Positions 1-64,000 of a DNA stretch of 64,000 nucleotides are shown piece by piece (position 1 is the stretch's first letter; each line of letters opens with the position of its first letter). Made by a program: the position numbers and the translations under genes. The notes beneath the pieces are model-generated. The model was given only the letters and a program-made list of their open reading frames with translations, was not told the DNA's origin and searched no databases. Origin of the DNA: Calothrix brevissima NIES-22 (GTDB taxonomy: Bacteria; Cyanobacteriota; Cyanobacteriia; Cyanobacteriales; Nostocaceae); NCBI RefSeq assembly GCF_002367995.1, contig NZ_AP018207.1, forward strand, positions 4,153,083-4,217,082, written 5' to 3'.

Positions 1-1139
1 CCAAGTTAGGATTTATCCCCCTGACAGACGCCGCACCTCTGATTATTGCTAAAGAAAAGGGCTTCTTTGCTAAATACGGCATGACTGATGTTGAAGTCAT
101 CAAGCAAAAATCTTGGCCTGTCACCCGCGATAACTTAAAAATCGGTTCTTCAGGTGATGGTATTGATGGGGCGCATATCCTCAGCCCCATGCCTTACTTG
201 ATGACAATTAACGATAAAGTGCCCATGTATTTATTGGCGCGGTTAAATACTAACGGGCAAGCTATTTCTGTTGCTAATAAACTGAAAGATTTTAAAGTCG
301 GCTTAGAAAGTAAAGCTTTAAAAGAGGCTGCGGAAAAAGCCAAAGCTGATAAAAAATCTATGAAAATGGCGATTACTTTTCCTGGTGGAACACACGATTT
401 ATGGATGCGCTATTGGTTAGCTGCTGGCGGAATTAACCCCGATCAAGATGTGGTTTTGGAACCTGTACCACCACCACAAATGGTAGCAAATATGAAAGTT
501 GGTACAGTTGATGCTTTTTGTGTAGGCGAACCTTGGAATGCTCAATTGGTAAGCCAAAAGTTAGGTTATACAGCTTTAGTTAGCGGCGAATTCTGGAAAG
601 ATCATCCAGAAAAAGCTTTTACTATGCGCAAAGATTGGGTTGATAAAAATCCTAACGCTGCACAAGCATTATTAATGGCAGTCTTAGAAGCACAACAATG
701 GTGCGATAAAGCAGAAAACAAAGAAGAAATGTGCAAAATCTGCGCCGATCGCAAATACTTTAATGTTGCCGCAGCAGATATTTTAGAAAGGTCTAAAGGT
801 AATATTGACTACGGCGATGGACGCACAGAGAAAAACTTCGCCCAGCGCATGAAATTCTGGGCTGATAATGCTTCCTATCCTTATAAGAGCCACGATACTT
901 GGTTTTTAACAGAAGAAATTCGCTGGGGCTATTTACCAAAAGATACCAAAGTCAAAGAAATTGTTGACCAAGTAAATAAAGAAGATTTATGGAAAAAAGC
1001 CGCCCAAGCAATTAATGTACCTGCTGCGGAAATTCCTACTAGTAGTTCGCGGGGAGTTGAGACTTTCTTTGATGGTGTGAAATTCGATCCAGAGAAACCA
1101 GAAGAATATCTCAATAGTTTGAAGATTAAAAAAGTTTAA
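1..1139 (+). CDS. nrtA: NrtA, nitrate/nitrite-binding lipoprotein (5' end outside window)
   Basis: Periplasmic solute-binding subunit of the ABC-type nitrate/nitrite transporter. The reading frame is open from base 3 and runs into the first in-frame ATG at 81 without a stop, beginning KLGFIPLTDAAPLIIAKEKG, so the ATG at 81 is internal. About 378 residues are visible; the family is usually about 440, so the lipoprotein signal and roughly the first 60 residues are missing. The same fold recurs in the C-terminal half of NrtC downstream, which shares the PLTDAAPLI and WLAAGGI-DPD stretches. It is the first visible gene of the nrtABCD series, 57 bp before nrtB. In cyanobacteria the promoter normally lies upstream of nirA, outside this window. 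Identification is secure. Confidence 0.95.
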   Translation, partial: KLGFIPLTDAAPLIIAKEKGFFAKYGMTDVEVIKQKSWPVTRDNLKIGSSGDGIDGAHILSPMPYLMTINDKVPMYLLARLNTNGQAISVANKLKDFKVGLESKALKEAAEKAKADKKSMKMAITFPGGTHDLWMRYWLAAGGINPDQDVVLEPVPPPQMVANMKVGTVDAFCVGEPWNAQLVSQKLGYTALVSGEFWKDHPEKAFTMRKDWVDKNPNAAQALLMAVLEAQQWCDKAENKEEMCKICADRKYFNVAAADILERSKGNIDYGDGRTEKNFAQRMKFWADNASYPYKSHDTWFLTEEIRWGYLPKDTKVKEIVDQVNKEDLWKKAAQAINVPAAEIPTSSSRGVETFFDGVKFDPEKPEEYLNSLKIKKV

Positions 1140-1196
1140 TCATAACTGCGATCGCTGTTTGTTGAATCAACTAAAATTACACAGGAGAAAAGAAAA

Positions 1197-2036
1197 ATGA
1201 CAGCTATTGCGGGCATTCGGATTAGCAAAAAAAAGTCCCAAAAAGCTATTAGTAAATTATTCTGGCGAAAAATTGCGCCACCAATAGCAGCGCTAGCAGT
1301 TTTTCTGGTGATTTGGCAGCTACTTTGTTTAAATCCTAGCTTTAAGTTACCAGGCCCCATTGAAACATTCCAAGAAACTTGGAACCCGTTTATTATTCAT
1401 CCATTTTTTGATAATGGTGAAAGTGATAAAGGTTTAGGTTGGCAAATCCTCAATAGTTTAGGCAGAGTCGGTTTAGGATTTTCTCTAGCAGCAATTGTTG
1501 GTATTAGTTTAGGAATTGTCATCGGTGCTAATCCCTTACTATTTAATGCTGTAGATCCCCTATTTCAAGTATTGCGCACTGTACCGCCACTGGCATGGTT
1601 ACCTATCTCCCTGGCAGCATTTCAACAAGCTAACCCTTCAGCAATTTTCGTCATTTTCATTACCTCAATTTGGCCGATTATTATTAACACTACAGTCGGC
1701 GTCCAACAAATTCCCCAAGACTACGTAAATGTAGCGAGAGTTTTACGCCTCAGAGGTTTCAAGTATTTCTGGAAAATAGTTTTCCCCGCTACTGTTCCCT
1801 ATATCTTCACAGGTTTACGTATTGGAATTGGTTTATCTTGGCTAGCAATTGTCGCAGCAGAAATGTTAGTTGGTGGTGTCGGCATTGGTTCATTTATTTG
1901 GGATGCCTACAACACAACTACAGAAACAAATTTAAGTGAAATTATCCTCGCTCTCGTATACGTTGGTTTAGTGGGATTAATGTTAGATAGATTAGTAGCT
2001 TTTATTGCTAGCAAAGTTGTTGCAGATCAGAAGTAG
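1197..2036 (+). CDS. nrtB: NrtB, nitrate ABC transporter permease
   Basis: Inner-membrane permease subunit of the nitrate/nitrite ABC transporter, 279 residues, of the binding-protein-dependent transport (BPD_transp_1) type. Several hydrophobic segments are visible, starting with one near residues 24-44. The EAA-like cytoplasmic loop that contacts the ATPases lies around residues 180-200 (VARVLRLRGFKYFWKIVFPA). An AGGAG ribosome site stands about 10 bases before the ATG. The gene sits between nrtA and nrtC; a short array of the 7-mer AAGGCAG fills part of the 92-bp gap to nrtC. The known complex has NrtB as a homodimer with one NrtC and one NrtD. Confidence 0.95.
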   Translation: MTAIAGIRISKKKSQKAISKLFWRKIAPPIAALAVFLVIWQLLCLNPSFKLPGPIETFQETWNPFIIHPFFDNGESDKGLGWQILNSLGRVGLGFSLAAIVGISLGIVIGANPLLFNAVDPLFQVLRTVPPLAWLPISLAAFQQANPSAIFVIFITSIWPIIINTTVGVQQIPQDYVNVARVLRLRGFKYFWKIVFPATVPYIFTGLRIGIGLSWLAIVAAEMLVGGVGIGSFIWDAYNTTTETNLSEIILALVYVGLVGLMLDRLVAFIASKVVADQK

Positions 2037-2074
2037 TAAGAAGGCAGAAGGCAGAAGGCAGAGGGCAGAAGTAT
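2037..2074 (+). repeat. STRR 7-mer array (AAGGCAG)
   Basis: Four to five copies of a 7-base unit close to AAGGCAG in the nrtB-nrtC gap. It is a short tandemly repeated repetitive (STRR) element of the kind widespread in Nostocales. Confidence 0.8.
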
Positions 2075-2128
2075 GAAACTTTAGTCCTAACAAATTGACT
2101 AATGACGAATGACTAAGGACTAATAACA

Positions 2129-4117
2129 ATGACTACTTTTGTAGAAGTCGATCATGTAGATCGGGTGTTTGATTTACCCAATGGCAGTAAATATATTGCC
2201 CTGAAAAATATTGAGTTGAAAATTAAACAAGGCGAGTTTGTTTCACTCATTGGGCATTCTGGTTGCGGTAAATCTACCTTGCTGAATATCATCGCAGGTT
2301 TAGATCAAGCCAGCATTGGCGGTGTCACTTTGGAAGGGCGAGAAGTTAGAGAACCAAGCCCAGACCGGATGGTAGTATTTCAAAATTACTCCCTGCTTCC
2401 CTGGTTAACAGTACGGGAAAACATCGCCCTAGCCGTGGATGAAGTGTATAAAGACAAGCCAAAAGGCGATCGCCAGGGGATTGTTGAAGAACATATCGAC
2501 ATGGTGGGGCTGCGCCTCGCCGCGAATAAACGCCCCAGCGAACTATCTGGAGGGATGAAACAGCGAGTTGCGATCGCGCGTGCTTTGGCTACCCGTCCCA
2601 AATTGTTATTGCTAGATGAACCCTTTGGTGCGTTAGATGCCCTAACAAGGGGGAGTTTGCAACAACAATTGATGAAAATCTGCAACGAACACAACGTTAC
2701 CTGCGTGATGGTGACACATGATGTCGATGAAGCGTTATTGTTGAGCGATCGCATCGTCATGCTTACCAATGGCCCGGAAGCCCACATAGGCCAAATTCTC
2801 GAAGTCCCCATCCCTCGCCCCCGCCAGCGTTTAGAAGTCGTAAATCATCCCAGTTACTACAATCTGCGGAATGAAATGATTTACTTCCTCAACCAGCAAA
2901 AACAGGCAAAAAAACGCCAAGCTGCACAAACTCAAGCACCCGTCATCATCTCCCGCAACGGCTTAGAAAAGGTAAATCTAGACATCGGCTTTCTACCCCT
3001 CACCGATGCTGCACCCTTAATCGTGGCTCAAGAAAAAGGCTTTTTTGCCCAGTACGGCTTAGAACAAATCACCCTCAGCCGCGAAACCAGTTGGAAAGAC
3101 ATCGCCAAAGGTGTAGGTACTGGCAGATTAGACGCAGCCCAAATGGTAGCCGGTATGCCCCTCGCCCTGACTTTAGGTGCTGGTGGTAAAAAGTCCATTC
3201 CAATAGTCAACGCCCTAAATCTTTCCCGCAACGCTAACGCCATCACCTTCAGCAAAAGATTATATAACCAAGGCGTGAGAACCCTCGCTGATTTAAAAAC
3301 AGCAATTAACGCTTCTCCCGACCAAATTTTAACCTTGGGAATCGTCCATCCCACATCCATGCAGAACCTCATTCTGCGTTACTGGTTAGCAGCCGGGGGA
3401 ATCGATCCCGACACAGACGTTAGCTTGACAGTCATCCCCCCAACCGAAATGGTTTCCCAACTCAAAGCTGGCAATATTGACGGTTACTGTGCTGGCGAAC
3501 CTTGGAACTACCGTGCTGTTCATGAAGATGTCGGCTTTATCGCTGCTACCGCCTTAGAAATTTGGTCAGGACAGCCGAAAAAAGTCTTGGGAGTGCGGGA
3601 AGAATGGGCGCAAAAATATCCAGAAACTTATTTAGCTTTAGTTAAAGCCCTCTTAGAAGCTTGTAAATATTGCGACGACTTCCGCAACCGCGAAGAAATT
3701 GTCGAATTAATCTGTCGTCCTGAATACCTAAATACAAATCCCGCATATATCCGTCCTGGTTTTACCGATCCCTACGATCGCGGTGACGGTACAGCACCCC
3801 AAGAATTAGCCAGATATAACCAGTTTTACCTCAATCAAACCAACTATCCCAACCGCACCGAATTGTTATGGATGGTAACTCAGCTAGCACGTTGGGGTTT
3901 AGTCAGCTTCCCTAAAAATTGGGTAGAAGTAATTGACCGAGTATGCCGTACAGACATATTTGGCGCAGCTGCACGCGATCTTGGCATTCTCGACATCGGT
4001 CAAGACGATCCCATTCATTTATTTGATGGTAAAGTTTTTAACCCATCAGAGCCACTAGAATACCTCAACAGCTTGGAAATCAAACGGCAAGTCCGTGTTG
4101 AGGAAGTATTTATTTAG
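2129..4117 (+). CDS. nrtC: NrtC, nitrate ABC transporter ATPase with NrtA-like regulatory domain
   Basis: ATP-binding subunit of 662 residues in two halves. Residues 1 to about 260 are an ABC ATPase: Walker A GHSGCGKST at 42-50, signature LSGGMKQR near 140, Walker B LLLLDEP near 162. From about residue 280 to the end the protein resembles NrtA (IGFLPLTDAAPLIVAQEKG, YWLAAGGIDPDTDV, GYCAGEPWNYRA). In Synechococcus this C-terminal domain mediates ammonium-promoted inhibition of uptake; that role is transferred from the family. Both Walker motifs are intact. A spacer of 270 bp carrying a MITE-like repeat separates it from nrtD, unlike the close packing of nrtA-nrtB-nrtC. Confidence 0.96.
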   Translation: MTTFVEVDHVDRVFDLPNGSKYIALKNIELKIKQGEFVSLIGHSGCGKSTLLNIIAGLDQASIGGVTLEGREVREPSPDRMVVFQNYSLLPWLTVRENIALAVDEVYKDKPKGDRQGIVEEHIDMVGLRLAANKRPSELSGGMKQRVAIARALATRPKLLLLDEPFGALDALTRGSLQQQLMKICNEHNVTCVMVTHDVDEALLLSDRIVMLTNGPEAHIGQILEVPIPRPRQRLEVVNHPSYYNLRNEMIYFLNQQKQAKKRQAAQTQAPVIISRNGLEKVNLDIGFLPLTDAAPLIVAQEKGFFAQYGLEQITLSRETSWKDIAKGVGTGRLDAAQMVAGMPLALTLGAGGKKSIPIVNALNLSRNANAITFSKRLYNQGVRTLADLKTAINASPDQILTLGIVHPTSMQNLILRYWLAAGGIDPDTDVSLTVIPPTEMVSQLKAGNIDGYCAGEPWNYRAVHEDVGFIAATALEIWSGQPKKVLGVREEWAQKYPETYLALVKALLEACKYCDDFRNREEIVELICRPEYLNTNPAYIRPGFTDPYDRGDGTAPQELARYNQFYLNQTNYPNRTELLWMVTQLARWGLVSFPKNWVEVIDRVCRTDIFGAAARDLGILDIGQDDPIHLFDGKVFNPSEPLEYLNSLEIKRQVRVEEVFI

Positions 4118-4155
4118 TCAATAGTCAATGGTCAATAGTCAATAGTCAATAGTCC
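4118..4155 (+). repeat. STRR 7-mer array (GTCAATA)
   Basis: About five copies of GTCAATA or GTCAATG start immediately after the nrtC stop codon. Confidence 0.8.
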
Positions 4156-4214
4156 AAAGTGGCTCTTCTCTCTGTGTTCTCTGTGTCTCTGCGGTTAATA
4201 AATTCTTTTGAACT

Positions 4215-4327
4215 AGGACTTACACACACTCTAACAATTCTTCTCCCAAGGGGAGACGCTACGCGAAGGCGCTCTTGGCGTCTTGGCGGTTCAATAAAAC
4301 GGTTTTGATAATTTTTGCGTAAGCCTT
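4215..4327 (+). mobile_element. MITE-like palindromic repeat, copy A
   Basis: 113-bp element beginning AGGACTTAC and ending TGCGTAAGCCTT, so its ends are imperfect terminal inverted repeats. Its whole length matches the reverse complement of 5247-5359; shared internal blocks include TCTTGGCGGTTCAATAAA and AATTTTTGCGTAAG. It has no coding capacity. It is itself flanked by a second inverted repeat (CTCTGCGGTT before, AACCACAGAGACGCAGAG after), which suggests insertion into an older repeat. The call as a non-autonomous mobile element is inferred from structure and repetition. Confidence 0.7.
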
Positions 4328-4387
4328 ATGAACCACAGAGACGCAGAGAAGAGATTTTACAAATAACTAGCTTAAATATAAATAACC

Positions 4388-5236
4388 ATGCAAACAGCCA
4401 AAAAAACCACCAACACAACCCAAACCAACCACCTACAACCACAGAAAGCCGAAAACTTTCTGGTAATTGAAGGCGTAAGCAAAATTTACCCCACCCCCGA
4501 AGGCCCTTACACCGTATTAGATGGAATTGACCTAAAAGTTCGTGAAGGTGAATTTGTTTGCATCATTGGTCATTCTGGCTGCGGTAAATCAACTTTACTC
4601 AACATGATATCCGGGTTCAACACCCCCACCGATGGCGTGGTTCTCCTCCAAGATCAACCCATCACCGAACCAGGCCCCGATAGAATGATGGTATTCCAAA
4701 ACTATTGCCTTTTACCTTGGCTGAATGTCTTTGAGAACGTTTACCTGGCGGTAGATTCAGTATTTCCCAAGAAAACCCAAGCCGAAAAAAGAGCAATTGT
4801 CAGAGAACATTTAGCGATGGTAGGGTTAACAGAAGCGGCTGATAAAAAACCTAGCCAAATTTCTGGGGGAATGAAACAGCGAGTTGCGATCGCGCGCGCT
4901 CTCTCCATCCGTCCCCAAGTTCTCATTCTCGATGAACCCTTTGGCGCATTAGACGCTATCACCAAAGAAGAATTGCAAGAAGAACTACTACAAATCTGGC
5001 GCGATCACCAAGTTACCGTCTTGATGATTACCCATGACATAGATGAAGCTCTATTCTTAGCCGACAGAGTAGTCATGATGACAAATGGCCCATCTGCGCA
5101 AATTGGGGAAATCTTAGAGATTCCCTTCGCTCGTCCCCGTAATCGTCGCCGCATCATGGAAGATCCAGAATACTATAACTTGCGGAACTATGCTTTAGAC
5201 TTCTTGTATCGTCGTTACGCTCACGACGATGAATAA
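4388..5236 (+). CDS. nrtD: NrtD, nitrate ABC transporter ATPase
   Basis: Second ATP-binding subunit of the nitrate/nitrite transporter, 282 residues, one ABC domain only. Walker A GHSGCGKST is at 61-69. The signature reads ISGGMKQR and Walker B LILDEP follows. It lacks the NrtA-like C-terminal domain of NrtC, as expected for NrtD. The first 25 residues are Thr/Asn/Gln-rich and may be a lineage-specific extension. The gene is bracketed by two inverted copies of a 113-bp repeat; the second begins 11 bp after the stop codon. It could still be on the nrtABC transcript, as I see no strong terminator after nrtC. Confidence 0.95.
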   Translation: MQTAKKTTNTTQTNHLQPQKAENFLVIEGVSKIYPTPEGPYTVLDGIDLKVREGEFVCIIGHSGCGKSTLLNMISGFNTPTDGVVLLQDQPITEPGPDRMMVFQNYCLLPWLNVFENVYLAVDSVFPKKTQAEKRAIVREHLAMVGLTEAADKKPSQISGGMKQRVAIARALSIRPQVLILDEPFGALDAITKEELQEELLQIWRDHQVTVLMITHDIDEALFLADRVVMMTNGPSAQIGEILEIPFARPRNRRRIMEDPEYYNLRNYALDFLYRRYAHDDE

Positions 5237-5246
5237 TCACAATTAC

Positions 5247-5359
5247 AGGACTTACGCAAAAATTGCCAAAAAGCTTTATTTATTGAACCGCCAAGACGCC
5301 TTCGCGTTAGCGTCTCGAAGAGAAGAACGCCAAGAATTCGTAGAGTGTGCGTAAGTCCT
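5247..5359 (-). mobile_element. MITE-like palindromic repeat, copy B
   Basis: 113-bp element with terminal inverted repeats AGGACTTACGCA and TGCGTAAGTCCT. It is the inverted counterpart of 4215-4327 and has the better-preserved termini. It lies just after nrtD. No ORF is present inside it. Confidence 0.72.
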
Positions 5360-5564
5360 AAAGAACCACAATTTTTTGGCAAAGGTATTGAATACCAATC
5401 CAATATGAAGATGCATATAATCTAGCCTGCGCAGGCAGGCTTTGTAATGATAGCCCCAGGCTTACAGCCTGAGGGCGTTAATTTGTAGTCTCACATAGAA
5501 TTGGTAGAAGTATGATTTTTAACGCATAGCTGTGATGCCATTTTTACATTAATACTAACAAAGT
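5360..5564. other. Intergenic sequence with small palindromes upstream of nrtP
   Basis: No gene is visible. The stretch near 5425-5480 carries short inverted repeats (AGCCTGCGCAGGCAGGCT, and CAGGCTTACAGCCTG) typical of dispersed small palindromes in Nostoc-type genomes. Confidence 0.5.
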
Positions 5565-5606
5565 GTAATTGTAGATACAAATCAACATGTTAGATAAGCA
5601 TAATTT
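5565..5606 (+). promoter_or_regulatory. NtcA-activated promoter of the nrtP-like gene
   Basis: A perfect NtcA box GTAATTGTAGATAC (GTA-N8-TAC) lies at 5565-5578. It is followed after exactly 22 bases by TAATTT (TA-N3-T) at 5601-5606. This matches the canonical cyanobacterial NtcA class-II promoter layout. Transcription would start near 5613 and leave a leader of about 280 bases before the nrtP ATG at 5891. The bare GTA-N8-TAC motif is expected by chance several times in 64 kb; the correct spacing to the -10 box and the position before a nitrate permease make this one convincing. Confidence 0.8.
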
Positions 5607-5890
5607 AGTATTAACAACATCTTACGTACTCCCGAATATTTCACTAGTTAGGGAGTCATAATTTCAGCTTTAAATCCAGCGTCAATAGATAGCCAGAAAT
5701 ATCCGAATTCAACAGGGTAATTCAATAATTAAAGACCTCTACATCTAGATGTAGCAGATTTTTTGTGGGTTCAAGTACCAATTTAATTGTCTTTAATTTT
5801 GAATTCTAACTTTACGACTATGCTTGGGGTCAATTTTAAATTGGTAACCCTATTTTGCTCCATGCAATTTTGTAATTAAGGAAACTTTTA

Positions 5891-7393
5891 ATGCTTAAAG
5901 GATTATTTTCATTCAGGGATCGCTATCGTATCCTGCATCAGACTTGGTTTGCCTTTTTTCTTACCTTTGTCTGTTGGTTTAACTTTGCTCCCTTTGCCAC
6001 AACTATCGGGAAGGAATTACATTTAGCACCTGAGCAAATTAAAACTTTGGGCATTTGTAACCTCGCTTTGACAATTCCAGCGCGGTTAATTATTGGGATG
6101 TTGCTGGATCGTTTTGGCCCCAGAATTACCTATTCAATACTATTAATGTTCGCTGCTGTTCCTTGTTTAGCAACAGCATTATCCCAGGATTTTCATCAAT
6201 TAGTCATCAGTCGCTTACTGATGGGAATTGTGGGTTCTGGGTTCGTTGTCGGTATTCGCATGGTAGCTGAATGGTTCCCACCCAAAGAGATGGGAAGCGC
6301 TCAAGGTATTTATGGTGGTTGGGGTAATTTTGGTGCTTTTGGTGCAGAATTCGCTCTACCAATGATTGCTGTAGGCACAAGCTTTTTAGCTGGTGGCGCT
6401 TCTAACTGGCGATTGGCGATCGCATTTACAGGTATTGTTGCTGCTATCTACGGGGTAATTTACTACAACAGCGTTCAAGATACACCTGCTGGTAAAGTAT
6501 ACAAAAAACCTAAGAAAAATGGTGCTTTAGAAGTAACTAGCATTAAAAGCTTCTGGGCAATGATTATCTCCAATTTTGGGTTAATATTTGCCTTGGGTTT
6601 ATTAGCTTGGCGTTTAGAACAAAAAAATATTCACTTTTTGAATCTTACCCAAATGTATTTGGTTTGGTTTCTGTTAGCAGGATTATTCGCTTACCAAACA
6701 TACAAAGCTTATCAAGTTAATAAAGAACTGCTAATCGGAAAGAAAACTTATCCAGCTTTACAACGCTATCAATTTAGTCAAGTTGCATTACTTGAATTCA
6801 CTTATGTCACTAACTTTGGTAGCGAATTAGCAGCCGTTTCTATGCTCCCAGCGTTCTTTGAAAAAACCTTTGCCTTAGAGCATGTAGTCGCAGGGATGAT
6901 TGCTGCAACATATCCCTTTTTAAACTTAATTTCTCGTCCTAGTGGTGGCTTAATTTCTGATAAATTTGGCTCGCGCAAATGGACAATGACAATTATTAGT
7001 GCTGGTATTGGTGTCGGTTATTTAATGGCACATTTTATCAGTAGTAGCTGGCCAATTCCGTTAGCGATCGCAGTCACAATGTTTGCTGCTTACTTTGCTC
7101 AAGCTGGTTGTGGTGCTACCTACGGCATTGTACCTCTAATTAAAAAAGAAACTACCGGACAAATTGCTGGTAATGTCGGTGCTTACGGTAATTTTGGTGG
7201 TGTAGTATACCTGACAATTTTCAGCCTCACCGATGCATCAACCCTCTTTACCACAATGGGTATAGCCGCTTTAATTTGCGCCTTTATGTGTGGCTTCTTC
7301 CTCAAAGAACCGCAAAATTCCTTTGCCGGTGCTTATGAAAGCAACTCATCAGAAACCATCGCACCACCTCCACAAATATTAGTTGAAGAGTAA
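5891..7393 (+). CDS. nrtP: NrtP-like nitrate/nitrite permease (MFS, NarK family)
   Basis: Major facilitator permease of 500 residues with about 12 hydrophobic segments. It carries both nitrate-signature glycine motifs of the nitrate/nitrite porter family: GGWGNFGAFG near residue 145 and GNVGAYGNFGG near residue 434. The conserved first half (WFNFAPFATTI, ALTIPARLIIGMLLDR, IRMVAEWFPPKEMG) is as in cyanobacterial NrtP. A hydrophilic loop at about residues 200-215 and 265-290 separates the two six-helix halves. It sits between nrtD and narB and has its own NtcA promoter, so it is probably made under nitrogen limitation. It coexists with a complete ABC transporter for the same substrate. Direction and substrate preference (nitrate or nitrite) cannot be settled from sequence. 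Confidence 0.92.
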   Translation: MLKGLFSFRDRYRILHQTWFAFFLTFVCWFNFAPFATTIGKELHLAPEQIKTLGICNLALTIPARLIIGMLLDRFGPRITYSILLMFAAVPCLATALSQDFHQLVISRLLMGIVGSGFVVGIRMVAEWFPPKEMGSAQGIYGGWGNFGAFGAEFALPMIAVGTSFLAGGASNWRLAIAFTGIVAAIYGVIYYNSVQDTPAGKVYKKPKKNGALEVTSIKSFWAMIISNFGLIFALGLLAWRLEQKNIHFLNLTQMYLVWFLLAGLFAYQTYKAYQVNKELLIGKKTYPALQRYQFSQVALLEFTYVTNFGSELAAVSMLPAFFEKTFALEHVVAGMIAATYPFLNLISRPSGGLISDKFGSRKWTMTIISAGIGVGYLMAHFISSSWPIPLAIAVTMFAAYFAQAGCGATYGIVPLIKKETTGQIAGNVGAYGNFGGVVYLTIFSLTDASTLFTTMGIAALICAFMCGFFLKEPQNSFAGAYESNSSETIAPPPQILVEE

Positions 7394-7564
7394 TTGTGGG
7401 GCATGGGGCATTGGGCATGGGTGATTTTTCACCTGTTTGTGTATCCCTGCCTCTAGCCTCTAGCTTCTAGTGGTTCATCGCATTAATTCTGTGGAGTAAG
7501 TTTCTTCTTATTTTCTCTTCCTTTGTGTACTTCGTGTCTTTGCGGTTCGTTTTGTACCCCTCGA

Positions 7565-7642
7565 AATTTTTGCGACAGACTATTAGCCCCTAACCCCTAA
7601 TCCCTAGCCCCTAGTCCCTAGCCCCTAGTCCCTAGCCCCTAC
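7565..7642 (+). repeat. STRR 7-mer array (CCCTAGC/CCCTAGT)
   Basis: About eight copies of a CCCTAGY or CCCTAAY heptamer end directly at the narB start codon, leaving no obvious Shine-Dalgarno site for narB. Confidence 0.8.
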
Positions 7643-7644
7643 TT

Positions 7645-9834
7645 ATGAGTGAATTTACCAAAACCCTTTGTCCTTACTGCGGCGTTGGCTGTGGGTTAGA
7701 AGTTTCGCCCCCAGCGCAACCAGGAAAAGCGACTAATCGGGACAGTCAAGGAACTCCAATTTGGCGCGTGCGAGGAGACAAAGCACACCCATCTAGTCAG
7801 GGGATGGTTTGTGTAAAAGGTGCAACTATCGCTGAGTCGTTAGATAAAAATAGGCTTCATTACCCAATGGTGCGAGACTCTTTAGATCAAGAATTTCGGC
7901 GCGTCAGTTGGGATGAAGCGTTTGAAATCATTACCAAGCGCATTCAAACGTTGCGTTACACCCAAGGTTCAGAAGCTATCTGTATGTATGGTTCTGGACA
8001 GTTTCAAACAGAGGATTATTACATCGCCCAAAAACTGATGAAGGGATGTTTGGGTAGTAATAATTTTGATGCTAATTCGCGTTTATGTATGTCTAGCGCC
8101 GTATCTGGCTATATTCAAAGCTTTGGCGCAGATGGCCCGCCTTGTTGTTACGACGATTTAGAGTTAACCGACTGTGCATTTTTAATTGGTACGAATGCTG
8201 CTGAATGTCACCCGATAGTCTTCAATCGCTTGGCGAAGTATCACAAGAAAAATCGCAAAGTCAAAATGATTGTTGTCGATCCTCGACGCACACCCACCGC
8301 AGAAGCAGCCGATTTACATTTAGCTATTCGTCCAGGTACAGATATTGACTTGTTAAATGGCATTGCTTATTTGTTAATGCGTGGGAATGCTATTGATGTT
8401 GGGTTTATTGACGACTGTACGAGTAACTTTCCTGCCTATGCAGAGGTGATTCGTCATTATGCTCCCGATATCGTGGCGGATCGTTGCGGTATTAGCGTTG
8501 CAGATTTGGAAACAGCCGCGCGTTATTGGAGTCAATCCGAGAGGGTGTTGTCTCTATGGTCGATGGGTGTGAATCAGTCCAGTGAGGGGACAGCGAAGGT
8601 AAGGACAATTATTAACCTGCACCTGATGACAGGACAAATTGGTAAACCTGGAGCCGGGCCTTTTTCTTTGACAGGTCAACCCAATGCAATGGGGGGAAGG
8701 GAAGCTGGCGGTTTAGCGCATCTCTTACCCGGTTATCGCTTGGTGAAAAATCCCCAGCACCGCGCTGAGGTTGAAGATTTTTGGGGCTTAAAGCGAGGAC
8801 AAATTTCACCAAATCCCGGTTTAACGGCGTGGGATATGATTACTGGGTTAGAAGATGGCTCAGTGGGCTTGCTGTGGATTGCGGCTACTAACCCAGCTGT
8901 GAGTATGCCAGATTTGGAACGGACTAAAAAGGCATTGTTGCGATCGCCTTTTACTATCTATCAAGATGCCTATTATCCCACGGAAACGGCTGCTTACGCT
9001 CACGTTCTGTTACCTGCGGCGCAGTGGGGTGAAAAAACTGGGGTAATGACTAATTCCGAGCGCACAGTCACTCTTTGTCAAGCATTCCGCCAACCACCAA
9101 GAGAAGCTAAAGCAGATTGGGAAATTTTTGCCGAAGTTGGACGGAGATTAGGTTTTATCAAAGAATTTAGCTATGCTAACTCCGCAGAAGTTTATGCAGA
9201 ATTTGTCCGCTTAACTCGCGATCGCCCCTGTGAAATGACTGGTATTAGTCATGAAGGATTGCGACAATTTGGCCCCAGTCAATGGCCCCATCCAGAAGCA
9301 GCAGGGACAGCGACACATGAAAGAAAGCGCCTCTACACAAATCTTCGCTTTCATACCCCTGATGGAAGGGCGCGGTTTGGAGCTTATCACTCACGGGGAT
9401 TAGCAGAACCGCCAGATTCTAATTATCCTTTTGTACTGACTACTGGACGTTTATACGGACATTGGCACACTCAAACCCGTACTGGACGGATTGAAAAAAT
9501 TCGTCAAATGCACCCCGATCCGTTTATTGAGATTCATCCCCGTGATGCTGCAAAGTTGGGGATTACAGATAACCAGTTGCTAGAAGTGCGATCGCGTCGC
9601 GGTAAAGCCAAATTTCCTGCTAAAGTCACAAAAGCGATCGCCCCTGGTACAGTATTTGTCCCTATGCATTGGGGCGCACTTTGGGCAAATGAAGCGGAAG
9701 CTAACGCCCTGACTCATCCAGAATCTTGCCCAGATTCGTTACAACCAGAATTAAAAGCTTGTGCAGTACAATTACTACCAATTTCTGCAGAAGTAACATT
9801 TAAAAATTATCAACTTCAGTCCTCACAATGGTAA
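7645..9834 (+). CDS. narB: NarB, ferredoxin-dependent assimilatory nitrate reductase
   Basis: Reduces nitrate to nitrite in the cytoplasm with electrons from ferredoxin, using a [4Fe-4S] cluster and Mo-bis-MGD. It has 729 residues, the normal length for cyanobacterial NarB. The N-terminal cluster cysteines are visible as CPYCGVGC (C9, C12, C16) and C56 in GMVCVKGA. The molybdopterin oxidoreductase domain follows, with the likely Mo-ligand cysteine in SRLCMSSAV. The C-terminal molydopterin dinucleotide-binding domain starts near residue 590 ([20 protein letters not shown]). Cofactor supply links it to mobA at 47241 and activity to narM at 10772. A terminator follows at 9913-9946. Translation start at 7645 lies against a heptamer array without a clear ribosome site. 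Confidence 0.97.
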
Positions 9835-9912
9835 GCTGCTAAATAGATTTCTCAATTTTCCATTGAGAATATAACCCATAGTTCATATTCAATAGTTACA
9901 ATCATTTTTTCT

Positions 9913-9946
9913 AATCCTCTAGATTTATCTATAGGATTTTTGTTTT
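9913..9946 (+). terminator. Rho-independent terminator after narB
   Basis: An 11-bp stem with one mismatch (AATCCTCTAGA, loop TTTA, TCTATAGGATT) runs directly into a T-rich tract TTTTTGTTTT. It lies 80 bp past the narB stop. Confidence 0.7.
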
Positions 9947-10139
9947 ATGTTTGAATATTTACTATGGATCAAAAAAAGTAATTTCACAAATAAGCAAACT
10001 ATTCACTAGTAAGTTGGGCACTGCTTAACATCCACTCAAATCTTGAATGGGAAAGTTATCGGCAGTGCCTATCCTACAAAGATTTATTTGTATTTTGATT
10101 TTTGATAATTAAATTTAACTAAAAAACTAGGGGCAGCAA

Positions 10140-10673
10140 ATGAGAAGATTATTCAAAAATTTGGCAGAAAATACCAAAGATGAGAAATTTATGCACTTTA
10201 TTGAAAACATCGAAGTGCTAGTTTCCAAGATTTTATCTTTATTAATGGTATTGGTAATTTTGGCAGCATTAGGAGATTTGGTAGTCTTCCTGATCAAAGA
10301 GTTATTTACTACCCCATACGGCAAATTTAACACTACTTTATTTAAGATATTTGGTTTATTTCTCAATATTTTGATTGCTTTAGAAATCTTAGAAAATATC
10401 ACTGCCTACCTGCGCAAGCATGTAGTTCAGGTAGAATTAGTAATTGTCACATCTTTAATCGCTGTATCGAGAAAAATTATTATTCTTGATCTCGAAAAAG
10501 TCTCAGGAATTGATATCATTGGGTTAGGTATAGCAGTTTTAGCTCTATCAATTAGTTATCTGATAATTCGTTATAGCAATTCCCAATCACGAAAAAATAA
10601 GGTAAAATCATTTCCTTTGGTGTATAAAGAACTTGACAAATCCAAGAAGATAATTAAAAAAGACCATTCTTGA
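10140..10673 (+). CDS. PsiE-like membrane protein
   Basis: 177 residues with four hydrophobic segments, at roughly residues 30-55, 70-90, 100-115 and 128-147. The pattern and the middle motif (a leucine-rich LEILENITAYLRKHVVQVELV stretch) match the phosphate-starvation-inducible PsiE family, whose molecular function is unknown. A GGGGC-type purine stretch precedes the ATG. It lies between narB and narM on the same strand but beyond the narB terminator, so a nitrate link is not shown. AT-rich codon use resembles that of its neighbours. Confidence 0.7.
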   Translation: MRRLFKNLAENTKDEKFMHFIENIEVLVSKILSLLMVLVILAALGDLVVFLIKELFTTPYGKFNTTLFKIFGLFLNILIALEILENITAYLRKHVVQVELVIVTSLIAVSRKIIILDLEKVSGIDIIGLGIAVLALSISYLIIRYSNSQSRKNKVKSFPLVYKELDKSKKIIKKDHS

Positions 10674-10744
10674 ATTCAAGATATATATTTTAGGGAAATA
10701 GAGACACAAATAATTCATACTGCTGCCATATCCCCTTTTGTCGA

Positions 10745-10774
10745 TCACAAATGACAAATGACAAATGACAAATG
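10745..10774 (+). repeat. STRR 7-mer array (CAAATGA) at the narM start
   Basis: Four copies of CAAATGA/ACAAATG. The last one overlaps the narM start codon, so every unit supplies an ATG just ahead of the true start. Confidence 0.8.
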
Positions 10775-11239
10775 ACTAATCATCAAACTTTCTTTGATTT
10801 TGAAGCAGATTTCGTTGAATCCCTCCGTTGCATACCCATGCAAGTGCGCTACAAACTAGATACTTGTGGGATCAAGCTCAAGTTGTCTGATTGGCATCAA
10901 ATGTCTCAAGCTGAACGAGAAGCTTTAGTTGAATTGCCTTGCACTACAGAAACAGAAATTCAATCTTATCGCCAGTATCTCGAACAGTTAATTGTCACTC
11001 GTACAGGTGTACCAGCTAAACAATTACCGATTGAACTCCATCCGGAATGGATGGACTCCAGTAATTTACCAGCTAGCGTTCAAGAAAAAGCTCAAGAAGT
11101 AGGTATAGCGATCGCAACTCAACAGTGGGAAGCTTTAACGCCTTTACAGCGATTTGCGCTAATTAAACTCAGTCGTTCCGGGCATGAAAACAAAAACTTT
11201 CCCAAAGCGGTGAGAGAATTTCATTTAGAGGGATTCTAA
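10772..11239 (+). CDS. narM: NarM, nitrate reductase-associated protein
   Basis: 155-residue soluble protein of the nitrate reductase-associated family. In Synechococcus elongatus NarM is required for nitrate reductase activity, but its exact job (assembly or cofactor loading) is not known. Recognisable stretches are the N-terminal FFDFEADFVESLRCIPM, the central KLKLSDWHQMSQAERE and the C-terminal LTPLQRFALIKLSR. Its position near narB supports the call. The start lies inside a run of CAAATGA heptamers and has no clear Shine-Dalgarno site. The convergent padR gene ends 5 bp beyond its stop. Confidence 0.9.
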   Translation: MTNHQTFFDFEADFVESLRCIPMQVRYKLDTCGIKLKLSDWHQMSQAEREALVELPCTTETEIQSYRQYLEQLIVTRTGVPAKQLPIELHPEWMDSSNLPASVQEKAQEVGIAIATQQWEALTPLQRFALIKLSRSGHENKNFPKAVREFHLEGF

Positions 11240-11244
11240 CGAAT

Positions 11245-11970
11245 CTACTGCTCGGCTAGAAACTTGTAAATCTCACGCTTTACCTGAACCAGCAATTCGC
11301 GTACTCGCAAAGCTTGCTCTAAATTTCCACTGCGCGCAATTTGTGTGACTGCATCATTTAACTGCGTTAAAGTCTGCCGCAACTCAATCAATTCGGAAGG
11401 TTTGCTTTCGGTAAAACTATCTTGAGGATTTTGTGAATGAGATTGCTGATAGCGATCGCTCAATAACTTTCTACCACTATCTGTAATTGTGTAGACACGC
11501 TTACCTTCGACTTGCTCGCTAGTTAAATAACCGCCGTCTTCCAACATTTGAAGTGTGGGATAGACTGAACCTGGACTCAGTTTGCGAAAGCCTCCGCGAC
11601 GGTTTTCTAGCTCTTTAATCAGTTCATAACCATGCTGGGGACGCTCCGATAATAGCCCCAGCAGCATAAATTTGATGTCACCGCGACGGGTGCGAGGCTC
11701 ATCTCCCCAGCCACCACCCAATGAACCTGGGTGTCCATGTCCATGTCGCCCACTCATAGAAAATTGATGGGCAAATTTATGCTGGTGACGATTGGACAAC
11801 AGCCCCAGCAGTCTAAATTTGATGTCACCGCGATGGGTGCGAGGCTCATTTCCCCAGTCATCACCCGATGAATCACTGTATTCATGTCGCCCACCTCTGG
11901 AAAATTGATGGGCAATTCCTTCTCCAGCATGGGCTGGTACAGGAAAACGTGAATGAAATTGTCTAAACAT
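11245..11970 (-). CDS. PadR-family transcriptional regulator with duplicated N-terminal segment
   Basis: 241 residues from the ATG at 11970, which I prefer to an upstream start because an AGGAG ribosome site lies 7-8 bases before it. The PadR winged helix begins at the second GDIKFMLLGLLSERPQHGYE block and continues through GSVYPTLQMLEDGGYL and KRVYTITDSGRKLL; a C-terminal helix for dimerisation follows. Ahead of it lies an extra, diverged copy of the same start (GDIKFRLLGLLSNRHQHKF), coded by a tandem duplication in the DNA. The N-terminus is His/Gly/Arg-rich. Divergent operators at 12003-12045 suggest autoregulation. Other target genes cannot be identified here. Confidence 0.85.
   Translation of the reverse strand: MFRQFHSRFPVPAHAGEGIAHQFSRGGRHEYSDSSGDDWGNEPRTHRGDIKFRLLGLLSNRHQHKFAHQFSMSGRHGHGHPGSLGGGWGDEPRTRRGDIKFMLLGLLSERPQHGYELIKELENRRGGFRKLSPGSVYPTLQMLEDGGYLTSEQVEGKRVYTITDSGRKLLSDRYQQSHSQNPQDSFTESKPSELIELRQTLTQLNDAVTQIARSGNLEQALRVRELLVQVKREIYKFLAEQ
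11654..11915 (-). repeat. Intragenic tandem duplication in padR
   Basis: Two direct repeats of about 115-121 bp (11654-11774 and 11801-11915) share AGCCCCAGCAG at one end, AAATTTGATGTCACCGCGA inside and AAATTGATGGGCAA at the other end. They encode the two GDIKF-x-LLGLLS copies. Confidence 0.8.
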
Positions 11971-12002
11971 TATGTAACTCCTGATGTTTGTTTGAAATAT
12001 CA

Positions 12003-12045
12003 CGATATATCGTTATCCTTAAATAAAATATATTTCGATATATCG
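12003..12045. promoter_or_regulatory. Paired operator candidate for the PadR regulator
   Basis: Two identical 10-bp palindromes CGATATATCG at 12003-12012 and 12036-12045 have centres 33 bp apart, about three helical turns, in an AT-rich stretch 33 bp upstream of the padR start. Paired dyads placed this way are typical of autoregulated repressors. Confidence 0.6.
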
Positions 12046-12947
12046 GATTTGTCAAATACAAATTTTCCAGAGTTCTCCAAATGCCAAACGCCGCTTGTTT
12101 GCGGCGTTTGGTAGATAAATAATTGCCAATCCAATCAATGCGATCGCTGGGGATTAGGGAAGGTATTACCTTCAGCCTGGGTAACAGTCAACAGTCAACA
12201 GTCAACAGTCAACAGTCAACAGCCCTGACAATGGATTGTGCAACTTAAAAGCAAAATAGCTGAGACAGGCTTTGTTTGTTGAGTTTGATGCTTCCCGCCT
12301 GGGAGCTTGAATGTATTGCTATATCGGGAATTTGTCTGATTATTAGTGCGATCGCTTACTAGTACAGGTCGGCGGAAATAAACAGACCATAAGGAATTGC
12401 TAAAAGGCTTGTGGGATCACTATTCTTTCTTTTTCCTTTTGACTTTTGACTTTTGCCTTGTTGTACTAGGGATCGGTAAAAAGTTAAGTTTCATCACCTG
12501 GTGATGTAATCAATCGCCTAAACCATAGCATCAAGATAGCATTAGGGTTACACAATCAAGACAACATTAATGTTAGGGTGGTCAACAGTCCGCAATCCAT
12601 AGTCGATAATTTGTTGACAATCGATCGTTAAGCATCTACAACCTCAACTCAAAATCAACCAGAAATATAGGCTGAGTGCTGATAATGTACTACTTGTCAG
12701 TGCGCGATCGCATAATTTTGGTTTTTACGGAGAAAATTTCGCATTCTTGAGCAGTGAGTGAAGCTATATTGTATTTAGTCATGCCGCAGTTACAGTAATC
12801 CAGTATGATGAACAAATTTAAAGTCTCAATTCAGGTACGGCAGATAATTTTTTTTGCAACATTTAAATGATATTGCTGTAAATTGGTTAGGCTTAAGTTC
12901 TAATAACAAGTAATTTCCGAATTCTTTGAGACAAGCAATCTAACTCG
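12046..12947. other. Gene-free intergenic region
   Basis: About 900 bp without a credible ORF. It holds a 7-mer array (CAACAGT, about 12184-12222), several HIP1-type octamers and AT-rich sequence before the FHA-PrsW gene. I see no RNA gene in it. Confidence 0.5.
12184..12222 (+). repeat. STRR 7-mer array (CAACAGT)
   Basis: Five to six tandem copies of CAACAGT. Confidence 0.85.
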
Positions 12948-14312
12948 ATGACAGGCAAAAACGCAAGACATAATGCATTTCTGCGGCTAGTGTCTGGTAA
13001 TGGGGCACCTCTTAGGTCAGAATTCCGCTACTCGCTGCTCCCAAGTCAAGAGATGATCGTTGGACGCGACCCCAGCTGCCAAATTGTCTTGGATGCCATG
13101 ATGTATCGGATGGTATCTCGTCGTCATGCTGTGGTTCGTCCGCTCTCTTCCCCAGATAACAAATTTAGCTGGCTCATTTGTGATTTAAATAGCGCTAACG
13201 GTACGTATTTAAACGGACAACGCATCCAGGGTTGTCAAGAATTACAGCCAGGCGATCGCATTTCTTTAGGTGCTGACGGGCCGCAATTTGTGTTTGAGCA
13301 TGATTATGTACCCCAAGCCACAATCATGACCAGGCCAGCCACACCCCTGCCATCACCAGGAAGTTACCCCGCACCATTAAAATCTGATTCGGTGAGCTTT
13401 ACTCAACTGTTCCCGATTATTTCCACTGGTAAAGATTTAACTCGTAAAGCTTATCTCATACCAGGGATTTTAACTGTAGTATTTGTGGTATTAATGTTTG
13501 CTACGGTAGGCAGACCACAAGCCAATCAAGTGATTGTTGCTAGTTATATAGCCTTTGCCGCTTATTACTTTGTCTACCAACTCTGCGGTAAACAAAAGCC
13601 TTGGTGGGTACTAGCATCTGTAGCTTTAGGTACCGCAATAATATTGAAAAGTCCCCTATTGGATTTGTTTATTTTTGTATTTCGCGGTTTATTGCCTGGG
13701 AACTTACCTTCATCTCAGGATACCCTAACCTTCACCGAATTGCTGATACGGATGTTTTTTGGTGCAGGTTTAATGGAAGAATTACTGAAAGCATTACCTG
13801 TATTAGCAGCTTTAGCTATTGGCCTGATATTGCCCTCACCTTGGCGAGAACGCATAGGTATTTGGGAACCTTTAGATGGCATTCTCTTAGGAACTGCTTC
13901 GGCTGTAGGTTTTACTTTATTAGAAACCCTGGGTCAATATGTGCCTGTTATTACTCAAAATGTAGCCCAACAAGCAGGGGTAGGCACTGGTCAACTCGTA
14001 GGTTTACAATTACTAATTCCGCGAATTTTAGGTTCTGTAGCCGGACACATGGCTTACAGTGGCTATTTGGGCTATTTTATCGGTTTAGCTGTACTCAAAC
14101 CCCGTCTAATTTGGCAAATTCTCCCCATTGGGTATGTAAGCGCGGCTGCACTTCATGCCTTATGGAATGCTACTGGTTCAATCAATGCCTTGTTATTGGT
14201 AATTGTTGGGGTATTATCCTACGCCTTTTTGATGGCAGCCATTTTAAAAGCTCGTGCCCTTTCGCCCACGCGATCGCAAAATTTCGCTACTCGCTTCCTC
14301 GGCCCTAAATGA
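12948..14312 (+). CDS. FHA domain fused to a PrsW-type intramembrane protease
   Basis: 454 residues. An N-terminal FHA phosphothreonine-binding domain occupies about 38-125, with VGRDPSCQIV, SRRHAVV and NSANGTYLNG as its signature loops. A Pro-rich linker follows, then a membrane domain from about 165 to 440 with eight or so hydrophobic segments. This domain carries the PrsW (M82) signature: EELLKA near 277, a second glutamate in FTLLETLGQ near 322 and a histidine in GHMAYSG near 368. PrsW in Bacillus cleaves an anti-sigma factor; the substrate here is unknown. An FHA on such a protease implies control by, or recruitment to, phosphorylated partners. It is divergent from the CHAT-FHA and PP2C genes just downstream, which fits a common signalling theme. 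Confidence 0.85.
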   Translation: MTGKNARHNAFLRLVSGNGAPLRSEFRYSLLPSQEMIVGRDPSCQIVLDAMMYRMVSRRHAVVRPLSSPDNKFSWLICDLNSANGTYLNGQRIQGCQELQPGDRISLGADGPQFVFEHDYVPQATIMTRPATPLPSPGSYPAPLKSDSVSFTQLFPIISTGKDLTRKAYLIPGILTVVFVVLMFATVGRPQANQVIVASYIAFAAYYFVYQLCGKQKPWWVLASVALGTAIILKSPLLDLFIFVFRGLLPGNLPSSQDTLTFTELLIRMFFGAGLMEELLKALPVLAALAIGLILPSPWRERIGIWEPLDGILLGTASAVGFTLLETLGQYVPVITQNVAQQAGVGTGQLVGLQLLIPRILGSVAGHMAYSGYLGYFIGLAVLKPRLIWQILPIGYVSAAALHALWNATGSINALLLVIVGVLSYAFLMAAILKARALSPTRSQNFATRFLGPK

Positions 14313-14319
14313 GGGAGGA

Positions 14320-14397
14320 GGGGGACAAGGAGGACAAGGAGGACAAGGAGGACTATTGACCATTGACCATTGACCATTGACCATTGACCATTGACTA
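14320..14397 (+). repeat. 9-mer (GGACAAGGA) and 7-mer (CATTGAC) arrays
   Basis: Three copies of GGACAAGGA are followed by about six copies of ACCATTG/CATTGAC. Confidence 0.8.
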
Positions 14398-14580
14398 TTT
14401 TCTACCTTGAGATAGATAGCACTGCTTCCGCAATCAGCCTATAGTTGGAATTATACTAGGAAAACCTTGTTTAAAAATAACGAGAAAAAAGTATAAGACC
14501 CGCAATACAAGCGTCGAGTGCGGGCAAAAGCAAGAAGTCGCCTGAATTAACTGACCCCTAAGGGATAAAAGACAACTGAT

Positions 14581-15219
14581 TTAGGATTCTGACTGAAAGC
14601 TGTGAAGTTGGGTCAGAGCATAGTAAGAAATCGCTAAACTAACCTTTGCTCGCTCGACATCTGATAAACTTGCCCATTCCTTATTTTCAAATTTACTCAT
14701 CACAGATCCTGGGTTATGTGGTTCTCCGCTACGCATAGCATAGGCATAAGGACGGGCTAAAACTAAGAGATCTTCTGCTGCCCAAGTTGGTAACACTCCT
14801 TGAACACATTCCACTAATTGCTCGCCAAGAGATTGCTGGGAGGTAAACATCTCAGTGGCTTTTTGGGCAATGTTATTTAGCCATTCTTGGGGTATGGCTG
14901 CGGCAAAAGCTGCTTGGAGATTAGCGAATAAATTCTGACTGCTATGAGCTTGTTCTGGGGAATCAGTCGCATCTTCGGGCCATAGTGTATCAAGTTGTTG
15001 GTAAAAACCATGCGATCGCGTATTTAGCTCTTGTTCATCCCATAACTCATCGCTAAGAAACTGCTGTTCTAAAGCGCAAAAATAAGCATCTGATTCACTA
15101 TCAGCAGGGTTCCAAGGATAAGTTGCATCTTCTACTTCCAGTAAAGCGGCGAGGAAATCTAATTCGACTTGAGATGCTAAAGAAGTGAAATTTTCTGAAT
15201 TGTTAATATTGTTAATCAT
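14581..15219 (-). CDS. Conserved-looking acidic protein of unknown function
   Basis: 212 residues, acidic, without signal peptide or membrane segments, and rich in Leu, Ala, Glu and Gln with predicted helices. A strong GGAGG ribosome site stands 7 bases before the ATG at 15219. I do not recognise a domain. The C-terminal third (WASLSDVERAKVSLAISYYAL) looks like a helical bundle. It lies between the FHA-PrsW gene and the CHAT-FHA gene. It is on the strand of the CHAT-FHA gene, so it is downstream of CHAT-FHA and the PP2C gene, about 235 bp from the former. It could be a partner or substrate of that module; nothing in the sequence proves this. Confidence 0.65.
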   Translation of the reverse strand: MINNINNSENFTSLASQVELDFLAALLEVEDATYPWNPADSESDAYFCALEQQFLSDELWDEQELNTRSHGFYQQLDTLWPEDATDSPEQAHSSQNLFANLQAAFAAAIPQEWLNNIAQKATEMFTSQQSLGEQLVECVQGVLPTWAAEDLLVLARPYAYAMRSGEPHNPGSVMSKFENKEWASLSDVERAKVSLAISYYALTQLHSFQSES

Positions 15220-15454
15220 TTGTCGCCTCCCTTGTTGATGATTGAGTTGATTATTTAGCGGTATTGACAGCTACAACTGTGCTTATCCCATTTCCGCAAA
15301 AATCAAATGAAATTTGCTGAGGATGAAAATATTTTTTCAGGCTGTTATTTTTTGGATAATCATTGAAATGCGATTAGTAATTTGGATTTACACAAACTAC
15401 ATAAATCACTCCTGTCTTGACAAGAAATCAAAACACGTTAGGTGTATGAACTAA

Positions 15455-17050
15455 TTAGGAGTCTTCAATAATAAACTCCCAAGTTTCACCTCTAGAACTC
15501 CCAAACTTTAACTGCATTCCTGAGGTTAAAGGTACTTCCTCGCGGAGGATTTGTTGCCAGCCATTAGAACTAGAAACCCAGGTTGTACCGTAGGTAGATA
15601 AATCTTGTAAATAATAAGTTCTAACTGGATTTGTCCCGCTAAAAGTATTCCGACATAAAATTTCCGCATGGCGTTTAGACACAGAAGGTTCGGGAATGAC
15701 AAGATCGTTGTCTTTAGTCCGACCAATGCGGGTGACACCAGAACGCAACAAGCAAGTTTTATCTGGTACTACCAGCGATCGCAACGAAGCTGTAGGTACC
15801 GAAGCAATTATACTCGGAATTGTCGTATCTGGTAGCTCGGTAATTCCTTCATCAAAACTTTTAATTAGTTCGCCATCAAAATCAGGATGGAGATAGAGAA
15901 CTGGTAAAGTCCAGGCTGGTTGATTAAACCGATATACTGTTAACAATTGTTGTCTAGCTTGGGCGACAGCTTCATCAATTGGTTTACGCGATCGCAATGC
16001 TTCGGTAAAAGCTTGAATAAAACTGTGGCTTTCCGCATCCGCAATTTCATCTCGCATTCCCAAAACTGCCGGTACGCCATGACGAATTAACACTTCTGCC
16101 AAACTGCTAGAAGGTATTGCTTGTTGATTAACTGCCGCAGGTTGTGCTAACCAACAAGCATTAAACACCGCTAATTTCACACCATTGCGGGTCAATACCT
16201 GAGCTAATTCTATGCCATTGAGAGTCATCTTTGGTCGTAAAAATAGTAAACCCCCGTCTGGATCGGGTAAACCATGACCGGCATAGAAAAAGACATTGTA
16301 TGCTTTAGTTTCTAATTCTTGAATTAATTCCTGTGGTTGGGGTTGCAGCAATGTAGTTACCATACATGGTGCATATCCCTGAGAATAACTACCTAAAGGC
16401 CCTGCTTTAGTCAGAGTTTGTTTTAAAATTTCTGCTTCTTTTTCTAGTTGCAGATTTTTATTTTCATTTTCGCCTAATACCAACAGAATTTTCAGCGTCT
16501 GTTCTATACGTAAAGGCGGTAATGATTCAACTTCACTCGTAGTTCGACTAAAGAGTAAATCTTGTGACAGCGACATTACCGATTGACCGGCTTCACGCTG
16601 CATAATTTCCCAAGGTAAGGCAATTAAATCCGGATCGCGAATTTCCAAGCGAAAGCGCAATCGGCTATGCTGTCCCATAGCTATACCCCGACTGCGTTCT
16701 AAACTACCGAGAATTGGCCCGTCAAATAACCAGCGCCACAGACTCATTCCCAAGTATTGCATCAGACGACTGCTATAACCTGCTGTTTGCCCTGAAGGGG
16801 ATGAATTCAAATTTATTGGTAATGGGGCTTTCTGTGGGAGGGATGCACCAGAAGCAATATTTAAAGGGTTATCACCTCCGAACATTTCCTGCCATTCTTG
16901 CCAAACTTGAGAGAGTTCAACTGGCCATATACAGTCATGCAAAACATAGCCACTAGGATAAGGCGCTTTAACTACCCAAATGGCAAAATTATCTGTGCCA
17001 GTGTTGGTCAAACGAGCGATCGCCAGGTTCAGGCATGGCAATGAAGTCAT
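15455..17050 (-). CDS. CHAT-domain (caspase-like) protein with C-terminal FHA domain
   Basis: 531 residues from the ATG at 17050; a TTG seven codons upstream is a weaker start. Residues about 190-385 form a CHAT domain, a caspase-fold peptidase: the catalytic histidine is visible in FYAGHG near 258 and the cysteine in FNACW near 297. The C-terminus (about 430-520) is an FHA domain with RIGRTKDNDLVI, SVSKRHAEIL and LSTYGTTWV. There are no membrane segments. Both catalytic residues are present, so activity is plausible. CHAT proteins can act in bacterial signalling and programmed-death pathways; the partner here is unknown. The FHA would bind phosphothreonine, and a PP2C phosphatase gene lies directly upstream on the same strand. 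Confidence 0.85.
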   Translation of the reverse strand: MTSLPCLNLAIARLTNTGTDNFAIWVVKAPYPSGYVLHDCIWPVELSQVWQEWQEMFGGDNPLNIASGASLPQKAPLPINLNSSPSGQTAGYSSRLMQYLGMSLWRWLFDGPILGSLERSRGIAMGQHSRLRFRLEIRDPDLIALPWEIMQREAGQSVMSLSQDLLFSRTTSEVESLPPLRIEQTLKILLVLGENENKNLQLEKEAEILKQTLTKAGPLGSYSQGYAPCMVTTLLQPQPQELIQELETKAYNVFFYAGHGLPDPDGGLLFLRPKMTLNGIELAQVLTRNGVKLAVFNACWLAQPAAVNQQAIPSSSLAEVLIRHGVPAVLGMRDEIADAESHSFIQAFTEALRSRKPIDEAVAQARQQLLTVYRFNQPAWTLPVLYLHPDFDGELIKSFDEGITELPDTTIPSIIASVPTASLRSLVVPDKTCLLRSGVTRIGRTKDNDLVIPEPSVSKRHAEILCRNTFSGTNPVRTYYLQDLSTYGTTWVSSSNGWQQILREEVPLTSGMQLKFGSSRGETWEFIIEDS

Positions 17051-17179
17051 TAAACTTAAATGTGAAAACAATTATTTTCAATAACAGTTTTTCCAGGTAA
17101 AAGTCTTTACCTTGGCAGTTTTGGATTTTGGTTACTACCTGTATTATTTCAGGTTTTATCAGTTTATAGCGCAATTCAA

Positions 17180-19447
17180 CTAAGTTGCATCACCTTCGGC
17201 TTGTGGTTTAGTTACAGGTGCCTGATTTGCTGGCTCTGGCTTTTGAGGAACGCATGGATTTGGTTTATCGGCTTGGAGAACAGTCACCCCTGATTTAAGT
17301 TGAGAAAGTTCAATTTTGACTGTTTTTTCTGGTATTTGTCCAGCAGCAATATTCTTATCGGGATTGGCGGTGTCTTGATTATTCGGACACACGCGCAAAG
17401 TCACTACAAATTCTGAATTAGGAGATTGGGGATTTTGTGGTTTTTTGTCAATTACTTGAAAAAAAGTCCCGCTAGGAAATTTATCCTTGCTATTAATTAT
17501 GTCATTCTGAGCTTCAATCACCCAACCTGCCGCCAAATTATCAATGGTTCGCTTGGTTGCTGGGCGATCGGGATTTGGCTGTGAACTAGGGCTAGGGCTA
17601 GTAGCAGCAATTTGCTGTTTGCCTTCGCGCAATTGCATGACTAAGTATCCCAGACTACCAACTATCGTTACCAAAATTAAAGGTACAATCAACTGTAGGG
17701 GTAATTGAGCAAAGCCGCTACGCTGCTTGTATTCATCAGGAATAACTTTGGTTTTAGCGTTGGGATTGCTGACTAAAATCGGCTGTGCTGTTGTCGGATA
17801 TGGCTCAGTAGAATTACTAATAAACGAGCTTTCGGGGATGATTGCTGTTACACTTAACTCTGGTTCTGTATATTTTGCCTGATAATGTACTAAAGCAATG
17901 GTGACATTATCGTGACCGTTTTTGGTATTGGCGATTTCGACTAATTTCTCTGCCACGCTAGCGATATCTGCTTCGGCTTTGAGAATAGGTAAGATTTCTG
18001 TTTCCCAGTAATCTTCGATGCGGTCAAAATCACTTAAGCCATCGGATGTGAGTAAGAATACAGCATCTTCATCAAGAATAAACCTCTGGGCGGTGGGATG
18101 AAGCGATGTACTAGGACTCATCCCTAAGGCTTGGACTAAAGACCCAGAACCACTTTGTTGGATGGCTTCTCGATAGATAGCGTAGCCTAACCTAACTTCG
18201 CGGGAGGCAACATCATCATCTAAGGTAACTTGATAGCAACCTTGGCGGGTAATCCAATAGGCACGACTATCACCCACATGGGTAATATAAATTTCATGAC
18301 CGATGGGTAATGCCATGACTATAGTCGTACCCATGCGTTGACGACCTTGACGATTTTCGCTGTCGTTGCGCTGGCTGATTTTGTCATTGACAACTGCTAC
18401 CGCCGATTCTAAGTCAGTCAGTAGCAGTGAAGGATCGATATGGTCGGCGGGAACTTGTGTGAGTCGCTGTACCTGCTGTTGAATTGTTTCAATGGCTAAA
18501 TTTGAGGCGACATTACCACCTTCATGACCGCCAATTCCGTCACAGACAATGGCTAAGGCGGTAGATTGAGGCGGTTTGGTGACTAAAGTCCCACTGAGAG
18601 GATAACAAGCATCTTCATTGCGTTGGCGACTGGGGCCTGTATCGGTTTTGGTAAAAATTTTAATATTAGAGGTTTGCGATCGCCCTAATTGACCTAATCC
18701 TCGATCTAATGCTGCAATTAATTGTTCGGCTGAATTTATTTCTTCTGCTATTAAAGAATTACTAATTTTGTGAATAAATTCCGCTATGGCTGGTTTTGCT
18801 GTCTGCTCTAACTGCTGCCAAAATTTCCCTAATTCCGATAAACTCGGCTGGATACCAGCGTCAGAATGCAAGTCTAACAAGCGGACTAAAGTACCTTCTA
18901 CTCTAATTAAATCTGGTTTAAGTATGGTTGTAGCCACACCTTCACTTAACAGTGGTTGCCACAGATTGGCTAATTGCCACAGCCAGTGCAGTTGGCGTAT
19001 AGAACTAGCATTACCCCAAGCAGCGATTAAATTTGGGTAGAGTTGGACTTGCTGCCCAGTACTATCGGTAAATATTGGCGGTTTTTCTAAAAGTAATATT
19101 TCTTGTTGAGAGCGTCCCTCAATGGGCGGTATAACTCCATACACTTGGGGCACTTGTACGCGATAAGGTATCAGCCGCAAATAAGGTCTAATGACAGACA
19201 AACTTTCTAATTCTGGTGCATCGGGAACTAACCCCGGTCTGATATCTAAGACCACAGAGCGATCTATAACTAAATAGCGATCGCCTAATATTTCTCCTGG
19301 GGTGGCAAAACTCAAGCCTTCACCCTGCACCCAAAGATAGCGCTTAGGTATAGCTGTAGAACACCGCAAGCAAAACTTATGGGTTAGGGGATTGGGAGAT
19401 TGACAAAGTTCATTTGGGCAGTAGAGCGTGGGAGCATCATTTTCCAT
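17180..19447 (-). CDS. Zinc ribbon / pseudokinase / PP2C-type Ser/Thr phosphatase, membrane-anchored
   Basis: 755 residues from the ATG at 19447, chosen over a TTG 21 bases upstream. An N-terminal zinc ribbon has C10, C15, C26 and C29. A region at about 45-250 starts GDRYLVIDRSV and contains LKPDLIRVEG followed by LVRLLDLH. This resembles a protein kinase C-lobe in which the HRD aspartate and the DFG motif are lost. A PP2C phosphatase domain spans about 265-525, with TDTGPSRQRNED, VCDGIGGHEGG, THVGDSRAYW, SDGLSDF and GHDNVT, so all metal-binding aspartates are present. One membrane segment follows near 586 and a C-terminal tail of about 150 residues. It is upstream of the CHAT-FHA gene on the same strand, 129 bp away. 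It probably dephosphorylates Ser/Thr sites read by the neighbouring FHA domains. Confidence 0.85.
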   Translation of the reverse strand: MENDAPTLYCPNELCQSPNPLTHKFCLRCSTAIPKRYLWVQGEGLSFATPGEILGDRYLVIDRSVVLDIRPGLVPDAPELESLSVIRPYLRLIPYRVQVPQVYGVIPPIEGRSQQEILLLEKPPIFTDSTGQQVQLYPNLIAAWGNASSIRQLHWLWQLANLWQPLLSEGVATTILKPDLIRVEGTLVRLLDLHSDAGIQPSLSELGKFWQQLEQTAKPAIAEFIHKISNSLIAEEINSAEQLIAALDRGLGQLGRSQTSNIKIFTKTDTGPSRQRNEDACYPLSGTLVTKPPQSTALAIVCDGIGGHEGGNVASNLAIETIQQQVQRLTQVPADHIDPSLLLTDLESAVAVVNDKISQRNDSENRQGRQRMGTTIVMALPIGHEIYITHVGDSRAYWITRQGCYQVTLDDDVASREVRLGYAIYREAIQQSGSGSLVQALGMSPSTSLHPTAQRFILDEDAVFLLTSDGLSDFDRIEDYWETEILPILKAEADIASVAEKLVEIANTKNGHDNVTIALVHYQAKYTEPELSVTAIIPESSFISNSTEPYPTTAQPILVSNPNAKTKVIPDEYKQRSGFAQLPLQLIVPLILVTIVGSLGYLVMQLREGKQQIAATSPSPSSQPNPDRPATKRTIDNLAAGWVIEAQNDIINSKDKFPSGTFFQVIDKKPQNPQSPNSEFVVTLRVCPNNQDTANPDKNIAAGQIPEKTVKIELSQLKSGVTVLQADKPNPCVPQKPEPANQAPVTKPQAEGDAT

Positions 19448-20382
19448 AGTTTTTTCACCGATCGGCAATTGGCAATTTCTTCAACAGCATTGGCAGCGAC
19501 CGTCTAGACCGCTCGTGTTTTTTGAACCTGGTATATGCAACAATTTGGTTCAATGATTTTAGCTGGTGGATCGCAGTGCTAAAACTTCATGATTCTACGA
19601 TCTACTTATCCAAACAAATTACTCCTCAGTCAACCCTAAAGCCCCATCATAGCCTCTATCACCTCTATCACTTTCTTGTCTCCACAATCCGCACAATGAA
19701 TTTTCACCCTGTCACCAAAGTTTAACCCCAGCATCACGCTGTTGCCGACTATTGTTGAATGATTTGATTAACAATAGGCAGATCGTGCTGGTATTTCTTT
19801 AGTTTATAATTTACTAGCTAGGAATTAACTTTAATTAAGAATTAAGATAGCTAAATATATATATCAACTAATGAATCGCTGACGGAATTTTAAGAAATAT
19901 TGCAGCCATCGATCGCAACAGGCAAAAAGCTGATTAAGCATTTTTGCCGCCTGGTTTGGGCGTCATTAGCTCTGGCTGTCTGTGGGAGGTAAATTTTGGT
20001 AACGTTCTCAGCGCAAAGTTGGCACAAGACTGGGCGCTTTGTCATTGATTGTTGATTTTTCTGGCATAATTACAGACTCTCACTAGTGATGTTGTGGCGG
20101 TAAAATTGGCGACTTCAGAATTTTCTGTCTTCATCAAGAATATTAGCAGATACAAGCCAGATAAAAGATTAGGGCATTGTTAACCAATGCCCTAATGAAT
20201 CAAGAGATACCAAAAATTACAAGTAAGTTGTTACGCACTTAGATCAAATATCTTCGCCTTAGGGCTGTCCAGGGTCAAGAGTCAAAAGTCCAAACTGGCT
20301 TTTGACCCTGGACTCTGGACTTTTGACAACCTTAGTGCGAAATATCCACTGGAAATGCGTCACAGCTTAACTTTGGACTTGA
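19448..20382. other. Gene-free intergenic region with hairpins
   Basis: No credible gene. It contains a stem GGCAAAAA...TTTTTGCC at 19921-19948, a terminator-like stem at 20170-20193 and a pair of inverted copies of a GTCAAAAGTCC-type sequence at about 20274-20328. Confidence 0.5.
20170..20204 (-). terminator. Hairpin downstream of ndhM
   Basis: A perfect 9-bp stem AGGGCATTG / CAATGCCCT with a 5-base loop. On the minus strand it is followed by AATCTTTTATCT, a weak T-rich tract. It may end ndhM transcription, although it is about 190 bp beyond the stop codon. Confidence 0.45.
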
Positions 20383-20739
20383 TTACTTATCGTCAATTGC
20401 TACTTGGGGAAGTCCCATGCTGTAGTTAGTGGCGCGACTTTGCAGATTGTAGCTGATTTCGCCTTTTTGCAAGAGCGATCGCAAATAATGCTCTAGGTCG
20501 GAACCAACGCGACGTAAGTTGTAGTCCGTTAAATCAGCGCCACTAGATGCTTCTACTAGTTCATCAAACTTGCGATAAATCTTTTGTAGGGCATCTTCAT
20601 TCCAGTTAAATTCATTATCTGGGTCAACATCTAAAGTTAAGACCTGATTACTGGGAAGTAGTTCGCCATCCTGGTCAAGTTCTGCCGCAAAAATGCGAAT
20701 ATGCCTAGTTGTAGACTTGAGCAGCGTCGGGTTGTCCAT
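20383..20739 (-). CDS. ndhM: NdhM, NAD(P)H-quinone oxidoreductase (NDH-1) subunit M
   Basis: 118-residue peripheral subunit of the cyanobacterial NDH-1 complex, which carries out respiratory and cyclic electron flow in the thylakoid membrane. The whole length is typical: KSTTRHIRIFAAEL at the N-terminus, LTLDVDPDNEFNWNEDALQK in the middle, and GADLTDYNLRR and GEISYNLQSR later. It is a single-gene unit here, with long gene-free stretches on both sides. Confidence 0.95.
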   Translation of the reverse strand: MDNPTLLKSTTRHIRIFAAELDQDGELLPSNQVLTLDVDPDNEFNWNEDALQKIYRKFDELVEASSGADLTDYNLRRVGSDLEHYLRSLLQKGEISYNLQSRATNYSMGLPQVAIDDK

Positions 20740-21879
20740 AAAAGGTGTAAGATTTTGGTTGACTACACTGAAATCATTGTAGACCTTATGCTAGAGCTTA
20801 AATGCCCGCCATCTAAAGCAATTCCTCTTGATTAGTCAGGCAGAAGCTCAAAATGCGTGCATCAACAGCATCTGCTGATAACTCCAGTAAGGGAGGTTTG
20901 TTCAACGAGAAATGGCAGACATAATTTCCGCCAACTTCATGATGGGTGGGTTGTTTTCATTTCTTGTGGAAATCTCAACTTATTGTAGCGGTCAAACAAT
21001 CATATATTCAGATAAATGTCAATATGTTTGCCCTCAGAATTTATGCAGCATCAGGGTAGGGTAATTAGGGCAAACAGGCAAAAGGTTTATGGCTAATTTG
21101 ACTGACTTGTTGCTGTTTTGAGAGTAGTTAGTTAACTTTGTCCTAATGGACATTTAATCCCTTCAGAAATCGCCAGCAGAAGCCACTGCGCTCAGGCGGT
21201 TTACCGGAGGCTAACTTCACAAACAGTAGCTTTCCCAAAATAGTGCGTCTCCTCAGGGTGGAACACAGCTTTAGCTAGCAAACTCAATTTTAATTTATGG
21301 ATAAATATTCCATTGCCTTACATCTGCGACTTTTGCCGCAATTTTTTCATAGACTGTCATTAGTCTGTTGCAATGTTTATAATTCTGATTCAGAACACCA
21401 ACAAAGCGGGAATTAGGTGGATGAAATAAATGTACATCTAGTAAATTTACGTACTTATGGTAAAACTACCTCTAGCTTTCATCAAAAAGCAAAAATTTAG
21501 TGATAACACGTAAGTAAAAACACTAAATTTTCAGTAAAATCACAAACTGTTGTTGACGTTCACATAAAGTTGATGTAAAAACCTTTAAAAAGCTCGAACA
21601 ACTTCTTACAGAAACTTTATTGTATAGAATCTTAAAAACTGAATAATAGTTATGGCTTAACTTGTGCCACCTCTGGTACAGGAAAAGATTAGCCTAAGCA
21701 GAGTGAGGTCTGAATGAAAAAACTCAAGGAGATGGCAATGGAAGACAAATGTGGTGAATAAAGAATAATTCTTAATTCAAACAATTTGGATTCAAAAGAA
21801 AATATAAAGAATTAAAGAATTTTTGCTGGAGATTAACTCCTAAACCCGATGACCACCAAATAAAGGAATCCTGAAATCT
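20740..21879. other. Long gene-free region before the small heterocyst-associated gene
   Basis: About 1.1 kb without a credible ORF over 20 codons that I can support. It holds a perfect GTA-N8-TAC motif at 21441-21454 and AT-rich sequence up to 21880. It could contain the long leader and multiple promoters of the following gene. Confidence 0.5.
21441..21454 (+). promoter_or_regulatory. Possible NtcA box
   Basis: GTAAATTTACGTAC fits GTA-N8-TAC exactly. The nearest TA-N3-T (TAGCTT, 21473) is 18 bases away instead of about 22, so it is weaker than the nrtP site. It is 426 bp before the next start codon. Confidence 0.4.
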
Positions 21880-22161
21880 ATGAACTCCAAAGCCTTACCA
21901 CGCCAGATAAATAATATTGAAGTAGGTGTTTATGAGTGCGAAATCCATCTCAAATTCCGGTTAATTGAGGAAAAAAGTCTCTTGAGCGATCGCGAACAGC
22001 TATTACAGGTATTGTTAGATGCTTTGACCGAAGGCTCGGATGACTTTTTAGAAACCTTGCAAGCATCAGTCAAAGCTCAGGAAATTTCTGAGTTTAAAGC
22101 TTCACCACAAATGCGTCGCCAGTTAATGCGGTTACGTAATTTTGCTGATAATAATCAATAA
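21880..22161 (+). CDS. Small protein resembling the Npun_R1517 heterocyst-regulator family
   Basis: 93 residues, helical, without signal or membrane segments. The run LLSDREQLLQVLLDALTEGSDDFLETLQ and the C-terminal ASPQMRRQLMRLRNF are strikingly conserved-looking. From memory they match a short cyanobacterial family annotated as a heterocyst-differentiation regulator (Npun_R1517 type). I cannot verify this by search. AAGGAATCC lies about 15 bases before the ATG. A long upstream region with an NtcA-type motif would suit a nitrogen-controlled gene. Its biochemical role is unknown. Confidence 0.65.
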   Translation: MNSKALPRQINNIEVGVYECEIHLKFRLIEEKSLLSDREQLLQVLLDALTEGSDDFLETLQASVKAQEISEFKASPQMRRQLMRLRNFADNNQ

Positions 22162-22870
22162 TTATTGCTGTTAATTATCAGTAGTGGCAATCTGTTAATT
22201 GAGCCGCAAATGGTAAATTTGTGATAAATTTGTCATCCGCTCTCAACACTAACTGAGTTGGCTTGTGTAATTTTAAACTAAGGCTAAAAGCCGATTGGAT
22301 TTACCAAACAGCTGTCAAAGCCTCACAGTAGCCCTCACCCTTTGCACTACGGAAATACTTGGGTGCCTACTAATGTATGTAATACTTCCTCATGAGGGCG
22401 GGTTAGAGTTTTTCAAAAAATATATTCTGAGGAATTTAGGTTTAATCAGGGTGTTACTTCAAGTTGGCGAAATACTAGAAAGCGATCGCCTATCTGACAT
22501 ACTCAAAAAATTTTTCAGATTGCTGAATTTATAGCTCTATTCTTGAGCGATCGCTTGTGTTCGCAATTTTTTCTCTGGTATTTTGCGAGCTTGAAGTTGC
22601 ATTCCGCCCAGATTGTTCAGTATGGGCGGGTTTGTTCATATAGCTGTTGACAGTTGACAGTTGACAGTTGACAGTTGACAGTTGACAGTTGACAGTTGAC
22701 AGTTGACAGTTGACAGTTGACAGCACCGCACTGAGAGCTACAAGAAGTGTTGATAGTTGACAGTGCATCCCTGTAGAGACAAAATTAATTGCTTCTACAA
22801 TTGTCCGCAAAGCAATAGTTATTGATGATTCTTCCTTGTGTTCCTTATTCCTGGTTCGGTTGTCAGATAT
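22162..22870. other. Intergenic region with a long heptamer array
   Basis: No supported gene. A possible 79-codon frame at 22295 starts with TTG, has no ribosome site and no recognisable sequence. The main content is the STRR array at 22645-22723. Confidence 0.5.
22645..22723 (+). repeat. STRR 7-mer array (GTTGACA), about 11 copies
   Basis: Eleven almost perfect tandem copies of GTTGACA, one of the longest arrays in the window. Confidence 0.9.
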
Positions 22871-23566
22871 TTATTTAGCCAAACCATGTTCTAAGGCAAA
22901 ACGGACTAACTCTGTACGGCTATTTGTACCAGTTTTACTAAACAAACGACTCACGTATTTTTCCACGTTCCTGACGCTAGTCTCTAAGCGTCTAGCAATT
23001 TCTTTATTCATTAATCCTTCAGCTACCAAATTTAAAACGCTTTGCTCTCTAGGTGTTAAGTCAATTTTAAAAGGTGCTGGTGATTGAGAAATGGCGTTTC
23101 TTTGGGTTAACAAAGCCTTAATTTGGGCAATCTGATTTGCTAATTCAGCAATATCAGGTGTTTCATTTTCTTCACCTGTACTCTGAGGTTTAGCCATGCG
23201 TCGATTTAATAAATTTTCTACGATGGCAATTAATTCATCCGGGTCAAAGGGTTTTGGTAAATAAGCATCAACACCAGCTTGATAACCTTGGATGCGATCG
23301 CCAGTCATCCCCTTAGCAGTCAAAAATACAACAGGTAGGGCTTGAAAACGCGGATCTTCACGTAGCTGTTTCAAGAACTGATAGCCATCCACCTGAGGCA
23401 TCATGATATCCGAAATTACCAAATCAGGTGTATTTTGCTGCATCAAATCCCAACCTTCACGGGCGTTACTGGCGACTTGAACGCTGAAACCGCTTTCTTG
23501 CAAATAATCTTTCACGGCTTCCCGCAATCCTGGTTCATCATCTACCAATAACAATTGTGCTGACAT
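22871..23566 (-). CDS. NarL/LuxR-type response regulator (Ycf29-like)
   Basis: 231 residues from the ATG at 23566; the open frame extends upstream only through a repeat array. Receiver domain at 1-120 with acidic pocket DDE (9-11), phospho-acceptor D53 in VISDIMMPQ and a lysine in YLPKPFDP. A Gln/Ser-rich linker leads to a LuxR helix-turn-helix at about 165-228 (LTPREQSVLNLVAEGLMNKE, then EKYVSRLFSKTGTNSR). The sequence resembles the Ycf29/TctD-like regulator retained in red-algal plastids and cyanobacteria. No histidine kinase lies beside it. Target genes are unknown. Confidence 0.85.
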   Translation of the reverse strand: MSAQLLLVDDEPGLREAVKDYLQESGFSVQVASNAREGWDLMQQNTPDLVISDIMMPQVDGYQFLKQLREDPRFQALPVVFLTAKGMTGDRIQGYQAGVDAYLPKPFDPDELIAIVENLLNRRMAKPQSTGEENETPDIAELANQIAQIKALLTQRNAISQSPAPFKIDLTPREQSVLNLVAEGLMNKEIARRLETSVRNVEKYVSRLFSKTGTNSRTELVRFALEHGLAK

Positions 23567-23635
23567 TGAAAATTTCCTTGAATATACCTTGTTCCAATTT
23601 AGCGAAAGTTGGCAGGCATTGGAAGGAGAGTATGG

Positions 23636-23752
23636 GATGAGGGACAAGGGGGACAAGGAAGACAAGGAGGACAAGGAGGACAATTGTAGAGACGCGATGA
23701 ATCGCGTCTATGCCCAATGCCCAATGCCCAATGCCCAATGCCCAATGCCCAC
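23636..23752 (+). repeat. 9-mer array, 30-bp palindrome and 7-mer array
   Basis: GGACAAGGA units (23640-23680), then the dispersed palindrome AGACGCGATGAATCGCGTCT (23689-23708), then about five copies of GCCCAAT (23711-23750). The same order of elements recurs at 59012-59065. Confidence 0.8.
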
Positions 23753-23756
23753 CTAC

Positions 23757-24725
23757 TTATAACCAATCAATCATTTTGGCGTTTTCTGGAAGTTTGGCTT
23801 CAGTTTGCCCGCAGTAACGTGCTTTGGCTGTAAATAAACCAATGGGAGTTATCAGAAAGTCTATCAGGCTAGCTTTGCCTGCGATCGCTTTTAAGGTGTT
23901 TTGCGGAATTTCTTTGACTAACCAGCGTCCTAAGCGATAGCCGTAGTCTTTGGATGTAAATCCTGACATTAGCTGCACACCATAAAGTTCGTGCAGGTAG
24001 CGATTTGAACGCCCGTAACGCCGCCATTGACTTTCCAGTTCCTTAAGTGTGGTGCGGTGGCGATGTTGAACTATGGCATCTGGGACAAATTTTAAATCTC
24101 CTATCTTTTCCTTGAGAATGCGCCAACAGATGTCTGCGTCGCCTCCAGTGGTGAGATAAGGACGGAATAATCCAACTTTTTCCAAAATAATGCGGCGAAT
24201 GGCTAAATTAGCAGTTTGACCGTAAGGACAGAAGGGATGGGAAAGGGTATGCTTTTGGGAGAGAGTTTCTTGATAGTCTGCGTATTTCTCTAAAATATTT
24301 TTACCTGGTAGTGCAGTAATTTCTCCTACAACAATTACTACTTCAGGTTGCTGGAAAGGTTGAATTAATGATTCTAGCCACTGTGGTTGCGGACGACAAT
24401 CAGCATCAGTAAAAACAATTATTTCACCTTGAGCAGCGCGAATACCAGCGTTACGGGCTGCATAGGAGCTTTGAATTTGATTTTCGCTTAAGGGATGAAT
24501 GTTGAGGGGACTAAGTTCTGCGGTGGTTTTGAGTAAATGTAAAGTGCGATCGCTACTGTTATTATCTACCAGCAAATACTCTACCTGCTCTTGCGGGTAA
24601 GTTTGAGCTAAAAAACAAGAAATTAAATCTGGTAAATCAGCCTCACCATTATAAATAGGTACAACAACCGACACATAAGGTAAAAAGCTGTGGGCGGTTG
24701 TTGCATCAACTGGGGAATTATTCAT
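23757..24725 (-). CDS. Family 2 glycosyltransferase
   Basis: 322 residues with a GT-A fold. Visible motifs are VSVVVPIYNGEADLP at the start, VDNNSSDRT, and the metal-binding DxD-like TDADCRPQPQWL near 110, followed by GGDADICWRI, which resembles the catalytic ED/QxxRW area. No membrane helix is evident. It probably adds a sugar to a polysaccharide, lipid or glycan; donor and acceptor are not deducible. It is on the same strand as the response regulator and the Ctp protease, but gaps with repeats separate them. Confidence 0.85.
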   Translation of the reverse strand: MNNSPVDATTAHSFLPYVSVVVPIYNGEADLPDLISCFLAQTYPQEQVEYLLVDNNSSDRTLHLLKTTAELSPLNIHPLSENQIQSSYAARNAGIRAAQGEIIVFTDADCRPQPQWLESLIQPFQQPEVVIVVGEITALPGKNILEKYADYQETLSQKHTLSHPFCPYGQTANLAIRRIILEKVGLFRPYLTTGGDADICWRILKEKIGDLKFVPDAIVQHRHRTTLKELESQWRRYGRSNRYLHELYGVQLMSGFTSKDYGYRLGRWLVKEIPQNTLKAIAGKASLIDFLITPIGLFTAKARYCGQTEAKLPENAKMIDWL

Positions 24726-24856
24726 AAATATAGTTAATGGTTGATAGAGATTACTTGCTAGTATTCCCTATCAACCATTAATTGTGATAAGTCCGTAATC
24801 AGCACTTGGTTTGCTGGAATACCCAGTTTTTACCTGCTGACTACGGAACTTAAACT

Positions 24857-26194
24857 CTAAAATTTTAAGTCTCTCGCGCTGCTGCTCATAGCACCAGTGG
24901 GTTGACTAGCTGGTGGTTGAGCAAAGTTAGTGTTAGATAGCGCACTAATAGCCTTTGCGTATTGTGGATCGTTTTGAGTACCAATTAAATCTGGATTAGA
25001 CGCTAACTGACGTTCTTGTGCTTCTGTCAAATCTAATGTGATATCTGGTGTAATACCTTTATGGTTAATATCTGTACCTTTAGGAGTGTAATAGTGAGCG
25101 ATGGTGACTGCTAAACCAGAACCATCAGACAGTTCATGAACCGACTGCACTAAAGCTTTACCAAAGGTTTGACTACCAACAACTACAGCCCGTTTATTAT
25201 CTTTGAGTGCGCCTGTGAGGATTTCGCTAGCACTAGCTGAATTACCATCTACCAATACTGCTAAGGGAAGATTGGTTAAAGCTGTGCGATTCGCTTTGGT
25301 ATCTTCAGTTCCGCCTACACGGTCTACTGTACGCACAATACCACCTTGATCTAGCCACATACGGGCAATTTCAATGCTGGCTTGCAACAAACCGCCAGGA
25401 TTTCCGCGTAAATCCAAAACATAACCATTAACTTGCTGAGAGTTCAAATCGCGGATAGCGCGGCGCATTTGATCAGCAGCATGGGAACTAAACTCGCGTA
25501 GGCGAATATAGCCAACTCGGCGGTTACCTTCTTGCTTGACGGTATAACGGACAGTGGGTACTTCAATTGTGGCGCGGGTGAGCTTTAAATCAAAAGCACT
25601 TTGTCCTGAGCGTCCCAAGCGCAAAGTGATCATCGTACCAGCTTTACCGCGAATTAGTTTGGAAGCATCATCTACTTTCATTTCTTGGGTAGATGTGCCG
25701 TTAATCGCTAAAATTTCATCGCCTGCTTTAATTCCAGCTTTTAGGGCTGGAGAATTTTCTATAGCTTCGACAACTGTAAGCCGCTTAGTCTTTTCGTTTA
25801 ATTCCATGCGAATACCAATCCCAGAGACTTCCCCTGAGGTTTGGCTGGTTAAAGCTTCATACTGTTTAGGGTCCATAAATCTGGTGTATGGATCGCCCAA
25901 GGTTTTTAAAGCTTCACGAATAGCAACATAAGCCTCTTCCCGAGAAGCATAGTTTTTACTTAAAAGGCTTTGTCTAGTAGCTTGCCAATCTTGTTGATTA
26001 AATTTTCCATCAACGTATTCACGATTCACCAATTGCCATACTTGGTCTACTATTGCTTTCGGACTATCTTGTAGAGCAGCACGAACGCAGCGAGTCCAAG
26101 CGGGGCCAAATACGGATGCGGTGGCTGTCGTGGCGATCGCTCCACCAATCAAGGCTACTTGGAGCGGTGAGTAACGTTTCGCAGATTGGTTCAT
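24857..26194 (-). CDS. Carboxyl-terminal processing peptidase (S41 family)
   Basis: 445 residues. An N-terminal hydrophobic segment (residues 12-30) is a likely signal peptide, giving a lumenal or periplasmic enzyme. A PDZ domain spans about 115-200 (GIGIRMELNE, IKAGDEILAINGTS). The catalytic serine lies in DGNSASASEI near 320 and the lysine in GKALVQ near 345. Cyanobacteria have three paralogues, CtpA, CtpB and CtpC; CtpA matures the photosystem II D1 protein. I cannot say which one this is from sequence alone. The C-terminal 40 residues are Pro/Ser/Gln-rich. Confidence 0.9.
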   Translation of the reverse strand: MNQSAKRYSPLQVALIGGAIATTATASVFGPAWTRCVRAALQDSPKAIVDQVWQLVNREYVDGKFNQQDWQATRQSLLSKNYASREEAYVAIREALKTLGDPYTRFMDPKQYEALTSQTSGEVSGIGIRMELNEKTKRLTVVEAIENSPALKAGIKAGDEILAINGTSTQEMKVDDASKLIRGKAGTMITLRLGRSGQSAFDLKLTRATIEVPTVRYTVKQEGNRRVGYIRLREFSSHAADQMRRAIRDLNSQQVNGYVLDLRGNPGGLLQASIEIARMWLDQGGIVRTVDRVGGTEDTKANRTALTNLPLAVLVDGNSASASEILTGALKDNKRAVVVGSQTFGKALVQSVHELSDGSGLAVTIAHYYTPKGTDINHKGITPDITLDLTEAQERQLASNPDLIGTQNDPQYAKAISALSNTNFAQPPASQPTGAMSSSARDLKF

Positions 26195-26504
26195 GTATAT
26201 CAGCTGGAATAATTGTGTTGTTGACAGTTTAGCAATCAGGATTTCCAGAATTTTTTAAGTTTTCATACTCAAATTAAGCTTTACTTTGTGATTATTTCAT
26301 GTGGAAACGATCCTAAAAATACAGCTTAAGTTTTAACTATCATTTCTCTGTTTGCTAGCTTTCTCCGGGACGAGCATCTAAGAGATGATGGCACTTTTAT
26401 ATGTGTCATCTTTGTCTCTTCGATTATTTTTATAAGATAGCACTTTGCTAACTTAGTTGCTGGTATTTTAAACACCGACTCACTAAGCTTTTCTTAATTG
26501 TGTA

Positions 26505-26894
26505 ATGAAACGTAATGGTTCCATTAATTCAACAAATTCCCGTAGAACAAAACCAAGGGAATTGTGGCTTTGGATACAAAATATTTTCTGTCGTATGTGG
26601 CTTATATTTGGCTTCTGGCTGATCTGTACTACTATAACCTGAGTTTCCGTATCTTCCCAGCCAGTAGATGCTCTGTTAGTGCTGGGCGGAATTATTTGCC
26701 GTGAAATTTACGTAGCAAAGGAATCTAAAAAATACCCTGATATTTCTATATTAATCTCTCATGGCTCTTTAGAAACGTGAATGTGGTTAATTTTCGATGA
26801 AGAAAATACTTAGTTACAAAAAGTTTGATTAGAAAACTGCACCAATTCGATTTGGGAAAATTTCTACTATAGTATTCCCATTTTGCGACGCTGA
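26505..26894 (+). pseudogene. YdcF-family (DUF218) pseudogene, truncated by the tnpB element
   Basis: Reading on from the ATG at 26505 gives a basic start and a membrane segment (WLIFGFWLICTTIT). There is an in-frame TGA at 26640-26642, then VDALLVLGGIICREIYVAK, YPDISILISHGS, a TGA, MWLIFDEENT, a TAG and another TGA, and finally FYYSIPILRR followed by TGA at 26892-26894. These blocks keep the order of a cyanobacterial YdcF/ElyC-type protein (LGG-x-REIYVA, ISHGS, YSIPILRRWG). At least four stops interrupt it. The 3' half, with the SxxHMxR-type motif, is absent and is replaced by the transposon-like tnpB segment. This gene is absent from a simple ORF list because of the stops. Confidence 0.75.
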
Positions 26895-26909
26895 GTAACA
26901 CTTGACACT

Positions 26910-26959
26910 CCCCTGGCTGATTAAGTATTGCTACGCTCACTTAATCGCAAAGCCAGGGG
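26910..26959. promoter_or_regulatory. Terminal hairpin of the tnpB element
   Basis: Left arm CCCCTGGCT-GATTAAGT (26910-26926) pairs with ACTTAATC (26939-26946) and AGCCAGGGG (26951-26959), with GCAA bulged. The stem overlaps the last codons and stop of tnpB. In this family the 3' end of tnpB and the right end also give rise to the guide (omega) RNA. Confidence 0.65.
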
Positions 26960-28172
26960 ATTCTACATTCACAGACTCGCCGTTAGACAGCAGAGTTACC
27001 CCAACTGCCCAAGAGGGCAAATCTCCTGTAGCGTAAGTTCCCGTGTGCCTCACGGTACTGAGTCCTAGTCTCAAAATGTTGATTGCTGCGTTGATATCCC
27101 TGTCTTCTACATATCCACAATGAGGGCAAACATGGGTTCTAGTCGATAAAGATTTTTTCACCTTATTACCACAGTTAGAGCAATTTTGGCTGGTGTTGTG
27201 GGGAGGAACTGCAACAGTCACCTTCCCATATTTATGACCAAAATATTCCAACCAACTGCGGAAAGTGTACCAACCAGCATCACTAATTGATTTAGCTAGA
27301 TGTCGATTACGTACCAGCCCTTTGACATTTAAATCTTCATAGGCTACCAAGTCGTTAGATTGGATCACGGAGTAAGCTAATCTCTTGCAATACTCTTTTC
27401 GTTGCCTACTTACTTTTAAATGTTTCCGAGCATATCTATTTCTAGCCTTGTGGTAATTGTTTGATTGCCTGATTTTGGCTTTTTTCTTCTGTTGACTGAA
27501 TTTTTTGGACTTCTTGCGGTTGGCTCGTATAAGATGTTTTTCGGACTTACGGTAGAACTGGGGTGATGATTCTACATTACCTTTATTGTCAGCAATGAAG
27601 TATTTTAATCCCAAGTCAATACCAACAATTTGATTAGTAGGTTGACTTTCTACCCTGACATCAATATCAATTGCGAATTGAGCGTAATACCCGTCAGCAC
27701 GACGCACTAAGCGCACTCGCTTAATTTGCTTGATATCGTAATAGTTAAGGTCGTAGGTTCCCTTTAATTTCAGAGTTCCGATTCCTTTTTTATCCGAAAA
27801 TGTTATGGCTTTTCTCGTGTCTGACAGTTTCCACCCAGTCGATTTATATTCAACAGAACGGCAGTTTTTCTTAAACTTTGGAAACCCTTTTTTACCCTTA
27901 ATTTTCTTCTTACAGTTATCGTAAAATCGAGCTATTGCAGACCAAGAACGTTCAGCAGCAGATTGTCTAGCCATTGAGTTTAATTCATCAGCGAAAGGAA
28001 ATTCAGATGCTAAAACAGCACAGTATTTATTAAGGTCATATCTGCCTATATCTTTGTTATCCATCCAATAGCGTAAGCATTTATTTTGGATAAACTGACT
28101 AGTACGAATTGCCTCATCTATAGCTTGATACTGTTTTTCTTTTCCCTTAACTTTGAACTCGTAAACAATCAT
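26937..28172 (-). CDS. tnpB: TnpB, RNA-guided nuclease of an IS200/IS605-type element
   Basis: 411 residues from the ATG at 28172 (MIVYEFKVKGKEKQYQ); an upstream GTG is less likely. N-terminal helical region, then a split RuvC nuclease with all three acidic residues: D in GIDLGLKYF near 182, E in AYEDLNVKG near 275 and D in EDRDINAAIN near 356. A zinc finger CSNCG...CPHCG lies between the last two. The TnpB family comprises RNA-guided DNA endonucleases that favour retention of the element; that function is known for relatives, not shown here. The reading frame appears intact and has an extended C-terminal tail (SVNVESPGFAIK) that runs into the terminal hairpin. Confidence 0.92.
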   Translation of the reverse strand: MIVYEFKVKGKEKQYQAIDEAIRTSQFIQNKCLRYWMDNKDIGRYDLNKYCAVLASEFPFADELNSMARQSAAERSWSAIARFYDNCKKKIKGKKGFPKFKKNCRSVEYKSTGWKLSDTRKAITFSDKKGIGTLKLKGTYDLNYYDIKQIKRVRLVRRADGYYAQFAIDIDVRVESQPTNQIVGIDLGLKYFIADNKGNVESSPQFYRKSEKHLIRANRKKSKKFSQQKKKAKIRQSNNYHKARNRYARKHLKVSRQRKEYCKRLAYSVIQSNDLVAYEDLNVKGLVRNRHLAKSISDAGWYTFRSWLEYFGHKYGKVTVAVPPHNTSQNCSNCGNKVKKSLSTRTHVCPHCGYVEDRDINAAINILRLGLSTVRHTGTYATGDLPSWAVGVTLLSNGESVNVESPGFAIK

Positions 28173-28340
28173 GGGTATCGACCAATTAACCACATGTTTA
28201 TGTTACCATAACTGACATAAATACATCAAGAAAAAGAAAATATCACAAAGGCGTTTACGCCTTAAACCGTTTTCATCCTTGGGCTAAAGCCGCAAGGTTT
28301 TCAACGAGTATCCTTATAAAGGGAAGGGAGACAACGAAGA

Positions 28341-28375
28341 CAATTGTACAGACAAGGGTTCATCGCGTCTCTGAC
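28341..28375 (+). repeat. Dispersed palindrome, hybrid copy
   Basis: GACAATTGTACAGACAAGGG followed by TTCATCGCGTCTCTGAC. It has the outer arms of the 30-bp family with a replaced centre. Confidence 0.6.
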
Positions 28376-28388
28376 AACTGACTATTGA

Positions 28389-29285
28389 CTATTTCCCAAT
28401 AAACTGGGAACCGAGAATCATTGTGCCAATACCAACGTCGGTGAAAATTTCTAAAAGTAAGGCGTGGGGAATGCGACCATCAATAATATGTGCGGCTTTG
28501 ACTCCTTGAGCAAGCGATCGCACGCAACAATTGACTTTAGGAATCATTCCACCGCTAACTACGCCAGAATTAATCAATTCGCGAGCTTCGGGAATATCGA
28601 CTTTGGGGATTAAGGTTGAGGGATCTTTGTAATCTTTTAAAATCCCTCTGGTATCAGTCAACAAAATTAATTTTTCGGCACCCAAGGCGGCGGCTATTTC
28701 TCCAGCTACAGTATCTGCATTAATGTTGTAGGCTTGTCCTGTTTCATCGGCGGCGACACTGGAAACGACAGGAATATAGCCGTTACTGGCTAATGTTTCC
28801 AAAATTTTGATATTGACGTTGCTGACTTCCCCAACAAAACCAATGCCTTCTTGACCTTGGGGACGGGCTGTAATTAAATTACCATCTTTACCACAGAGTC
28901 CGACTGCCAAACCGCCGGCTTGGTTAATCAGTTCGACAATTTCTTTATTGACTCGACCGACTAACACCATTTCTACCACATCCATTGTGGGAGCATCGGT
29001 GACGCGCAGACCATTTTTAAATTGGGGTTCAATGCCCAGTTTATCTAGCCAACTGTTAATTTCTGGGCCGCCTCCGTGGACGAGAATGGGACGCAAGCCG
29101 ACGCAGGATAAAAAGACAATATCGCGGATAACTTGATCTTTGAGGGTGCTATCTTTCATGGCTGCGCCGCCATATTTTACCACCACAGTGCGCCCAGTAA
29201 ATTGTTGAATGTAAGGCAGGGCTTCACTTAGCACTTGTACACGAGTGGCTTCGGTTTGCCTGATGTACTCAGTATCGTTGACCAT
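28389..29285 (-). CDS. argB: ArgB, N-acetylglutamate kinase
   Basis: 298 residues. Phosphorylates N-acetyl-L-glutamate, the second step of arginine synthesis. The amino-acid kinase fold shows [29 protein letters not shown] and [12 protein letters not shown]. In cyanobacteria the signal protein PII binds this enzyme when nitrogen is plentiful and relieves arginine inhibition, so it ties arginine and cyanophycin synthesis to the nitrate genes of this window. The N-terminal helix and the C-terminal [11 protein letters not shown] region expected for the arginine-inhibitable hexameric type are present. A 30-bp palindrome and a 9-mer array flank it. Confidence 0.95.
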
Positions 29286-29337
29286 TATGAGGAGCTTTTA
29301 AGACTTAAACACCTATCAAGTCAGTTTACAAGACTTT

Positions 29338-29470
29338 GTCAATAGTCAATAGTCAATGGTCAATGGTCAATAGTCAGAGACGCGATGAACCCTTGTCTTC
29401 CTTGTCTTCCTTGTCTTCCTTGTCTTCCTTGTCTTCCTTGTCTTCCTTGTCTTCCTTGTCTTCCTTGTCC
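29338..29470 (+). repeat. 7-mer array (GTCAATA/G) and 9-mer array (CTTGTCTTC)
   Basis: About five GTCAATR units, half of the dispersed AGACGCGATGAA palindrome, and then about eight perfect copies of CTTGTCTTC. All lie between argB and the divergent binding-protein gene. Confidence 0.9.
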
Positions 29471-29570
29471 GCCCTGCTCCTTGATCGCGCTAATCTGTTA
29501 TTGAGTTAGTGCAATTTTTGCGAATAGCAAGGTATGTATTAATTCTGAATTAAATTGTATTAAGTTATAT

Positions 29571-30983
29571 ATGAATTCTCAAAAAGAAACCAAGCTACTA
29601 GTTTTATCTTTGCTGTTAACTACTGTTTTACTTGGTTTGGGCTTTTGGCTGTTGAGTAGAGTTTCTGGTAATAATTTAAATTCTTTACTATCAGGTAATA
29701 ATTCACCTGCACCTTCTGGTTCTACGTCTGCTAAGGTCAGTATGGGTGATAAAATTTTAGTAACTGCTGATACTAGTCCTGATAAAGAAGCGGGAGTACA
29801 AGCTTTTGCTAAGGGTAATTTTGTCACGGCTAATGCTAAGTTAAAAGCATCTTTGGCAAAAAATCGTAACGATCCAGAATCCTTAATTTATTTAAATAAC
29901 TCCGAAGCACAAAATAGTAAATCTTGGAAAATTGCTGTTAGCGTTCCTATTGGCGGTAACTTAGATGTCGCTAAGGAGATTTTGCGGGGTGTAGCCCAAG
30001 CTCAAGATGAGGTGAATCGTGGGGGTGGTATCAATGGTAAACTGTTGCAGATTGCGATCGCGAGTGATGATAACGATCCAAATCAAGGACAACAGGTAGC
30101 TACACAGTTTGTCAAAGACAGCAGTATTTTGGCTGTAGTCGGACATAATTCGAGTAATACTTCCATCGCAGCTGCACCAATTTATCAACAGGGAGGATTA
30201 GTAATGATTTCTCCTAGCAGTACAGCGCAAAATCTTTCGGGAATTGGTAGCTATATTTTTCGTACTGTTCCTAGTAATGGTGCTTTTGCAGAACGTCTTG
30301 CTAATTACACTGTGAAAACGGCGCGGAAAACTAATATTGCTATTTGTACTGATTCTAAATCGATTGATACTCAATCCTTTAGGGATGAGTTTATCAAAGG
30401 TTTAGTCGCTGGAGGTGGAAAGGTGAATTCTACAAGTTGCGATATTGCTAGTGAGAATTTCGATCCAAATACCTTGATTTCCCAGTTTATTAGCAGTGGT
30501 GCCGATGCTTTAGTTTTAGCGCCCAATGTGGATAGAATTAACAAGGCTTTAGAATTAGCAGCTGCTAATAACGGCAAATTAACATTATTTGCGAATCCCA
30601 CACTTTACACATTTAAAACCCTACAGGTAGGAAAAGCTGATGTTAACTCAATGGTGTTACCTGTACCTTGGCATCCTACAGCAATTCCCGGCAATCCTTT
30701 TCCCCAGAATGCGGTAAAACTTTGGGGGGGAACTGTGAATTGGCGCACAGCTACAGCTTATGATGCAACTATAGCGATCGCTAAAGGTTTACAACAAGCT
30801 AGTACTCGCGATGGTTTACAGCAAGTGCTGCATAGTTCGAGTTTTACCGCCAATGGTGCTACAGGTACGATTCAATTTTTGCCTTCAGGCGATCGCAGTG
30901 GCACGGCTATATTAGTTAAAGTGCAGCCTAGTAGTAAATCTGCTACTGGCTATGATTTTGTACCCTTATTGCTAGGCATTTAA
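29571..30983 (+). CDS. Membrane-anchored branched-chain amino acid-type binding protein
   Basis: 470 residues. One N-terminal hydrophobic segment (about 9-29) anchors it. A short helical segment at about 70-110 (AFAKGNFVTANAKLKASLAK) looks like a single TPR-like hairpin. A periplasmic-binding fold of the Leu/Ile/Val type (Peripla_BP_6) then spans about 125-460: VSVPIGGNLDVAKEILRGVA, GINGKLLQIAIASDDNDP, VVGHNSSNTSIAAAPIYQ. No ABC permease or ATPase genes are nearby, so it may be a stand-alone sensor or an orphan transporter component. The ligand is unknown. It is followed 23 bp later by the antitoxin gene. Confidence 0.8.
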   Translation: MNSQKETKLLVLSLLLTTVLLGLGFWLLSRVSGNNLNSLLSGNNSPAPSGSTSAKVSMGDKILVTADTSPDKEAGVQAFAKGNFVTANAKLKASLAKNRNDPESLIYLNNSEAQNSKSWKIAVSVPIGGNLDVAKEILRGVAQAQDEVNRGGGINGKLLQIAIASDDNDPNQGQQVATQFVKDSSILAVVGHNSSNTSIAAAPIYQQGGLVMISPSSTAQNLSGIGSYIFRTVPSNGAFAERLANYTVKTARKTNIAICTDSKSIDTQSFRDEFIKGLVAGGGKVNSTSCDIASENFDPNTLISQFISSGADALVLAPNVDRINKALELAAANNGKLTLFANPTLYTFKTLQVGKADVNSMVLPVPWHPTAIPGNPFPQNAVKLWGGTVNWRTATAYDATIAIAKGLQQASTRDGLQQVLHSSSFTANGATGTIQFLPSGDRSGTAILVKVQPSSKSATGYDFVPLLLGI

Positions 30984-31006
30984 TCTTAAAATTGTAGATA
31001 AAAATC

Positions 31007-31225
31007 ATGACAGAAAAAATATCAACACTGCAACAAGCACTTGATGTTGTAGAAGCACTCGATCCAGAGGAACAAGCGATACTGGTAGATATCATTAGCA
31101 AGCGTTTAAGCCAACAACGTAGAAATGAACTGTTAAAAGAAGTTGCACAAGCTAGACGCGACTACCAACAAGGTAATATCAAACAAGGCTCTGTTGCTGA
31201 TTTGATGGCGGAGTTAGATGAGTAA
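31007..31225 (+). CDS. Probable type II antitoxin
   Basis: 72 residues, charged and helical (ALDVVEALDPEEQAILVDII, then RRNELLKEVAQARRDYQQGN), ending with an acidic VADLMAELDE typical of antitoxins that wrap around a RelE-like toxin. Its stop TAA overlaps the original start codon of the toxin frame (GATGAGTAA), the usual layout of a toxin-antitoxin pair. The DNA-binding type is not clear to me. Confidence 0.65.
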   Translation: MTEKISTLQQALDVVEALDPEEQAILVDIISKRLSQQRRNELLKEVAQARRDYQQGNIKQGSVADLMAELDE

Positions 31226-31506
31226 GAAATTTAGTTTGGAGTGCGGGATTTGTACGTAAATTCAAGCGTCTAATCAAGAAAAATCCACAGATGCGATCGC
31301 AGGTTGAAAAGGTATTACGCTTATTAAGCGAAGACCCCTTTGATTCCAGCTTGCGTACTCATAAGTTAAAGGGCGATTTAGAGGGAGTCTGGTCTTGTTC
31401 TGTAGATTATGATAATCGCATTTTGTTTGAATTTGTCAATAACTCCGAGTCAGGAGAGGAAGATATATTGTTACTTACTCTAGGCTCACATGATGATGTT
31501 TATTAG
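31218..31506 (+). pseudogene. RelE/ParE-superfamily toxin gene, frameshifted near its start
   Basis: From the ATG at 31218, which overlaps the antitoxin stop, the frame reads MSKKFSLECGICT and stops at 31257-31259. The other frame, offset by one base at about 31236, reads WSAGFVRKFKRLIKKNPQ and continues without a stop to 31506 through HKLKGDLEGVWSCSVDYDNR and LLLTLGSHDDVY, a RelE/YafQ-like toxin. Joining the frames after MSKKFS restores a full toxin of about 95 residues. The downstream frame has no ATG, GTG or TTG until the ATG at 31291. Likely an inactivated toxin; an assembly error or ribosomal frameshifting is also possible. Confidence 0.7.
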
Positions 31507-31543
31507 TCGCTTATAGAACAATACGGTTCAATTAAGGATAATC

Positions 31544-31670
31544 GTAGGTTGGGTTGAACGTAGACACCGAAGGTGGCTTCCCGTTCGCTGAAAGCGTTCC
31601 CGAAGGTTAGGGTAGTGAAACCCAACAAAACCCCCGGAAATGTTGGGTTTCGTTCCTCAACCCAACCTAC
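31544..31670. repeat. GTAGGTTGGGTT palindromic repeat, copy 1
   Basis: Imperfect palindrome that starts GTAGGTTGGGTTGA and ends CAACCCAACCTAC, with inner copies of AACCCAACA and TGTTGGGTTT. Other members lie at 31748-31790 (partial), 31948-32014, 40877-40981 and 49428-49521. Confidence 0.75.
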
Positions 31671-31747
31671 ACAGTTTAAGGTTTTCAACGCTAACTAAAC
31701 CGTATTGGCTTATAGAAGATTTTAAAACTATTTTTGATAAATATTTG

Positions 31748-32014
31748 TTAGGTTCATGTCGGGTTTCCTGATTCAACCCACCCTACCACACTGGCTATGA
31801 TTTTGTACCTTTACCGTTTTAAGTAGGGCGGTGCAATTAAACATAACTGGCAAGGGCTGTCATTTGTCATTGCTAAAGGTTTCAAGCCAGTTTACGTTTC
31901 GTAATATAGTTTGGTTTTTTCCACCGACTTACTTAATTCTCTCAATATTTGTTAGGTTCATGTTGGGTTACCCTACGGGAAGCCGCTCCGCGTCTACGTT
32001 CCTCAATCCAACCT
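31748..32014. repeat. GTTGGGTT palindromic repeat, further partial copies
   Basis: 31748-31790 (GTTAGGTTCATGTCGGGTTT to CAACCCACCC) and 31948-32014 (GTTAGGTTCATGTTGGGTTA to CAATCCAACCTAC). With copy 1 they fill nearly all of the 516-bp gap between the broken toxin gene and aroK; I see no gene in the rest of that gap. Confidence 0.65.
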
Positions 32015-32022
32015 ACTAGCTA

Positions 32023-32589
32023 TTAATGGGAGACTGTCTTTTTCAAAACGCTGGGTATAGCTGCGATTACTCTGTTTGCAATGTCTTCTGGTGTTTCCTC
32101 GGCGCTGATGGTGATTTGCAAATCTGCTTGGGAATATAGGGGTTGTCGTTGTTCTAAGAGCGATCGCAATTTGCCTAAAGGATCGACATCTTTTAATAAT
32201 GGTCTTGTGGTATCTTCTTGCAAGCGGCTATAAAGTAACTCTACTGGCACATCTAACCAGACAATTAAACCATGATGTAGATAACTCCAGTTTTCTTGGC
32301 GCGTGACAATACCGCCACCAGTAGCTATTGTCAATTTGGTGAAAGCACAAACCTGTGCTAATACATCGCTTTCTAATTGACGAAACGCTGTTTCTCCAGA
32401 CTCAGCAAATAGCTGATTAATAGATTTTCCTGCTGCTTGGACGATGACATCATCGGTATCGACAAATCCATAGCCGAGATGTTTGGCTAGTAAGCGTCCT
32501 ACTGTTGTCTTACCGCTACCCATCATCCCAATTAAATACAGATTCACCCCTTGCAATAAGCTATTCACTGAACTACCGTTCTCTCTCAC
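32023..32589 (-). CDS. aroK: AroK, shikimate kinase
   Basis: 188 residues at most. Phosphorylates shikimate in the chorismate (aromatic amino acid) pathway. P-loop GMMGSGKTTVGR near 21-32, DTDD shikimate/Mg-binding motif near 44-47, RQLE arginine near 70, GGG in IATGGGIV near 91-93, and the lid region QEDTTRPLL. The farthest start is a GTG at 32589; a second GTG seven codons in (just before NSLLQGVNLYLIG) is equally possible and would fit the usual length of about 180. Confidence 0.92.
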   Translation of the reverse strand: MRENGSSVNSLLQGVNLYLIGMMGSGKTTVGRLLAKHLGYGFVDTDDVIVQAAGKSINQLFAESGETAFRQLESDVLAQVCAFTKLTIATGGGIVTRQENWSYLHHGLIVWLDVPVELLYSRLQEDTTRPLLKDVDPLGKLRSLLEQRQPLYSQADLQITISAEETPEDIANRVIAAIPSVLKKTVSH

Positions 32590-32686
32590 TTCAACAGTTC
32601 TCAGCTATTATACCAAGTGGAAAAAACAATAGAATAGGTGAATTTTTCGGTTCGGGTTTTCCTCAATCTGCCAAAGTAGTGAAAAA

Positions 32687-34270
32687 TTAAATGTCTGTCT
32701 TAGAGTGCTTATTTTGCAGATACTGTTTGAAGTATTCTGTAAAGATTGTATTACTTAGGAGTAAATCGCGATCTTTATCTGCTTGCAATTGGGGGTTTTC
32801 TTCTATTAATCGTTCGAGAATATACTCTCGTAAAACTGGACTGAGAGATAAGCCAGATGTTTGTCTTTCAAGCAGAGAGCGTCTTTGTAGTAATTCCATA
32901 GCTTCCAAGATTAATCTTTGGGACATTAACGGCGATAATCCTGGTAAGAGCAGATTTTGCTGTAATTCTCTGATTGACTGCAAATTATCTTGGACTGACA
33001 AAAAGTACAATAGCTGTTTTTCTAACTGAGATAAGCGATTAAACTGCTGCTCAATAATTATTCTGATATTGCCAAAAATTCTGGTTTCTTGGGCGATAAA
33101 CTCAGCTATATTTCCGGCAAATAATTCTTGAATTGTTGTTGCAATTAATTTAATAAATAAGGGATTACCAGCATAATGCTCAATCAGTATTTGACAATCT
33201 GATTGTGAAGATTGATTAACTAAACCTTTATCTTTAAGCAGAAAAATGCTTTCTTGTTGATTTAAACCACTCAAGTTTAAAGAATGAACTGGTAATTCTA
33301 TACCTTCTAAAGCCGCAATTTCCTGAGTTTTTTCCCGACTAGTCAAGATGACACAGCTTTGATGTTCTATATCGCCGATGCGGTTGATTAACTCAGCGTA
33401 ACCCTCATATCCTTGACGATAGGAGATTTGGTTGATCGTTGGTGTATTGGTTGTAGAATTGCGATCGCTATGTTCTAAAATCCCATCTAGCCGATCTAAA
33501 ACCAGCAAACACCGACGAGAACGCAGAAAATCAATCAGTTGAGCGATTTTTTGGTCGATTATTCCAGGAAGAGTAGTGGGGGAAGCTGGCGATAGCTGTT
33601 GAATGAGTTGATCTAAGAATAACTCTAGGGGTGGTGCAAATTGAAGCGATCGCCAAATCACATGCTCAAACTGCAGTTTTATGTCTTCTATCAACTTGAG
33701 TGAAAAAGCTGTTTTACCAATCCCAGCCATACCCAAAACTACCACTAACCGACAGCGTTGTTGAAGAATCCATTCTTTAACTTGAGTTAGTTCTGCTTGG
33801 CGTCCGTGGAAGACATTACCATGAATTAATTGATCGCTACTATCTTTGAGTGTTGATTTATCAGAAAGTAAATCTAACTCCATATCTTTGTTGTCGATGA
33901 TGGGATTAATTGGTTGTAAATTAAACCAACCTTTTTTGTAGCCAGCCTTTTCTAGCAACTGGGTGACTCGACTCCAAGTTTTTACTTTTACTGAGTCACC
34001 CACTTGATTACTCAGCATTTCCTCTATATATTTATATAGTCCATTTGATAGATATACTCTCACAGTACTGCTACTGCCGCTTTGATATACTACCTTGGCA
34101 ATCTCTGCTGGACTACAACCACAAAGCAAACCCCGCAGAAATTTTTTTTCTACTGGTGTCAAAGCTTTTCCCTTGGCTGATGCCAAATCCACGTATAATT
34201 TTTCTAACTCCCAATTATTTTTAGCTTCTATAAAGTCTGCTTCTAAGCGATAAGAATCATCGGCTGCCAT
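32687..34270 (-). CDS. NB-ARC/STAND-type ATPase without C-terminal repeats
   Basis: 527 residues. The N-terminal 110 residues form a helical domain (AKGKALTPVEKKFLRGLLCG, then SSTVRVYLSNGLYKYIEEML) of the kind found at the front of cyanobacterial NB-ARC-WD40 proteins. An NB-ARC-like ATPase follows: Walker A VLGMAGIGKTA near 178, Walker B RCLLVLDRLDG near 256, sensor-like VILTSRE and a GNPLFIKL motif. The C-terminal 130 residues are a winged-helix region. The WD40 or TPR sensor repeats often found after this layout are absent, and the frame ends with a natural stop. Signalling or defence roles are possible; nothing here decides between them. Confidence 0.75.
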   Translation of the reverse strand: MAADDSYRLEADFIEAKNNWELEKLYVDLASAKGKALTPVEKKFLRGLLCGCSPAEIAKVVYQSGSSSTVRVYLSNGLYKYIEEMLSNQVGDSVKVKTWSRVTQLLEKAGYKKGWFNLQPINPIIDNKDMELDLLSDKSTLKDSSDQLIHGNVFHGRQAELTQVKEWILQQRCRLVVVLGMAGIGKTAFSLKLIEDIKLQFEHVIWRSLQFAPPLELFLDQLIQQLSPASPTTLPGIIDQKIAQLIDFLRSRRCLLVLDRLDGILEHSDRNSTTNTPTINQISYRQGYEGYAELINRIGDIEHQSCVILTSREKTQEIAALEGIELPVHSLNLSGLNQQESIFLLKDKGLVNQSSQSDCQILIEHYAGNPLFIKLIATTIQELFAGNIAEFIAQETRIFGNIRIIIEQQFNRLSQLEKQLLYFLSVQDNLQSIRELQQNLLLPGLSPLMSQRLILEAMELLQRRSLLERQTSGLSLSPVLREYILERLIEENPQLQADKDRDLLLSNTIFTEYFKQYLQNKHSKTDI

Positions 34271-34736
34271 TAGCTGTATTAATGTAATTAAAGTAACTTA
34301 GGCAATATACTAACGATTCTTCTATCAAAGAAGAGTAAATTAACAATGAAATTCTAACGAATTTAATAACTAGCGTTAGGTGACTAAGGGCTTACTACTT
34401 GGTTATCTTGGGCTTAATTGAAATTTAATAAAAATTCTTTGAAACTTTAAGTGAACAAATTCGGTCAATCTTAATAGCTAAGACTCTCTTTGCTGGAACG
34501 ATTTTCGGTTTACACAATACTGTGTTTCTACTAATACAATACAAGCGATGTAAGATTCAGTTCTTGTAGGCTTTTGTTCCCTAATCTGGTATATACAAGG
34601 TGTAAAAAATAACTATTTTCTAACTGAAATTGGACAAAAAATATTTGTCACTTTGACAATTTAGTTAAAGAAACTACGGAAAATTTCACCTGAGTCAGTC
34701 CAGATCGATAAATGTGGTATGTATGAGGTGCCGACC
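34271..34736. other. Gene-free divergent intergenic region
   Basis: AT-rich spacer of about 466 bp between the NB-ARC gene and the small gene at 34737. It probably holds promoters for both; I see no clear box. Confidence 0.4.
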
Positions 34737-34934
34737 ATGACTCGAATTCGTGATGTTGTGAAAAAAGCTTTAGCATGTGGCTATTTAACCGTAGAGGCAG
34801 AAAATCAATTAAGACAGCTATTAACCACCAGATATGACTTAGAAGATTTCAACGCTTTTATGAGTTTACAAGAAGCCGCGATGAATGGTAACGTCAGGCA
34901 AGAGTCACGGGAGCGTTGTGGAATTAAGTATTAG
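34737..34934 (+). CDS. Small conserved-looking cyanobacterial protein
   Basis: 65 residues from the ATG at 34737, which has GAGGTG about 9 bases upstream; an ATG six codons earlier is possible. The sequence is helical and charged (TRIRDVVKKALACGYLTVEA, then LRQLLTTRYDLEDFNAFMSL). I recall similar short proteins in many cyanobacteria but know no function. The stop is directly followed by a long heptamer array. Confidence 0.6.
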   Translation: MTRIRDVVKKALACGYLTVEAENQLRQLLTTRYDLEDFNAFMSLQEAAMNGNVRQESRERCGIKY

Positions 34935-35090
34935 TCAGTTGTCAGTTGTCAGTTGTCAGTTGTCAGTTGTCAGTTGTCAGTTGTCAGTTGTCAGTTGTCA
35001 GTTGTTATTTATTTTTTTCTAGTCCCTAGCCCCTAGTCCCTAGTCCCTAATCTCTAGTCCCTAATCTCTAGTCTCTAGCCCCTAGCCTTA
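34934..35090 (+). repeat. Two STRR arrays: GTCAGTT (about 9) and CCCTAGT-type (about 10)
   Basis: Perfect GTCAGTT heptamers (34934-34998), then a mixed CCCTAGY/CTCTAGT/CCCTAAT array (35018-35088) that reaches the stop codon of the next gene. Confidence 0.9.
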
Positions 35091-35783
35091 GCGACGGGGT
35101 TTGTCATCTTCAAAGTCTTCATCGTCATCAAAAAAGCTCCAATCATCCTCATCATCATTAGCTTGATTGGTAGTCGGGGGTTGATAGGGGGGGATAATTA
35201 CTCGGTAATCAGCATCGTAAACAGATTCGGTTTTACCAACGGCTGTATTTTTTGGCTCGCGGTAGTTGTAGGAGTAAACAGAACCAGATTGAGAAGAACT
35301 TTTAGGTTCTTGTTGACGCTCATAAGTTTTAGGCTCGGAAAACTCTGAAGTTTGCTCTCTAGATGCTGATGTCTCCGGGGGATTTTCATCAACGTTCCAG
35401 TCATCATCTTGATTATTTGTATTCCAATCATCAGATGTATCACTGGCACGATTTTCTGTTTGATTAGCTGGTGCTGGTTCAGGTGTTGGTTGTTTATAAG
35501 TTGTTTTATTACGGGGTCTGGTTGCTGATTTATAGCGAGTTTGGCGTTGTTCTGGGACAAAGTAAGTTGATACTTTGATCAAACTCGTAATAAATAGAGT
35601 TGTCAAACCACCGGCGGTAGTAGCAAGTAACATCCACATTGCTAATGGTAATGGTTGAGTCCGCATACCGAGAAATACTAACGGTATCTCAGGCGACCAA
35701 TTTTGGGTTAACAAAAGCGTTAGCCCTCCCAATATCACTACCAACAGAATTAAGCGAATTACACTCATAAAATTGTTAAACAA
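35088..35783 (-). CDS. Two-TM protein with long acidic cytoplasmic tail
   Basis: 231 residues. Two membrane segments near 8-25 and 46-68, separated by a short loop (NWSPEIPLVFLGMRTQPLPL), resemble the LapA/DUF1049 arrangement. The remaining 150 residues are low-complexity, rich in Pro, Thr, Asn and Gln, and end in a strongly acidic stretch (DDEDDWSFFDDDEDFEDD). An ATG five codons downstream could also be the start. Function unknown. It is downstream of ubiX on the same strand, with about 130 bp between them. Confidence 0.65.
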   Translation of the reverse strand: MFNNFMSVIRLILLVVILGGLTLLLTQNWSPEIPLVFLGMRTQPLPLAMWMLLATTAGGLTTLFITSLIKVSTYFVPEQRQTRYKSATRPRNKTTYKQPTPEPAPANQTENRASDTSDDWNTNNQDDDWNVDENPPETSASREQTSEFSEPKTYERQQEPKSSSQSGSVYSYNYREPKNTAVGKTESVYDADYRVIIPPYQPPTTNQANDDEDDWSFFDDDEDFEDDKPRR

Positions 35784-35912
35784 TAAAAGATAAAGAATGA
35801 AGAATAAAGAGCAAAGATGAAGGTTAAAGTAGGTTTCTCCAGGGTAGCTTTAAATTTTATCCTTCAAACTTCAGACTTCAAACTTCAAACTTCATGCTTC
35901 TTACTTCCTACT

Positions 35913-36557
35913 TTAACGGTGACCTTGCCATCGCTGAATCGGGATGCAGTCAATATCGAGTTGATCTAAAGCACGAGCAACTACAAAATCAACTAAATCC
36001 TCAATACTTTGAGGTTTGTGATACCAAGCAGGAATTGCTGGTACAACTCGGACGCCAGCTTCGGCTAAAACGGTTAAGTTACGCAGGTGAATCAGGCTAA
36101 AAGGAGTTTCCCGGGGAACAATGACTAATTTGCGGCCTTCTTTCATCTGCACATCAGCAGCGCGTTCGAGTAAATCGGAACTTAAGCCCACTGCTAATTT
36201 AGCAACGGTACTCATACTGCATGGCATCACAATCATGCCCAAAGTGCGAAAGGAGCCGCTAGCAATCCCCGCACCCACATCGCTCCAAGGATGACAACGT
36301 AGTGTCCCAGAATTGCTAACTCCTGCTTGTTCGCGCCAAAATTGCTCTTGGGCGGCGGCTTCTGATGGCATTTTGATATCTTGCTCGGCTTGCCAAACCA
36401 TGTAGGTTGATTTGGAAGCGACTAGTTCAACTTGATAATCTGCTGCTAGCAGGTATTTTAGAGCACGAACGGCGTAAATCAAGCCAGATGCGCCTGTTAC
36501 GCCGAGAATTAAAGGATATGTGTGATTAGACACTCGATTACTAGTAGATTTACTCAT
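35913..36557 (-). CDS. ubiX: UbiX-type flavin prenyltransferase
   Basis: 214 residues. Makes prenylated FMN, the cofactor of UbiD-type decarboxylases, from FMN and dimethylallyl phosphate. Motifs: GVTGASGLIYAVRALKYL at the start, PCSMSTVAKLAVGLSSDLLE in the middle, and the phosphate-binding RKLVIVPRETPFSLIHLRNL. In cyanobacteria the decarboxylase partner acts in plastoquinone synthesis. Its ATG overlaps the end of the RNase II/R-like gene by 8 bp (GGATGAGTAA), so the two are translationally coupled. Confidence 0.93.
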   Translation of the reverse strand: MSKSTSNRVSNHTYPLILGVTGASGLIYAVRALKYLLAADYQVELVASKSTYMVWQAEQDIKMPSEAAAQEQFWREQAGVSNSGTLRCHPWSDVGAGIASGSFRTLGMIVMPCSMSTVAKLAVGLSSDLLERAADVQMKEGRKLVIVPRETPFSLIHLRNLTVLAEAGVRVVPAIPAWYHKPQSIEDLVDFVVARALDQLDIDCIPIQRWQGHR

Positions 36558-38904
36558 CCTCCTCGTAAGGTTCTAAGTCAGCCGGATCGAGATGGGCTGA
36601 GAGATAAATTTCCGATAAATCGTCATTCTGGCTGTTGAGATCTAATCCTTTAGCGACACCATCGCTACCTACGGTGACGAGGTCGATTTGCTGACGGTAG
36701 TAATCAACACTCTTAACTTGAACAGAAACGCGATCGCCTAATCGATAAGAAGCACGATTTTTCCGTCCAAATAAGGCTTGTTGTCTGGCGCGGTATTCAT
36801 ACCAGTCATCTTTGAGAGAACTGACATGTACTAACCCTTCAACCCGCAAGGGAACGCCAAGATGGCTACTAACTTCCACTTCGCCGGCGGGAACTTCAAT
36901 TTCTACAAAGAAACCGTAGGATTGCACGCCTGTAATTACGCCTTGAAATACTTGGCCGATGCGCTGTTTCATTAGTTGGGCTTTTTGCAATCCAGCTAAA
37001 TCGGCTTCGGCTTCTTGAACTTCTTTTTCCCGGTCGTTAATTTGGATAATTACCCGCGTTAAATCGCTTTGCAGTTCTTGTTGCAATTCTGGGGGTAGAA
37101 CGTTCCAGTTAATTTCGATGTGGGAAGAAGAATGGCGCAGATTGACACGTTCTTTCACGCGGGTATTGCGGCGATCGCGTCCGTGTTCGAGTAATGTGTA
37201 ATATACGCGCTGCAAGAGTAAATCAGGATACCGCCGTAAGGGGGCTGTAAAGTGGACATATTCCGCTAAAGCTAGCCCAAAGTGCGGTGCTTTGGTGGTG
37301 CTGTAACTTGATGGCTTGAGTGTATCTTGTAACAAATATGTTAATACTTGCTCGGAAGCAGATTCCACAAACGCCCTAGTTAAATGTTGATAATCTAGGG
37401 GTTGAATATCTACTTCTGGTTCTAGAGACAGTTCCACACCTAAGTTAATTGCCAATTTCAGCATTTCTTGGACATCTTCGGTGTCGGGTGTACCTTGAAC
37501 GCGCCAAATGGCGGGGACTCCCAAAGCGCTGAAATGGCTAGAGATGAGTTGATTGACTAACAGGACTAACTCTGTAATTAGAGAATGAACTGGTAAATCA
37601 TTGACGACTACCGCACCGAGAATTCCCTCATCGTAGTAGGGATTTTGACTGGGCGGTAAATTTAACTGTAAGCTACCGCGATCTAAACGCACCTGTTTCA
37701 GGATTTTCCGTAATCCTTCCAGGTTTTGCAAAGTTTGCACCACCTGTTCTGATTGTTTGTGCGGTTCGCCTGCGAGGATAGCTTCAGCTTGTGGCTTGGT
37801 GAGACTGTTATCGACGTTAACAATGCTGGGTTGAATTTCCCATTCTTCGATTTCTCCCGATTTGGGATCGATGGTAATTAAGAATGATAAAGCGAGGCGA
37901 TCGCTCCCAGCAACTAAAGAACAGCGATCGGCTACGGTTTCTGGGAGCATCGGTAATACTAATTCTCCCAGATACACCGACCGCCCGCGCTTGAGTGCTT
38001 CCCGATCTAAGATTTCATCTGGCTGGATAAAGTGGGAAACATCGGTGACATGAAATCCTAAACGCCAATAGCCATTGGCAGTTTTTTCCAAACTAAAGGC
38101 ATTTTCTATTACTTTCGGGTCACCGTTGACCCCGGTAATGGTGAAGGTAAATAAATTGCGTAAATCCAGGCGATTTTTCAGATCGGCTTTCAGTAGTCTT
38201 TTGGGCAACTTGGTAGCTGCTTCTAGCACTGCATCCGCAAAATTACGATTTAAATCGTGCTTACAGGTGACCAAATCTATATCAGCAGCAGCTTCCGCAT
38301 CGCTTCCCAAAATTTGCACTACTCGACCAAGTGGGGGATATTGTGCTAAAGGATACCTTAACACTTCTACATGGGCCAGGTGGTCGAGTGCTTCATCTAA
38401 CTTCATCCCGTTGGTTTGTAATTTGAGTTCAAACAACAGGCGATCGTCGAGAGGAACCGCACGGAAGCCGCTTTCTACTTGCTTAATCCGCGCCAGTAAA
38501 GTGTGATTAGAGCGTTCGAGAATCAGCTTAACTTCGCCTTCTGGAGAACGCCGACGACTACCTTCTTTGAGGACTCTGACTAAAACGCGATCGCCATTCC
38601 AAGCATTACTCAGATGGCTTTCGCGAATGTAAATATCCTCAGCGCCTTCCACATCTTGAATCGCGAAGCAAAATCCTTTGCTAGAACAGCGAAGTTTCGC
38701 TTCGATTAAGCCTTCTTCCACCACCCGGCGATATTTACCGCGTTCTTTGACAAGAATGCCAATTTTCTCTAAAATCTCCAGGGCAATGTGAAGTTTTTCT
38801 AAACTAAGTTCATCCTCGCAGCCAAGTTTTTTTTCCAAAACCTTACGAGCTACCAATTTATCATCGGTGAAATTGGCAAGGAGTGTAGCGATTGAAAATT
38901 CCAT
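36550..38904 (-). CDS. RNase II/R (RNB) family protein with degenerate active site
   Basis: 784 residues. An N-terminal winged-helix/cold-shock part (1-190) precedes an RNB domain (about 240-570) and a C-terminal S1 RNA-binding domain (about 655-735, GQVFQGVITGVQSYGFFVEI). Family members are processive 3'-5' exoribonucleases. Active enzymes have a DxxxxxDxDDA aspartate cluster (as in TIDGEDARDFDDAV). Here the aligned stretch near residue 260 reads TITGVNGDPKVIENAF, so the four metal-ligand aspartates appear as T, V, E and N. Downstream RNB blocks (HVTDVSHFI, SVYLGELVLPMLPE, APLRRYPDLLLQR) are kept. It may be catalytically weak, an RNA-binding regulator, or use another geometry. The gene is coupled to ubiX. 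Confidence 0.85.
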   Translation of the reverse strand: MEFSIATLLANFTDDKLVARKVLEKKLGCEDELSLEKLHIALEILEKIGILVKERGKYRRVVEEGLIEAKLRCSSKGFCFAIQDVEGAEDIYIRESHLSNAWNGDRVLVRVLKEGSRRRSPEGEVKLILERSNHTLLARIKQVESGFRAVPLDDRLLFELKLQTNGMKLDEALDHLAHVEVLRYPLAQYPPLGRVVQILGSDAEAAADIDLVTCKHDLNRNFADAVLEAATKLPKRLLKADLKNRLDLRNLFTFTITGVNGDPKVIENAFSLEKTANGYWRLGFHVTDVSHFIQPDEILDREALKRGRSVYLGELVLPMLPETVADRCSLVAGSDRLALSFLITIDPKSGEIEEWEIQPSIVNVDNSLTKPQAEAILAGEPHKQSEQVVQTLQNLEGLRKILKQVRLDRGSLQLNLPPSQNPYYDEGILGAVVVNDLPVHSLITELVLLVNQLISSHFSALGVPAIWRVQGTPDTEDVQEMLKLAINLGVELSLEPEVDIQPLDYQHLTRAFVESASEQVLTYLLQDTLKPSSYSTTKAPHFGLALAEYVHFTAPLRRYPDLLLQRVYYTLLEHGRDRRNTRVKERVNLRHSSSHIEINWNVLPPELQQELQSDLTRVIIQINDREKEVQEAEADLAGLQKAQLMKQRIGQVFQGVITGVQSYGFFVEIEVPAGEVEVSSHLGVPLRVEGLVHVSSLKDDWYEYRARQQALFGRKNRASYRLGDRVSVQVKSVDYYRQQIDLVTVGSDGVAKGLDLNSQNDDLSEIYLSAHLDPADLEPYEEDE

Positions 38905-39977
38905 GCAGTGAACCGACCTTTGGTCAAAACATCATTTTTCTTTTAATCTGGTTGTTTCCTGTATACCCTTAAAGACTACAGACTCTAGCTAGAAACTAAA
39001 TACCCTCAAGCAGGGATTCTGAAGTTCCAAGGGATATTGCTGACTCAACTGGCGAAAATTCGCAGTAGCGTCTACAAGCTTCTCACTGCACGATAATCTC
39101 AGAGTTCGCCGGGTTTTGAGTTCCTTCATCCAGTCCAACCGACAAAGCACGCCTGATAAGATTTTGCCCCACAAGGTAGTTACGCGACTAGTTTTGAGAT
39201 GCTGGGCTGGTAGAAATACCCATGCGACCCAAAAACGTTATACAGGGAAACAGGTGTTTAATTGTCTAGACTCAAGGTACTTTTATGCCATTAGACTCTG
39301 ATTTTTACTAGGAGAAACTGCCGATCGACCTAACTTTCCCACATGTAGAATCGGTAACAATTAGGTCAGCAGCTTAACGGGCAGTGAGGGCGAACCTTAC
39401 CTTCATTATTGTAGATTTAGAGCGCATTTCCAACAAAGAGTTCTGCATATCGAATTGGGTAATTAGTATAGCATTGCCTGCACTCCTACTCAGATTTGAT
39501 GATTAGTAGCCAAAAATGTTCTCGCAAAAGAGCTACTGCTACAATCGGGACACAGGAGTGAGGAGCGAAGATTACTTCGATCCATGAGAGCAGGGCAAAG
39601 TTTGTGACATCTGGTTACAGTTTCCTCTCCAGCCAAGCTGCTATGAAAGTGAGGAGGGGAGAAAATTTGATTTCGTAGTACGTCATGCCGGAAATCAACA
39701 TATCATTTGACAAAGTATCCAGCGCAAAAGAATACAATTCTTTTGATATTGCCGATGAGGGATTTTTTTGGCTTGATCCCGCGCCAATGCTGGGAGGAAC
39801 AAATCCAAAATCCGGGGAAAATCCGCTAACCTTCTTTCTGGGGTGCTTGGATTCAATCCCACATTTCAAATCCCACAGCCAAAATTAACTTTTGGTTTAT
39901 TCGGCAGAGGTACTAGCTTGTATACATAGTTAGTATCACCCCCTTTATTCAACAGAATTAAAATTGGTGGCAGTATT
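38905..39977. other. Long gene-free region with possible structured RNAs
   Basis: About 1.07 kb. Short frames on both strands (for example 39615-39888) lack ribosome sites and recognisable sequence. Nested complementary segments occur at 39317-39383 (CTGCC/GGGCAG outside, GACCTAA/TTAGGTC inside) and 39481-39560 (CACTCCT/AGGAGTG outside, AGTAGC/GCTACT inside). rpsR and rpmG, often next to this RNase gene in cyanobacteria, are not here. Confidence 0.4.
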
Positions 39978-40850
39978 ATGTTGGCTCAATTCCAGAGCTT
40001 GTATCCCAAAGGTAGTCTTATTTCTGAGTTAGTGCAAATTTTTCAAGGAAAATATATAGTTCGCGCTAGCATACAAATTGATGGCGTTACCCGCGCCACT
40101 GGTTTAGCCGCAGCAGATACCGTAGAAGCAGCAGAAGATCAAGCGAGAATGAGAGCGCTGATGGTTTTGGGAATGGAAAAAGCACCCCAAGCAACGGTGA
40201 CAGCTGCTCCCCAAGTTCCAGCACAGGTACAGCCTAAACTGGCTAGCTTGACAAGTGGATTTAATGAACCTGCTGATTCACCAATCAAGGAACGGGAATT
40301 TGTAAGTAGTCAAGAACCTGCTGTACCATCCTTTGCGGCACAAAGTATAACTGGGGATAATGTCAAGAGCGATCGCGAATTGTTCCCTACTGATACAGCT
40401 ACCACTAGTAAAATCCCTACCTATAGCCAGGAATTAAATCATAACTTCTCTACAACTCATGAAATTTCCAGCGAAATTTCCAGTCAATTTGATACACCTA
40501 GCGATAACTTAGGCAGTATCTTTGGGAAAAATCCTGAAAATCAACCCTTATCTGGGGTGACTCCTAGTAATGTCACTCCCTTTACACCCCGTAACCACAG
40601 TTCATCAGATGATGTTGCGACACCAACCGCAGCTAGTAAGAGAAAAAAGAAAAGCGAACCCGTAGATTTATCTGATGTCATAGCCAAAACAGATGTCGAA
40701 CTACAGCGTTTAGGCTGGACACCAGAACAAGGAAGGGAGTATTTAATTAAAACCTACGGTAAGCGCGGACGGACTTTACTTACCGAAGACGAGTTATATA
40801 CCTTTCTGCAATACCTACAATCTCAGCCAGATCCCATAGCAGGATTTTAA
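39978..40850 (+). CDS. Unknown protein with Rad52/ERF-like N-terminal motif
   Basis: 290 residues. The N-terminal 75 residues (QGKYIVRASIQIDGVTRATG, then AEDQARMRALMVLG) resemble the beta-strand plus helix of Rad52/ERF single-strand annealing proteins, where a T-G/A-x-A...A-x-x-R-A-L pattern recurs. The middle 130 residues are low-complexity, Ser/Thr/Pro/Asn-rich. A compact C-terminal 60-residue domain (VELQRLGWTPEQGREYLIKT, YGKRGRTLLTEDEL) seems to be the most conserved part. The resemblance is weak, and I would call it a conserved cyanobacterial protein of unknown function. Confidence 0.6.
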   Translation: MLAQFQSLYPKGSLISELVQIFQGKYIVRASIQIDGVTRATGLAAADTVEAAEDQARMRALMVLGMEKAPQATVTAAPQVPAQVQPKLASLTSGFNEPADSPIKEREFVSSQEPAVPSFAAQSITGDNVKSDRELFPTDTATTSKIPTYSQELNHNFSTTHEISSEISSQFDTPSDNLGSIFGKNPENQPLSGVTPSNVTPFTPRNHSSSDDVATPTAASKRKKKSEPVDLSDVIAKTDVELQRLGWTPEQGREYLIKTYGKRGRTLLTEDELYTFLQYLQSQPDPIAGF

Positions 40851-40876
40851 GTCAATGGTCAATAGTCAATAGATGG

Positions 40877-40981
40877 GTAGGTTAGGTAGAAGGTCGTGAA
40901 ACCCAACAATTACAAGACTTTGGCGTGTTGGGTTACCCTACGGGAAGCCGCTCTGCGTCTACGTTCCTCAACCCAACCTAC
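40877..40981. repeat. GTAGGTTGGGTT palindromic repeat, copy 4
   Basis: Starts GTAGGTTAGGTAG and ends CTCAACCCAACCTAC. It has the inner CGTGAAACCCAACA and TGTTGGGTTACCC segments of the family. Confidence 0.7.
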
Positions 40982-41027
40982 ATCTAGATTATATTTTTTG
41001 TGAAATGGTATCAGTTGTTAGTTGTTA

Positions 41028-41062
41028 GAGACGCCATTAATTGCGTCTGTACAGTTGTAATT
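41028..41062 (-). repeat. Dispersed 30-bp palindrome (GACGCAAT type)
   Basis: GAGACGCCATTAATTGCGTC followed by TGTACAGTTGTAATT. On the minus strand this matches the AATTGTACAGACGCGATT family seen at 47246, 59012 and 23686. Confidence 0.55.
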
Positions 41063-41068
41063 AGCAAA

Positions 41069-41120
41069 AAACCCCGTTCAACTTTCCTCATGAGTCAGGA
41101 TTGTTGAATGGGGTTTAATT
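41069..41120. terminator. Bidirectional terminator-like hairpin
   Basis: Stem AAACCCCGTTCAAC (41069-41082) pairs with GTTGAATGGGGTTT (41103-41116), with one G-T pair. AAAAA precedes it and TTTAATTAATT follows. It lies between the convergent 39978-40850 gene and clpP, so it may serve both strands. Confidence 0.6.
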
Positions 41121-41140
41121 AATTGGTGTAGATGACCATT

Positions 41141-41312
41141 GAGGGACTTACAAAAAATAAATTACCCATATTCCGTAGTGCGTTCGCGTAGCGTGTCCGT
41201 TGGCGCAGCCTCCCGCAGGGAAGGACAAACATCTTGCTCGCTGTTGTTCTAAAGCGAGCGAGACGCTCGCACTACAAATTGATTGGGTATTTAAAAAATT
41301 GGATGTCCCTGA
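41141..41312. repeat. Palindromic MITE-like repeat downstream of clpP
   Basis: Imperfect terminal inverted repeats: AGGGACTTACAAAAAATAAA at one end and TTTAAAAAATTGGATGTCCCT-type sequence at the other. Inside are GTAGTGCGTTCGCGTAGCG and GAGCGAGACGCTCGCACTAC. No ORF. It is not the same element as that around nrtD, although its ends are similar. Confidence 0.55.
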
Positions 41313-41347
41313 CCATTGACTATTGACTATTGACCATTGACCATTGA

Positions 41348-41953
41348 CTAAACAACAGCCATTGGACGGCTACCAGCAGAATGGCGGTCAATTACTTGGT
41401 CAATTAAGCCATATTCTCTGGCTTCTTCTGGCGACATGAAAAAGTCGCGTTCAGTATCGTCTGCAATGCGTTCCAGGGGTTGGCCTGTATGTTCGGCTAG
41501 ATAGTCATTTAGCCGCCGCTTGTGATACAAAATTTCTCGCGCCTGAATTTCAATATCAGTTGCTTGTCCTTGTGCGCCACCTAGAGGTTGGTGAATCATA
41601 ATCCGAGAATGGGGTAGACTCATCCGCTTACCTTTAGTACCAGCACTGAGAAGGAAAGCACCCATACTCGCCGCTAATCCGGTACAAATGGTACAGACAT
41701 CTGGGCGGATATGCTTCATAGTGTCAAATATGCCCATACCGGCTGTCACCGAACCACCGGGAGAATTGATGTATAAATAAATATCTTTCTCCGGGTCTTC
41801 AGCATCTAAAAATAGTAGTTGGGCAACAATCAAGTTCGCTATGGAGTTATCAACCTGTTGTCCTAAAAAGATGATCCGCTCACGCAACAGCCGTGAGTAG
41901 ATATCAAAGGCGCGTTCGCCGCGACCCGATTGTTCAATGACTATAGGAATCAT
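41348..41953 (-). CDS. clpP: ClpP, ATP-dependent Clp protease proteolytic subunit
   Basis: 201 residues. Serine protease subunit of the Clp complex, with catalytic triad S96 (GLAASMGAF), H121 ([10 protein letters not shown]) and D170 (DDTERDFF), all present. Cyanobacteria have three ClpP paralogues plus an inactive ClpR; the intact triad rules out ClpR, but the paralogue number is not certain. The extended C-terminus ([13 protein letters not shown]) is short and basic. No clpX is adjacent. Confidence 0.93.
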
Positions 41954-42432
41954 GCAGCCTGCTTGTAGCTATTTCAATCTATTTTATCGTTTGTTTTTGG
42001 GTATTGGGTATTGGTATGGGGCATGGGGCATTGGGCATTGGGCATTAAAACAATTTTGGATTTTGGATTTTGGATTTTAGATTTAGATTAGAATCCAAAA
42101 TCGCAAATCTAAAATCTAAAATTCTTTGTCCTCCTTGTCCTCCTTGTCCCCCTCACTCCGGGCACTTTTTATCCGTAGTCTGTGTCTTAATCAATATCCG
42201 CAAATCGTGGTCACTAACTCTGATGTTTCTGAGTGTGCTGACTAAAGTTATCAATCCATCCACCTGATTGGTGCGTTTTTGTCGGTTGTTAGTAACCTTT
42301 TAAACAATTCTTTAGGATTGCTATGGGCAATTATCCGGAATATTAAACAATTTTCGGTAATGCAATAGTACAGGGTGTAGTTAGAGTAGCTAGTCAATGT
42401 AAAAACGCTTTCCGTTGAGAAGGAGACCTGCC
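41954..42432. other. Intergenic region with repeats
   Basis: Holds a GGGCATT-type heptamer array (42011-42048) and an inverted pair of TTTTGGATTTTGGATT / AATCCAAAATC-like runs (42055-42120). No gene is seen except the small ORF that begins at 42433. Confidence 0.5.
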
Positions 42433-42588
42433 ATGCCAGAAAAACTTGTGCAAGCCGCCATTATCACTTTCTTACTTCATTTAATAGTCGGTCTTAGCCC
42501 AAATACTAGAGTTCAGACAAAGGCTTCAGTGTCTTTGCCAGAAACACCAGCCACTATTGTTAACTCGCTGTTTACTTCTATGCGATAA
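42433..42588 (+). CDS. Small 51-residue ORF with its own ribosome site and terminator
   Basis: ATG at 42433, stop TAA at 42586-42588. AAGGAG sits about 9 bases before the ATG. The peptide begins MPEKLVQAAIITFLLHLIVG, a short hydrophobic helix, and continues SPNTRVQTKASVSLPETPAT to end SLFTSMR. A strong terminator follows 70 bp later. I do not recognise the family. The combination of ribosome site, ORF and terminator supports a real small transcript. It could be a small membrane-associated peptide. Confidence 0.55.
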   Translation: MPEKLVQAAIITFLLHLIVGLSPNTRVQTKASVSLPETPATIVNSLFTSMR

Positions 42589-42658
42589 CTTATAGGTTGT
42601 TTGTTCGCTACATTTGTGGTTTATTGACCTAAATTCAATATTATGGCTGCATTAAATA

Positions 42659-42716
42659 GCCCCTTTAACTAATCTTGCTCATGCTTGATGTTGTTAAAGG
42701 GGCAACTCGTTTTTAT
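42659..42716 (+). terminator. Rho-independent terminator
   Basis: Perfect 11-bp stem GCCCCTTTAAC (42659-42669) / GTTAAAGGGGC (42693-42703), followed by AACTCGTTTTTATT. It lies 70 bp after the small ORF. Confidence 0.75.
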
Positions 42717-43003
42717 TGACTATTGATGAAACGGGAAAAATCCCCATCTGCAAGCCAAATCACAAATAATGTTTCTTTGCTTAGGTGTGTATCTCACCAG
42801 ACTCCATTTTGTAAATATTTTGTTATAGTATTTAATATAACTACACAAAACTGTCGCTCTCATGTGGTGAACCACTAAACAAGCGAATGCCGAATACCTA
42901 AATGAGTGCATGAGTTACCGACATCAGCGAGTTAATTAGCCAGACGAATATTAGTCAGCATTCAACCTCTAGTTGTCGCCCAATTTGGGCATAGGAGCCA
43001 GAA
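42717..43003 (+). promoter_or_regulatory. Upstream region of nblA
   Basis: AT-rich. A near-consensus NtcA site GTATTTAATATAAC (42828-42841) has one mismatch in the TAC half. It is a weak candidate for nitrogen control. Confidence 0.3.
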
Positions 43004-43201
43004 ATGAATCAGCCCATTAAATTATCTTTAGAACAAGAATTTAGCCTGAGAAGCTTTGCTAACCAAGTGCAATATATGTCTCTTGAACAAGCCCAGGAAT
43101 TTTTGCTCAAACTGTATGAGCAGATGTTGATTCAGGAAACAACTTACAAAGAATTGTTGAAGCAGGAGTGGGAAATAGATTCAGGTGCATTCTCTGGCTA
43201 A
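43004..43201 (+). CDS. nblA: NblA, phycobilisome degradation protein
   Basis: 65 residues. NblA is a small helical adaptor that binds phycobiliproteins and Clp chaperones and triggers breakdown of phycobilisomes during nitrogen starvation. The family pattern is complete: LSLEQEFSLRSFANQVQYMS, QAQEFLLKLYEQMLIQETTY and KELLKQEW. It is a monocistronic gene in a long intergenic space. GGAGCC precedes the ATG. clpP, coding for the protease type that finishes the job, is 1 kb away on the other strand. Confidence 0.95.
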   Translation: MNQPIKLSLEQEFSLRSFANQVQYMSLEQAQEFLLKLYEQMLIQETTYKELLKQEWEIDSGAFSG

Positions 43202-43440
43202 AGCTAGAAAGTAAATATAGGAATCTGGTTTGACTTTTGAAAAATTGCCTAGACTTGAAGTTTAATTGTAGGCAATTCCCACCAAAACCCTGATAAGCTG
43301 GGGAGTTGCCCACCTAAGTGTATTCTGTACAAGAAGATAAAATGAGGTAGGAGCTTGCTAGCGTGACTCCTAGAGTATGTCTTCAACTAGCTCAGAGGCA
43401 TTGATAATTAAGCCAAAGAAGTTTTACGGAGGCAATCTCT

Positions 43441-44244
43441 ATGTTCAATAGTCTAACAAGTTTAGCCAATCCTACTGACGGTGATTGGGGAGAGCGTTTA
43501 CTTAACACCGTTGCTAGCAAAACAATTCGCTACTTATTTACTCACAGCGAGTCTGTAGAAGTTTTTGTCAAATGTCATCCTTCGAGTAAACTTTTGCAAG
43601 GTAGCATCGATAGTTTCAAAATGAATGGGCGTGGACTAGTCATTCGTGGAGATTTCCAAGCGGAAGAGTTATCTTTTGAGACAGATGCTGTAGTAATTGA
43701 TTTTAGTAATGTTCTGAGAGGAAAATTGACTCTCAAACAACCAACCCAAGCTATTGCCCAAGTTACTTTATCAGAAGCTGGGATTAACCAAGCTTTTCAG
43801 GCAGAACTAGTGAAAACGCGGCTACAAAATCTTTCTCTGCCTGCTTTAAGTGACATACTTGGTGGTGAGTTCGTTTCCTTTGAAGCTATTCAGTTCAAAT
43901 TGTTACCTAATAATGGGGTAAGGATTTTCGCACAAGCCGATCTCAGTAATGGTGAAATTGTGCCGATTAGCTTAAGTGCAACCATCAGCATTGAACGGCG
44001 ACGCCGCCTTGTGTTCTGTAACCCAAAGTTTGAAGTAGATACTGTGCCAGAATCTCAATGGAAAATTTCTCAAACTTTGAGCGCTGTATTAGCTGAAATT
44101 TTGGATCGGATGGTTGATTTAGATCGCTTTGATCTTGATGGCATTACTATGCGAATCAATCGCTTAGAAACTCAAGGTAAACAATTAATTTTCATTGGCT
44201 ACGCACAAATTGAACGTATTCCTAGTAGTAGTTCACCACATTAA
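43441..44244 (+). CDS. DUF2993 (LmeA-type lipid-binding) protein
   Basis: 267 residues. The alternating beta-strand pattern, with VEVFVKCHPSSKLLQGSIDS near 40 and LTEAGINQAF-like LSEAGINQAFQAEL near 114, is that of DUF2993, related to tubular lipid-binding proteins such as mycobacterial LmeA. No clear signal peptide, so the protein is probably cytoplasmic or peripherally attached, as in other cyanobacteria. GGAGG lies ahead of the ATG. Function in cyanobacteria is not known. Confidence 0.8.
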   Translation: MFNSLTSLANPTDGDWGERLLNTVASKTIRYLFTHSESVEVFVKCHPSSKLLQGSIDSFKMNGRGLVIRGDFQAEELSFETDAVVIDFSNVLRGKLTLKQPTQAIAQVTLSEAGINQAFQAELVKTRLQNLSLPALSDILGGEFVSFEAIQFKLLPNNGVRIFAQADLSNGEIVPISLSATISIERRRRLVFCNPKFEVDTVPESQWKISQTLSAVLAEILDRMVDLDRFDLDGITMRINRLETQGKQLIFIGYAQIERIPSSSSPH

Positions 44245-44407
44245 TTTTATGGCTACGTAGTCAGTACATATTGTGCTGAAGATAAGGAATCAAGTCCTTA
44301 CTACGTAATAATTTTTCCATCATTATTAATGTGGCAAAGTACTAGTAAAACATGGTGTAAAAGCCCGCAATACAATTCTTTTGACTTTTAACTTCCACAT
44401 AGGGGTG

Positions 44408-44890
44408 CTAATCCAAGAAAAACTTTCTAGAGGTGGGATTTTCTTTGAGGGATTGAATAAAATCCTTCAAACTTAATAATTTACCTGTGAAGGTGAACTT
44501 AGGGGTTCCATTTTTAGAAATGATTTTCAGATCACCATCTTGGATTTGAATTTGATTTTTAATAGTTTCCCATAGAGTATCGAAGCTATCGTCATCCTGA
44601 CAACCATTTGCTTCGAGGAACTTTTGGCGTACTTCAGTTTTGAGCGCTCTTACTTCTGCTGCTTGGGTGCGCGTCTCAAAGTGTTTAATTACATCTTCAT
44701 AGGTGCTTTCTCTAAGAATTTTGTTTTCAGCTTGAACTTGCTCTAACTGATTTTTGATAGCTTCCAATTGTGATGCTAAAGCGGCTGACTTCTGGTATTG
44801 AACTTTTAAGGCCTGCTTTGCATTAGTTAACAAGACTTTGTAATCTAGCTGGTCTTCGTTTTGAATTGGATTCGATTCCTGGTTATTCAT
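44408..44890 (-). CDS. Coiled-coil protein of unknown function
   Basis: 160 residues. Residues about 20-95 are a long heptad-containing helix (NAKQALKVQYQKSAALASQL, then AIKNQLEQVQAENKILRE). A compact C-terminal domain (FTGKLLSLKDFIQSLKENPT) follows. No signal or membrane segment. The layout recalls phage scaffold or structural proteins, but no other phage genes are near, so I leave it unassigned. It is transcribed convergently with the DUF2993 gene. Confidence 0.65.
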   Translation of the reverse strand: MNNQESNPIQNEDQLDYKVLLTNAKQALKVQYQKSAALASQLEAIKNQLEQVQAENKILRESTYEDVIKHFETRTQAAEVRALKTEVRQKFLEANGCQDDDSFDTLWETIKNQIQIQDGDLKIISKNGTPKFTFTGKLLSLKDFIQSLKENPTSRKFFLD

Positions 44891-45106
44891 AAAATAATAT
44901 AATTATTTTAATTGCTTGTATTAAGTAAATTTTATAGTTTGTTTGGACAGTTGATTAATAAAAAATGCAACTTTTCTCAATATCAGTCTATGGCTGCTTT
45001 CTATAAATGTCTGATGCTTTAAGTTTTTGTGAGTGAAAGTTAACTGCTGCACTCAGGCTGGGGAGCGATAGACTGGGCAAAGAAAGCAACTAACTTCCAT
45101 CCGATC

Positions 45107-47182
45107 ATGACTAACCGTCTTGTTGAAGCTAAGAGTCTCTATCTCCGCAAACACGCTGAAAATCCAATTGATTGGTGGCCTTGGTGTGATGAAGCACTAG
45201 GGACTGCAAAGGAAAAAAATCTCCCTATCTTTCTTTCTATTGGCTACTCTAGTTGTCACTGGTGTACTGTCATGGAAGGTGAGGCTTTTTCTGATTTGAC
45301 GATTGCTGAGTACATGAATGCTAATTTCTTACCCATCAAAGTAGATAGGGAAGAAAGACCGGATATTGATAGCATTTACATGCAAGCTTTGCAAATGATG
45401 AGCGGTCAGGGGGGATGGCCGTTAAATGTGTTTCTTTCTCCAGACGATCTAGTACCATTTTACGCTGGTACTTATTTCCCTTTAGAACCGCGTTACGGTC
45501 GTCCAGGGTTTTTACAAGTGCTGCAAGCGCTGCGGCGTTACTACGATACAGAAAAAGATGATTTGCAGCAGCGCAAAGCGGCTATGGTGGAAGCATTACT
45601 GACATCGGCGGTATTAAAAGATGGTACGGCGGCTGATGTTGCAGAACAGGAATTACTGCGTAAAGCTTGGGAAACTTGTACAGCAATACTGACGCCTAAT
45701 CAATCTGGTAATAGTTTCCCGATGATTCCTTATGGGGAATTGGTATCGCGTTTAAATAGATTTAATTTTTCTTCTCGCTATGATGGCACACAAGTTGTTA
45801 CTCAGCGAGGACTAGATTTAGCATTGGGTGGAATTTACGATCATGTGGGTGGTGGTTTTCACCGTTATACTGTTGACCCGACTTGGACAGTACCCCATTT
45901 TGAGAAAATGCTCTACGATAACGGGCAAATTGTCGAGTATTTGGCGAATTTATGGAGTGTGGGAGTACAAGAACCAGCTTTTGAAAGAGCGATCGCTAAA
46001 ACTGTACAATGGCTTAAAAGAGAAATGACTGCTCCTGAAGGTTATTTCTATGCAGCTCAAGATGCTGATAGTTTCATCGACCCCTCAGCCGCAGAACCAG
46101 AAGAAGGTGCTTTTTACGTTTGGAGTTACAGCGAACTCTCACAAATACTCGCACATGAAGAACTCGCTGAATTACAAAAGCAATTTACTATCACTCTTAG
46201 CGGTAATTTTGAAAGTCAGAATGTGTTGCAACGGCTACAAGCTGGACAACTCAGTGAAAGTGTAGAAGTTGCTCTAGATAAGCTATTTGCTGAACGCTAC
46301 GGAAATACGCCTGAATCGCTAGATACTTTCCCCCCAGCGCGTGATAATCAAGAAGCGAAAACTTATAACTGGCCGGGGCGGATTCCTTCAGTCACAGATA
46401 CAAAGATGATTGTGGCTTGGAACAGCTTGATGATTTCTGGTTTAGCTAGGGCGGCGGTTGTCTTTCAACAATTATCATATTTAGAACTTGCAGCCAAGGC
46501 GGCAAACTTTATTTTGGCGCATCAATTTGTCGATGGGCGTTTTCATCGACTCAATTACGATCAACAACCCCATATTTTAGCCCAGTCTGAAGATTACGCC
46601 TTTTTTATTAAGGCGCTGCTAGATTTACACCAAGCTTCCCTGGGAATGGGAGATATAGCTTCCGCTTCATTGTGGCAAGAAAAAGCGATCGCGCTGCAAG
46701 ATGAATTTAATGAATTTCTGTGGAGTGTAGAATTGGGTGGTTACTATAACGCCGCAATTGACGCTAGCCAAGATTTAATCGTCCGCGAACGCAGCTATGT
46801 AGATAATGCTACACCTTCAGCCAACGGAATTGCGATCGCTAATCTTGTGCGTCTTACCCTACTCACCGACAATCTGCATTATCTAGATTTAGCCGAGCAA
46901 GGTTTAAAAGCCTTCAAGACTGTTATGGCTCGTTCGCCACAAGCTTGTCCCAGTTTATTTACGGCTTTAGATTGGTATCGAAATTCAACCATTATTCGTA
47001 GTAATACTGAACAAATTAAGTCCCTAATGCCCAAATACTTGCCGACTGTAGTATTTGCAGCAGTATCAAATTTACCAGAAAACACCATAGGCTTAGTTTG
47101 CCAGGGTTTAAAATGCCTTGCACCAGCACAAAGCATTGAACAATTATGGCAACAAGTACAGCAAAGCCAGAGTAGAGGATGA
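45107..47182 (+). CDS. YyaL/SPATA20-type thioredoxin-fold protein (DUF255)
   Basis: 691 residues. The N-terminal 160 residues form the DUF255 thioredoxin-like domain with C50-H-W-C53 in SIGYSSCHWCTVMEGE. The rest is an (alpha/alpha)6 barrel like that of N-acylglucosamine epimerases (GGIYDHVGGGFHRYTVDPTW, FEKMLYDNGQ, VAWNSLMISGLARA). The family is widespread and conserved in length, but its reaction is unknown. The frame ends 58 bp before mobA, from which it is separated only by a repeat array. Confidence 0.88.
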   Translation: MTNRLVEAKSLYLRKHAENPIDWWPWCDEALGTAKEKNLPIFLSIGYSSCHWCTVMEGEAFSDLTIAEYMNANFLPIKVDREERPDIDSIYMQALQMMSGQGGWPLNVFLSPDDLVPFYAGTYFPLEPRYGRPGFLQVLQALRRYYDTEKDDLQQRKAAMVEALLTSAVLKDGTAADVAEQELLRKAWETCTAILTPNQSGNSFPMIPYGELVSRLNRFNFSSRYDGTQVVTQRGLDLALGGIYDHVGGGFHRYTVDPTWTVPHFEKMLYDNGQIVEYLANLWSVGVQEPAFERAIAKTVQWLKREMTAPEGYFYAAQDADSFIDPSAAEPEEGAFYVWSYSELSQILAHEELAELQKQFTITLSGNFESQNVLQRLQAGQLSESVEVALDKLFAERYGNTPESLDTFPPARDNQEAKTYNWPGRIPSVTDTKMIVAWNSLMISGLARAAVVFQQLSYLELAAKAANFILAHQFVDGRFHRLNYDQQPHILAQSEDYAFFIKALLDLHQASLGMGDIASASLWQEKAIALQDEFNEFLWSVELGGYYNAAIDASQDLIVRERSYVDNATPSANGIAIANLVRLTLLTDNLHYLDLAEQGLKAFKTVMARSPQACPSLFTALDWYRNSTIIRSNTEQIKSLMPKYLPTVVFAAVSNLPENTIGLVCQGLKCLAPAQSIEQLWQQVQQSQSRG

Positions 47183-47189
47183 GGGGCAG

Positions 47190-47240
47190 GGGGCAGGGAG
47201 ACAAGGGGGACAAGGGGGACAAGGGGGACAAGGAGGAAAA
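47190..47240 (+). repeat. 9-mer array (GGACAAGGG) before mobA
   Basis: About four copies of GGACAAGGG/GGACAAGGA directly ahead of the mobA ATG. The last unit supplies AAGGAGG, which can act as its ribosome site. Confidence 0.85.
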
Positions 47241-47966
47241 ATGAAAATTGTACAGACGCGATTCATCGCGTCTCTAAATAACCAACTAACAGCCATCGTT
47301 TTAGCAGGTGGACAAAGTACGCGGATGGGTGAAGATAAAGCCCTAATTCCCATACAAGGAATACCAATGCTACAGCGCGTTTGTAGCATTGCTCAAGCTT
47401 GTGCTGATACCGTTTATGTAGTCACTCCCTGGCCAGAACGCTATCAACACCTACTTTTACCAGGTTGTCAATTTATCCCAGAAACCCCCCTAGCCCCCTT
47501 GTCCCCCTTGTCCCCCTCATCCCCCTCATCCCCCTCATCCCCCTCATCCCCCTCATCCTCCCTGTCTCCCTTGTCCCCCTCATCCCCCTCATCCCCCTCA
47601 TCCCCCTCCCACGGCCCCCTAGTCGGATTCTCTCAAGGACTGGCGCAAGTACAAACCGACTGGGTGCTGTTGCTGGCTTGCGATTTGCCTAAGTTAAAGC
47701 TTGAGGTATTGCAAGAATGGATCGCTAGACTTGATACTGTGGGAGATGATGCGATCGCAGCTTTGGCTCATCATGCTAAAGGCTGGGAACCTCTGTGTGG
47801 TTTTTATCGCCGTCGCTGTTTACCGCAACTCTTAGAGTTTATCAATCAAGGGGGGCGATCGTTTCAACAATGGCTGAAGCAACATTCTGTACAAGTTCTA
47901 CCTGTCTTAGAACCAGAAATGTTATTTAACTGTAATACACCAGAAGATTTAGCTGATAATGAATAA
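47241..47966 (+). CDS. mobA: MobA, molybdenum cofactor guanylyltransferase with repeat insertion
   Basis: 241 residues from the ATG at 47241. Joins GMP to molybdopterin to give the MGD cofactor used by NarB. The nucleotide-binding motif LAGGQSTRMGEDKAL is at about 21-35. The catalytic core continues with GPLVGFSQGL and LLLACDLPKL. Between FIPETPL and GPLVGF (about residues 82-125) lies a Ser/Pro-rich run made of repeated SPSSP units, coded by CCCCCTCAT-type 9-mers (about 47490-47612). Family members usually have a short loop there. Residues 4-11 (VQTRFIAS) are coded by a dispersed 30-bp palindrome. The frame stays open through both repeats. Confidence 0.88.
   Translation: MKIVQTRFIASLNNQLTAIVLAGGQSTRMGEDKALIPIQGIPMLQRVCSIAQACADTVYVVTPWPERYQHLLLPGCQFIPETPLAPLSPLSPSSPSSPSSPSSPSSSLSPLSPSSPSSPSSPSHGPLVGFSQGLAQVQTDWVLLLACDLPKLKLEVLQEWIARLDTVGDDAIAALAHHAKGWEPLCGFYRRRCLPQLLEFINQGGRSFQQWLKQHSVQVLPVLEPEMLFNCNTPEDLADNE
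47246..47275 (+). repeat. Dispersed 30-bp palindrome inside the mobA start
   Basis: AATTGTACAGACGCGATTCA then TCGCGTCTCT, with core AGACGCGA/TCGCGTCT. Related copies lie at 23686, 28341, 41028 and 59012. Confidence 0.75.
47490..47612 (+). repeat. Intragenic 9-mer array in mobA (CCCCCTCAT)
   Basis: About 13 tandem units of CCCCCTCAT or CCCCCTTGT, in frame, encoding SPSSP-type repeats. Confidence 0.9.
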
Positions 47967-48400
47967 ACTTTATCCCAACCTTATATAAAGGTTAAAGAAC
48001 AGCTTTAAGGTAACTTAATAAATCCCCAAGATGCTTTTCTACGAAGACTTATATTTCAGTCTAAGAAGTAACATTTTTCAACACAATGTCAATAGAAAAT
48101 TAAAAATTCAGTGAATTATTGATAAAGGAGAAAATATCGCAAAAAATCTGATAATTTTTCAAAAAAATATTTTTTGGCTGTAATATTTTAGGAATTATTA
48201 CTATATATTAAATATAGGATTTCTCAATAAGCCTTGTATAGTTCCGAGCGAGTAACGCAGTCATCATCTGATTTATAGATTTTGGCTAGTGATTCTACTC
48301 GCTTTTTATTTGTAAAGAATTGTATAATATGAAAATTTGCCAGAAACCCGATCATTTTGTGCAGAGATTTTTATCTATACAATTCATCAAGGATTTTGAT
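47967..48400. other. AT-rich intergenic region before the binding lipoprotein
   Basis: No gene. It includes AT-rich Fur-like sequence at 48110-48225 (for example GATAATTTTTC and GGAATTATTACT), which could hold an iron-responsive site. No exact box is recognised. Confidence 0.4.
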
Positions 48401-49303
48401 ATGCTGCGTCGTTGGCTATTACCTATTTTCGGAGTTTTATTAACTATATTAATTACTGCTTGTAACAACGCAACTATTCAGCAGCCATCAACAAATTCAC
48501 CGATAAACCCCAACTCTCAGGAAGTAGCAAAAGCACCTGCTAAAAGAGTTGTGGCTCTCTCTTCTCTAGCAGCTGATATTATTTACCAACTCGATGCAAC
48601 AAAGCTAGTAGGGATTACTGGAAGTAGATTATTTAAAGATGATGCAAGATTTGCTAATATTCCGCGTGTAAGTGAAGGACAAACTCCACCTAATTTAGAA
48701 AAAATTATTGCGTTAAAGCCAGATTTAGTGATTGGTGCAGAAGGTTTTTCTAATCAACCTATTCAAAAACTCAAAGATTTAAAAATTCCTACTCTTCTTA
48801 CCCAAGTTAAAAATTGGGAAGCTCTAGAAAAGTTAACTCAACAATTAGCTGAGTTAATTAATGCCGATCCTCAACCTTTATTAAACCGCTACAAAGATTT
48901 TTTAGCAACTAAATCAAATCAAAGTCCTTCTACATTAGTGTTAGTAAGTCGTCAACCAATTTTAGCACCGAATAAAAATAGTTGGGCGGGGGATTTATTA
49001 GCAAAGTTTCAAGCGAAAAACTTGGTAGCTGAACTCCAAGGAACAAGCCCCATAGGTGGTTATGTAACCCTATCAGCCGAGAAAGTTTTAGAAGCAAATC
49101 CAGATATTTTAATAGTAGTTAATAATGCAGATCCGCAACTTTTAGATTCTTTAAAAAAGGAAGCGTTTTGGCAAAAACTTCAAGCTACTCAAAATAACCG
49201 AGTTTATACTTTTGATTATTATGGGCTAGTGAATCCAGGTAGTATTAATGCAATAGAAAAAACCTGTCAGCAATTAACGCAGGTTTTATCTACAAAATCA
49301 TGA
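48401..49303 (+). CDS. Siderophore/heme/cobalamin-type ABC binding lipoprotein
   Basis: 300 residues from the ATG at 48401; a TTG start at 48320 would put the signal peptide too far inside. A lipoprotein signal ends LITAC (C21). The rest is a class III binding fold (Peripla_BP_2): RVVALSSLAADIIYQLDATK, then LEKIIALKPDLVIGAEG and a long connecting helix. Family ligands are ferric siderophores, heme or vitamin B12. It stands opposite the FTR1 gene and close to other iron-related genes, so iron is the likeliest cargo. No permease or ATPase partner is adjacent. Confidence 0.8.
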   Translation: MLRRWLLPIFGVLLTILITACNNATIQQPSTNSPINPNSQEVAKAPAKRVVALSSLAADIIYQLDATKLVGITGSRLFKDDARFANIPRVSEGQTPPNLEKIIALKPDLVIGAEGFSNQPIQKLKDLKIPTLLTQVKNWEALEKLTQQLAELINADPQPLLNRYKDFLATKSNQSPSTLVLVSRQPILAPNKNSWAGDLLAKFQAKNLVAELQGTSPIGGYVTLSAEKVLEANPDILIVVNNADPQLLDSLKKEAFWQKLQATQNNRVYTFDYYGLVNPGSINAIEKTCQQLTQVLSTKS

Positions 49304-49354
49304 ATTGAGGGCTTTTTTCAGCCTTCAATCTAAAATCCAAAATCTAAAATCTAA

Positions 49355-49521
49355 AATATTAATGGTGCGTTAGCCTGCGGCGTAACACACCCTACTGAAC
49401 TGACACAAATAAAATAGTGCATTAGATGTAGGTTGGGTTGAGGCTTTGCGAAACCCAACATGAATTTCAGAAACTCAACATAGATGCTGGTGTTGGGTTT
49501 CCTTACGTCAACCCAACCTAC
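49355..49521. repeat. REP-like sequence plus GTAGGTTGGGTT palindrome, copy 5
   Basis: 49362-49394 carries GTGCGTTAGCCTGCGGCGTA and ACACACCC. 49428-49521 starts GTAGGTTGGGTTGAG and ends CAACCCAACCTAC, with repeated AACCCAACA / TGTTGGGTT inside. They fill the space between two convergent genes. Confidence 0.7.
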
Positions 49522-49576
49522 ATTTTTTTGCAAAATTTTAGCCTTGCCACGCCACTACTTATGCTTATTTTAAAAT

Positions 49577-50521
49577 TTAGGCAATGGGTTTGATATTTTT
49601 GGGCTGTGGAGAAGCACCACCAGCGATACTGCGGAAATAAGCACCGCCTACTGTTAGTAAAAATGTTAAGTAACCGACGGCTTGTACCAGGTAAAGATGT
49701 TCTCTGTAGCCAAACAAAGTTTTGAAAATCACACCAGGGAATTGTTCATCGGGTAAGATTTTATCTGTATTCCAAACCATTGGGCCTAAAATACAAGAAT
49801 GTACTTTGGTAAAGCGCTCGTAATAAAAACACAGACTTTCAGTAGCGCGACTACTCAAGGCTAGGTTGGCAACAGCTTCGTCAAAATGTTTTAAAGCCGA
49901 AACTACTAAACCAGCTACGATCAAAACTAATAAAATACCCATTACTTGAAAGAATTGGCGAATATTAATTTTGATACCCCATTTAAATAACATAACGCCA
50001 ATGGCGATCGCACTTACTAAACCACCAATAGCACCTAAAGCGGGCATAAATCCTTGTTGAAAATTAGCCGCAATAAATAAAACCGTTTCAAAACCTTCGC
50101 GAACTACTGCAATTAGAATTAAGCTAAAAACACCCCAACCTGCATTTGATTTTTGTGTCAGCGCTTCTGTAACTGCTCCCTCAACAGTAGCTTTCATCGA
50201 TTTGGCTTGTTGAGTCATCCAGATTAACATCCAGCTGAGCATGATAATCGCTAATACGCTGAAGACACCTTCGAGCATTGGCTCAACTACAGATGTGTAT
50301 TGAGGATTAATTTTGCCTAAGCCTTGAATTACCCAGCTAAAAAGTACGCCGATAAATGCACTAATAGCAATCCCAACACCAACACCAGCATATACCCAAG
50401 AATTGAGTCGAGATTGTTTGCCTTTTTTTAGTAAAGCCAGCACAATCCCAACCACAAGGGCTGCTTCTACTCCTTCTCGGAGTGTAATTACAAACGTAGG
50501 TAAGGCAGTACTAAAATCCAT
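49577..50521 (-). CDS. FTR1-family iron permease
   Basis: 314 residues from the ATG at 50521; a start nine codons upstream would lie in a repeat-adjacent stretch. Seven or so membrane segments. Both REGxE iron-binding motifs are present: REGVE at 15-19 and REGFE near 141. In fungi FTR1 works with a multicopper ferroxidase (Fet3); in E. coli EfeU works with EfeO and EfeB. Here the co-directional neighbours are a ferritin-like protein, a helix-hairpin-helix lipoprotein and a multicopper oxidase. No efeB-like peroxidase is seen. A residue run with an additional loop (AVANLALSSRATESLCFYYE) precedes the last helices. Confidence 0.92.
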   Translation of the reverse strand: MDFSTALPTFVITLREGVEAALVVGIVLALLKKGKQSRLNSWVYAGVGVGIAISAFIGVLFSWVIQGLGKINPQYTSVVEPMLEGVFSVLAIIMLSWMLIWMTQQAKSMKATVEGAVTEALTQKSNAGWGVFSLILIAVVREGFETVLFIAANFQQGFMPALGAIGGLVSAIAIGVMLFKWGIKINIRQFFQVMGILLVLIVAGLVVSALKHFDEAVANLALSSRATESLCFYYERFTKVHSCILGPMVWNTDKILPDEQFPGVIFKTLFGYREHLYLVQAVGYLTFLLTVGGAYFRSIAGGASPQPKNIKPIA

Positions 50522-50529
50522 TTTTAATA

Positions 50530-50596
50530 GTCCAACGTCAACAGTCAACAGTCAACAGTCAACAGTCAACAGTCAACAGTCAACAGTCAACAGTCA
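50530..50596 (+). repeat. STRR 7-mer array (GTCAACA), about 9 copies
   Basis: Perfect GTCAACA heptamers between the FTR1 gene and the ferritin-like gene, in the position of the FTR1 leader. Confidence 0.9.
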
Positions 50597-50636
50597 TAAT
50601 ATAGACCATTGACCATTGACCCTTGACTAATGACTA

Positions 50637-51071
50637 TTAACTAAAATCACGTAACATTTTTTTCAATTCAAGATTATGCATCTCTTCTTGACCTATCATG
50701 CCACGGGCGAACTCTTCTAAATAGATACTGGCATTGGTGACAGTTTCTAACAGAGCTTTATACAAATCCAACGCCTTTTTTTCATGGGATAAACTTTCAG
50801 CCAAAATATCTTTAACTGAATGTTGGTAACTTTCCTCCATTGGCGCAATTTTCAAGGAAGGATGGCCATCTAAACCTGTTAAAATCTCTCCTACTTGTTG
50901 AGCGTGGAGTAAAGATTCACTAGCTTGGGCTTTAAAAAAAGCCACGATGGGAATGCGGTTAGGGCCAGTCACCATCAAGGAATAATGGGTATAGCGGACT
51001 ACACCTGCTAGTTCAAATTCCATGATGGCGTTTAATAAATCGACAGTCTTTTTGTGGTCAAGCTCTTGCAT
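50637..51071 (-). CDS. Bacterioferritin/ferritin-like diiron protein
   Basis: 144 residues, a four-helix bundle of the ferritin-like superfamily. Potential metal ligands are visible as E18/E20 in AIMEFELAGVVRY, ESLLHAQQ (E and H in the second helix) and the C-terminal EEMHNLEL. This spacing is that of a bacterioferritin-type diiron site. It may store or oxidise iron delivered by the FTR1 permease whose gene follows. It is shorter than a standard 24-mer bacterioferritin (about 155-160 residues), so a Dps- or rubrerythrin-like role is possible. Confidence 0.8.
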   Translation of the reverse strand: MQELDHKKTVDLLNAIMEFELAGVVRYTHYSLMVTGPNRIPIVAFFKAQASESLLHAQQVGEILTGLDGHPSLKIAPMEESYQHSVKDILAESLSHEKKALDLYKALLETVTNASIYLEEFARGMIGQEEMHNLELKKMLRDFS

Positions 51072-51243
51072 CAGTTGTTAAGTTTAGCAAAGGTTAGGAA
51101 TGTAGAGTAATGAGAAATAAGTTAAGGATGATACTTTTTTGAAGTGTTAAAAGTTACGAAGATTTTAACTTTTAGCTCCTAACGATTTTCTCATTATTAA
51201 TTTATTTTAAACTCCTGTTTCCCTATATAGTCCAAGCCAATTA

Positions 51244-52278
51244 TTATTGTTGTGCTTGGGTGCTAGTTTTATCGATAATTTTTTGAGAGTTTTGCTCAAT
51301 AGTTTTGATCAGTTTGGTGACTTCTTCTGGGGTTTTGACTGATGTAGCAGGTGGAATAGCCGCAGGCCAAACTTTCAGTAAGTCGGTAAAACTGGCTTCA
51401 ATGGCTTTATTTGCTTCCGGGCTGGTTTGTGCTATTTGGCTAGCAATTCCTTTGTACAAGTCATCAGCGTAGACAACAAAGCCACGGGAGTCCTGATATT
51501 CAATTGCAGCAGCTATTTTACCATTAGCGATCGCAGCTCCATATTCTGAGTTAGCTGCATCTAATAAGCCGTTAATCACTTGCAGCACAAATCCAGGTTT
51601 GGAACGTTGCGCTTCTGGTAAAATCGCGATCGCGCCATCAACTGATTGCACTGAAGCGGTAAAATCAGTCTTAAGCTTAGGATTCTTGGGATTAGATTTG
51701 ACCAAATCTTGCAAACTCACCAAAGTAGTCTTAAATTCCTTGACTTTGCGCTCGTTTAGTTGCTCTTCCACATCTACATAAATCTCTTCCACCGGATGTC
51801 CAATATGAGGTTCGGCTTGTTTGGGCTGATTTTGATCCAAAAGTTCTTGGGCGACTAAAAGATGTCCTTTCATTAAGCCCAGCTTTGTCATGTAATCAAC
51901 ATCTTTGGCTTCACCTGTAAGCACAACCTCTTGCACAGTTACTGCATCTTTAATTTTGTCAAACTCTTCTTGAGTAATGACTTTCTTGCTAACTAAATCT
52001 TCTGGGCTAGCGTATGGTCGATTAGCTTGAATTTTATTGGATAATGCGGGAACACCTAACTGTGCCTCAAATTTATCCAATTCCGACAAAATCGCAGTAT
52101 TGATGTTAATTTTCGCTTTACTACCGTGATTGCTGTGAGTTGTTGTTTCAGCCACCTGAGCGCTAGAGTTAGCAGATGGTGTAGCGGGATTTTCTGCTGT
52201 GGGTGTACTGTTACAGGAACTTAAACTAACAATGGCAGCAGCAGCAACAGCGAGACAGATATAGCGATATTTTATCAT
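51244..52278 (-). CDS. Lipoprotein with helix-hairpin-helix and helical EfeO-like domain
   Basis: 344 residues from the ATG at 52278. A lipoprotein signal ends SLSSC (C22), then a Thr/Ser/Asn linker, then a ComEA-type helix-hairpin-helix segment at about 58-105 (KININTAILSELDKFEAQLG, then RPYASPEDLVSKKVI). The remaining 220 residues are helical, with HIGHPVEEIYVDVEEQL near 155-171, a His/Glu cluster able to bind metal. Family and position beside FTR1 suggest a periplasmic iron-handling protein equivalent to EfeO. That is inference, as I do not see the classical M75 peptidase HxxE context clearly. Confidence 0.7.
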   Translation of the reverse strand: MIKYRYICLAVAAAAIVSLSSCNSTPTAENPATPSANSSAQVAETTTHSNHGSKAKININTAILSELDKFEAQLGVPALSNKIQANRPYASPEDLVSKKVITQEEFDKIKDAVTVQEVVLTGEAKDVDYMTKLGLMKGHLLVAQELLDQNQPKQAEPHIGHPVEEIYVDVEEQLNERKVKEFKTTLVSLQDLVKSNPKNPKLKTDFTASVQSVDGAIAILPEAQRSKPGFVLQVINGLLDAANSEYGAAIANGKIAAAIEYQDSRGFVVYADDLYKGIASQIAQTSPEANKAIEASFTDLLKVWPAAIPPATSVKTPEEVTKLIKTIEQNSQKIIDKTSTQAQQ

Positions 52279-52768
52279 TTGTGCTTTGGTGATGATTTTG
52301 GTGGATAGCAATTGCCACATCTCAAACTACAAGCAGTAGTTTTCTTCGACAATTTGTCATAGATTGTACTTTCACATATAATGCGACTATTTATCAACTA
52401 GCTACTAAAGATTAACCAGAATTTAATAATTTTTCTAATTTATTTATGTGCCTTGATTTAACTATATCAGCCGAAAAAATGCATTTAAACGCCTAAATTA
52501 GCTATTACCAGGGATAAGACTGTTATTAAAGCAGTTAAAAACATTGAGATTTGATAGCAAAAACTATCTGGGTAGTATTGCCAATCGTCAAGAGTACACA
52601 GTCAATGGGGTTGCTAGATCCCCGACTTCTCCAAGAAGTCGGGGATCTAATCACCACCAACTTCTCACAACTAATGAGACAAAGCATTACTAATTAAGGC
52701 TGTTAACTGTCAACGGTTAACTGTCAACAGCCCTCATGATGAAATATGCAACTTAAAAGCAGAATAGT
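52279..52768. other. Intergenic region with a strong palindrome
   Basis: No gene. It contains a 33-bp hairpin at 52617-52649 and a GTTAACTGTCAACGGTTAAC-type inverted run near 52700-52725. Confidence 0.5.
52617..52649. repeat. Perfect long palindrome (REP-like)
   Basis: AGATCCCCGACTTCT, a 3-base loop, and AGAAGTCGGGGATCT: a 15-bp perfect stem. No T tract follows. I recall the same GC-rich hairpin as a dispersed repeat in Nostocales genomes. Confidence 0.75.
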
Positions 52769-53008
52769 TTACTTCACAGACTGAGAATTTTGATTTTTAG
52801 CTGGAGCCAGTGAGGTATAAGAAGTTACAGGTCTTTGAGGTTCATCCCAGGATAGAGATTTTAAAGCTGCATTACCGTACTTATGGCTTTGACTGACTCG
52901 CAAACAAGCAATGGGAAAAGTCAAAGCAAATAACACCAAAACACTCACCATAGCCAAAACATAATGGTGTAATTGGCGAATTTGTTGGTTATATTTTTCT
53001 GTTTGCAT
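52769..53008 (-). CDS. Small single-TM protein
   Basis: 79 residues with one membrane segment at about 17-37 and a hydrophilic, Ser/Pro-containing tail. An AGGAGG-type ribosome site (from TCCTCC on the plus strand) lies about 8 bases before the start. Unrecognised. It follows two other membrane-protein genes of the multicopper-oxidase group on the same strand, 70 bp after the 53079-53552 gene. Confidence 0.55.
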   Translation of the reverse strand: MQTEKYNQQIRQLHHYVLAMVSVLVLFALTFPIACLRVSQSHKYGNAALKSLSWDEPQRPVTSYTSLAPAKNQNSQSVK

Positions 53009-53078
53009 ATTTCCCTTCCTCCTAGAGTTTGATGAATTAACAAATCAAAAAATCTTGCAAAAATTCACAAAATGCTGC

Positions 53079-53552
53079 TTATGTTGGCATTAAAGGTAAA
53101 TAGGGGAATAAAGGATGCCAATTCATCACAGTTGCAGCTACCAAAAAGCAAAATAAGCAGAAAAAAATAGTTCTCGCTTTAATCTGTTTATCTTGCCAAA
53201 ATTTACTGAGGATTAACCAGCTAATTAACCAGCCAATTAACATCACAGTTTCCTTACCAGAGTAGCTGCCAATTTCACCAGATAACGGATTAGGATTGTG
53301 ACTACCTGGTATCCAATCTCCCAAGCTCCAAATAATTTTTTCCCAAGGTTTAAAAGCCGATGTAATGTGTTGGTTAACCATTAAGATAAAGCAACTAAAT
53401 GCCGCACTAATTAATGCTGCGGCTGCCGGGCCGGAAACAGTGGGAGATGTTTGAGAACCTGCTGCCAATCCTTTAGGAAAGGTTTTTAAGCGGTGCCAAA
53501 ACTTGACATATACGGGCAATGCCTGAGAATCTCGCGATAATTTATGAACCAT
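53079..53552 (-). CDS. Membrane protein of unknown function in the oxidase/iron block
   Basis: 157 residues, three or so hydrophobic segments (about 42-60, 100-117, 127-143). His and Trp residues lie near the ends of the helices (MNWHPLFPYLPLM). GGAGG precedes the start. I do not recognise a family. It is 54 bp downstream of the 53607-54224 gene, so the two probably form one transcript. Confidence 0.6.
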   Translation of the reverse strand: MVHKLSRDSQALPVYVKFWHRLKTFPKGLAAGSQTSPTVSGPAAAALISAAFSCFILMVNQHITSAFKPWEKIIWSLGDWIPGSHNPNPLSGEIGSYSGKETVMLIGWLISWLILSKFWQDKQIKARTIFFCLFCFLVAATVMNWHPLFPYLPLMPT

Positions 53553-53606
53553 TAGTTATAACCTCCTAATGGATAATTATTATTTGCCAATTATCTAAAC
53601 AAGTAC

Positions 53607-54224
53607 TTACAAACTATGAATTCTAGCGACGTTTAATCCACTCACAAAACCGCCAATTGCAAAGAACATCATTGCCATTAAAGCAACGCAAGTGGCATTG
53701 AGAACTACACGATTCTTTTTCTCTAAAATTGAGTCGCCATACTTCCACAAAATCCAGGTACAAGCTACTCCCAAAGGAAATGTAAATAACACTGTAAATT
53801 CATGGTATTCCATGAACAGGTAATGGACTAAAGGTGTATTTTTAGTTAACCAAGCGCGGGCACCACCCATAGGTGCACGGTAACGCATATACACCCAATT
53901 ACCAGAAGCAATTGCCATAAAAGATAGGCATGTAGCCCAAAAAGTTAGAGTGCGCATTTGGGGTAAAATTTTGCCTACTCCTCGCAGTAAAGGAAATGCC
54001 ATGTGTCCGGCATAAGCAATGACAACTACTGCTAATAAGGCTGCTGTTCCATGTATTGCGCCCATATAACGTTGCCAAGGGCTAGGGCTAAGTAAATTAA
54101 CTAACGGTAAAAACAGGAATAAACCCGCAGATAAGATACTCAACCCGTAAATACAAATTGTGGCGATATCTAACTGTTTAGGTAAATCGCCAGTAACTGA
54201 ATCAGCGTCTGTGTTGAATGTCAT
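53607..54224 (-). CDS. Multi-TM protein with conserved-looking histidines
   Basis: 205 residues with five hydrophobic segments. Several histidines sit in or next to the helices: AIHGTAALL, IAYAGHMAF and VHYLFMEYHEFT. This could ligate heme b or a metal, but no known cytochrome motif is clear. A perfect 16-bp palindrome lies 80 bp upstream of its start. It is the first of three small membrane genes between the multicopper oxidase and the iron-permease genes. Confidence 0.6.
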   Translation of the reverse strand: MTFNTDADSVTGDLPKQLDIATICIYGLSILSAGLFLFLPLVNLLSPSPWQRYMGAIHGTAALLAVVVIAYAGHMAFPLLRGVGKILPQMRTLTFWATCLSFMAIASGNWVYMRYRAPMGGARAWLTKNTPLVHYLFMEYHEFTVLFTFPLGVACTWILWKYGDSILEKKNRVVLNATCVALMAMMFFAIGGFVSGLNVARIHSL

Positions 54225-54724
54225 CAGGAAACCTCAACGTAGAAATATTGGCAGGAATTTTTAGCGATATCGATGCGATCGCTAAAAAAGCTAAACTTAT
54301 AACACTAAATATTTAGTGCCTAAATTTTTATGTCCTAAATACTTATGAATATGTATCATGGGACACTTTAATTGCATGAAGAATTGTGGAAATAGATAGT
54401 TAAATAAATAACTACCTTTCCTCAACAGAGTGACTATGCCTAAATAAGTTGATTGCTGGCAGATATCCTAGCAATCGCGGCAAATTCTCAACAGAATGAT
54501 TCTGCGATCGCATATTTGCTAAGGGCGTGCAAATGTGCTGAGAATTTGCAAAATTTACCTCATAAAGTATCATTTAGGCAAAATTTTTAAACATTAATCA
54601 AATTAATTTGAGTTTTTTTTCACGACCTATAAATTAAGTAACGCAAAATTGCGATTTCAGGTATAAATCGCGCATTTTTTGCCATTTTAAAAGCGATCGA
54701 CCAAGGTAACATCTCTGCAATGTG
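54225..54724. other. Intergenic region with palindrome before the membrane-protein genes
   Basis: No gene. It includes the palindrome at 54303-54318 and AT-rich sequence rich in TAAATAA-type motifs. Confidence 0.4.
54303..54318. promoter_or_regulatory. Operator-like perfect palindrome
   Basis: CACTAAATATTTAGTG, 16 bp, perfectly symmetric and AT-rich, about 80 bp upstream of the 54224 start. Confidence 0.45.
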
Positions 54725-55717
54725 TTATGAATTGATGACTTCAAAGACACCCATGCAACCGTTTTCTGCGATCGCATCTTGATGAGGATGGAACATATAC
54801 TTACCTGGATAGCGAAAGCTAAATTCCAGAATATGTCTTTCTGCCACACCCATCGTAATCACATCTGTTTTCTCGCTCGGAGTCATAGTCATACCTGAAC
54901 GATAAACATTAAAGAAGTTGGCATGAAGGTGAAAAGTAACTGCTGGATCGTATTCAATAATATTCAGCACGTAAAGCCGAATTAACTGATCCTTGTAAAT
55001 GCGGATGGGATTGTCCATATAGTGATGGGGCAATCCATTGAATGCATAATACTCATTGTGGCTATCATCATTTACGTCATACCCAGCCATAACTAGGACA
55101 ATTTCATCAGCTGGCGGGCGTGGCTTGGGTGGATCGATGATGAACATCCCATATAGCCCTTTAGCAATGTGACGAGTAACAGGCTCAATATGACAGTGAT
55201 ACAAATGAACCCCGTAAGGTTCAGCATCAAATTCATAAATTGTGGCACTACCGTTACTGACTGGGCGAATTCCATCCATATCGGCTGAATGCACCCCATG
55301 AAAATGTAAAGAGTGAGAATGTCCAGCTTTATTGAGAAAGAGTATCCTTACCCGTTCACCTTGTTTAACCCTGAGTGTGGGCCCTGGGATATGCCCGTTT
55401 AAGTCCCAGATATTGTAGGAAACAGCACTATTTAGTTGAATCACGGAAGTTCCCGCAGTTAGCCTAAATTCGCGGATATTACGCCCATTTTCATGCTTGA
55501 GCGTCCCATAATCGAAATTTCTCAGCATCTTCATCGGTTGAGTTACGCCTTCAGATGCGGCAATTTCTGTAGGTGGAACTTTGACAATAGACTGGCTGTG
55601 ATTTGCCATTTGCCAAAGCGCTGCTGCTCCGACTACGCCAGTGCTACCTAAACCCAGCTTCAGTAATTGACGACGGCTTAAAAGTTGTTCTTTTCCCAAA
55701 GCTAAGTTACTGGGCAT
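54725..55717 (-). CDS. Tat-exported two-domain multicopper oxidase
   Basis: 330 residues. An N-terminal twin-arginine signal (LSRRQLLKLG) leads to a periplasmic enzyme. Two cupredoxin domains follow. Copper-ligand motifs: SLHFHGVH near 135, YHCHIEPVTRH near 172 (type 1 cysteine and histidines), VTFHLHANFF near 262 and MFHPHQD near 308. The second domain has no type 1 cysteine, as in two-domain laccase or nitrite-reductase-like proteins. Substrates could be Fe(II), Cu(I), Mn(II), phenols or nitrite. A ferroxidase role is suggested by the FTR1 permease on the same strand 4 kb away. Two dyad motifs lie upstream of the start. Confidence 0.85.
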   Translation of the reverse strand: MPSNLALGKEQLLSRRQLLKLGLGSTGVVGAAALWQMANHSQSIVKVPPTEIAASEGVTQPMKMLRNFDYGTLKHENGRNIREFRLTAGTSVIQLNSAVSYNIWDLNGHIPGPTLRVKQGERVRILFLNKAGHSHSLHFHGVHSADMDGIRPVSNGSATIYEFDAEPYGVHLYHCHIEPVTRHIAKGLYGMFIIDPPKPRPPADEIVLVMAGYDVNDDSHNEYYAFNGLPHHYMDNPIRIYKDQLIRLYVLNIIEYDPAVTFHLHANFFNVYRSGMTMTPSEKTDVITMGVAERHILEFSFRYPGKYMFHPHQDAIAENGCMGVFEVINS

Positions 55718-55750
55718 GACATTAAACTGCTGTTAGCGCTAGAATATAGT

Positions 55751-55769
55751 ATTGCAAACAATTTGCAAT
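55751..55769. promoter_or_regulatory. Operator-like inverted repeat upstream of the multicopper oxidase
   Basis: ATTGCAAA-CAA-TTTGCAAT, perfect 8-bp arms, 34 bp before the start codon. A second, looser AT-rich dyad (AGAATTATTGTCAATTATTC) lies at 55796-55815 and looks Fur-like. Confidence 0.5.
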
Positions 55770-55830
55770 TACTTCTGTGTATATTAAAAGAAATAAGAAT
55801 TATTGTCAATTATTCTGGCAGACATTCGAG

Positions 55831-56060
55831 TTGCGAGATTAGGGGTTAGGGGCTAGGGGCTAGGGGCTAGAGATTTTCTCGTGATTGACTGTCTTGAAAA
55901 TAGCGTTGACTATTGACTGTTGACTGTTGACTGTTGACTATTGACTGTTGACTGTTGACTGTTGACTGTTGACTATTGACTGTTGACTGTTGACTATTGA
56001 CTATTGACTGTTGACTGTTGACTGTTGACTATTGACTATTGACTATTGACTATTGACTAA
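55831..56060 (+). repeat. Long mixed STRR array (GGGGCTA; GTTGACT/ATTGACT), about 22 heptamers
   Basis: A short array of GGGGCTA units (55841-55869), then a long run of TTGACTG/TTGACTA heptamers (55907-56059). It is the longest array in the window. Confidence 0.9.
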
Positions 56061-56621
56061 TAAGAATTTTTATAAAGCTTTTTTGTGATCCAAATTACAT
56101 TTGCACTATCTGCTAATTAGCAGCTAAGTCTTGCCTAAAAATTTGCAATAGGGGAAAAATTATGTTTCCCCATAGATAATGATTTGTCTGGCGAATAGCT
56201 ATTTTGTTAAGCAGGTTTTGTATTGTCTAATTGATCGGTAAATATTTGGTTAACTTGCTGTCAAAATAGATAAATATCAAATGGATATGCTGCTAAAGAT
56301 AGATAAATATAAATATTTACAACTAGTTCTCAACTATTTATCTACTCTATTGTGTGTTAAATCATCTACATAACATCAATCAATAGAGTGTTTTTGGCTC
56401 ATTTGATTACTGAATTTAACAACAAATTAATAAAAATATACATATTAGAAAATAACTATATTATTTATGCAATATTTTATTGTCAATCTACCGAAAGTAT
56501 CACTATAAAATCCCCCAATAGGGCATTGTATAAAAGGTGGTTTTTCTGCTTTTTATTAATTTAATGCCGCAGATAAATTGAGAAATTTGTGTGAAGCAAA
56601 ACATGACACACGGGGCACATC
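56061..56621. other. AT-rich upstream region of cbiM
   Basis: No gene. I looked for a cobalamin riboswitch (B12 box) and found none convincing. AT-rich sequence with ATAAATAT repeats precedes the gene. Confidence 0.4.
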
Positions 56622-57545
56622 ATGCATATTCCTGATGGATTTGTTTCTTTACCAGTTGCAGGAGCTACTGGTTTAGCGAGTACGGCAGCACTCTTTGTGG
56701 CTTTAGGGCGATCGCAAAATGCTTTTGGGATTCGTCGCGCTCCTATACTGGGTTTAACCACAGCCTTTATTTTTGCTGCCCAGATGGTAAACTTCCCTGT
56801 AGCAGGGGGTACAAGCGGTCACTTGTTAGGGGGAACCTTAGCCGCAGTAGTTTTAGGTAGCCCTTGGGCGGGGGCATTGTGTATTGCTACAGTCTTAATT
56901 ATCCAAGCTGTGCTATTTGCCGATGGTGGAATTACAGCCTTAGGCGCAAATATTTTAAACATGGCCTTTATTGGCGTTTGGGTTGGTTGGGGGTTAACTA
57001 ACACTCTGCAACGGCTATTTGGCGGTTCTAAAGGGCGTTTACCCTTAGCTGCGGGGATTGCTGCTGGTGTAAGTGTGGTAGTTGCAGCTGTAGCCTGCGC
57101 TCTTGAGCTAGCCCTTTCAGGAACAGCACCAGCCGCCATAGTTTTAGGAGCCATGACAGGAACTCATATTCTCATTGGTATTGGTGAAGGATTAATTACT
57201 GGAGGTGTATTAATTTACCTTGCCAAGCAAAGGCCAGATTTGTTACCAGGGGAACAACAGCAATTTCGCGGCTGGGTAGTGCCAGTTGTGAGCATTGTTC
57301 TTGTGGCGGGTGTATTATCACTATTTGCTTCAGCTTGGCCTGATGGCTTGGAAAGAGTAGCCGGAAATTTAGGCTTTATTGACTTAAGCAAAAAAGTACG
57401 GGTGATTGTACCCACACCTTTAGCCGATTATGGCATTCAGGGTTTAGGTACAATCGGTACGAGTATTGCCGGGTTGGTAGGTGCGGCTGTTTGCTTTGCT
57501 GTTGCCTTTGGGCTGGCTAAGGTAGTGAAACCGAATAATGCTTAG
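56622..57545 (+). CDS. cbiM: CbiM/NikM-type cobalt or nickel ECF transporter core (CbiMN fusion)
   Basis: 307 residues. Starts MHIPDGFVS, the invariant metal-binding N-terminus (His2) of the S-component. Residues 1-205 are the membrane CbiM domain (VNFPVAGGTSGHLLGGTLAA, ADGGITALGANILNMAF). After a loop, residues about 215-305 form a CbiN/NikN-like extension (SAWPDGLERVAGNLGF, PLADYGIQGLG). Such fused proteins occur in Co and Ni systems; sequence alone does not decide the metal. cbiQ overlaps its end by 8 bp. Confidence 0.9.
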   Translation: MHIPDGFVSLPVAGATGLASTAALFVALGRSQNAFGIRRAPILGLTTAFIFAAQMVNFPVAGGTSGHLLGGTLAAVVLGSPWAGALCIATVLIIQAVLFADGGITALGANILNMAFIGVWVGWGLTNTLQRLFGGSKGRLPLAAGIAAGVSVVVAAVACALELALSGTAPAAIVLGAMTGTHILIGIGEGLITGGVLIYLAKQRPDLLPGEQQQFRGWVVPVVSIVLVAGVLSLFASAWPDGLERVAGNLGFIDLSKKVRVIVPTPLADYGIQGLGTIGTSIAGLVGAAVCFAVAFGLAKVVKPNNA

Positions 57546-58197
57546 AATTTCCTTAACCTTACGCTTACAAATAGCTCTGATTATTGTGATTGGGGCAGCT
57601 TTATTAAAGCATCATGCTTGGTATAACCTGGGTGCTTATGGAGCGATCGCGCTTTTATGGGCTTGGGTGTTACAGGTAAAGCTTCCCCAGCTAGGAAAAT
57701 TACTCGGTACAGAGTTAATCTTCCTCTCATTTTTAGCTTTGCCCTTGGGATGGGAACGAGCGAGTTTTTTGCTAGTGCGTTCTCTCATCTGTTTAATTGT
57801 GATGAATAGTTTTTTGTTAACTTTACCGCCCCATAGTTTTGGTATAGCCCTGAAAAGCTTACCCGTACCGCTAGCGTTAAAGGAAAATTTGCTCTTAGCA
57901 GGTCAATACCTAGAAATTTTGCTATCAGAAGTCACGAGAATGCAGCGTAGCGCCCAATTACGGGGTTTAAATGGCACAACTGGCTGGTTGCGCTACACCA
58001 GTGCAGCCACCATCGGCGCTTTATATCTCCGTAGTTTAGATAGAGCCGAGCGCGTTTATACCGCAATGGTAGTTCGGGGTTACAACGGACAATTACCAAT
58101 AGACTCAACATTAAAACCAAAAGAGCGTGTGGCTATATTAATAGCAGGTGCGATCGCGGCTTGTTTAACCATCGGTTCTTACCAGTTAAGTAACTAA
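57538..58197 (+). CDS. cbiQ: CbiQ, ECF transporter transmembrane (T) component
   Basis: 219 residues with about five membrane segments. Couples the CbiM core to the ATPase through cytoplasmic helices with the Ala-Arg-Gly-like motifs QLRGLN (near 143) and VVRGYNG (near 178). Its ATG lies inside the end of cbiM (AATAATGCTTAG), which indicates translational coupling. Confidence 0.9.
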   Translation: MLRISLTLRLQIALIIVIGAALLKHHAWYNLGAYGAIALLWAWVLQVKLPQLGKLLGTELIFLSFLALPLGWERASFLLVRSLICLIVMNSFLLTLPPHSFGIALKSLPVPLALKENLLLAGQYLEILLSEVTRMQRSAQLRGLNGTTGWLRYTSAATIGALYLRSLDRAERVYTAMVVRGYNGQLPIDSTLKPKERVAILIAGAIAACLTIGSYQLSN

Positions 58198-58228
58198 GAA
58201 CGCAGTTGTGCATTTTGAGTTGTAAATT

Positions 58229-58993
58229 TTGAAATCATTAACATCTAATCCCCAATCTTCAATTCATCATCCCCACGCAGCTGTGGTGGAGGTGCAAAAC
58301 TTGATGTACGCATATACCAATCAAGAGCCAGTATTGCGCGAAATTTCGTTTAAATTACAACCAGGCGATCGCGTGGCGTTAATGGGTGCAACTGGTTCTG
58401 GTAAAAGCACCTTACTAGAAAATCTCATCGGCTTAAAACAACCACAAAGCGGGAAAATCTGGATTAATGGCATTCCCGTAGAATCTCAAACTCTGTCTCA
58501 AATCCGCCGTCATATTGGTTTTACCTTCCAAGATGCCAACGACCAATTATTTATGCCGACTATCTTAGAAGATATTACCTTCGGCCCCCGCAATTATGGT
58601 GTACCGCCAGCTTTAGCCATAGATCGAGCCAGAGAATTATTAGCTGATTTTGGACTAGAAGCCTACGCCAACCGTTCAGCCCATGAACTTTCTGGAGGAC
58701 AAAGACGCCTAGCAGCTTTAGCGTCAATTTTAGCTTTAGAGCCTAGCATTTTGATTTTAGATGAGCCAACTAACGGTTTAGATCCTTATTGGCGGCGGCA
58801 CTTGGCCCAGGTATTATTAAATTTGCCCGTGCAAGTAATGTTAATAGCTTCCCATGACCTCAATTGGTTGGGTAAAGTAACTCAACGTGCATTGGTACTT
58901 TCCGGAGGACGAATTCCCATAGATCGAGACATCCAGCCACTTTTACAAGAAGAGGATACTTTAGAAAGGCTTGGCTTGCCAGTAGGCTGGTAG
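58229..58993 (+). CDS. cbiO: CbiO, cobalt/nickel ECF transporter ATPase
   Basis: 254 residues from a TTG at 58229. No ATG exists ahead of the conserved core, but in-frame GTG codons at about residues 19-20 are alternatives. ABC ATPase of the ECF type: Walker A GATGSGKST near 54-62, Q-loop FTFQDAND, signature ELSGGQRRLAAL, Walker B ILILDEP, and the H-switch in IASHDLNW. It completes the cbiMQO transporter, 31 bp after cbiQ. Confidence 0.9.
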   Translation: MKSLTSNPQSSIHHPHAAVVEVQNLMYAYTNQEPVLREISFKLQPGDRVALMGATGSGKSTLLENLIGLKQPQSGKIWINGIPVESQTLSQIRRHIGFTFQDANDQLFMPTILEDITFGPRNYGVPPALAIDRARELLADFGLEAYANRSAHELSGGQRRLAALASILALEPSILILDEPTNGLDPYWRRHLAQVLLNLPVQVMLIASHDLNWLGKVTQRALVLSGGRIPIDRDIQPLLQEEDTLERLGLPVGW

Positions 58994-59011
58994 AGAGGCA
59001 GAGAGCAAATG

Positions 59012-59066
59012 ACAATTGTAGAGACGCGATTCATCGCGTCTTTGCCCAATGCCCAATGCCCCATGC
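59012..59066 (+). repeat. Dispersed 30-bp palindrome and GCCCAAT heptamers
   Basis: ACAATTGTAGAGACGCGATT continuing CATCGCGTCT, then TGCCCAATGCCCAATGCCCC. It is the same combination as at 23686-23752. Confidence 0.75.
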
Positions 59067-59134
59067 CCAAACTCACTACAAAATTCCAGAATTGTTAGAT
59101 ACTATGGTTGGAATTTTAGTAATGGTGAGTTTTC

Positions 59135-59614
59135 ATGTCTGTTTCGCAGAAAAATAATATTATTGCTCTGATTAGCCTCAGTGTTGCTTTATTGCTTAGT
59201 GGTTGCAATGAAAATAAAGCCTCTCAATGTCAGCGATTGATTCAGGCAGTAAATGAAGGTAATTCTCTGATTGACAAAAATAAAGGGCAGCAGGTGACTA
59301 CAAGCATACAACTATCTAAAGATTTAGAAGCTGTTACCAAGTCCATAGAGGAATTAAACCTTAAAGATCCAAAGTTACAAGAATACCAAAGTCGGTTTGC
59401 CAAGAATTTTAAGAGTTTGAGTCAAGCGATCGCCAAAGCGGCTAAAGCTCTCAATGCAGCTAAAACTGCTGAAGCTACCCCCTCAGGTAGAGAAAAACTG
59501 GAAAAGGCAAGAGCCGAGATTGATACAGCACTAACAGCCGTAAGCAAAACCGCAGGTAAGGACGCTGATAAGTTAGTTGGCGAGCTAAATAAGTACTGTA
59601 AAGAACCAGAGTAA
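59135..59614 (+). CDS. Helical lipoprotein of unknown function
   Basis: 159 residues. Lipoprotein signal with lipobox LLSGC (C24). The mature part is helical and lysine-rich (AIAKAAKALNAAKTAEATPS), with a paired cysteine near each end (CQRL, KYCKEPE). No domain is recognised. It is probably anchored in the outer or plasma membrane facing the periplasm. Confidence 0.7.
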   Translation: MSVSQKNNIIALISLSVALLLSGCNENKASQCQRLIQAVNEGNSLIDKNKGQQVTTSIQLSKDLEAVTKSIEELNLKDPKLQEYQSRFAKNFKSLSQAIAKAAKALNAAKTAEATPSGREKLEKARAEIDTALTAVSKTAGKDADKLVGELNKYCKEPE

Positions 59615-59896
59615 GTATTTTATAAGTAATATTTATAACTTACTTTTGCTTTTAAAGTTCACAGATTTGCCCACCAAGATTTTCTCGCTATACTAGTAGA
59701 TTAGCCTGTTGAAGTAACAAATGAGAGAGTAGCAATTATCTCTTTTGGGTAGGAACGTAAAAATTTTGTATCAAGTCTAGGTAAATACATTTTATTGGAT
59801 AGTAACAAAAATATATTTTCTCAAACCTGGATTGATAGCTGTTTAGTAGAATTACCTGGAAGCATCATAGAGCAAACCTAAATCAATCACACCATT
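59615..59896. other. Gene-free spacer
   Basis: AT-rich; I see nothing specific in it. Confidence 0.4.
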
Positions 59897-60568
59897 GTGA
59901 GTCAGCTTATGAAAGCGGAATTGATTGAATTAATGAACAGATTATTCCAAGTCTTACAAATCAATATGAGATGGATGACTTGGAACCTTTTTCTAGCTTT
60001 TATACCCTTAGCCTTAAGCGTCTGGCTGTTTCGTAAAAATCGCCGCAGGTCTTGGGTTTGGTGGTTGGGATTAATCGTTTTCTATGCCTTTTTACCGAAT
60101 GCACCCTATCTACTTACCGATGTAATTCATCTGATAGATGATATCCGCACAATTCAATCAATATGGGTTATTACTTTAATATTAATTCCCCTTTATCTAT
60201 TAGTAATTTTAGCGGGTTTTCAAGCTTACGTTATATCTTTAATTAATTTAGGTCACTATTTACACTTAATTGGTCAAAGCCAATGGATTTTTAGAATTGA
60301 GTTAATTACTCATATCCTCTCAGCTATAGGTATTTACTGGGGGCGATTTTTACGTTTCAATAGCTGGGATTTCATCACCCAGCCAGATGCGGTATTAACC
60401 AAAGGAGTAGAAGAACTTCTAGGAAAACAGCCTTTAGTAATTATTGCTATTACCTTTATTATCCTGACAGCGTTGCACGCAATTATGAAACGTGTAACTT
60501 TAGGATGGGTTCGCAAACCCCAACCAGAAGCACCCGTCAATTCTCAACAAGCGAAAAATGGATCGTAG
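59897..60568 (+). CDS. DUF1361 membrane protein
   Basis: 223 residues from a GTG at 59897; an ATG at 59909 is an alternative. Six membrane segments. The family signature FLPNAPYLLTDVIHL lies near residue 70, and the conserved YWGRFLRFNSWD near 148. Function unknown. It is followed by a short heptamer array (GTTGACT/GTTGACG). Confidence 0.85.
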   Translation: MSQLMKAELIELMNRLFQVLQINMRWMTWNLFLAFIPLALSVWLFRKNRRRSWVWWLGLIVFYAFLPNAPYLLTDVIHLIDDIRTIQSIWVITLILIPLYLLVILAGFQAYVISLINLGHYLHLIGQSQWIFRIELITHILSAIGIYWGRFLRFNSWDFITQPDAVLTKGVEELLGKQPLVIIAITFIILTALHAIMKRVTLGWVRKPQPEAPVNSQQAKNGS

Positions 60569-60700
60569 ATGGTTGACTATTGACGGTTGACTATTGACGG
60601 TTGACTGTTGACTATTTAGCACACCAGTTGCCGCAATTTTCCGATATTGATGACTATCATAGTGTTGTAAAAATCAGTCTGAATATATACAACACCCATA

Positions 60701-61519
60701 ATGAATTTTATTCGTCAGTTTCGGAATCCATCTTTAATTGGTTTAGCTTTTATGAGTGCTGTAGCGCTATTTGCTCAAGCTGCTACAGCCGAAACACTTA
60801 CTGGTAAATCAGGAAATGTACAGGCACAAATTTCCTATGACAAACCGGAGGAATTCCAGTATAAAAATGTGCGATTACAAATTACTCGTGCAGGTCAAAG
60901 GATTTTAGAGCAGAATTTAGCCCAAGATAGTGAATACGATCGCCCTATTGGAGAGTTAGACGGACAAAAAAATCAAATACCAGTACAAGATTTAGATGGT
61001 AATAAAGAACCGGAAGTAATTGCCGATTTCTTTACAGGGGGAGCGCACTGCTGTCTTTATTCCCTAATTTACCGTTATGACAGTAAATCTCAGCAATATA
61101 AACAAATTCGTCATGAATGGGGTAATGCTGGTTACCAACTTAAAGATGTAGATAAAGACGGAATCCCAGAATTTAACAGCCGCGACGATCGCTTTGCTTA
61201 TGCTTTTAGTTCCTACGCAGCTTCTGGCTACCCACTGCAAATTTGGCAATATCGCCAAGGAAAGATGGTTGATGTTACCCGTCGCTATCCCAAGTTAATC
61301 GCCAGCAATACTAAAGAACTATGGCAAACTTACCAAGAAATTCGCCAACAAGGCGACGACGGTAAAGGATTTTTAGCGGCTTATTTAGCCAGTAAATATA
61401 TGCTAGGTCAAGGACAAGATGGTTGGCGACAAGTGCAACAGGCTTATAAAAAAAGCGATCGCACTCAATTTTTCACCGACCTCCGCAAGTTTTTACGGGA
61501 AACAGGGTATATAAAATAA
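60701..61519 (+). CDS. Exported protein with FG-GAP/VCBS-like calcium-binding motif
   Basis: 272 residues. Signal peptide at 1-30, cleavage likely after AQAATA. The middle contains VQDLDGNKEPEVIADFFTGG followed by HCCLY, and LKDVDKDGIPEFNSRDDRF, two D-x-D/N-x-D-type calcium-binding loops of FG-GAP repeats. The C-terminus is helical. It is probably periplasmic or secreted; function unknown. Confidence 0.75.
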   Translation: MNFIRQFRNPSLIGLAFMSAVALFAQAATAETLTGKSGNVQAQISYDKPEEFQYKNVRLQITRAGQRILEQNLAQDSEYDRPIGELDGQKNQIPVQDLDGNKEPEVIADFFTGGAHCCLYSLIYRYDSKSQQYKQIRHEWGNAGYQLKDVDKDGIPEFNSRDDRFAYAFSSYAASGYPLQIWQYRQGKMVDVTRRYPKLIASNTKELWQTYQEIRQQGDDGKGFLAAYLASKYMLGQGQDGWRQVQQAYKKSDRTQFFTDLRKFLRETGYIK

Positions 61520-61534
61520 TGGGCATGGGGCAGA

Positions 61535-61568
61535 AAAAGTCAAAAGTCAAAAGTCAAAAGTCAAAAAT
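61535..61568 (+). repeat. STRR 7-mer array (AAAAGTC)
   Basis: Four copies of AAAAGTC between two convergent genes. Confidence 0.8.
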
Positions 61569-61628
61569 ATTTCTGAATGCGTGAATTTTGAATTGATTTT
61601 GTCCTCCTTGTCCTCCCTGTCCTTTTCC

Positions 61629-64000
61629 TCACCCTCCTCTCAACTGTCGCCTTGCGGCTTCTAAAATCAGGCGATGTTCTGCACGAGCGATCGCGTGATA
61701 TGTTCGCTCTACTGCTTCAGGTTCTACGGAAATGGCTGTAATTCCCCATTGCACTAAGCGATCGATGATTTCGGGATACAATACTGGCGCTTGACCACAA
61801 ATTGTACAAGGGATACCAGCTTCTTTGGACATTTCGATTAGTTGCGCGATCGCACTCATTACTGCTGGCTGAAGTTCATTAAATCTTCTGGCTAGTTGTT
61901 CTTGTTCTCGATCTACTCCTAAAAGCAGTTGGGTAAGATCGTTACTACCAATAGAAATACCAGCCACGCCTGCTTTGACATATTCTGGTAGCAAGAAAAG
62001 CACGCTGGGAACTTCTGCCATAATCCAGAGTTGAAACTGGGGTAGTTGAGTTAATCCAGCTTGCACAACTTTTTGCTGACATAAAGAAAATTCTTCGACG
62101 CTACGGACAAAGGGTAACATCAGGTTAACGTTGCTGTATCCGGCTTTTTGCACATTAGCTAAAGCGGCTAATTCTAACTCGAAAATTGCTGGATTAAGTA
62201 AATAGCTAAATATTCCGCGATCGCCTAAGACGGCTTGTGATGTAGATTGAGGTTCTTGGGTAGCGGATGGTAATTCGTGCGATCGCCAATCTAAGGAGCG
62301 ATACAATACTGTTCGCGGTGCAAAGCCACAAGCAAATTGTATAATCTCCTCAGTCCAGCGTTCTAATAATTCTGCTTGTCTGCCATCGGCTAGCCAACTA
62401 TGAGGGTGTTGTCCTTCTAGGACGGTTAACATCATCAGTTCGGAACGCAGTAACCCGACTCCATCCACAGGTAAACTTTTGACTTGCTCTATTAAGCTGC
62501 TTTGACTGAGGTTTAATAATAGTTGAGTACCAATTAGCGGTTGAGAAGGTAGCCCAGAACTACGTAATGGTGGGGATTGCCAAGAATTAGAGATGGCATG
62601 ATTATCATCGATTTCGATATTTTCTGCTGAACCGCTTTTTGCTATGATCCTTTCTAAAGTAATCTCTTCTCGCACTCGCGAAACTTCACCGCGATCGCCA
62701 TCTACTAGTAATCTTTCACCTGGTTGAATTAAGGCTGTAACATCTGTAGCGCTGACTACTGCGGGAATACCCAATTCTCTCGCGAGGATTGCTGCATGGC
62801 TAGTCAAGCCGCCATTCTCTGTAATAATCCCGATAACTTTCTGTAATATTGGTAACCAATCTGGCGTGATGGCTTTGGCAACTAAAATCACGCCTTGAGG
62901 TAGCTGTTCTGGTTTTAATTGGGAATTGGCAATTACATAGGCATTAGCTGTAACTCTTCCTCTAGCGGCTCCTATCCCCTTAATAATCTGGACGTTGGGA
63001 ATAGCAGATTGGGGGGCGCTAACTTGAGTGAGGTAGAGTTTGGGTACTGGGCTAACCTGAGAAATTGTCCATTCAATGTCAAATTCGCTACCTAGTTCGC
63101 TGACTAGCTGATTGCCCAACATAATGACTTGTTGTAGATATTCAGCTTGTAAAGCGTACTGTTTTTGTTTGCTTTCTTCGAGTAAATAGGCGACTAGACA
63201 ATGATTATCTAATGTCAGTACTGATGGCGTGACTGATTGTAAACTATCTTTATTTGCGGAATTTTCAATTCGATAAGCGAGGATTTTACTACCTAGCTGC
63301 TGCTCGATTAACTGCCCGGTTTCTGGGTGAATATAGTAAACATCGGGTAAAACTTCACCATTAGCGATCGCAACTCCTAATCCCCAAGTAGCGCTAATTT
63401 CCCAGCCAGAGGTATTTGCATGAAATAAACCGCTAGCGATCGCATTGCGCACCGGCTGGATTAAAACTGCAAAATTGACTCTTTTTAGCTCAATTCCGGC
63501 TCGTTGCCAATATAGTAAACTTTTAGCGCGAAATAATTGACTCCAAGTGCGCTTTAACCCAGATGCGATCGCGTCTGGATTACAAGGACAAAAAACCGAC
63601 TCTAGTAATCCTGAGATATTTCCCGCCTTGGTAGCACTTGGTACCATTACCGTAGGGCGAAAAATTAGATAGTCGCTGTCCCATTCTCTCGCTGCTGAGA
63701 GAATTTTTCCCACCCAAGATAGTGGTACAGTAGCAGTCACAATTTCCTGGCGCAAACGACCGGCTACTTGTTGCAGCTGACGCCAATTATTCACATCCAA
63801 ATACAACGAAGAATGAGGTAAGTCAGCAACTAATGATTCCGAGCTATTAAGATTTTCTAAAAATTGTTGCAAGACTTCTGCACCTACAACAAAACCAGGT
63901 ACTACAGGATAGCCACGCTGCATGATTCGGCTCAAGTAAAAGGCTTTATCACCTACCTTGGCGCGGTCTTGGAGTTTAATTTGGTCAAGCCAGTAGAGTT
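61629..64000 (-). CDS. PEP synthase-like enzyme (5' end outside window)
   Basis: Open on the minus strand to the window edge: the residues before 63935 read YWLDQIKLQDRAKVGDKAFY, so the TTG at 63935 is internal. About 790 residues are visible. An N-terminal PEP/pyruvate-binding ATP-grasp region starts PVVPGFVVGAEVLQQFLE. A swivelling phospho-histidine domain has GGLTSHAAILARELGIP. A C-terminal TIM barrel ends with SIGSNDLTQLLLGVDRE and CTICGQAP (catalytic cysteine). This is the layout of PpsA. The ATP-grasp half is diverged compared with true PEP synthases (a shortened PxxP region), so it may be a paralogue with another substrate. Confidence 0.85.
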   Translation of the reverse strand, partial: LYWLDQIKLQDRAKVGDKAFYLSRIMQRGYPVVPGFVVGAEVLQQFLENLNSSESLVADLPHSSLYLDVNNWRQLQQVAGRLRQEIVTATVPLSWVGKILSAAREWDSDYLIFRPTVMVPSATKAGNISGLLESVFCPCNPDAIASGLKRTWSQLFRAKSLLYWQRAGIELKRVNFAVLIQPVRNAIASGLFHANTSGWEISATWGLGVAIANGEVLPDVYYIHPETGQLIEQQLGSKILAYRIENSANKDSLQSVTPSVLTLDNHCLVAYLLEESKQKQYALQAEYLQQVIMLGNQLVSELGSEFDIEWTISQVSPVPKLYLTQVSAPQSAIPNVQIIKGIGAARGRVTANAYVIANSQLKPEQLPQGVILVAKAITPDWLPILQKVIGIITENGGLTSHAAILARELGIPAVVSATDVTALIQPGERLLVDGDRGEVSRVREEITLERIIAKSGSAENIEIDDNHAISNSWQSPPLRSSGLPSQPLIGTQLLLNLSQSSLIEQVKSLPVDGVGLLRSELMMLTVLEGQHPHSWLADGRQAELLERWTEEIIQFACGFAPRTVLYRSLDWRSHELPSATQEPQSTSQAVLGDRGIFSYLLNPAIFELELAALANVQKAGYSNVNLMLPFVRSVEEFSLCQQKVVQAGLTQLPQFQLWIMAEVPSVLFLLPEYVKAGVAGISIGSNDLTQLLLGVDREQEQLARRFNELQPAVMSAIAQLIEMSKEAGIPCTICGQAPVLYPEIIDRLVQWGITAISVEPEAVERTYHAIARAEHRLILEAARRQLRGG

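Follow-up and report, generated by a model that had tools for sequence, protein, structure and literature searches.

A co-inherited gene pair for a CHAT-FHA protease and an orphan helical protein, with FHA-PrsW and PP2C genes alongside, in Cyanobacteria

Four neighboring genes of Calothrix brevissima NIES-22 raise the question of whether two predicted proteases that each carry an FHA domain, an acidic protein and a PP2C phosphatase form one phosphothreonine-controlled proteolysis system, as an initial annotation had proposed. The genes lie in a 64,000-nucleotide stretch of contig NZ_AP018207.1 (the window), and all four open reading frames that had been described were found in place, real and intact. 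They are designated here F, U, C and P:

12948..14312, plus strand: F, predicted FHA-PrsW intramembrane metalloprotease, apparent alr1728 counterpart (454 amino acids; PF13367 and PF00498 above cut-off)
14581..15219, minus strand: U, acidic, all-helical orphan protein, apparent all1729 counterpart (212 amino acids; no Pfam or NCBIfam family above cut-off)
15261..15274, no strand: NtcA-like GTAN8TAC palindrome, 42 to 55 bp before the start codon of U
15455..17050, minus strand: C, HetF-like predicted CHAT protease with a C-terminal FHA domain, presumed all1730 counterpart (PF12770 and PF00498)
17180..19447, minus strand: P, zinc ribbon, uncharacterized N-terminal domain, PP2C domain and one transmembrane segment, apparent all1731 (prpJ) counterpart (PF13672 above cut-off)

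Domains and conserved residues of the four proteins

The domain content originally proposed (FHA-PrsW, CHAT-FHA and PP2C) was borne out by Pfam profile matches, and catalytic residues were intact in every aligned protein of all three enzymes. Many of the aligned proteins came from 80 relatives, the best 80 of 511 loci by similarity to C; because they were chosen in this way, the sample is biased toward the kin of the window. In F, the PrsW profile matched residues 217 to 432 (E value, 5.4e-35; 121.2 bits against a cut-off of 23.5), a simple hydropathy scan gave five hydrophobic segments, and E277, E278, E326, H367, H403 and N407 were conserved in 43/43 proteins. The conserved Glu and His residues of the PrsW family are catalytic, and by profile, residues and segments F belongs to that family. 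Its FHA domain (1.1e-18; 67.9 bits, cut-off 20.7) was canonical, with the phosphopeptide-binding Arg/Ser/Asn set that the proposal called for complete in the same 43 proteins (R40, S57 and N84), and would be predicted to dock on phosphothreonine proteins. The alignment comprised the window protein, 18 of 20 distant loci and 24 of the 74 intact F proteins among the 80 relatives; one distant locus left out had no F in the stretch (L046), and in the other F was split by a stop codon (L054). A stop codon was also found inside 8 of the 116 F matches listed in the survey of the order.

C is 531 amino acids long counted from ATG, with a possible alternative upstream start (TTG) at position 17071. The CHAT profile matched residues 101 to 374 (7.9e-21; 75.2 bits, cut-off 24), and the His/Cys dyad expected of a CHAT peptidase (H259 and C299) was present in all 100 aligned proteins, which came from the window, 19 distant loci and the 80 relatives. 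The FHA profile matched residues 440 to 517 (7.4e-14; 52.4 bits, cut-off 20.7). The proposal that this domain reads phosphothreonine was weakened: the profile matched and R444 and S458 were kept in 100/100 proteins, but the loop Asn was present in only 1/100, with Tyr, Phe or His at that place in the other 99. No hydrophobic segment was detected in C or U by the hydropathy scan.

U had been described as an unknown acidic protein, which holds (pI 4.09; no family over cut-off). The sole family candidate for the window protein, HipA_2, fell below cut-off (0.022), and among 21 relatives a single match (0.0065) was obtained, in one relative. Comparison of U with PDB sequences gave nothing better than an E value of 0.25, and a Foldseek search of its fold against the PDB returned no match at an E value of ≤0.001. 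The AlphaFold model has nine helices (pLDDT, 70.2), and within an ARPxAYAMR stretch R156 and P157 were invariant in 21 diverse sequences. U is most likely a dedicated substrate, adaptor or inhibitor of C.

P, 755 amino acids counted from ATG, matched the PP2C_2 profile (1.1e-11; 45.1 bits, cut-off 24), and in 55 aligned proteins (the window protein plus 54 of 77 others) the metal-binding residues D279, D303, D393, D469 and D513 and the zinc-ribbon residues Cys10, Cys15, Cys26 and Cys29 were all invariant. Foldseek matched P to PstP (2cm1) with an E value of 4.6e-11 and also to tPphA, in keeping with a PP2C fold; P scored below the NCBIfam cut-offs for PRK14559 (246.9 versus 374) and Stp1 PP2C (160.1 versus 230). 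One hydrophobic segment (residues 586 to 604 in the hydropathy scan) agrees with the membrane anchor assigned to P earlier. The pseudokinase part of that assignment found no support in profile tests: residues 36 to 262 had no PDB match up to an E value of 10, no kinase family was matched in 18 members at an E value of 1, and hhalign against nine kinases of the same genome gave a probability of 0.8%. The order of helices and strands in this region is at most reminiscent of a kinase C-lobe (mean pLDDT of the model, 60).

Linkage and co-inheritance

The new and firm result of the survey is a co-inherited pair, U and C. In a class-wide sample of 194 genomes, U (threshold, 1e-5) and C (1e-100) were each found in 94 and both in 93, so that their presence agreed in 192 of 194, unlinked cases included; the C threshold was chosen against paralogues and could hide fragments. 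Of the 93 genomes with both, 75 had U downstream of C, and in 18 the two lay far apart or on other contigs. Among 224 genomes of the order, surveyed with less sensitive single-sequence queries, 15 gave a match to U but none to C and 6 a match to C but none to U. U is not strictly dependent on C, since in six genomes of one family (f18) F, U and P occur together without C at 1e-60.

Conserved linkage of all four genes was checked by a neighborhood survey of the same order. It reaches well beyond one genus, to different families of the order, but in part it reflects old gene order. Counts were made among the matches listed, which cover 150 of 163 genomes for U, 150 of 154 for C, 150 of 217 for P, 150 of 218 for ndhM and 114 of 114 for F; all 150 listed ndhM matches were counted, as were genomes lacking a family entry, and the best P match per genome was used, many genomes having two. 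No second P was seen near C in three loci without a neighboring P (L056 to L058). Among these matches, U and C were adjacent in 96/141 genomes, on the same strand every time, and F and U were neighbors in 57/98, always on opposite strands. All four genes were listed for 87 genomes and clustered in 31, from nine families.

It is quite possible, at somewhat less than even chances, that the functional unit consists of U and C alone and that F and P are independent signaling genes in a slowly shuffled ancestral block, def-F-U-C-P-ndhM-leuD. Among the matches listed, P adjoined ndhM in 83/104 genomes and C in 56/128, and where C and P were separated P was still with ndhM in 29 of 42. U-C persisted in 43 of the 68 genomes in which C-P was broken, and C-P in 7 of the 32 in which U-C was broken. 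In many of the 20 distant loci, the set is bordered by genes identified by eye as def-, ndhM- and leuD-like, and P is almost universal in the order (217/224 genomes at 1e-60) while F is patchy (114/224 at 1e-40). Because P is tied more tightly to ndhM than to C, gene order alone is no proof of one module, and this control weakens the case for joint function that was built on linkage of the four genes. On the other hand, FHA, protease and PP2C domains make a sensible set of readers and eraser, F, U and P stay together in the f18 genomes after loss of C, and the counterparts of both F and P have nitrogen fixation or heterocyst phenotypes according to available excerpts of the published work.

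Correspondence to Anabaena genes and known systems

F, U, C and P appear to be the counterparts of alr1728, all1729, all1730 and all1731 (prpJ) of Anabaena PCC 7120. PCC 7120 was not among the best 80 of 511 relatives, and the correspondence was set by gene order, strands and published FurA boxes. Judged by the gene tags alr1728, all1729, all1731 and asr1734, the order of strands in PCC 7120 matches the locus. The FurA box of asr1734 was found with 19/19 positions at -387 in one locus (L073), and that of alr1728 with 16/19 positions at -204 in Nostoc parmelioides (published position, 205). Among seven loci, only some had the alr1728 box close to its published position, and the second published FurA box was not found.

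According to the excerpts consulted, alr1728 and prpJ are both required for aerobic nitrogen fixation. The first is classed there as a Fox gene, FurA overexpression raises its transcript, and its product is given no function, domain or mechanism, whereas F, at the counterpart place, has the FHA-PrsW architecture and a conserved active site. PrpJ (All1731, later PrpJ1) is described there as located in the plasma membrane; P, with its intact PP2C domain and one transmembrane segment, is likened to it by gene place. The counterparts of U and C are essentially unstudied. An excerpt of a 2010 comparison lists all1729 as a filament-only gene, a status that the broad family spread of U places in doubt.

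The statement that no such system had been described holds for the four genes together, which were not found as a system in the literature searched, but needs qualification for the parts: in the published text available, three of the four counterparts appear singly, and the fusion of FHA to PrsW was noted in 2012. That study (PMC3482391), in the portion seen, proposes PrsW proteins fused to FHA, PilZ, cyclic-nucleotide or Zn-ribbon domains as signaling peptidases; F has the same architecture as its FHA-fused proteins, for which the same portion gives no cyanobacterial function or neighbors. Among the closest known parallels is HetF (alr3546) of Anabaena, which is reported, in the excerpt available, to cleave its partner protein PatU3 (alr0101). 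HetF and C share a CHAT fold whose His and Cys lie in corresponding motifs, and of the other CHAT proteins in the Calothrix genome the one that matches C best, with 34% identity over residues 94 to 399, is itself HetF by NCBIfam (1,497 bits). In contrast, C scored 154 bits against the HetF model NF045509 (cut-off, 1,200), over residues 94 to 399 only, and carries an FHA domain and no hydrophobic segment, where the plan of HetF, as excerpted, has a transmembrane segment and TPR repeats after the CHAT domain. All2170, implicated according to a published excerpt in the loss of nitrogen fixation in a phage-resistant Nostoc strain, is a CHAT-domain gene like C but a different gene.

An NtcA-like GTAN8TAC site was present in the gap between C and U in 58 of 80 Nostocaceae loci, when about 3.3 were expected from the background rate. 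A canonical NtcA promoter before U was not recognized, as inspection by eye found no -10 box at class II spacing. The palindrome, the response of alr1728 to FurA overexpression and the missing loop Asn in C would all suit an alternative in which the FHA domains of C and F are constitutive protein-protein docking modules and regulation is by transcription, under nitrogen or iron control. This alternative is unlikely, and the invariance of Arg and Ser in the FHA domain of C, together with the complete FHA residue set of F, would be unexpected for a merely structural domain.

A possible joint mechanism

The region may be a conserved cyanobacterial neighborhood of Ser/Thr phosphosignaling and proteolysis, with U-C as its core and F and P alongside in one pathway, a tentative reading to which we give a little less than an even chance. 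Its core would be a two-gene unit made up of C, a soluble CHAT cysteine protease of the HetF type that carries an FHA domain, and its co-inherited partner U. Phosphothreonine binding, cleavage, the partnership of U and a pathway common to all four are what we infer; most likely, phosphothreonine signaling would gate F, P would erase the marks, and C would act on or with U. In such a mechanism, a Ser/Thr kinase would mark a membrane or regulatory protein, and the FHA domain of F, perhaps also that of C, would tether the protease to this marked protein. Cleavage would then release or destroy a regulator, and P (PrpJ), as a membrane-anchored PP2C phosphatase, would remove the marks and reset the system. 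Heterocyst formers might have recruited the set for heterocyst maturation.

Type III-E CRISPR and gasdermin systems employ CHAT proteases that have dedicated substrates, but an anti-phage or programmed-death role for the cluster, as a CHAT caspase with its substrate on a mobile island, is very improbable, since none of the four proteins matched a PADLOC model at 1e-3, all four genes were matched in 15/15 surveyed genomes of the family of the window, and ndhM in 76/80 and the nitrate gene narM in 61/80 relatives' loci mark the place as chromosomal and stable.

A bolder and rather unlikely version of the phosphosignaling and proteolysis reading is a two-protease switch gated by phosphothreonine, in which a cycle of kinase and PrpJ would time both the FHA-PrsW and the FHA-CHAT protease and U would be the dedicated substrate or inhibitor of the caspase. 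Such a switch would predate heterocysts, would have been co-opted for their maturation and would be a second axis resembling HetF-PatU3, a known case of control of cell fate by CHAT proteolysis in these organisms.

Two genes of the cluster are known for nitrogen fixation or heterocysts, apparently with no shared explanation in the available excerpts, and reading them with their neighbors gives candidate roles: Alr1728 would be an intramembrane protease gated through its FHA domain, All1730 a protease resembling HetF, and All1729 the partner of All1730. If real, a second axis, linked to phosphorylation, would connect the large cyanobacterial set of Ser/Thr kinases to regulated proteolysis; the genome of Calothrix brevissima NIES-22 has 66 kinase-domain matches at 1e-30.

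Domains and active sites of the four genes

Four open reading frames were found where the initial annotation had located them in the window, a Pfam/NCBIfam profile search gave the domains claimed (FHA and PrsW in F, CHAT and FHA in C, PP2C in P), and the observation of a four-gene set as a whole was confirmed.

12948..14312, forward strand: F, FHA-PrsW protein
14581..15219, reverse strand: U, acidic orphan protein
15455..17050, reverse strand: C, CHAT-FHA protease
17180..19447, reverse strand: P, phosphatase with zinc ribbon, PP2C domain and one hydrophobic segment (hydropathy scan)

F is convergent with U, and direct repeats of short units (GAGGACAAG, ACCATTG) lie between their ends at about 14312-14405. 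For C, the ATG at 17050 is the simplest choice of start codon.

The residues that matter in FHA, PrsW, CHAT and PP2C domains are generally known, and alignments bore out the claim of intact catalytic residues in all three enzymes. The active-site residues of PrsW (Glu-Glu, Glu, His, and His...Asn) were kept in 43/43 F proteins (the window, 18 distant loci and 24 Nostocaceae-like loci), the CHAT His and Cys in 100/100 C proteins, and the metal-binding Asp residues of P were invariant, as were its four N-terminal Cys, in 55/55 proteins. The FHA Arg/Ser/Asn set was complete in F, where Arg, Ser, His, and Asn were kept in 43/43 proteins, whereas C kept Arg and Ser (100/100) but had Tyr, Phe or His in place of the loop Asn in 99/100. 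Counting against intactness of F elsewhere, 8 of the 116 F matches listed in the order survey had an internal stop codon (G008, G032, G074, G108, G167, G179, G180, and G216), representing broken genes or match ends; in locus L054 of G180, F was split into two frames.

Outside the domains, the C-terminal tail of F (residues 434-449; window 14247-14294) was almost invariant in 43 sequences as KARxLSPTRxQNFATR, including a conserved S-P and T. In the CHAT-FHA linker of C (residues 404-407; window 15830-15841), Thr404 was present in 99/100 and Pro407 in 100/100 proteins, and it is possible that this stretch serves as an internal FHA ligand.

The structure model of P (mean pLDDT 60.1) matched PstP and tPphA in Foldseek, and was confident only in part between the zinc ribbon and PP2C. 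The pseudokinase annotated in that region had no recognisable kinase likeness in profile tests, and the kinase identity was dropped. The genome of the window has 66 kinase-domain matches at 1e-30.

Gene neighbourhood and the ndhM control

Among the 224 genomes of the order survey (thresholds, 1e-60 for C and P and 1e-40 for F), matches were found to U in 163, C in 154, P in 217, and F in 114. Taking genes within 5 kb as neighbours among the matches listed, U and C were neighbours in 96/141 genomes and C and P in 56/128, on the same strand every time; F and U were neighbours in 57/98, on opposite strands every time, and F and C in 44/94. All four genes were clustered in 31 of the 87 genomes having all four among the matches listed, and these clusters span nine families. 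The frequent order in 20 distant loci was def-F-U-C-P-ndhM-leuD (def and leuD assigned by visual inspection of the sequence). Three loci (L056, L057, and L058; families f9, f21, and f2) had the F-U-C set without adjoining P; the best P match of G121, the genome of L057, was at another place, adjoining ndhM.

Among 80 named relatives, the best 80 of 511 loci selected by similarity to C, U was present in 80/80, never more than 634 bases away from C; P was present in 79/80 (no match in L095) and F in 75/80. Three of the five loci without F stop within 350 bases of U, and L085 and L120 had no F despite more than 9 kb of room.

We know of no role of ndhM in phosphothreonine/proteolysis signalling. 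P adjoined ndhM in 83/104 genomes, and in 29 of the 42 with C-P broken, so that the conserved gene order goes back in part to an old block. Where P-ndhM was broken, C-P was kept in 6/19 genomes (P linkage counts rest on the best P match per genome only; all are among the matches listed). The linkage of the four genes is conserved but is partly that of the block, and gene order is weaker support for joint action than is apparent. The U-C linkage behaves unlike the rest of the block: among the matches listed, it was kept in 43/68 genomes with C-P broken, and C-P in 7/32 with U-C broken.

The C-U unit

The C-U unit is the new and best-supported point of the analysis. In profile searches of 194 genomes of the class (thresholds, 1e-5 for U and 1e-100 for C), U was found in 94 genomes and C in 94, with both in 93 and neither in 99. 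The exceptions were G017 (U only) and G398 (C only), in which C ends 139 bases short of the contig end on the side expected for U. The two genes were non-adjacent in 18/93 genomes, on different contigs in 15 and far apart on one contig in 3. A Fisher test of the co-occurrence takes no account of relatedness among the genomes, and its value should not be read as a probability. The less sensitive order survey gave U and C in 148 genomes, U only in 15, and C only in 6. Six f18 genomes (G017, G067, G085, G102, G119, and G134) kept F, U, and P as a group but gave no C match at 1e-60; in L044 (4818-8039), the single locus of this kind that was inspected, C was missing between U and P.

The NtcA motif is GTAN8TAC. 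A palindrome of this form at 15261-15274, 42-55 bp before the start codon of U, fits a candidate NtcA site. The pattern was present in the C-U gap of 58/80 relatives, with about 3.3 expected (background, 0.227 per kb); in most cases the first base of the site was 38-46 bp ahead of the U match. The whole window had 20 occurrences versus 10.3 expected, and a similar site before C (17097-17110) had a counterpart in only 9/79 P-C gaps.

Searching its own genome with C (E up to 1e-3) gave 12 matches, C itself and 11 others, of which the best (34%) was HetF. Identity of C with HetF was ruled out, because C scored 154 bits with the HetF model (cut-off, 1200), compared to 1497 for HetF of the same genome. 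Judged by sequence, C is a HetF paralogue.

U is acidic (pI 4.09), and its predicted fold is all-helical (moderate model; pLDDT 70.2). Family profile, PDB sequence, and Foldseek searches assigned it no family and found no sequence or fold relatives. Conservation was strongest around Y34-P-W and an ARPxAYAMR stretch.

Probable counterparts in Anabaena PCC 7120

Gene order and strands in the window, F(+) U(-) C(-) P(-) NdhM(-) ... Npun_R1517-type gene(+), agree with the series of tags alr1728, all1729, all1730, all1731 (prpJ), all1732, ..., asr1734. The tags alr1728, all1729, all1731, and asr1734 occur in print; all1730 and all1732, the latter being NdhM, were placed by numbering alone. Going by titles in reference lists, prpJ was reportedly described in 2007 and PrpJ1/PrpJ2 in 2009; a ten-genes paper of 2011 is cited in connection with alr1728, and asr1734 is, by a cited paper's title, reportedly a negative regulator.

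The literature describes a prpJ mutant with no major heterocyst glycolipid and no oxic N2 fixation (PMC6161253). It lists alr1728 as a Fox gene of unknown function, predicts two FurA boxes for it, and reports a higher alr1728 transcript level upon FurA overexpression (PMC4005646). all1729 belongs, with hetR, patU3, and hetZ, to a "core set" of ten genes described for filamentous species (PMC2821919), PatU3 is cleavable by HetF (PMC12288457), FHA-PrsW fusions are likely signalling peptidases (PMC3482391), and all2170, another CHAT gene, has been linked to N2 fixation (PMC10811720). The literature searched, mostly without subscription journals, yielded no mention of all1730 and no co-mention of "CHAT domain" and "FHA domain" with cyanobacteria, both weak negatives; PrsW and FHA are mentioned together in two papers, PMC3482391 among them. 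The joint function initially proposed was half right: the four genes are a plausible phosphothreonine/proteolysis set, with matching phenotypes for two counterparts, but joint action of all four is what we infer.

The FurA boxes, published at 388 for asr1734 and at 205 and 531 for alr1728 (PMC4005646), were looked for in seven loci. For asr1734, Nostoc parmelioides (L073) has the complete box (19/19 letters) at -387; in five further loci the best match was at -387 to -395 (1, 1, 2, 4, and 6 mismatches), and in L100 it was at another place. The second alr1728 box gave no match below 6 mismatches in the seven loci, and the first was absent from its published position in L074, L078, and L108. The first box was found in L073 (-204, 3 mismatches), L089 (-203, 4 mismatches), L129 (-203, 6 mismatches), and L100 (-220, 6 mismatches); with at most 3 mismatches it occurred 4 times in 3.2 million bases on both strands, L073 included.
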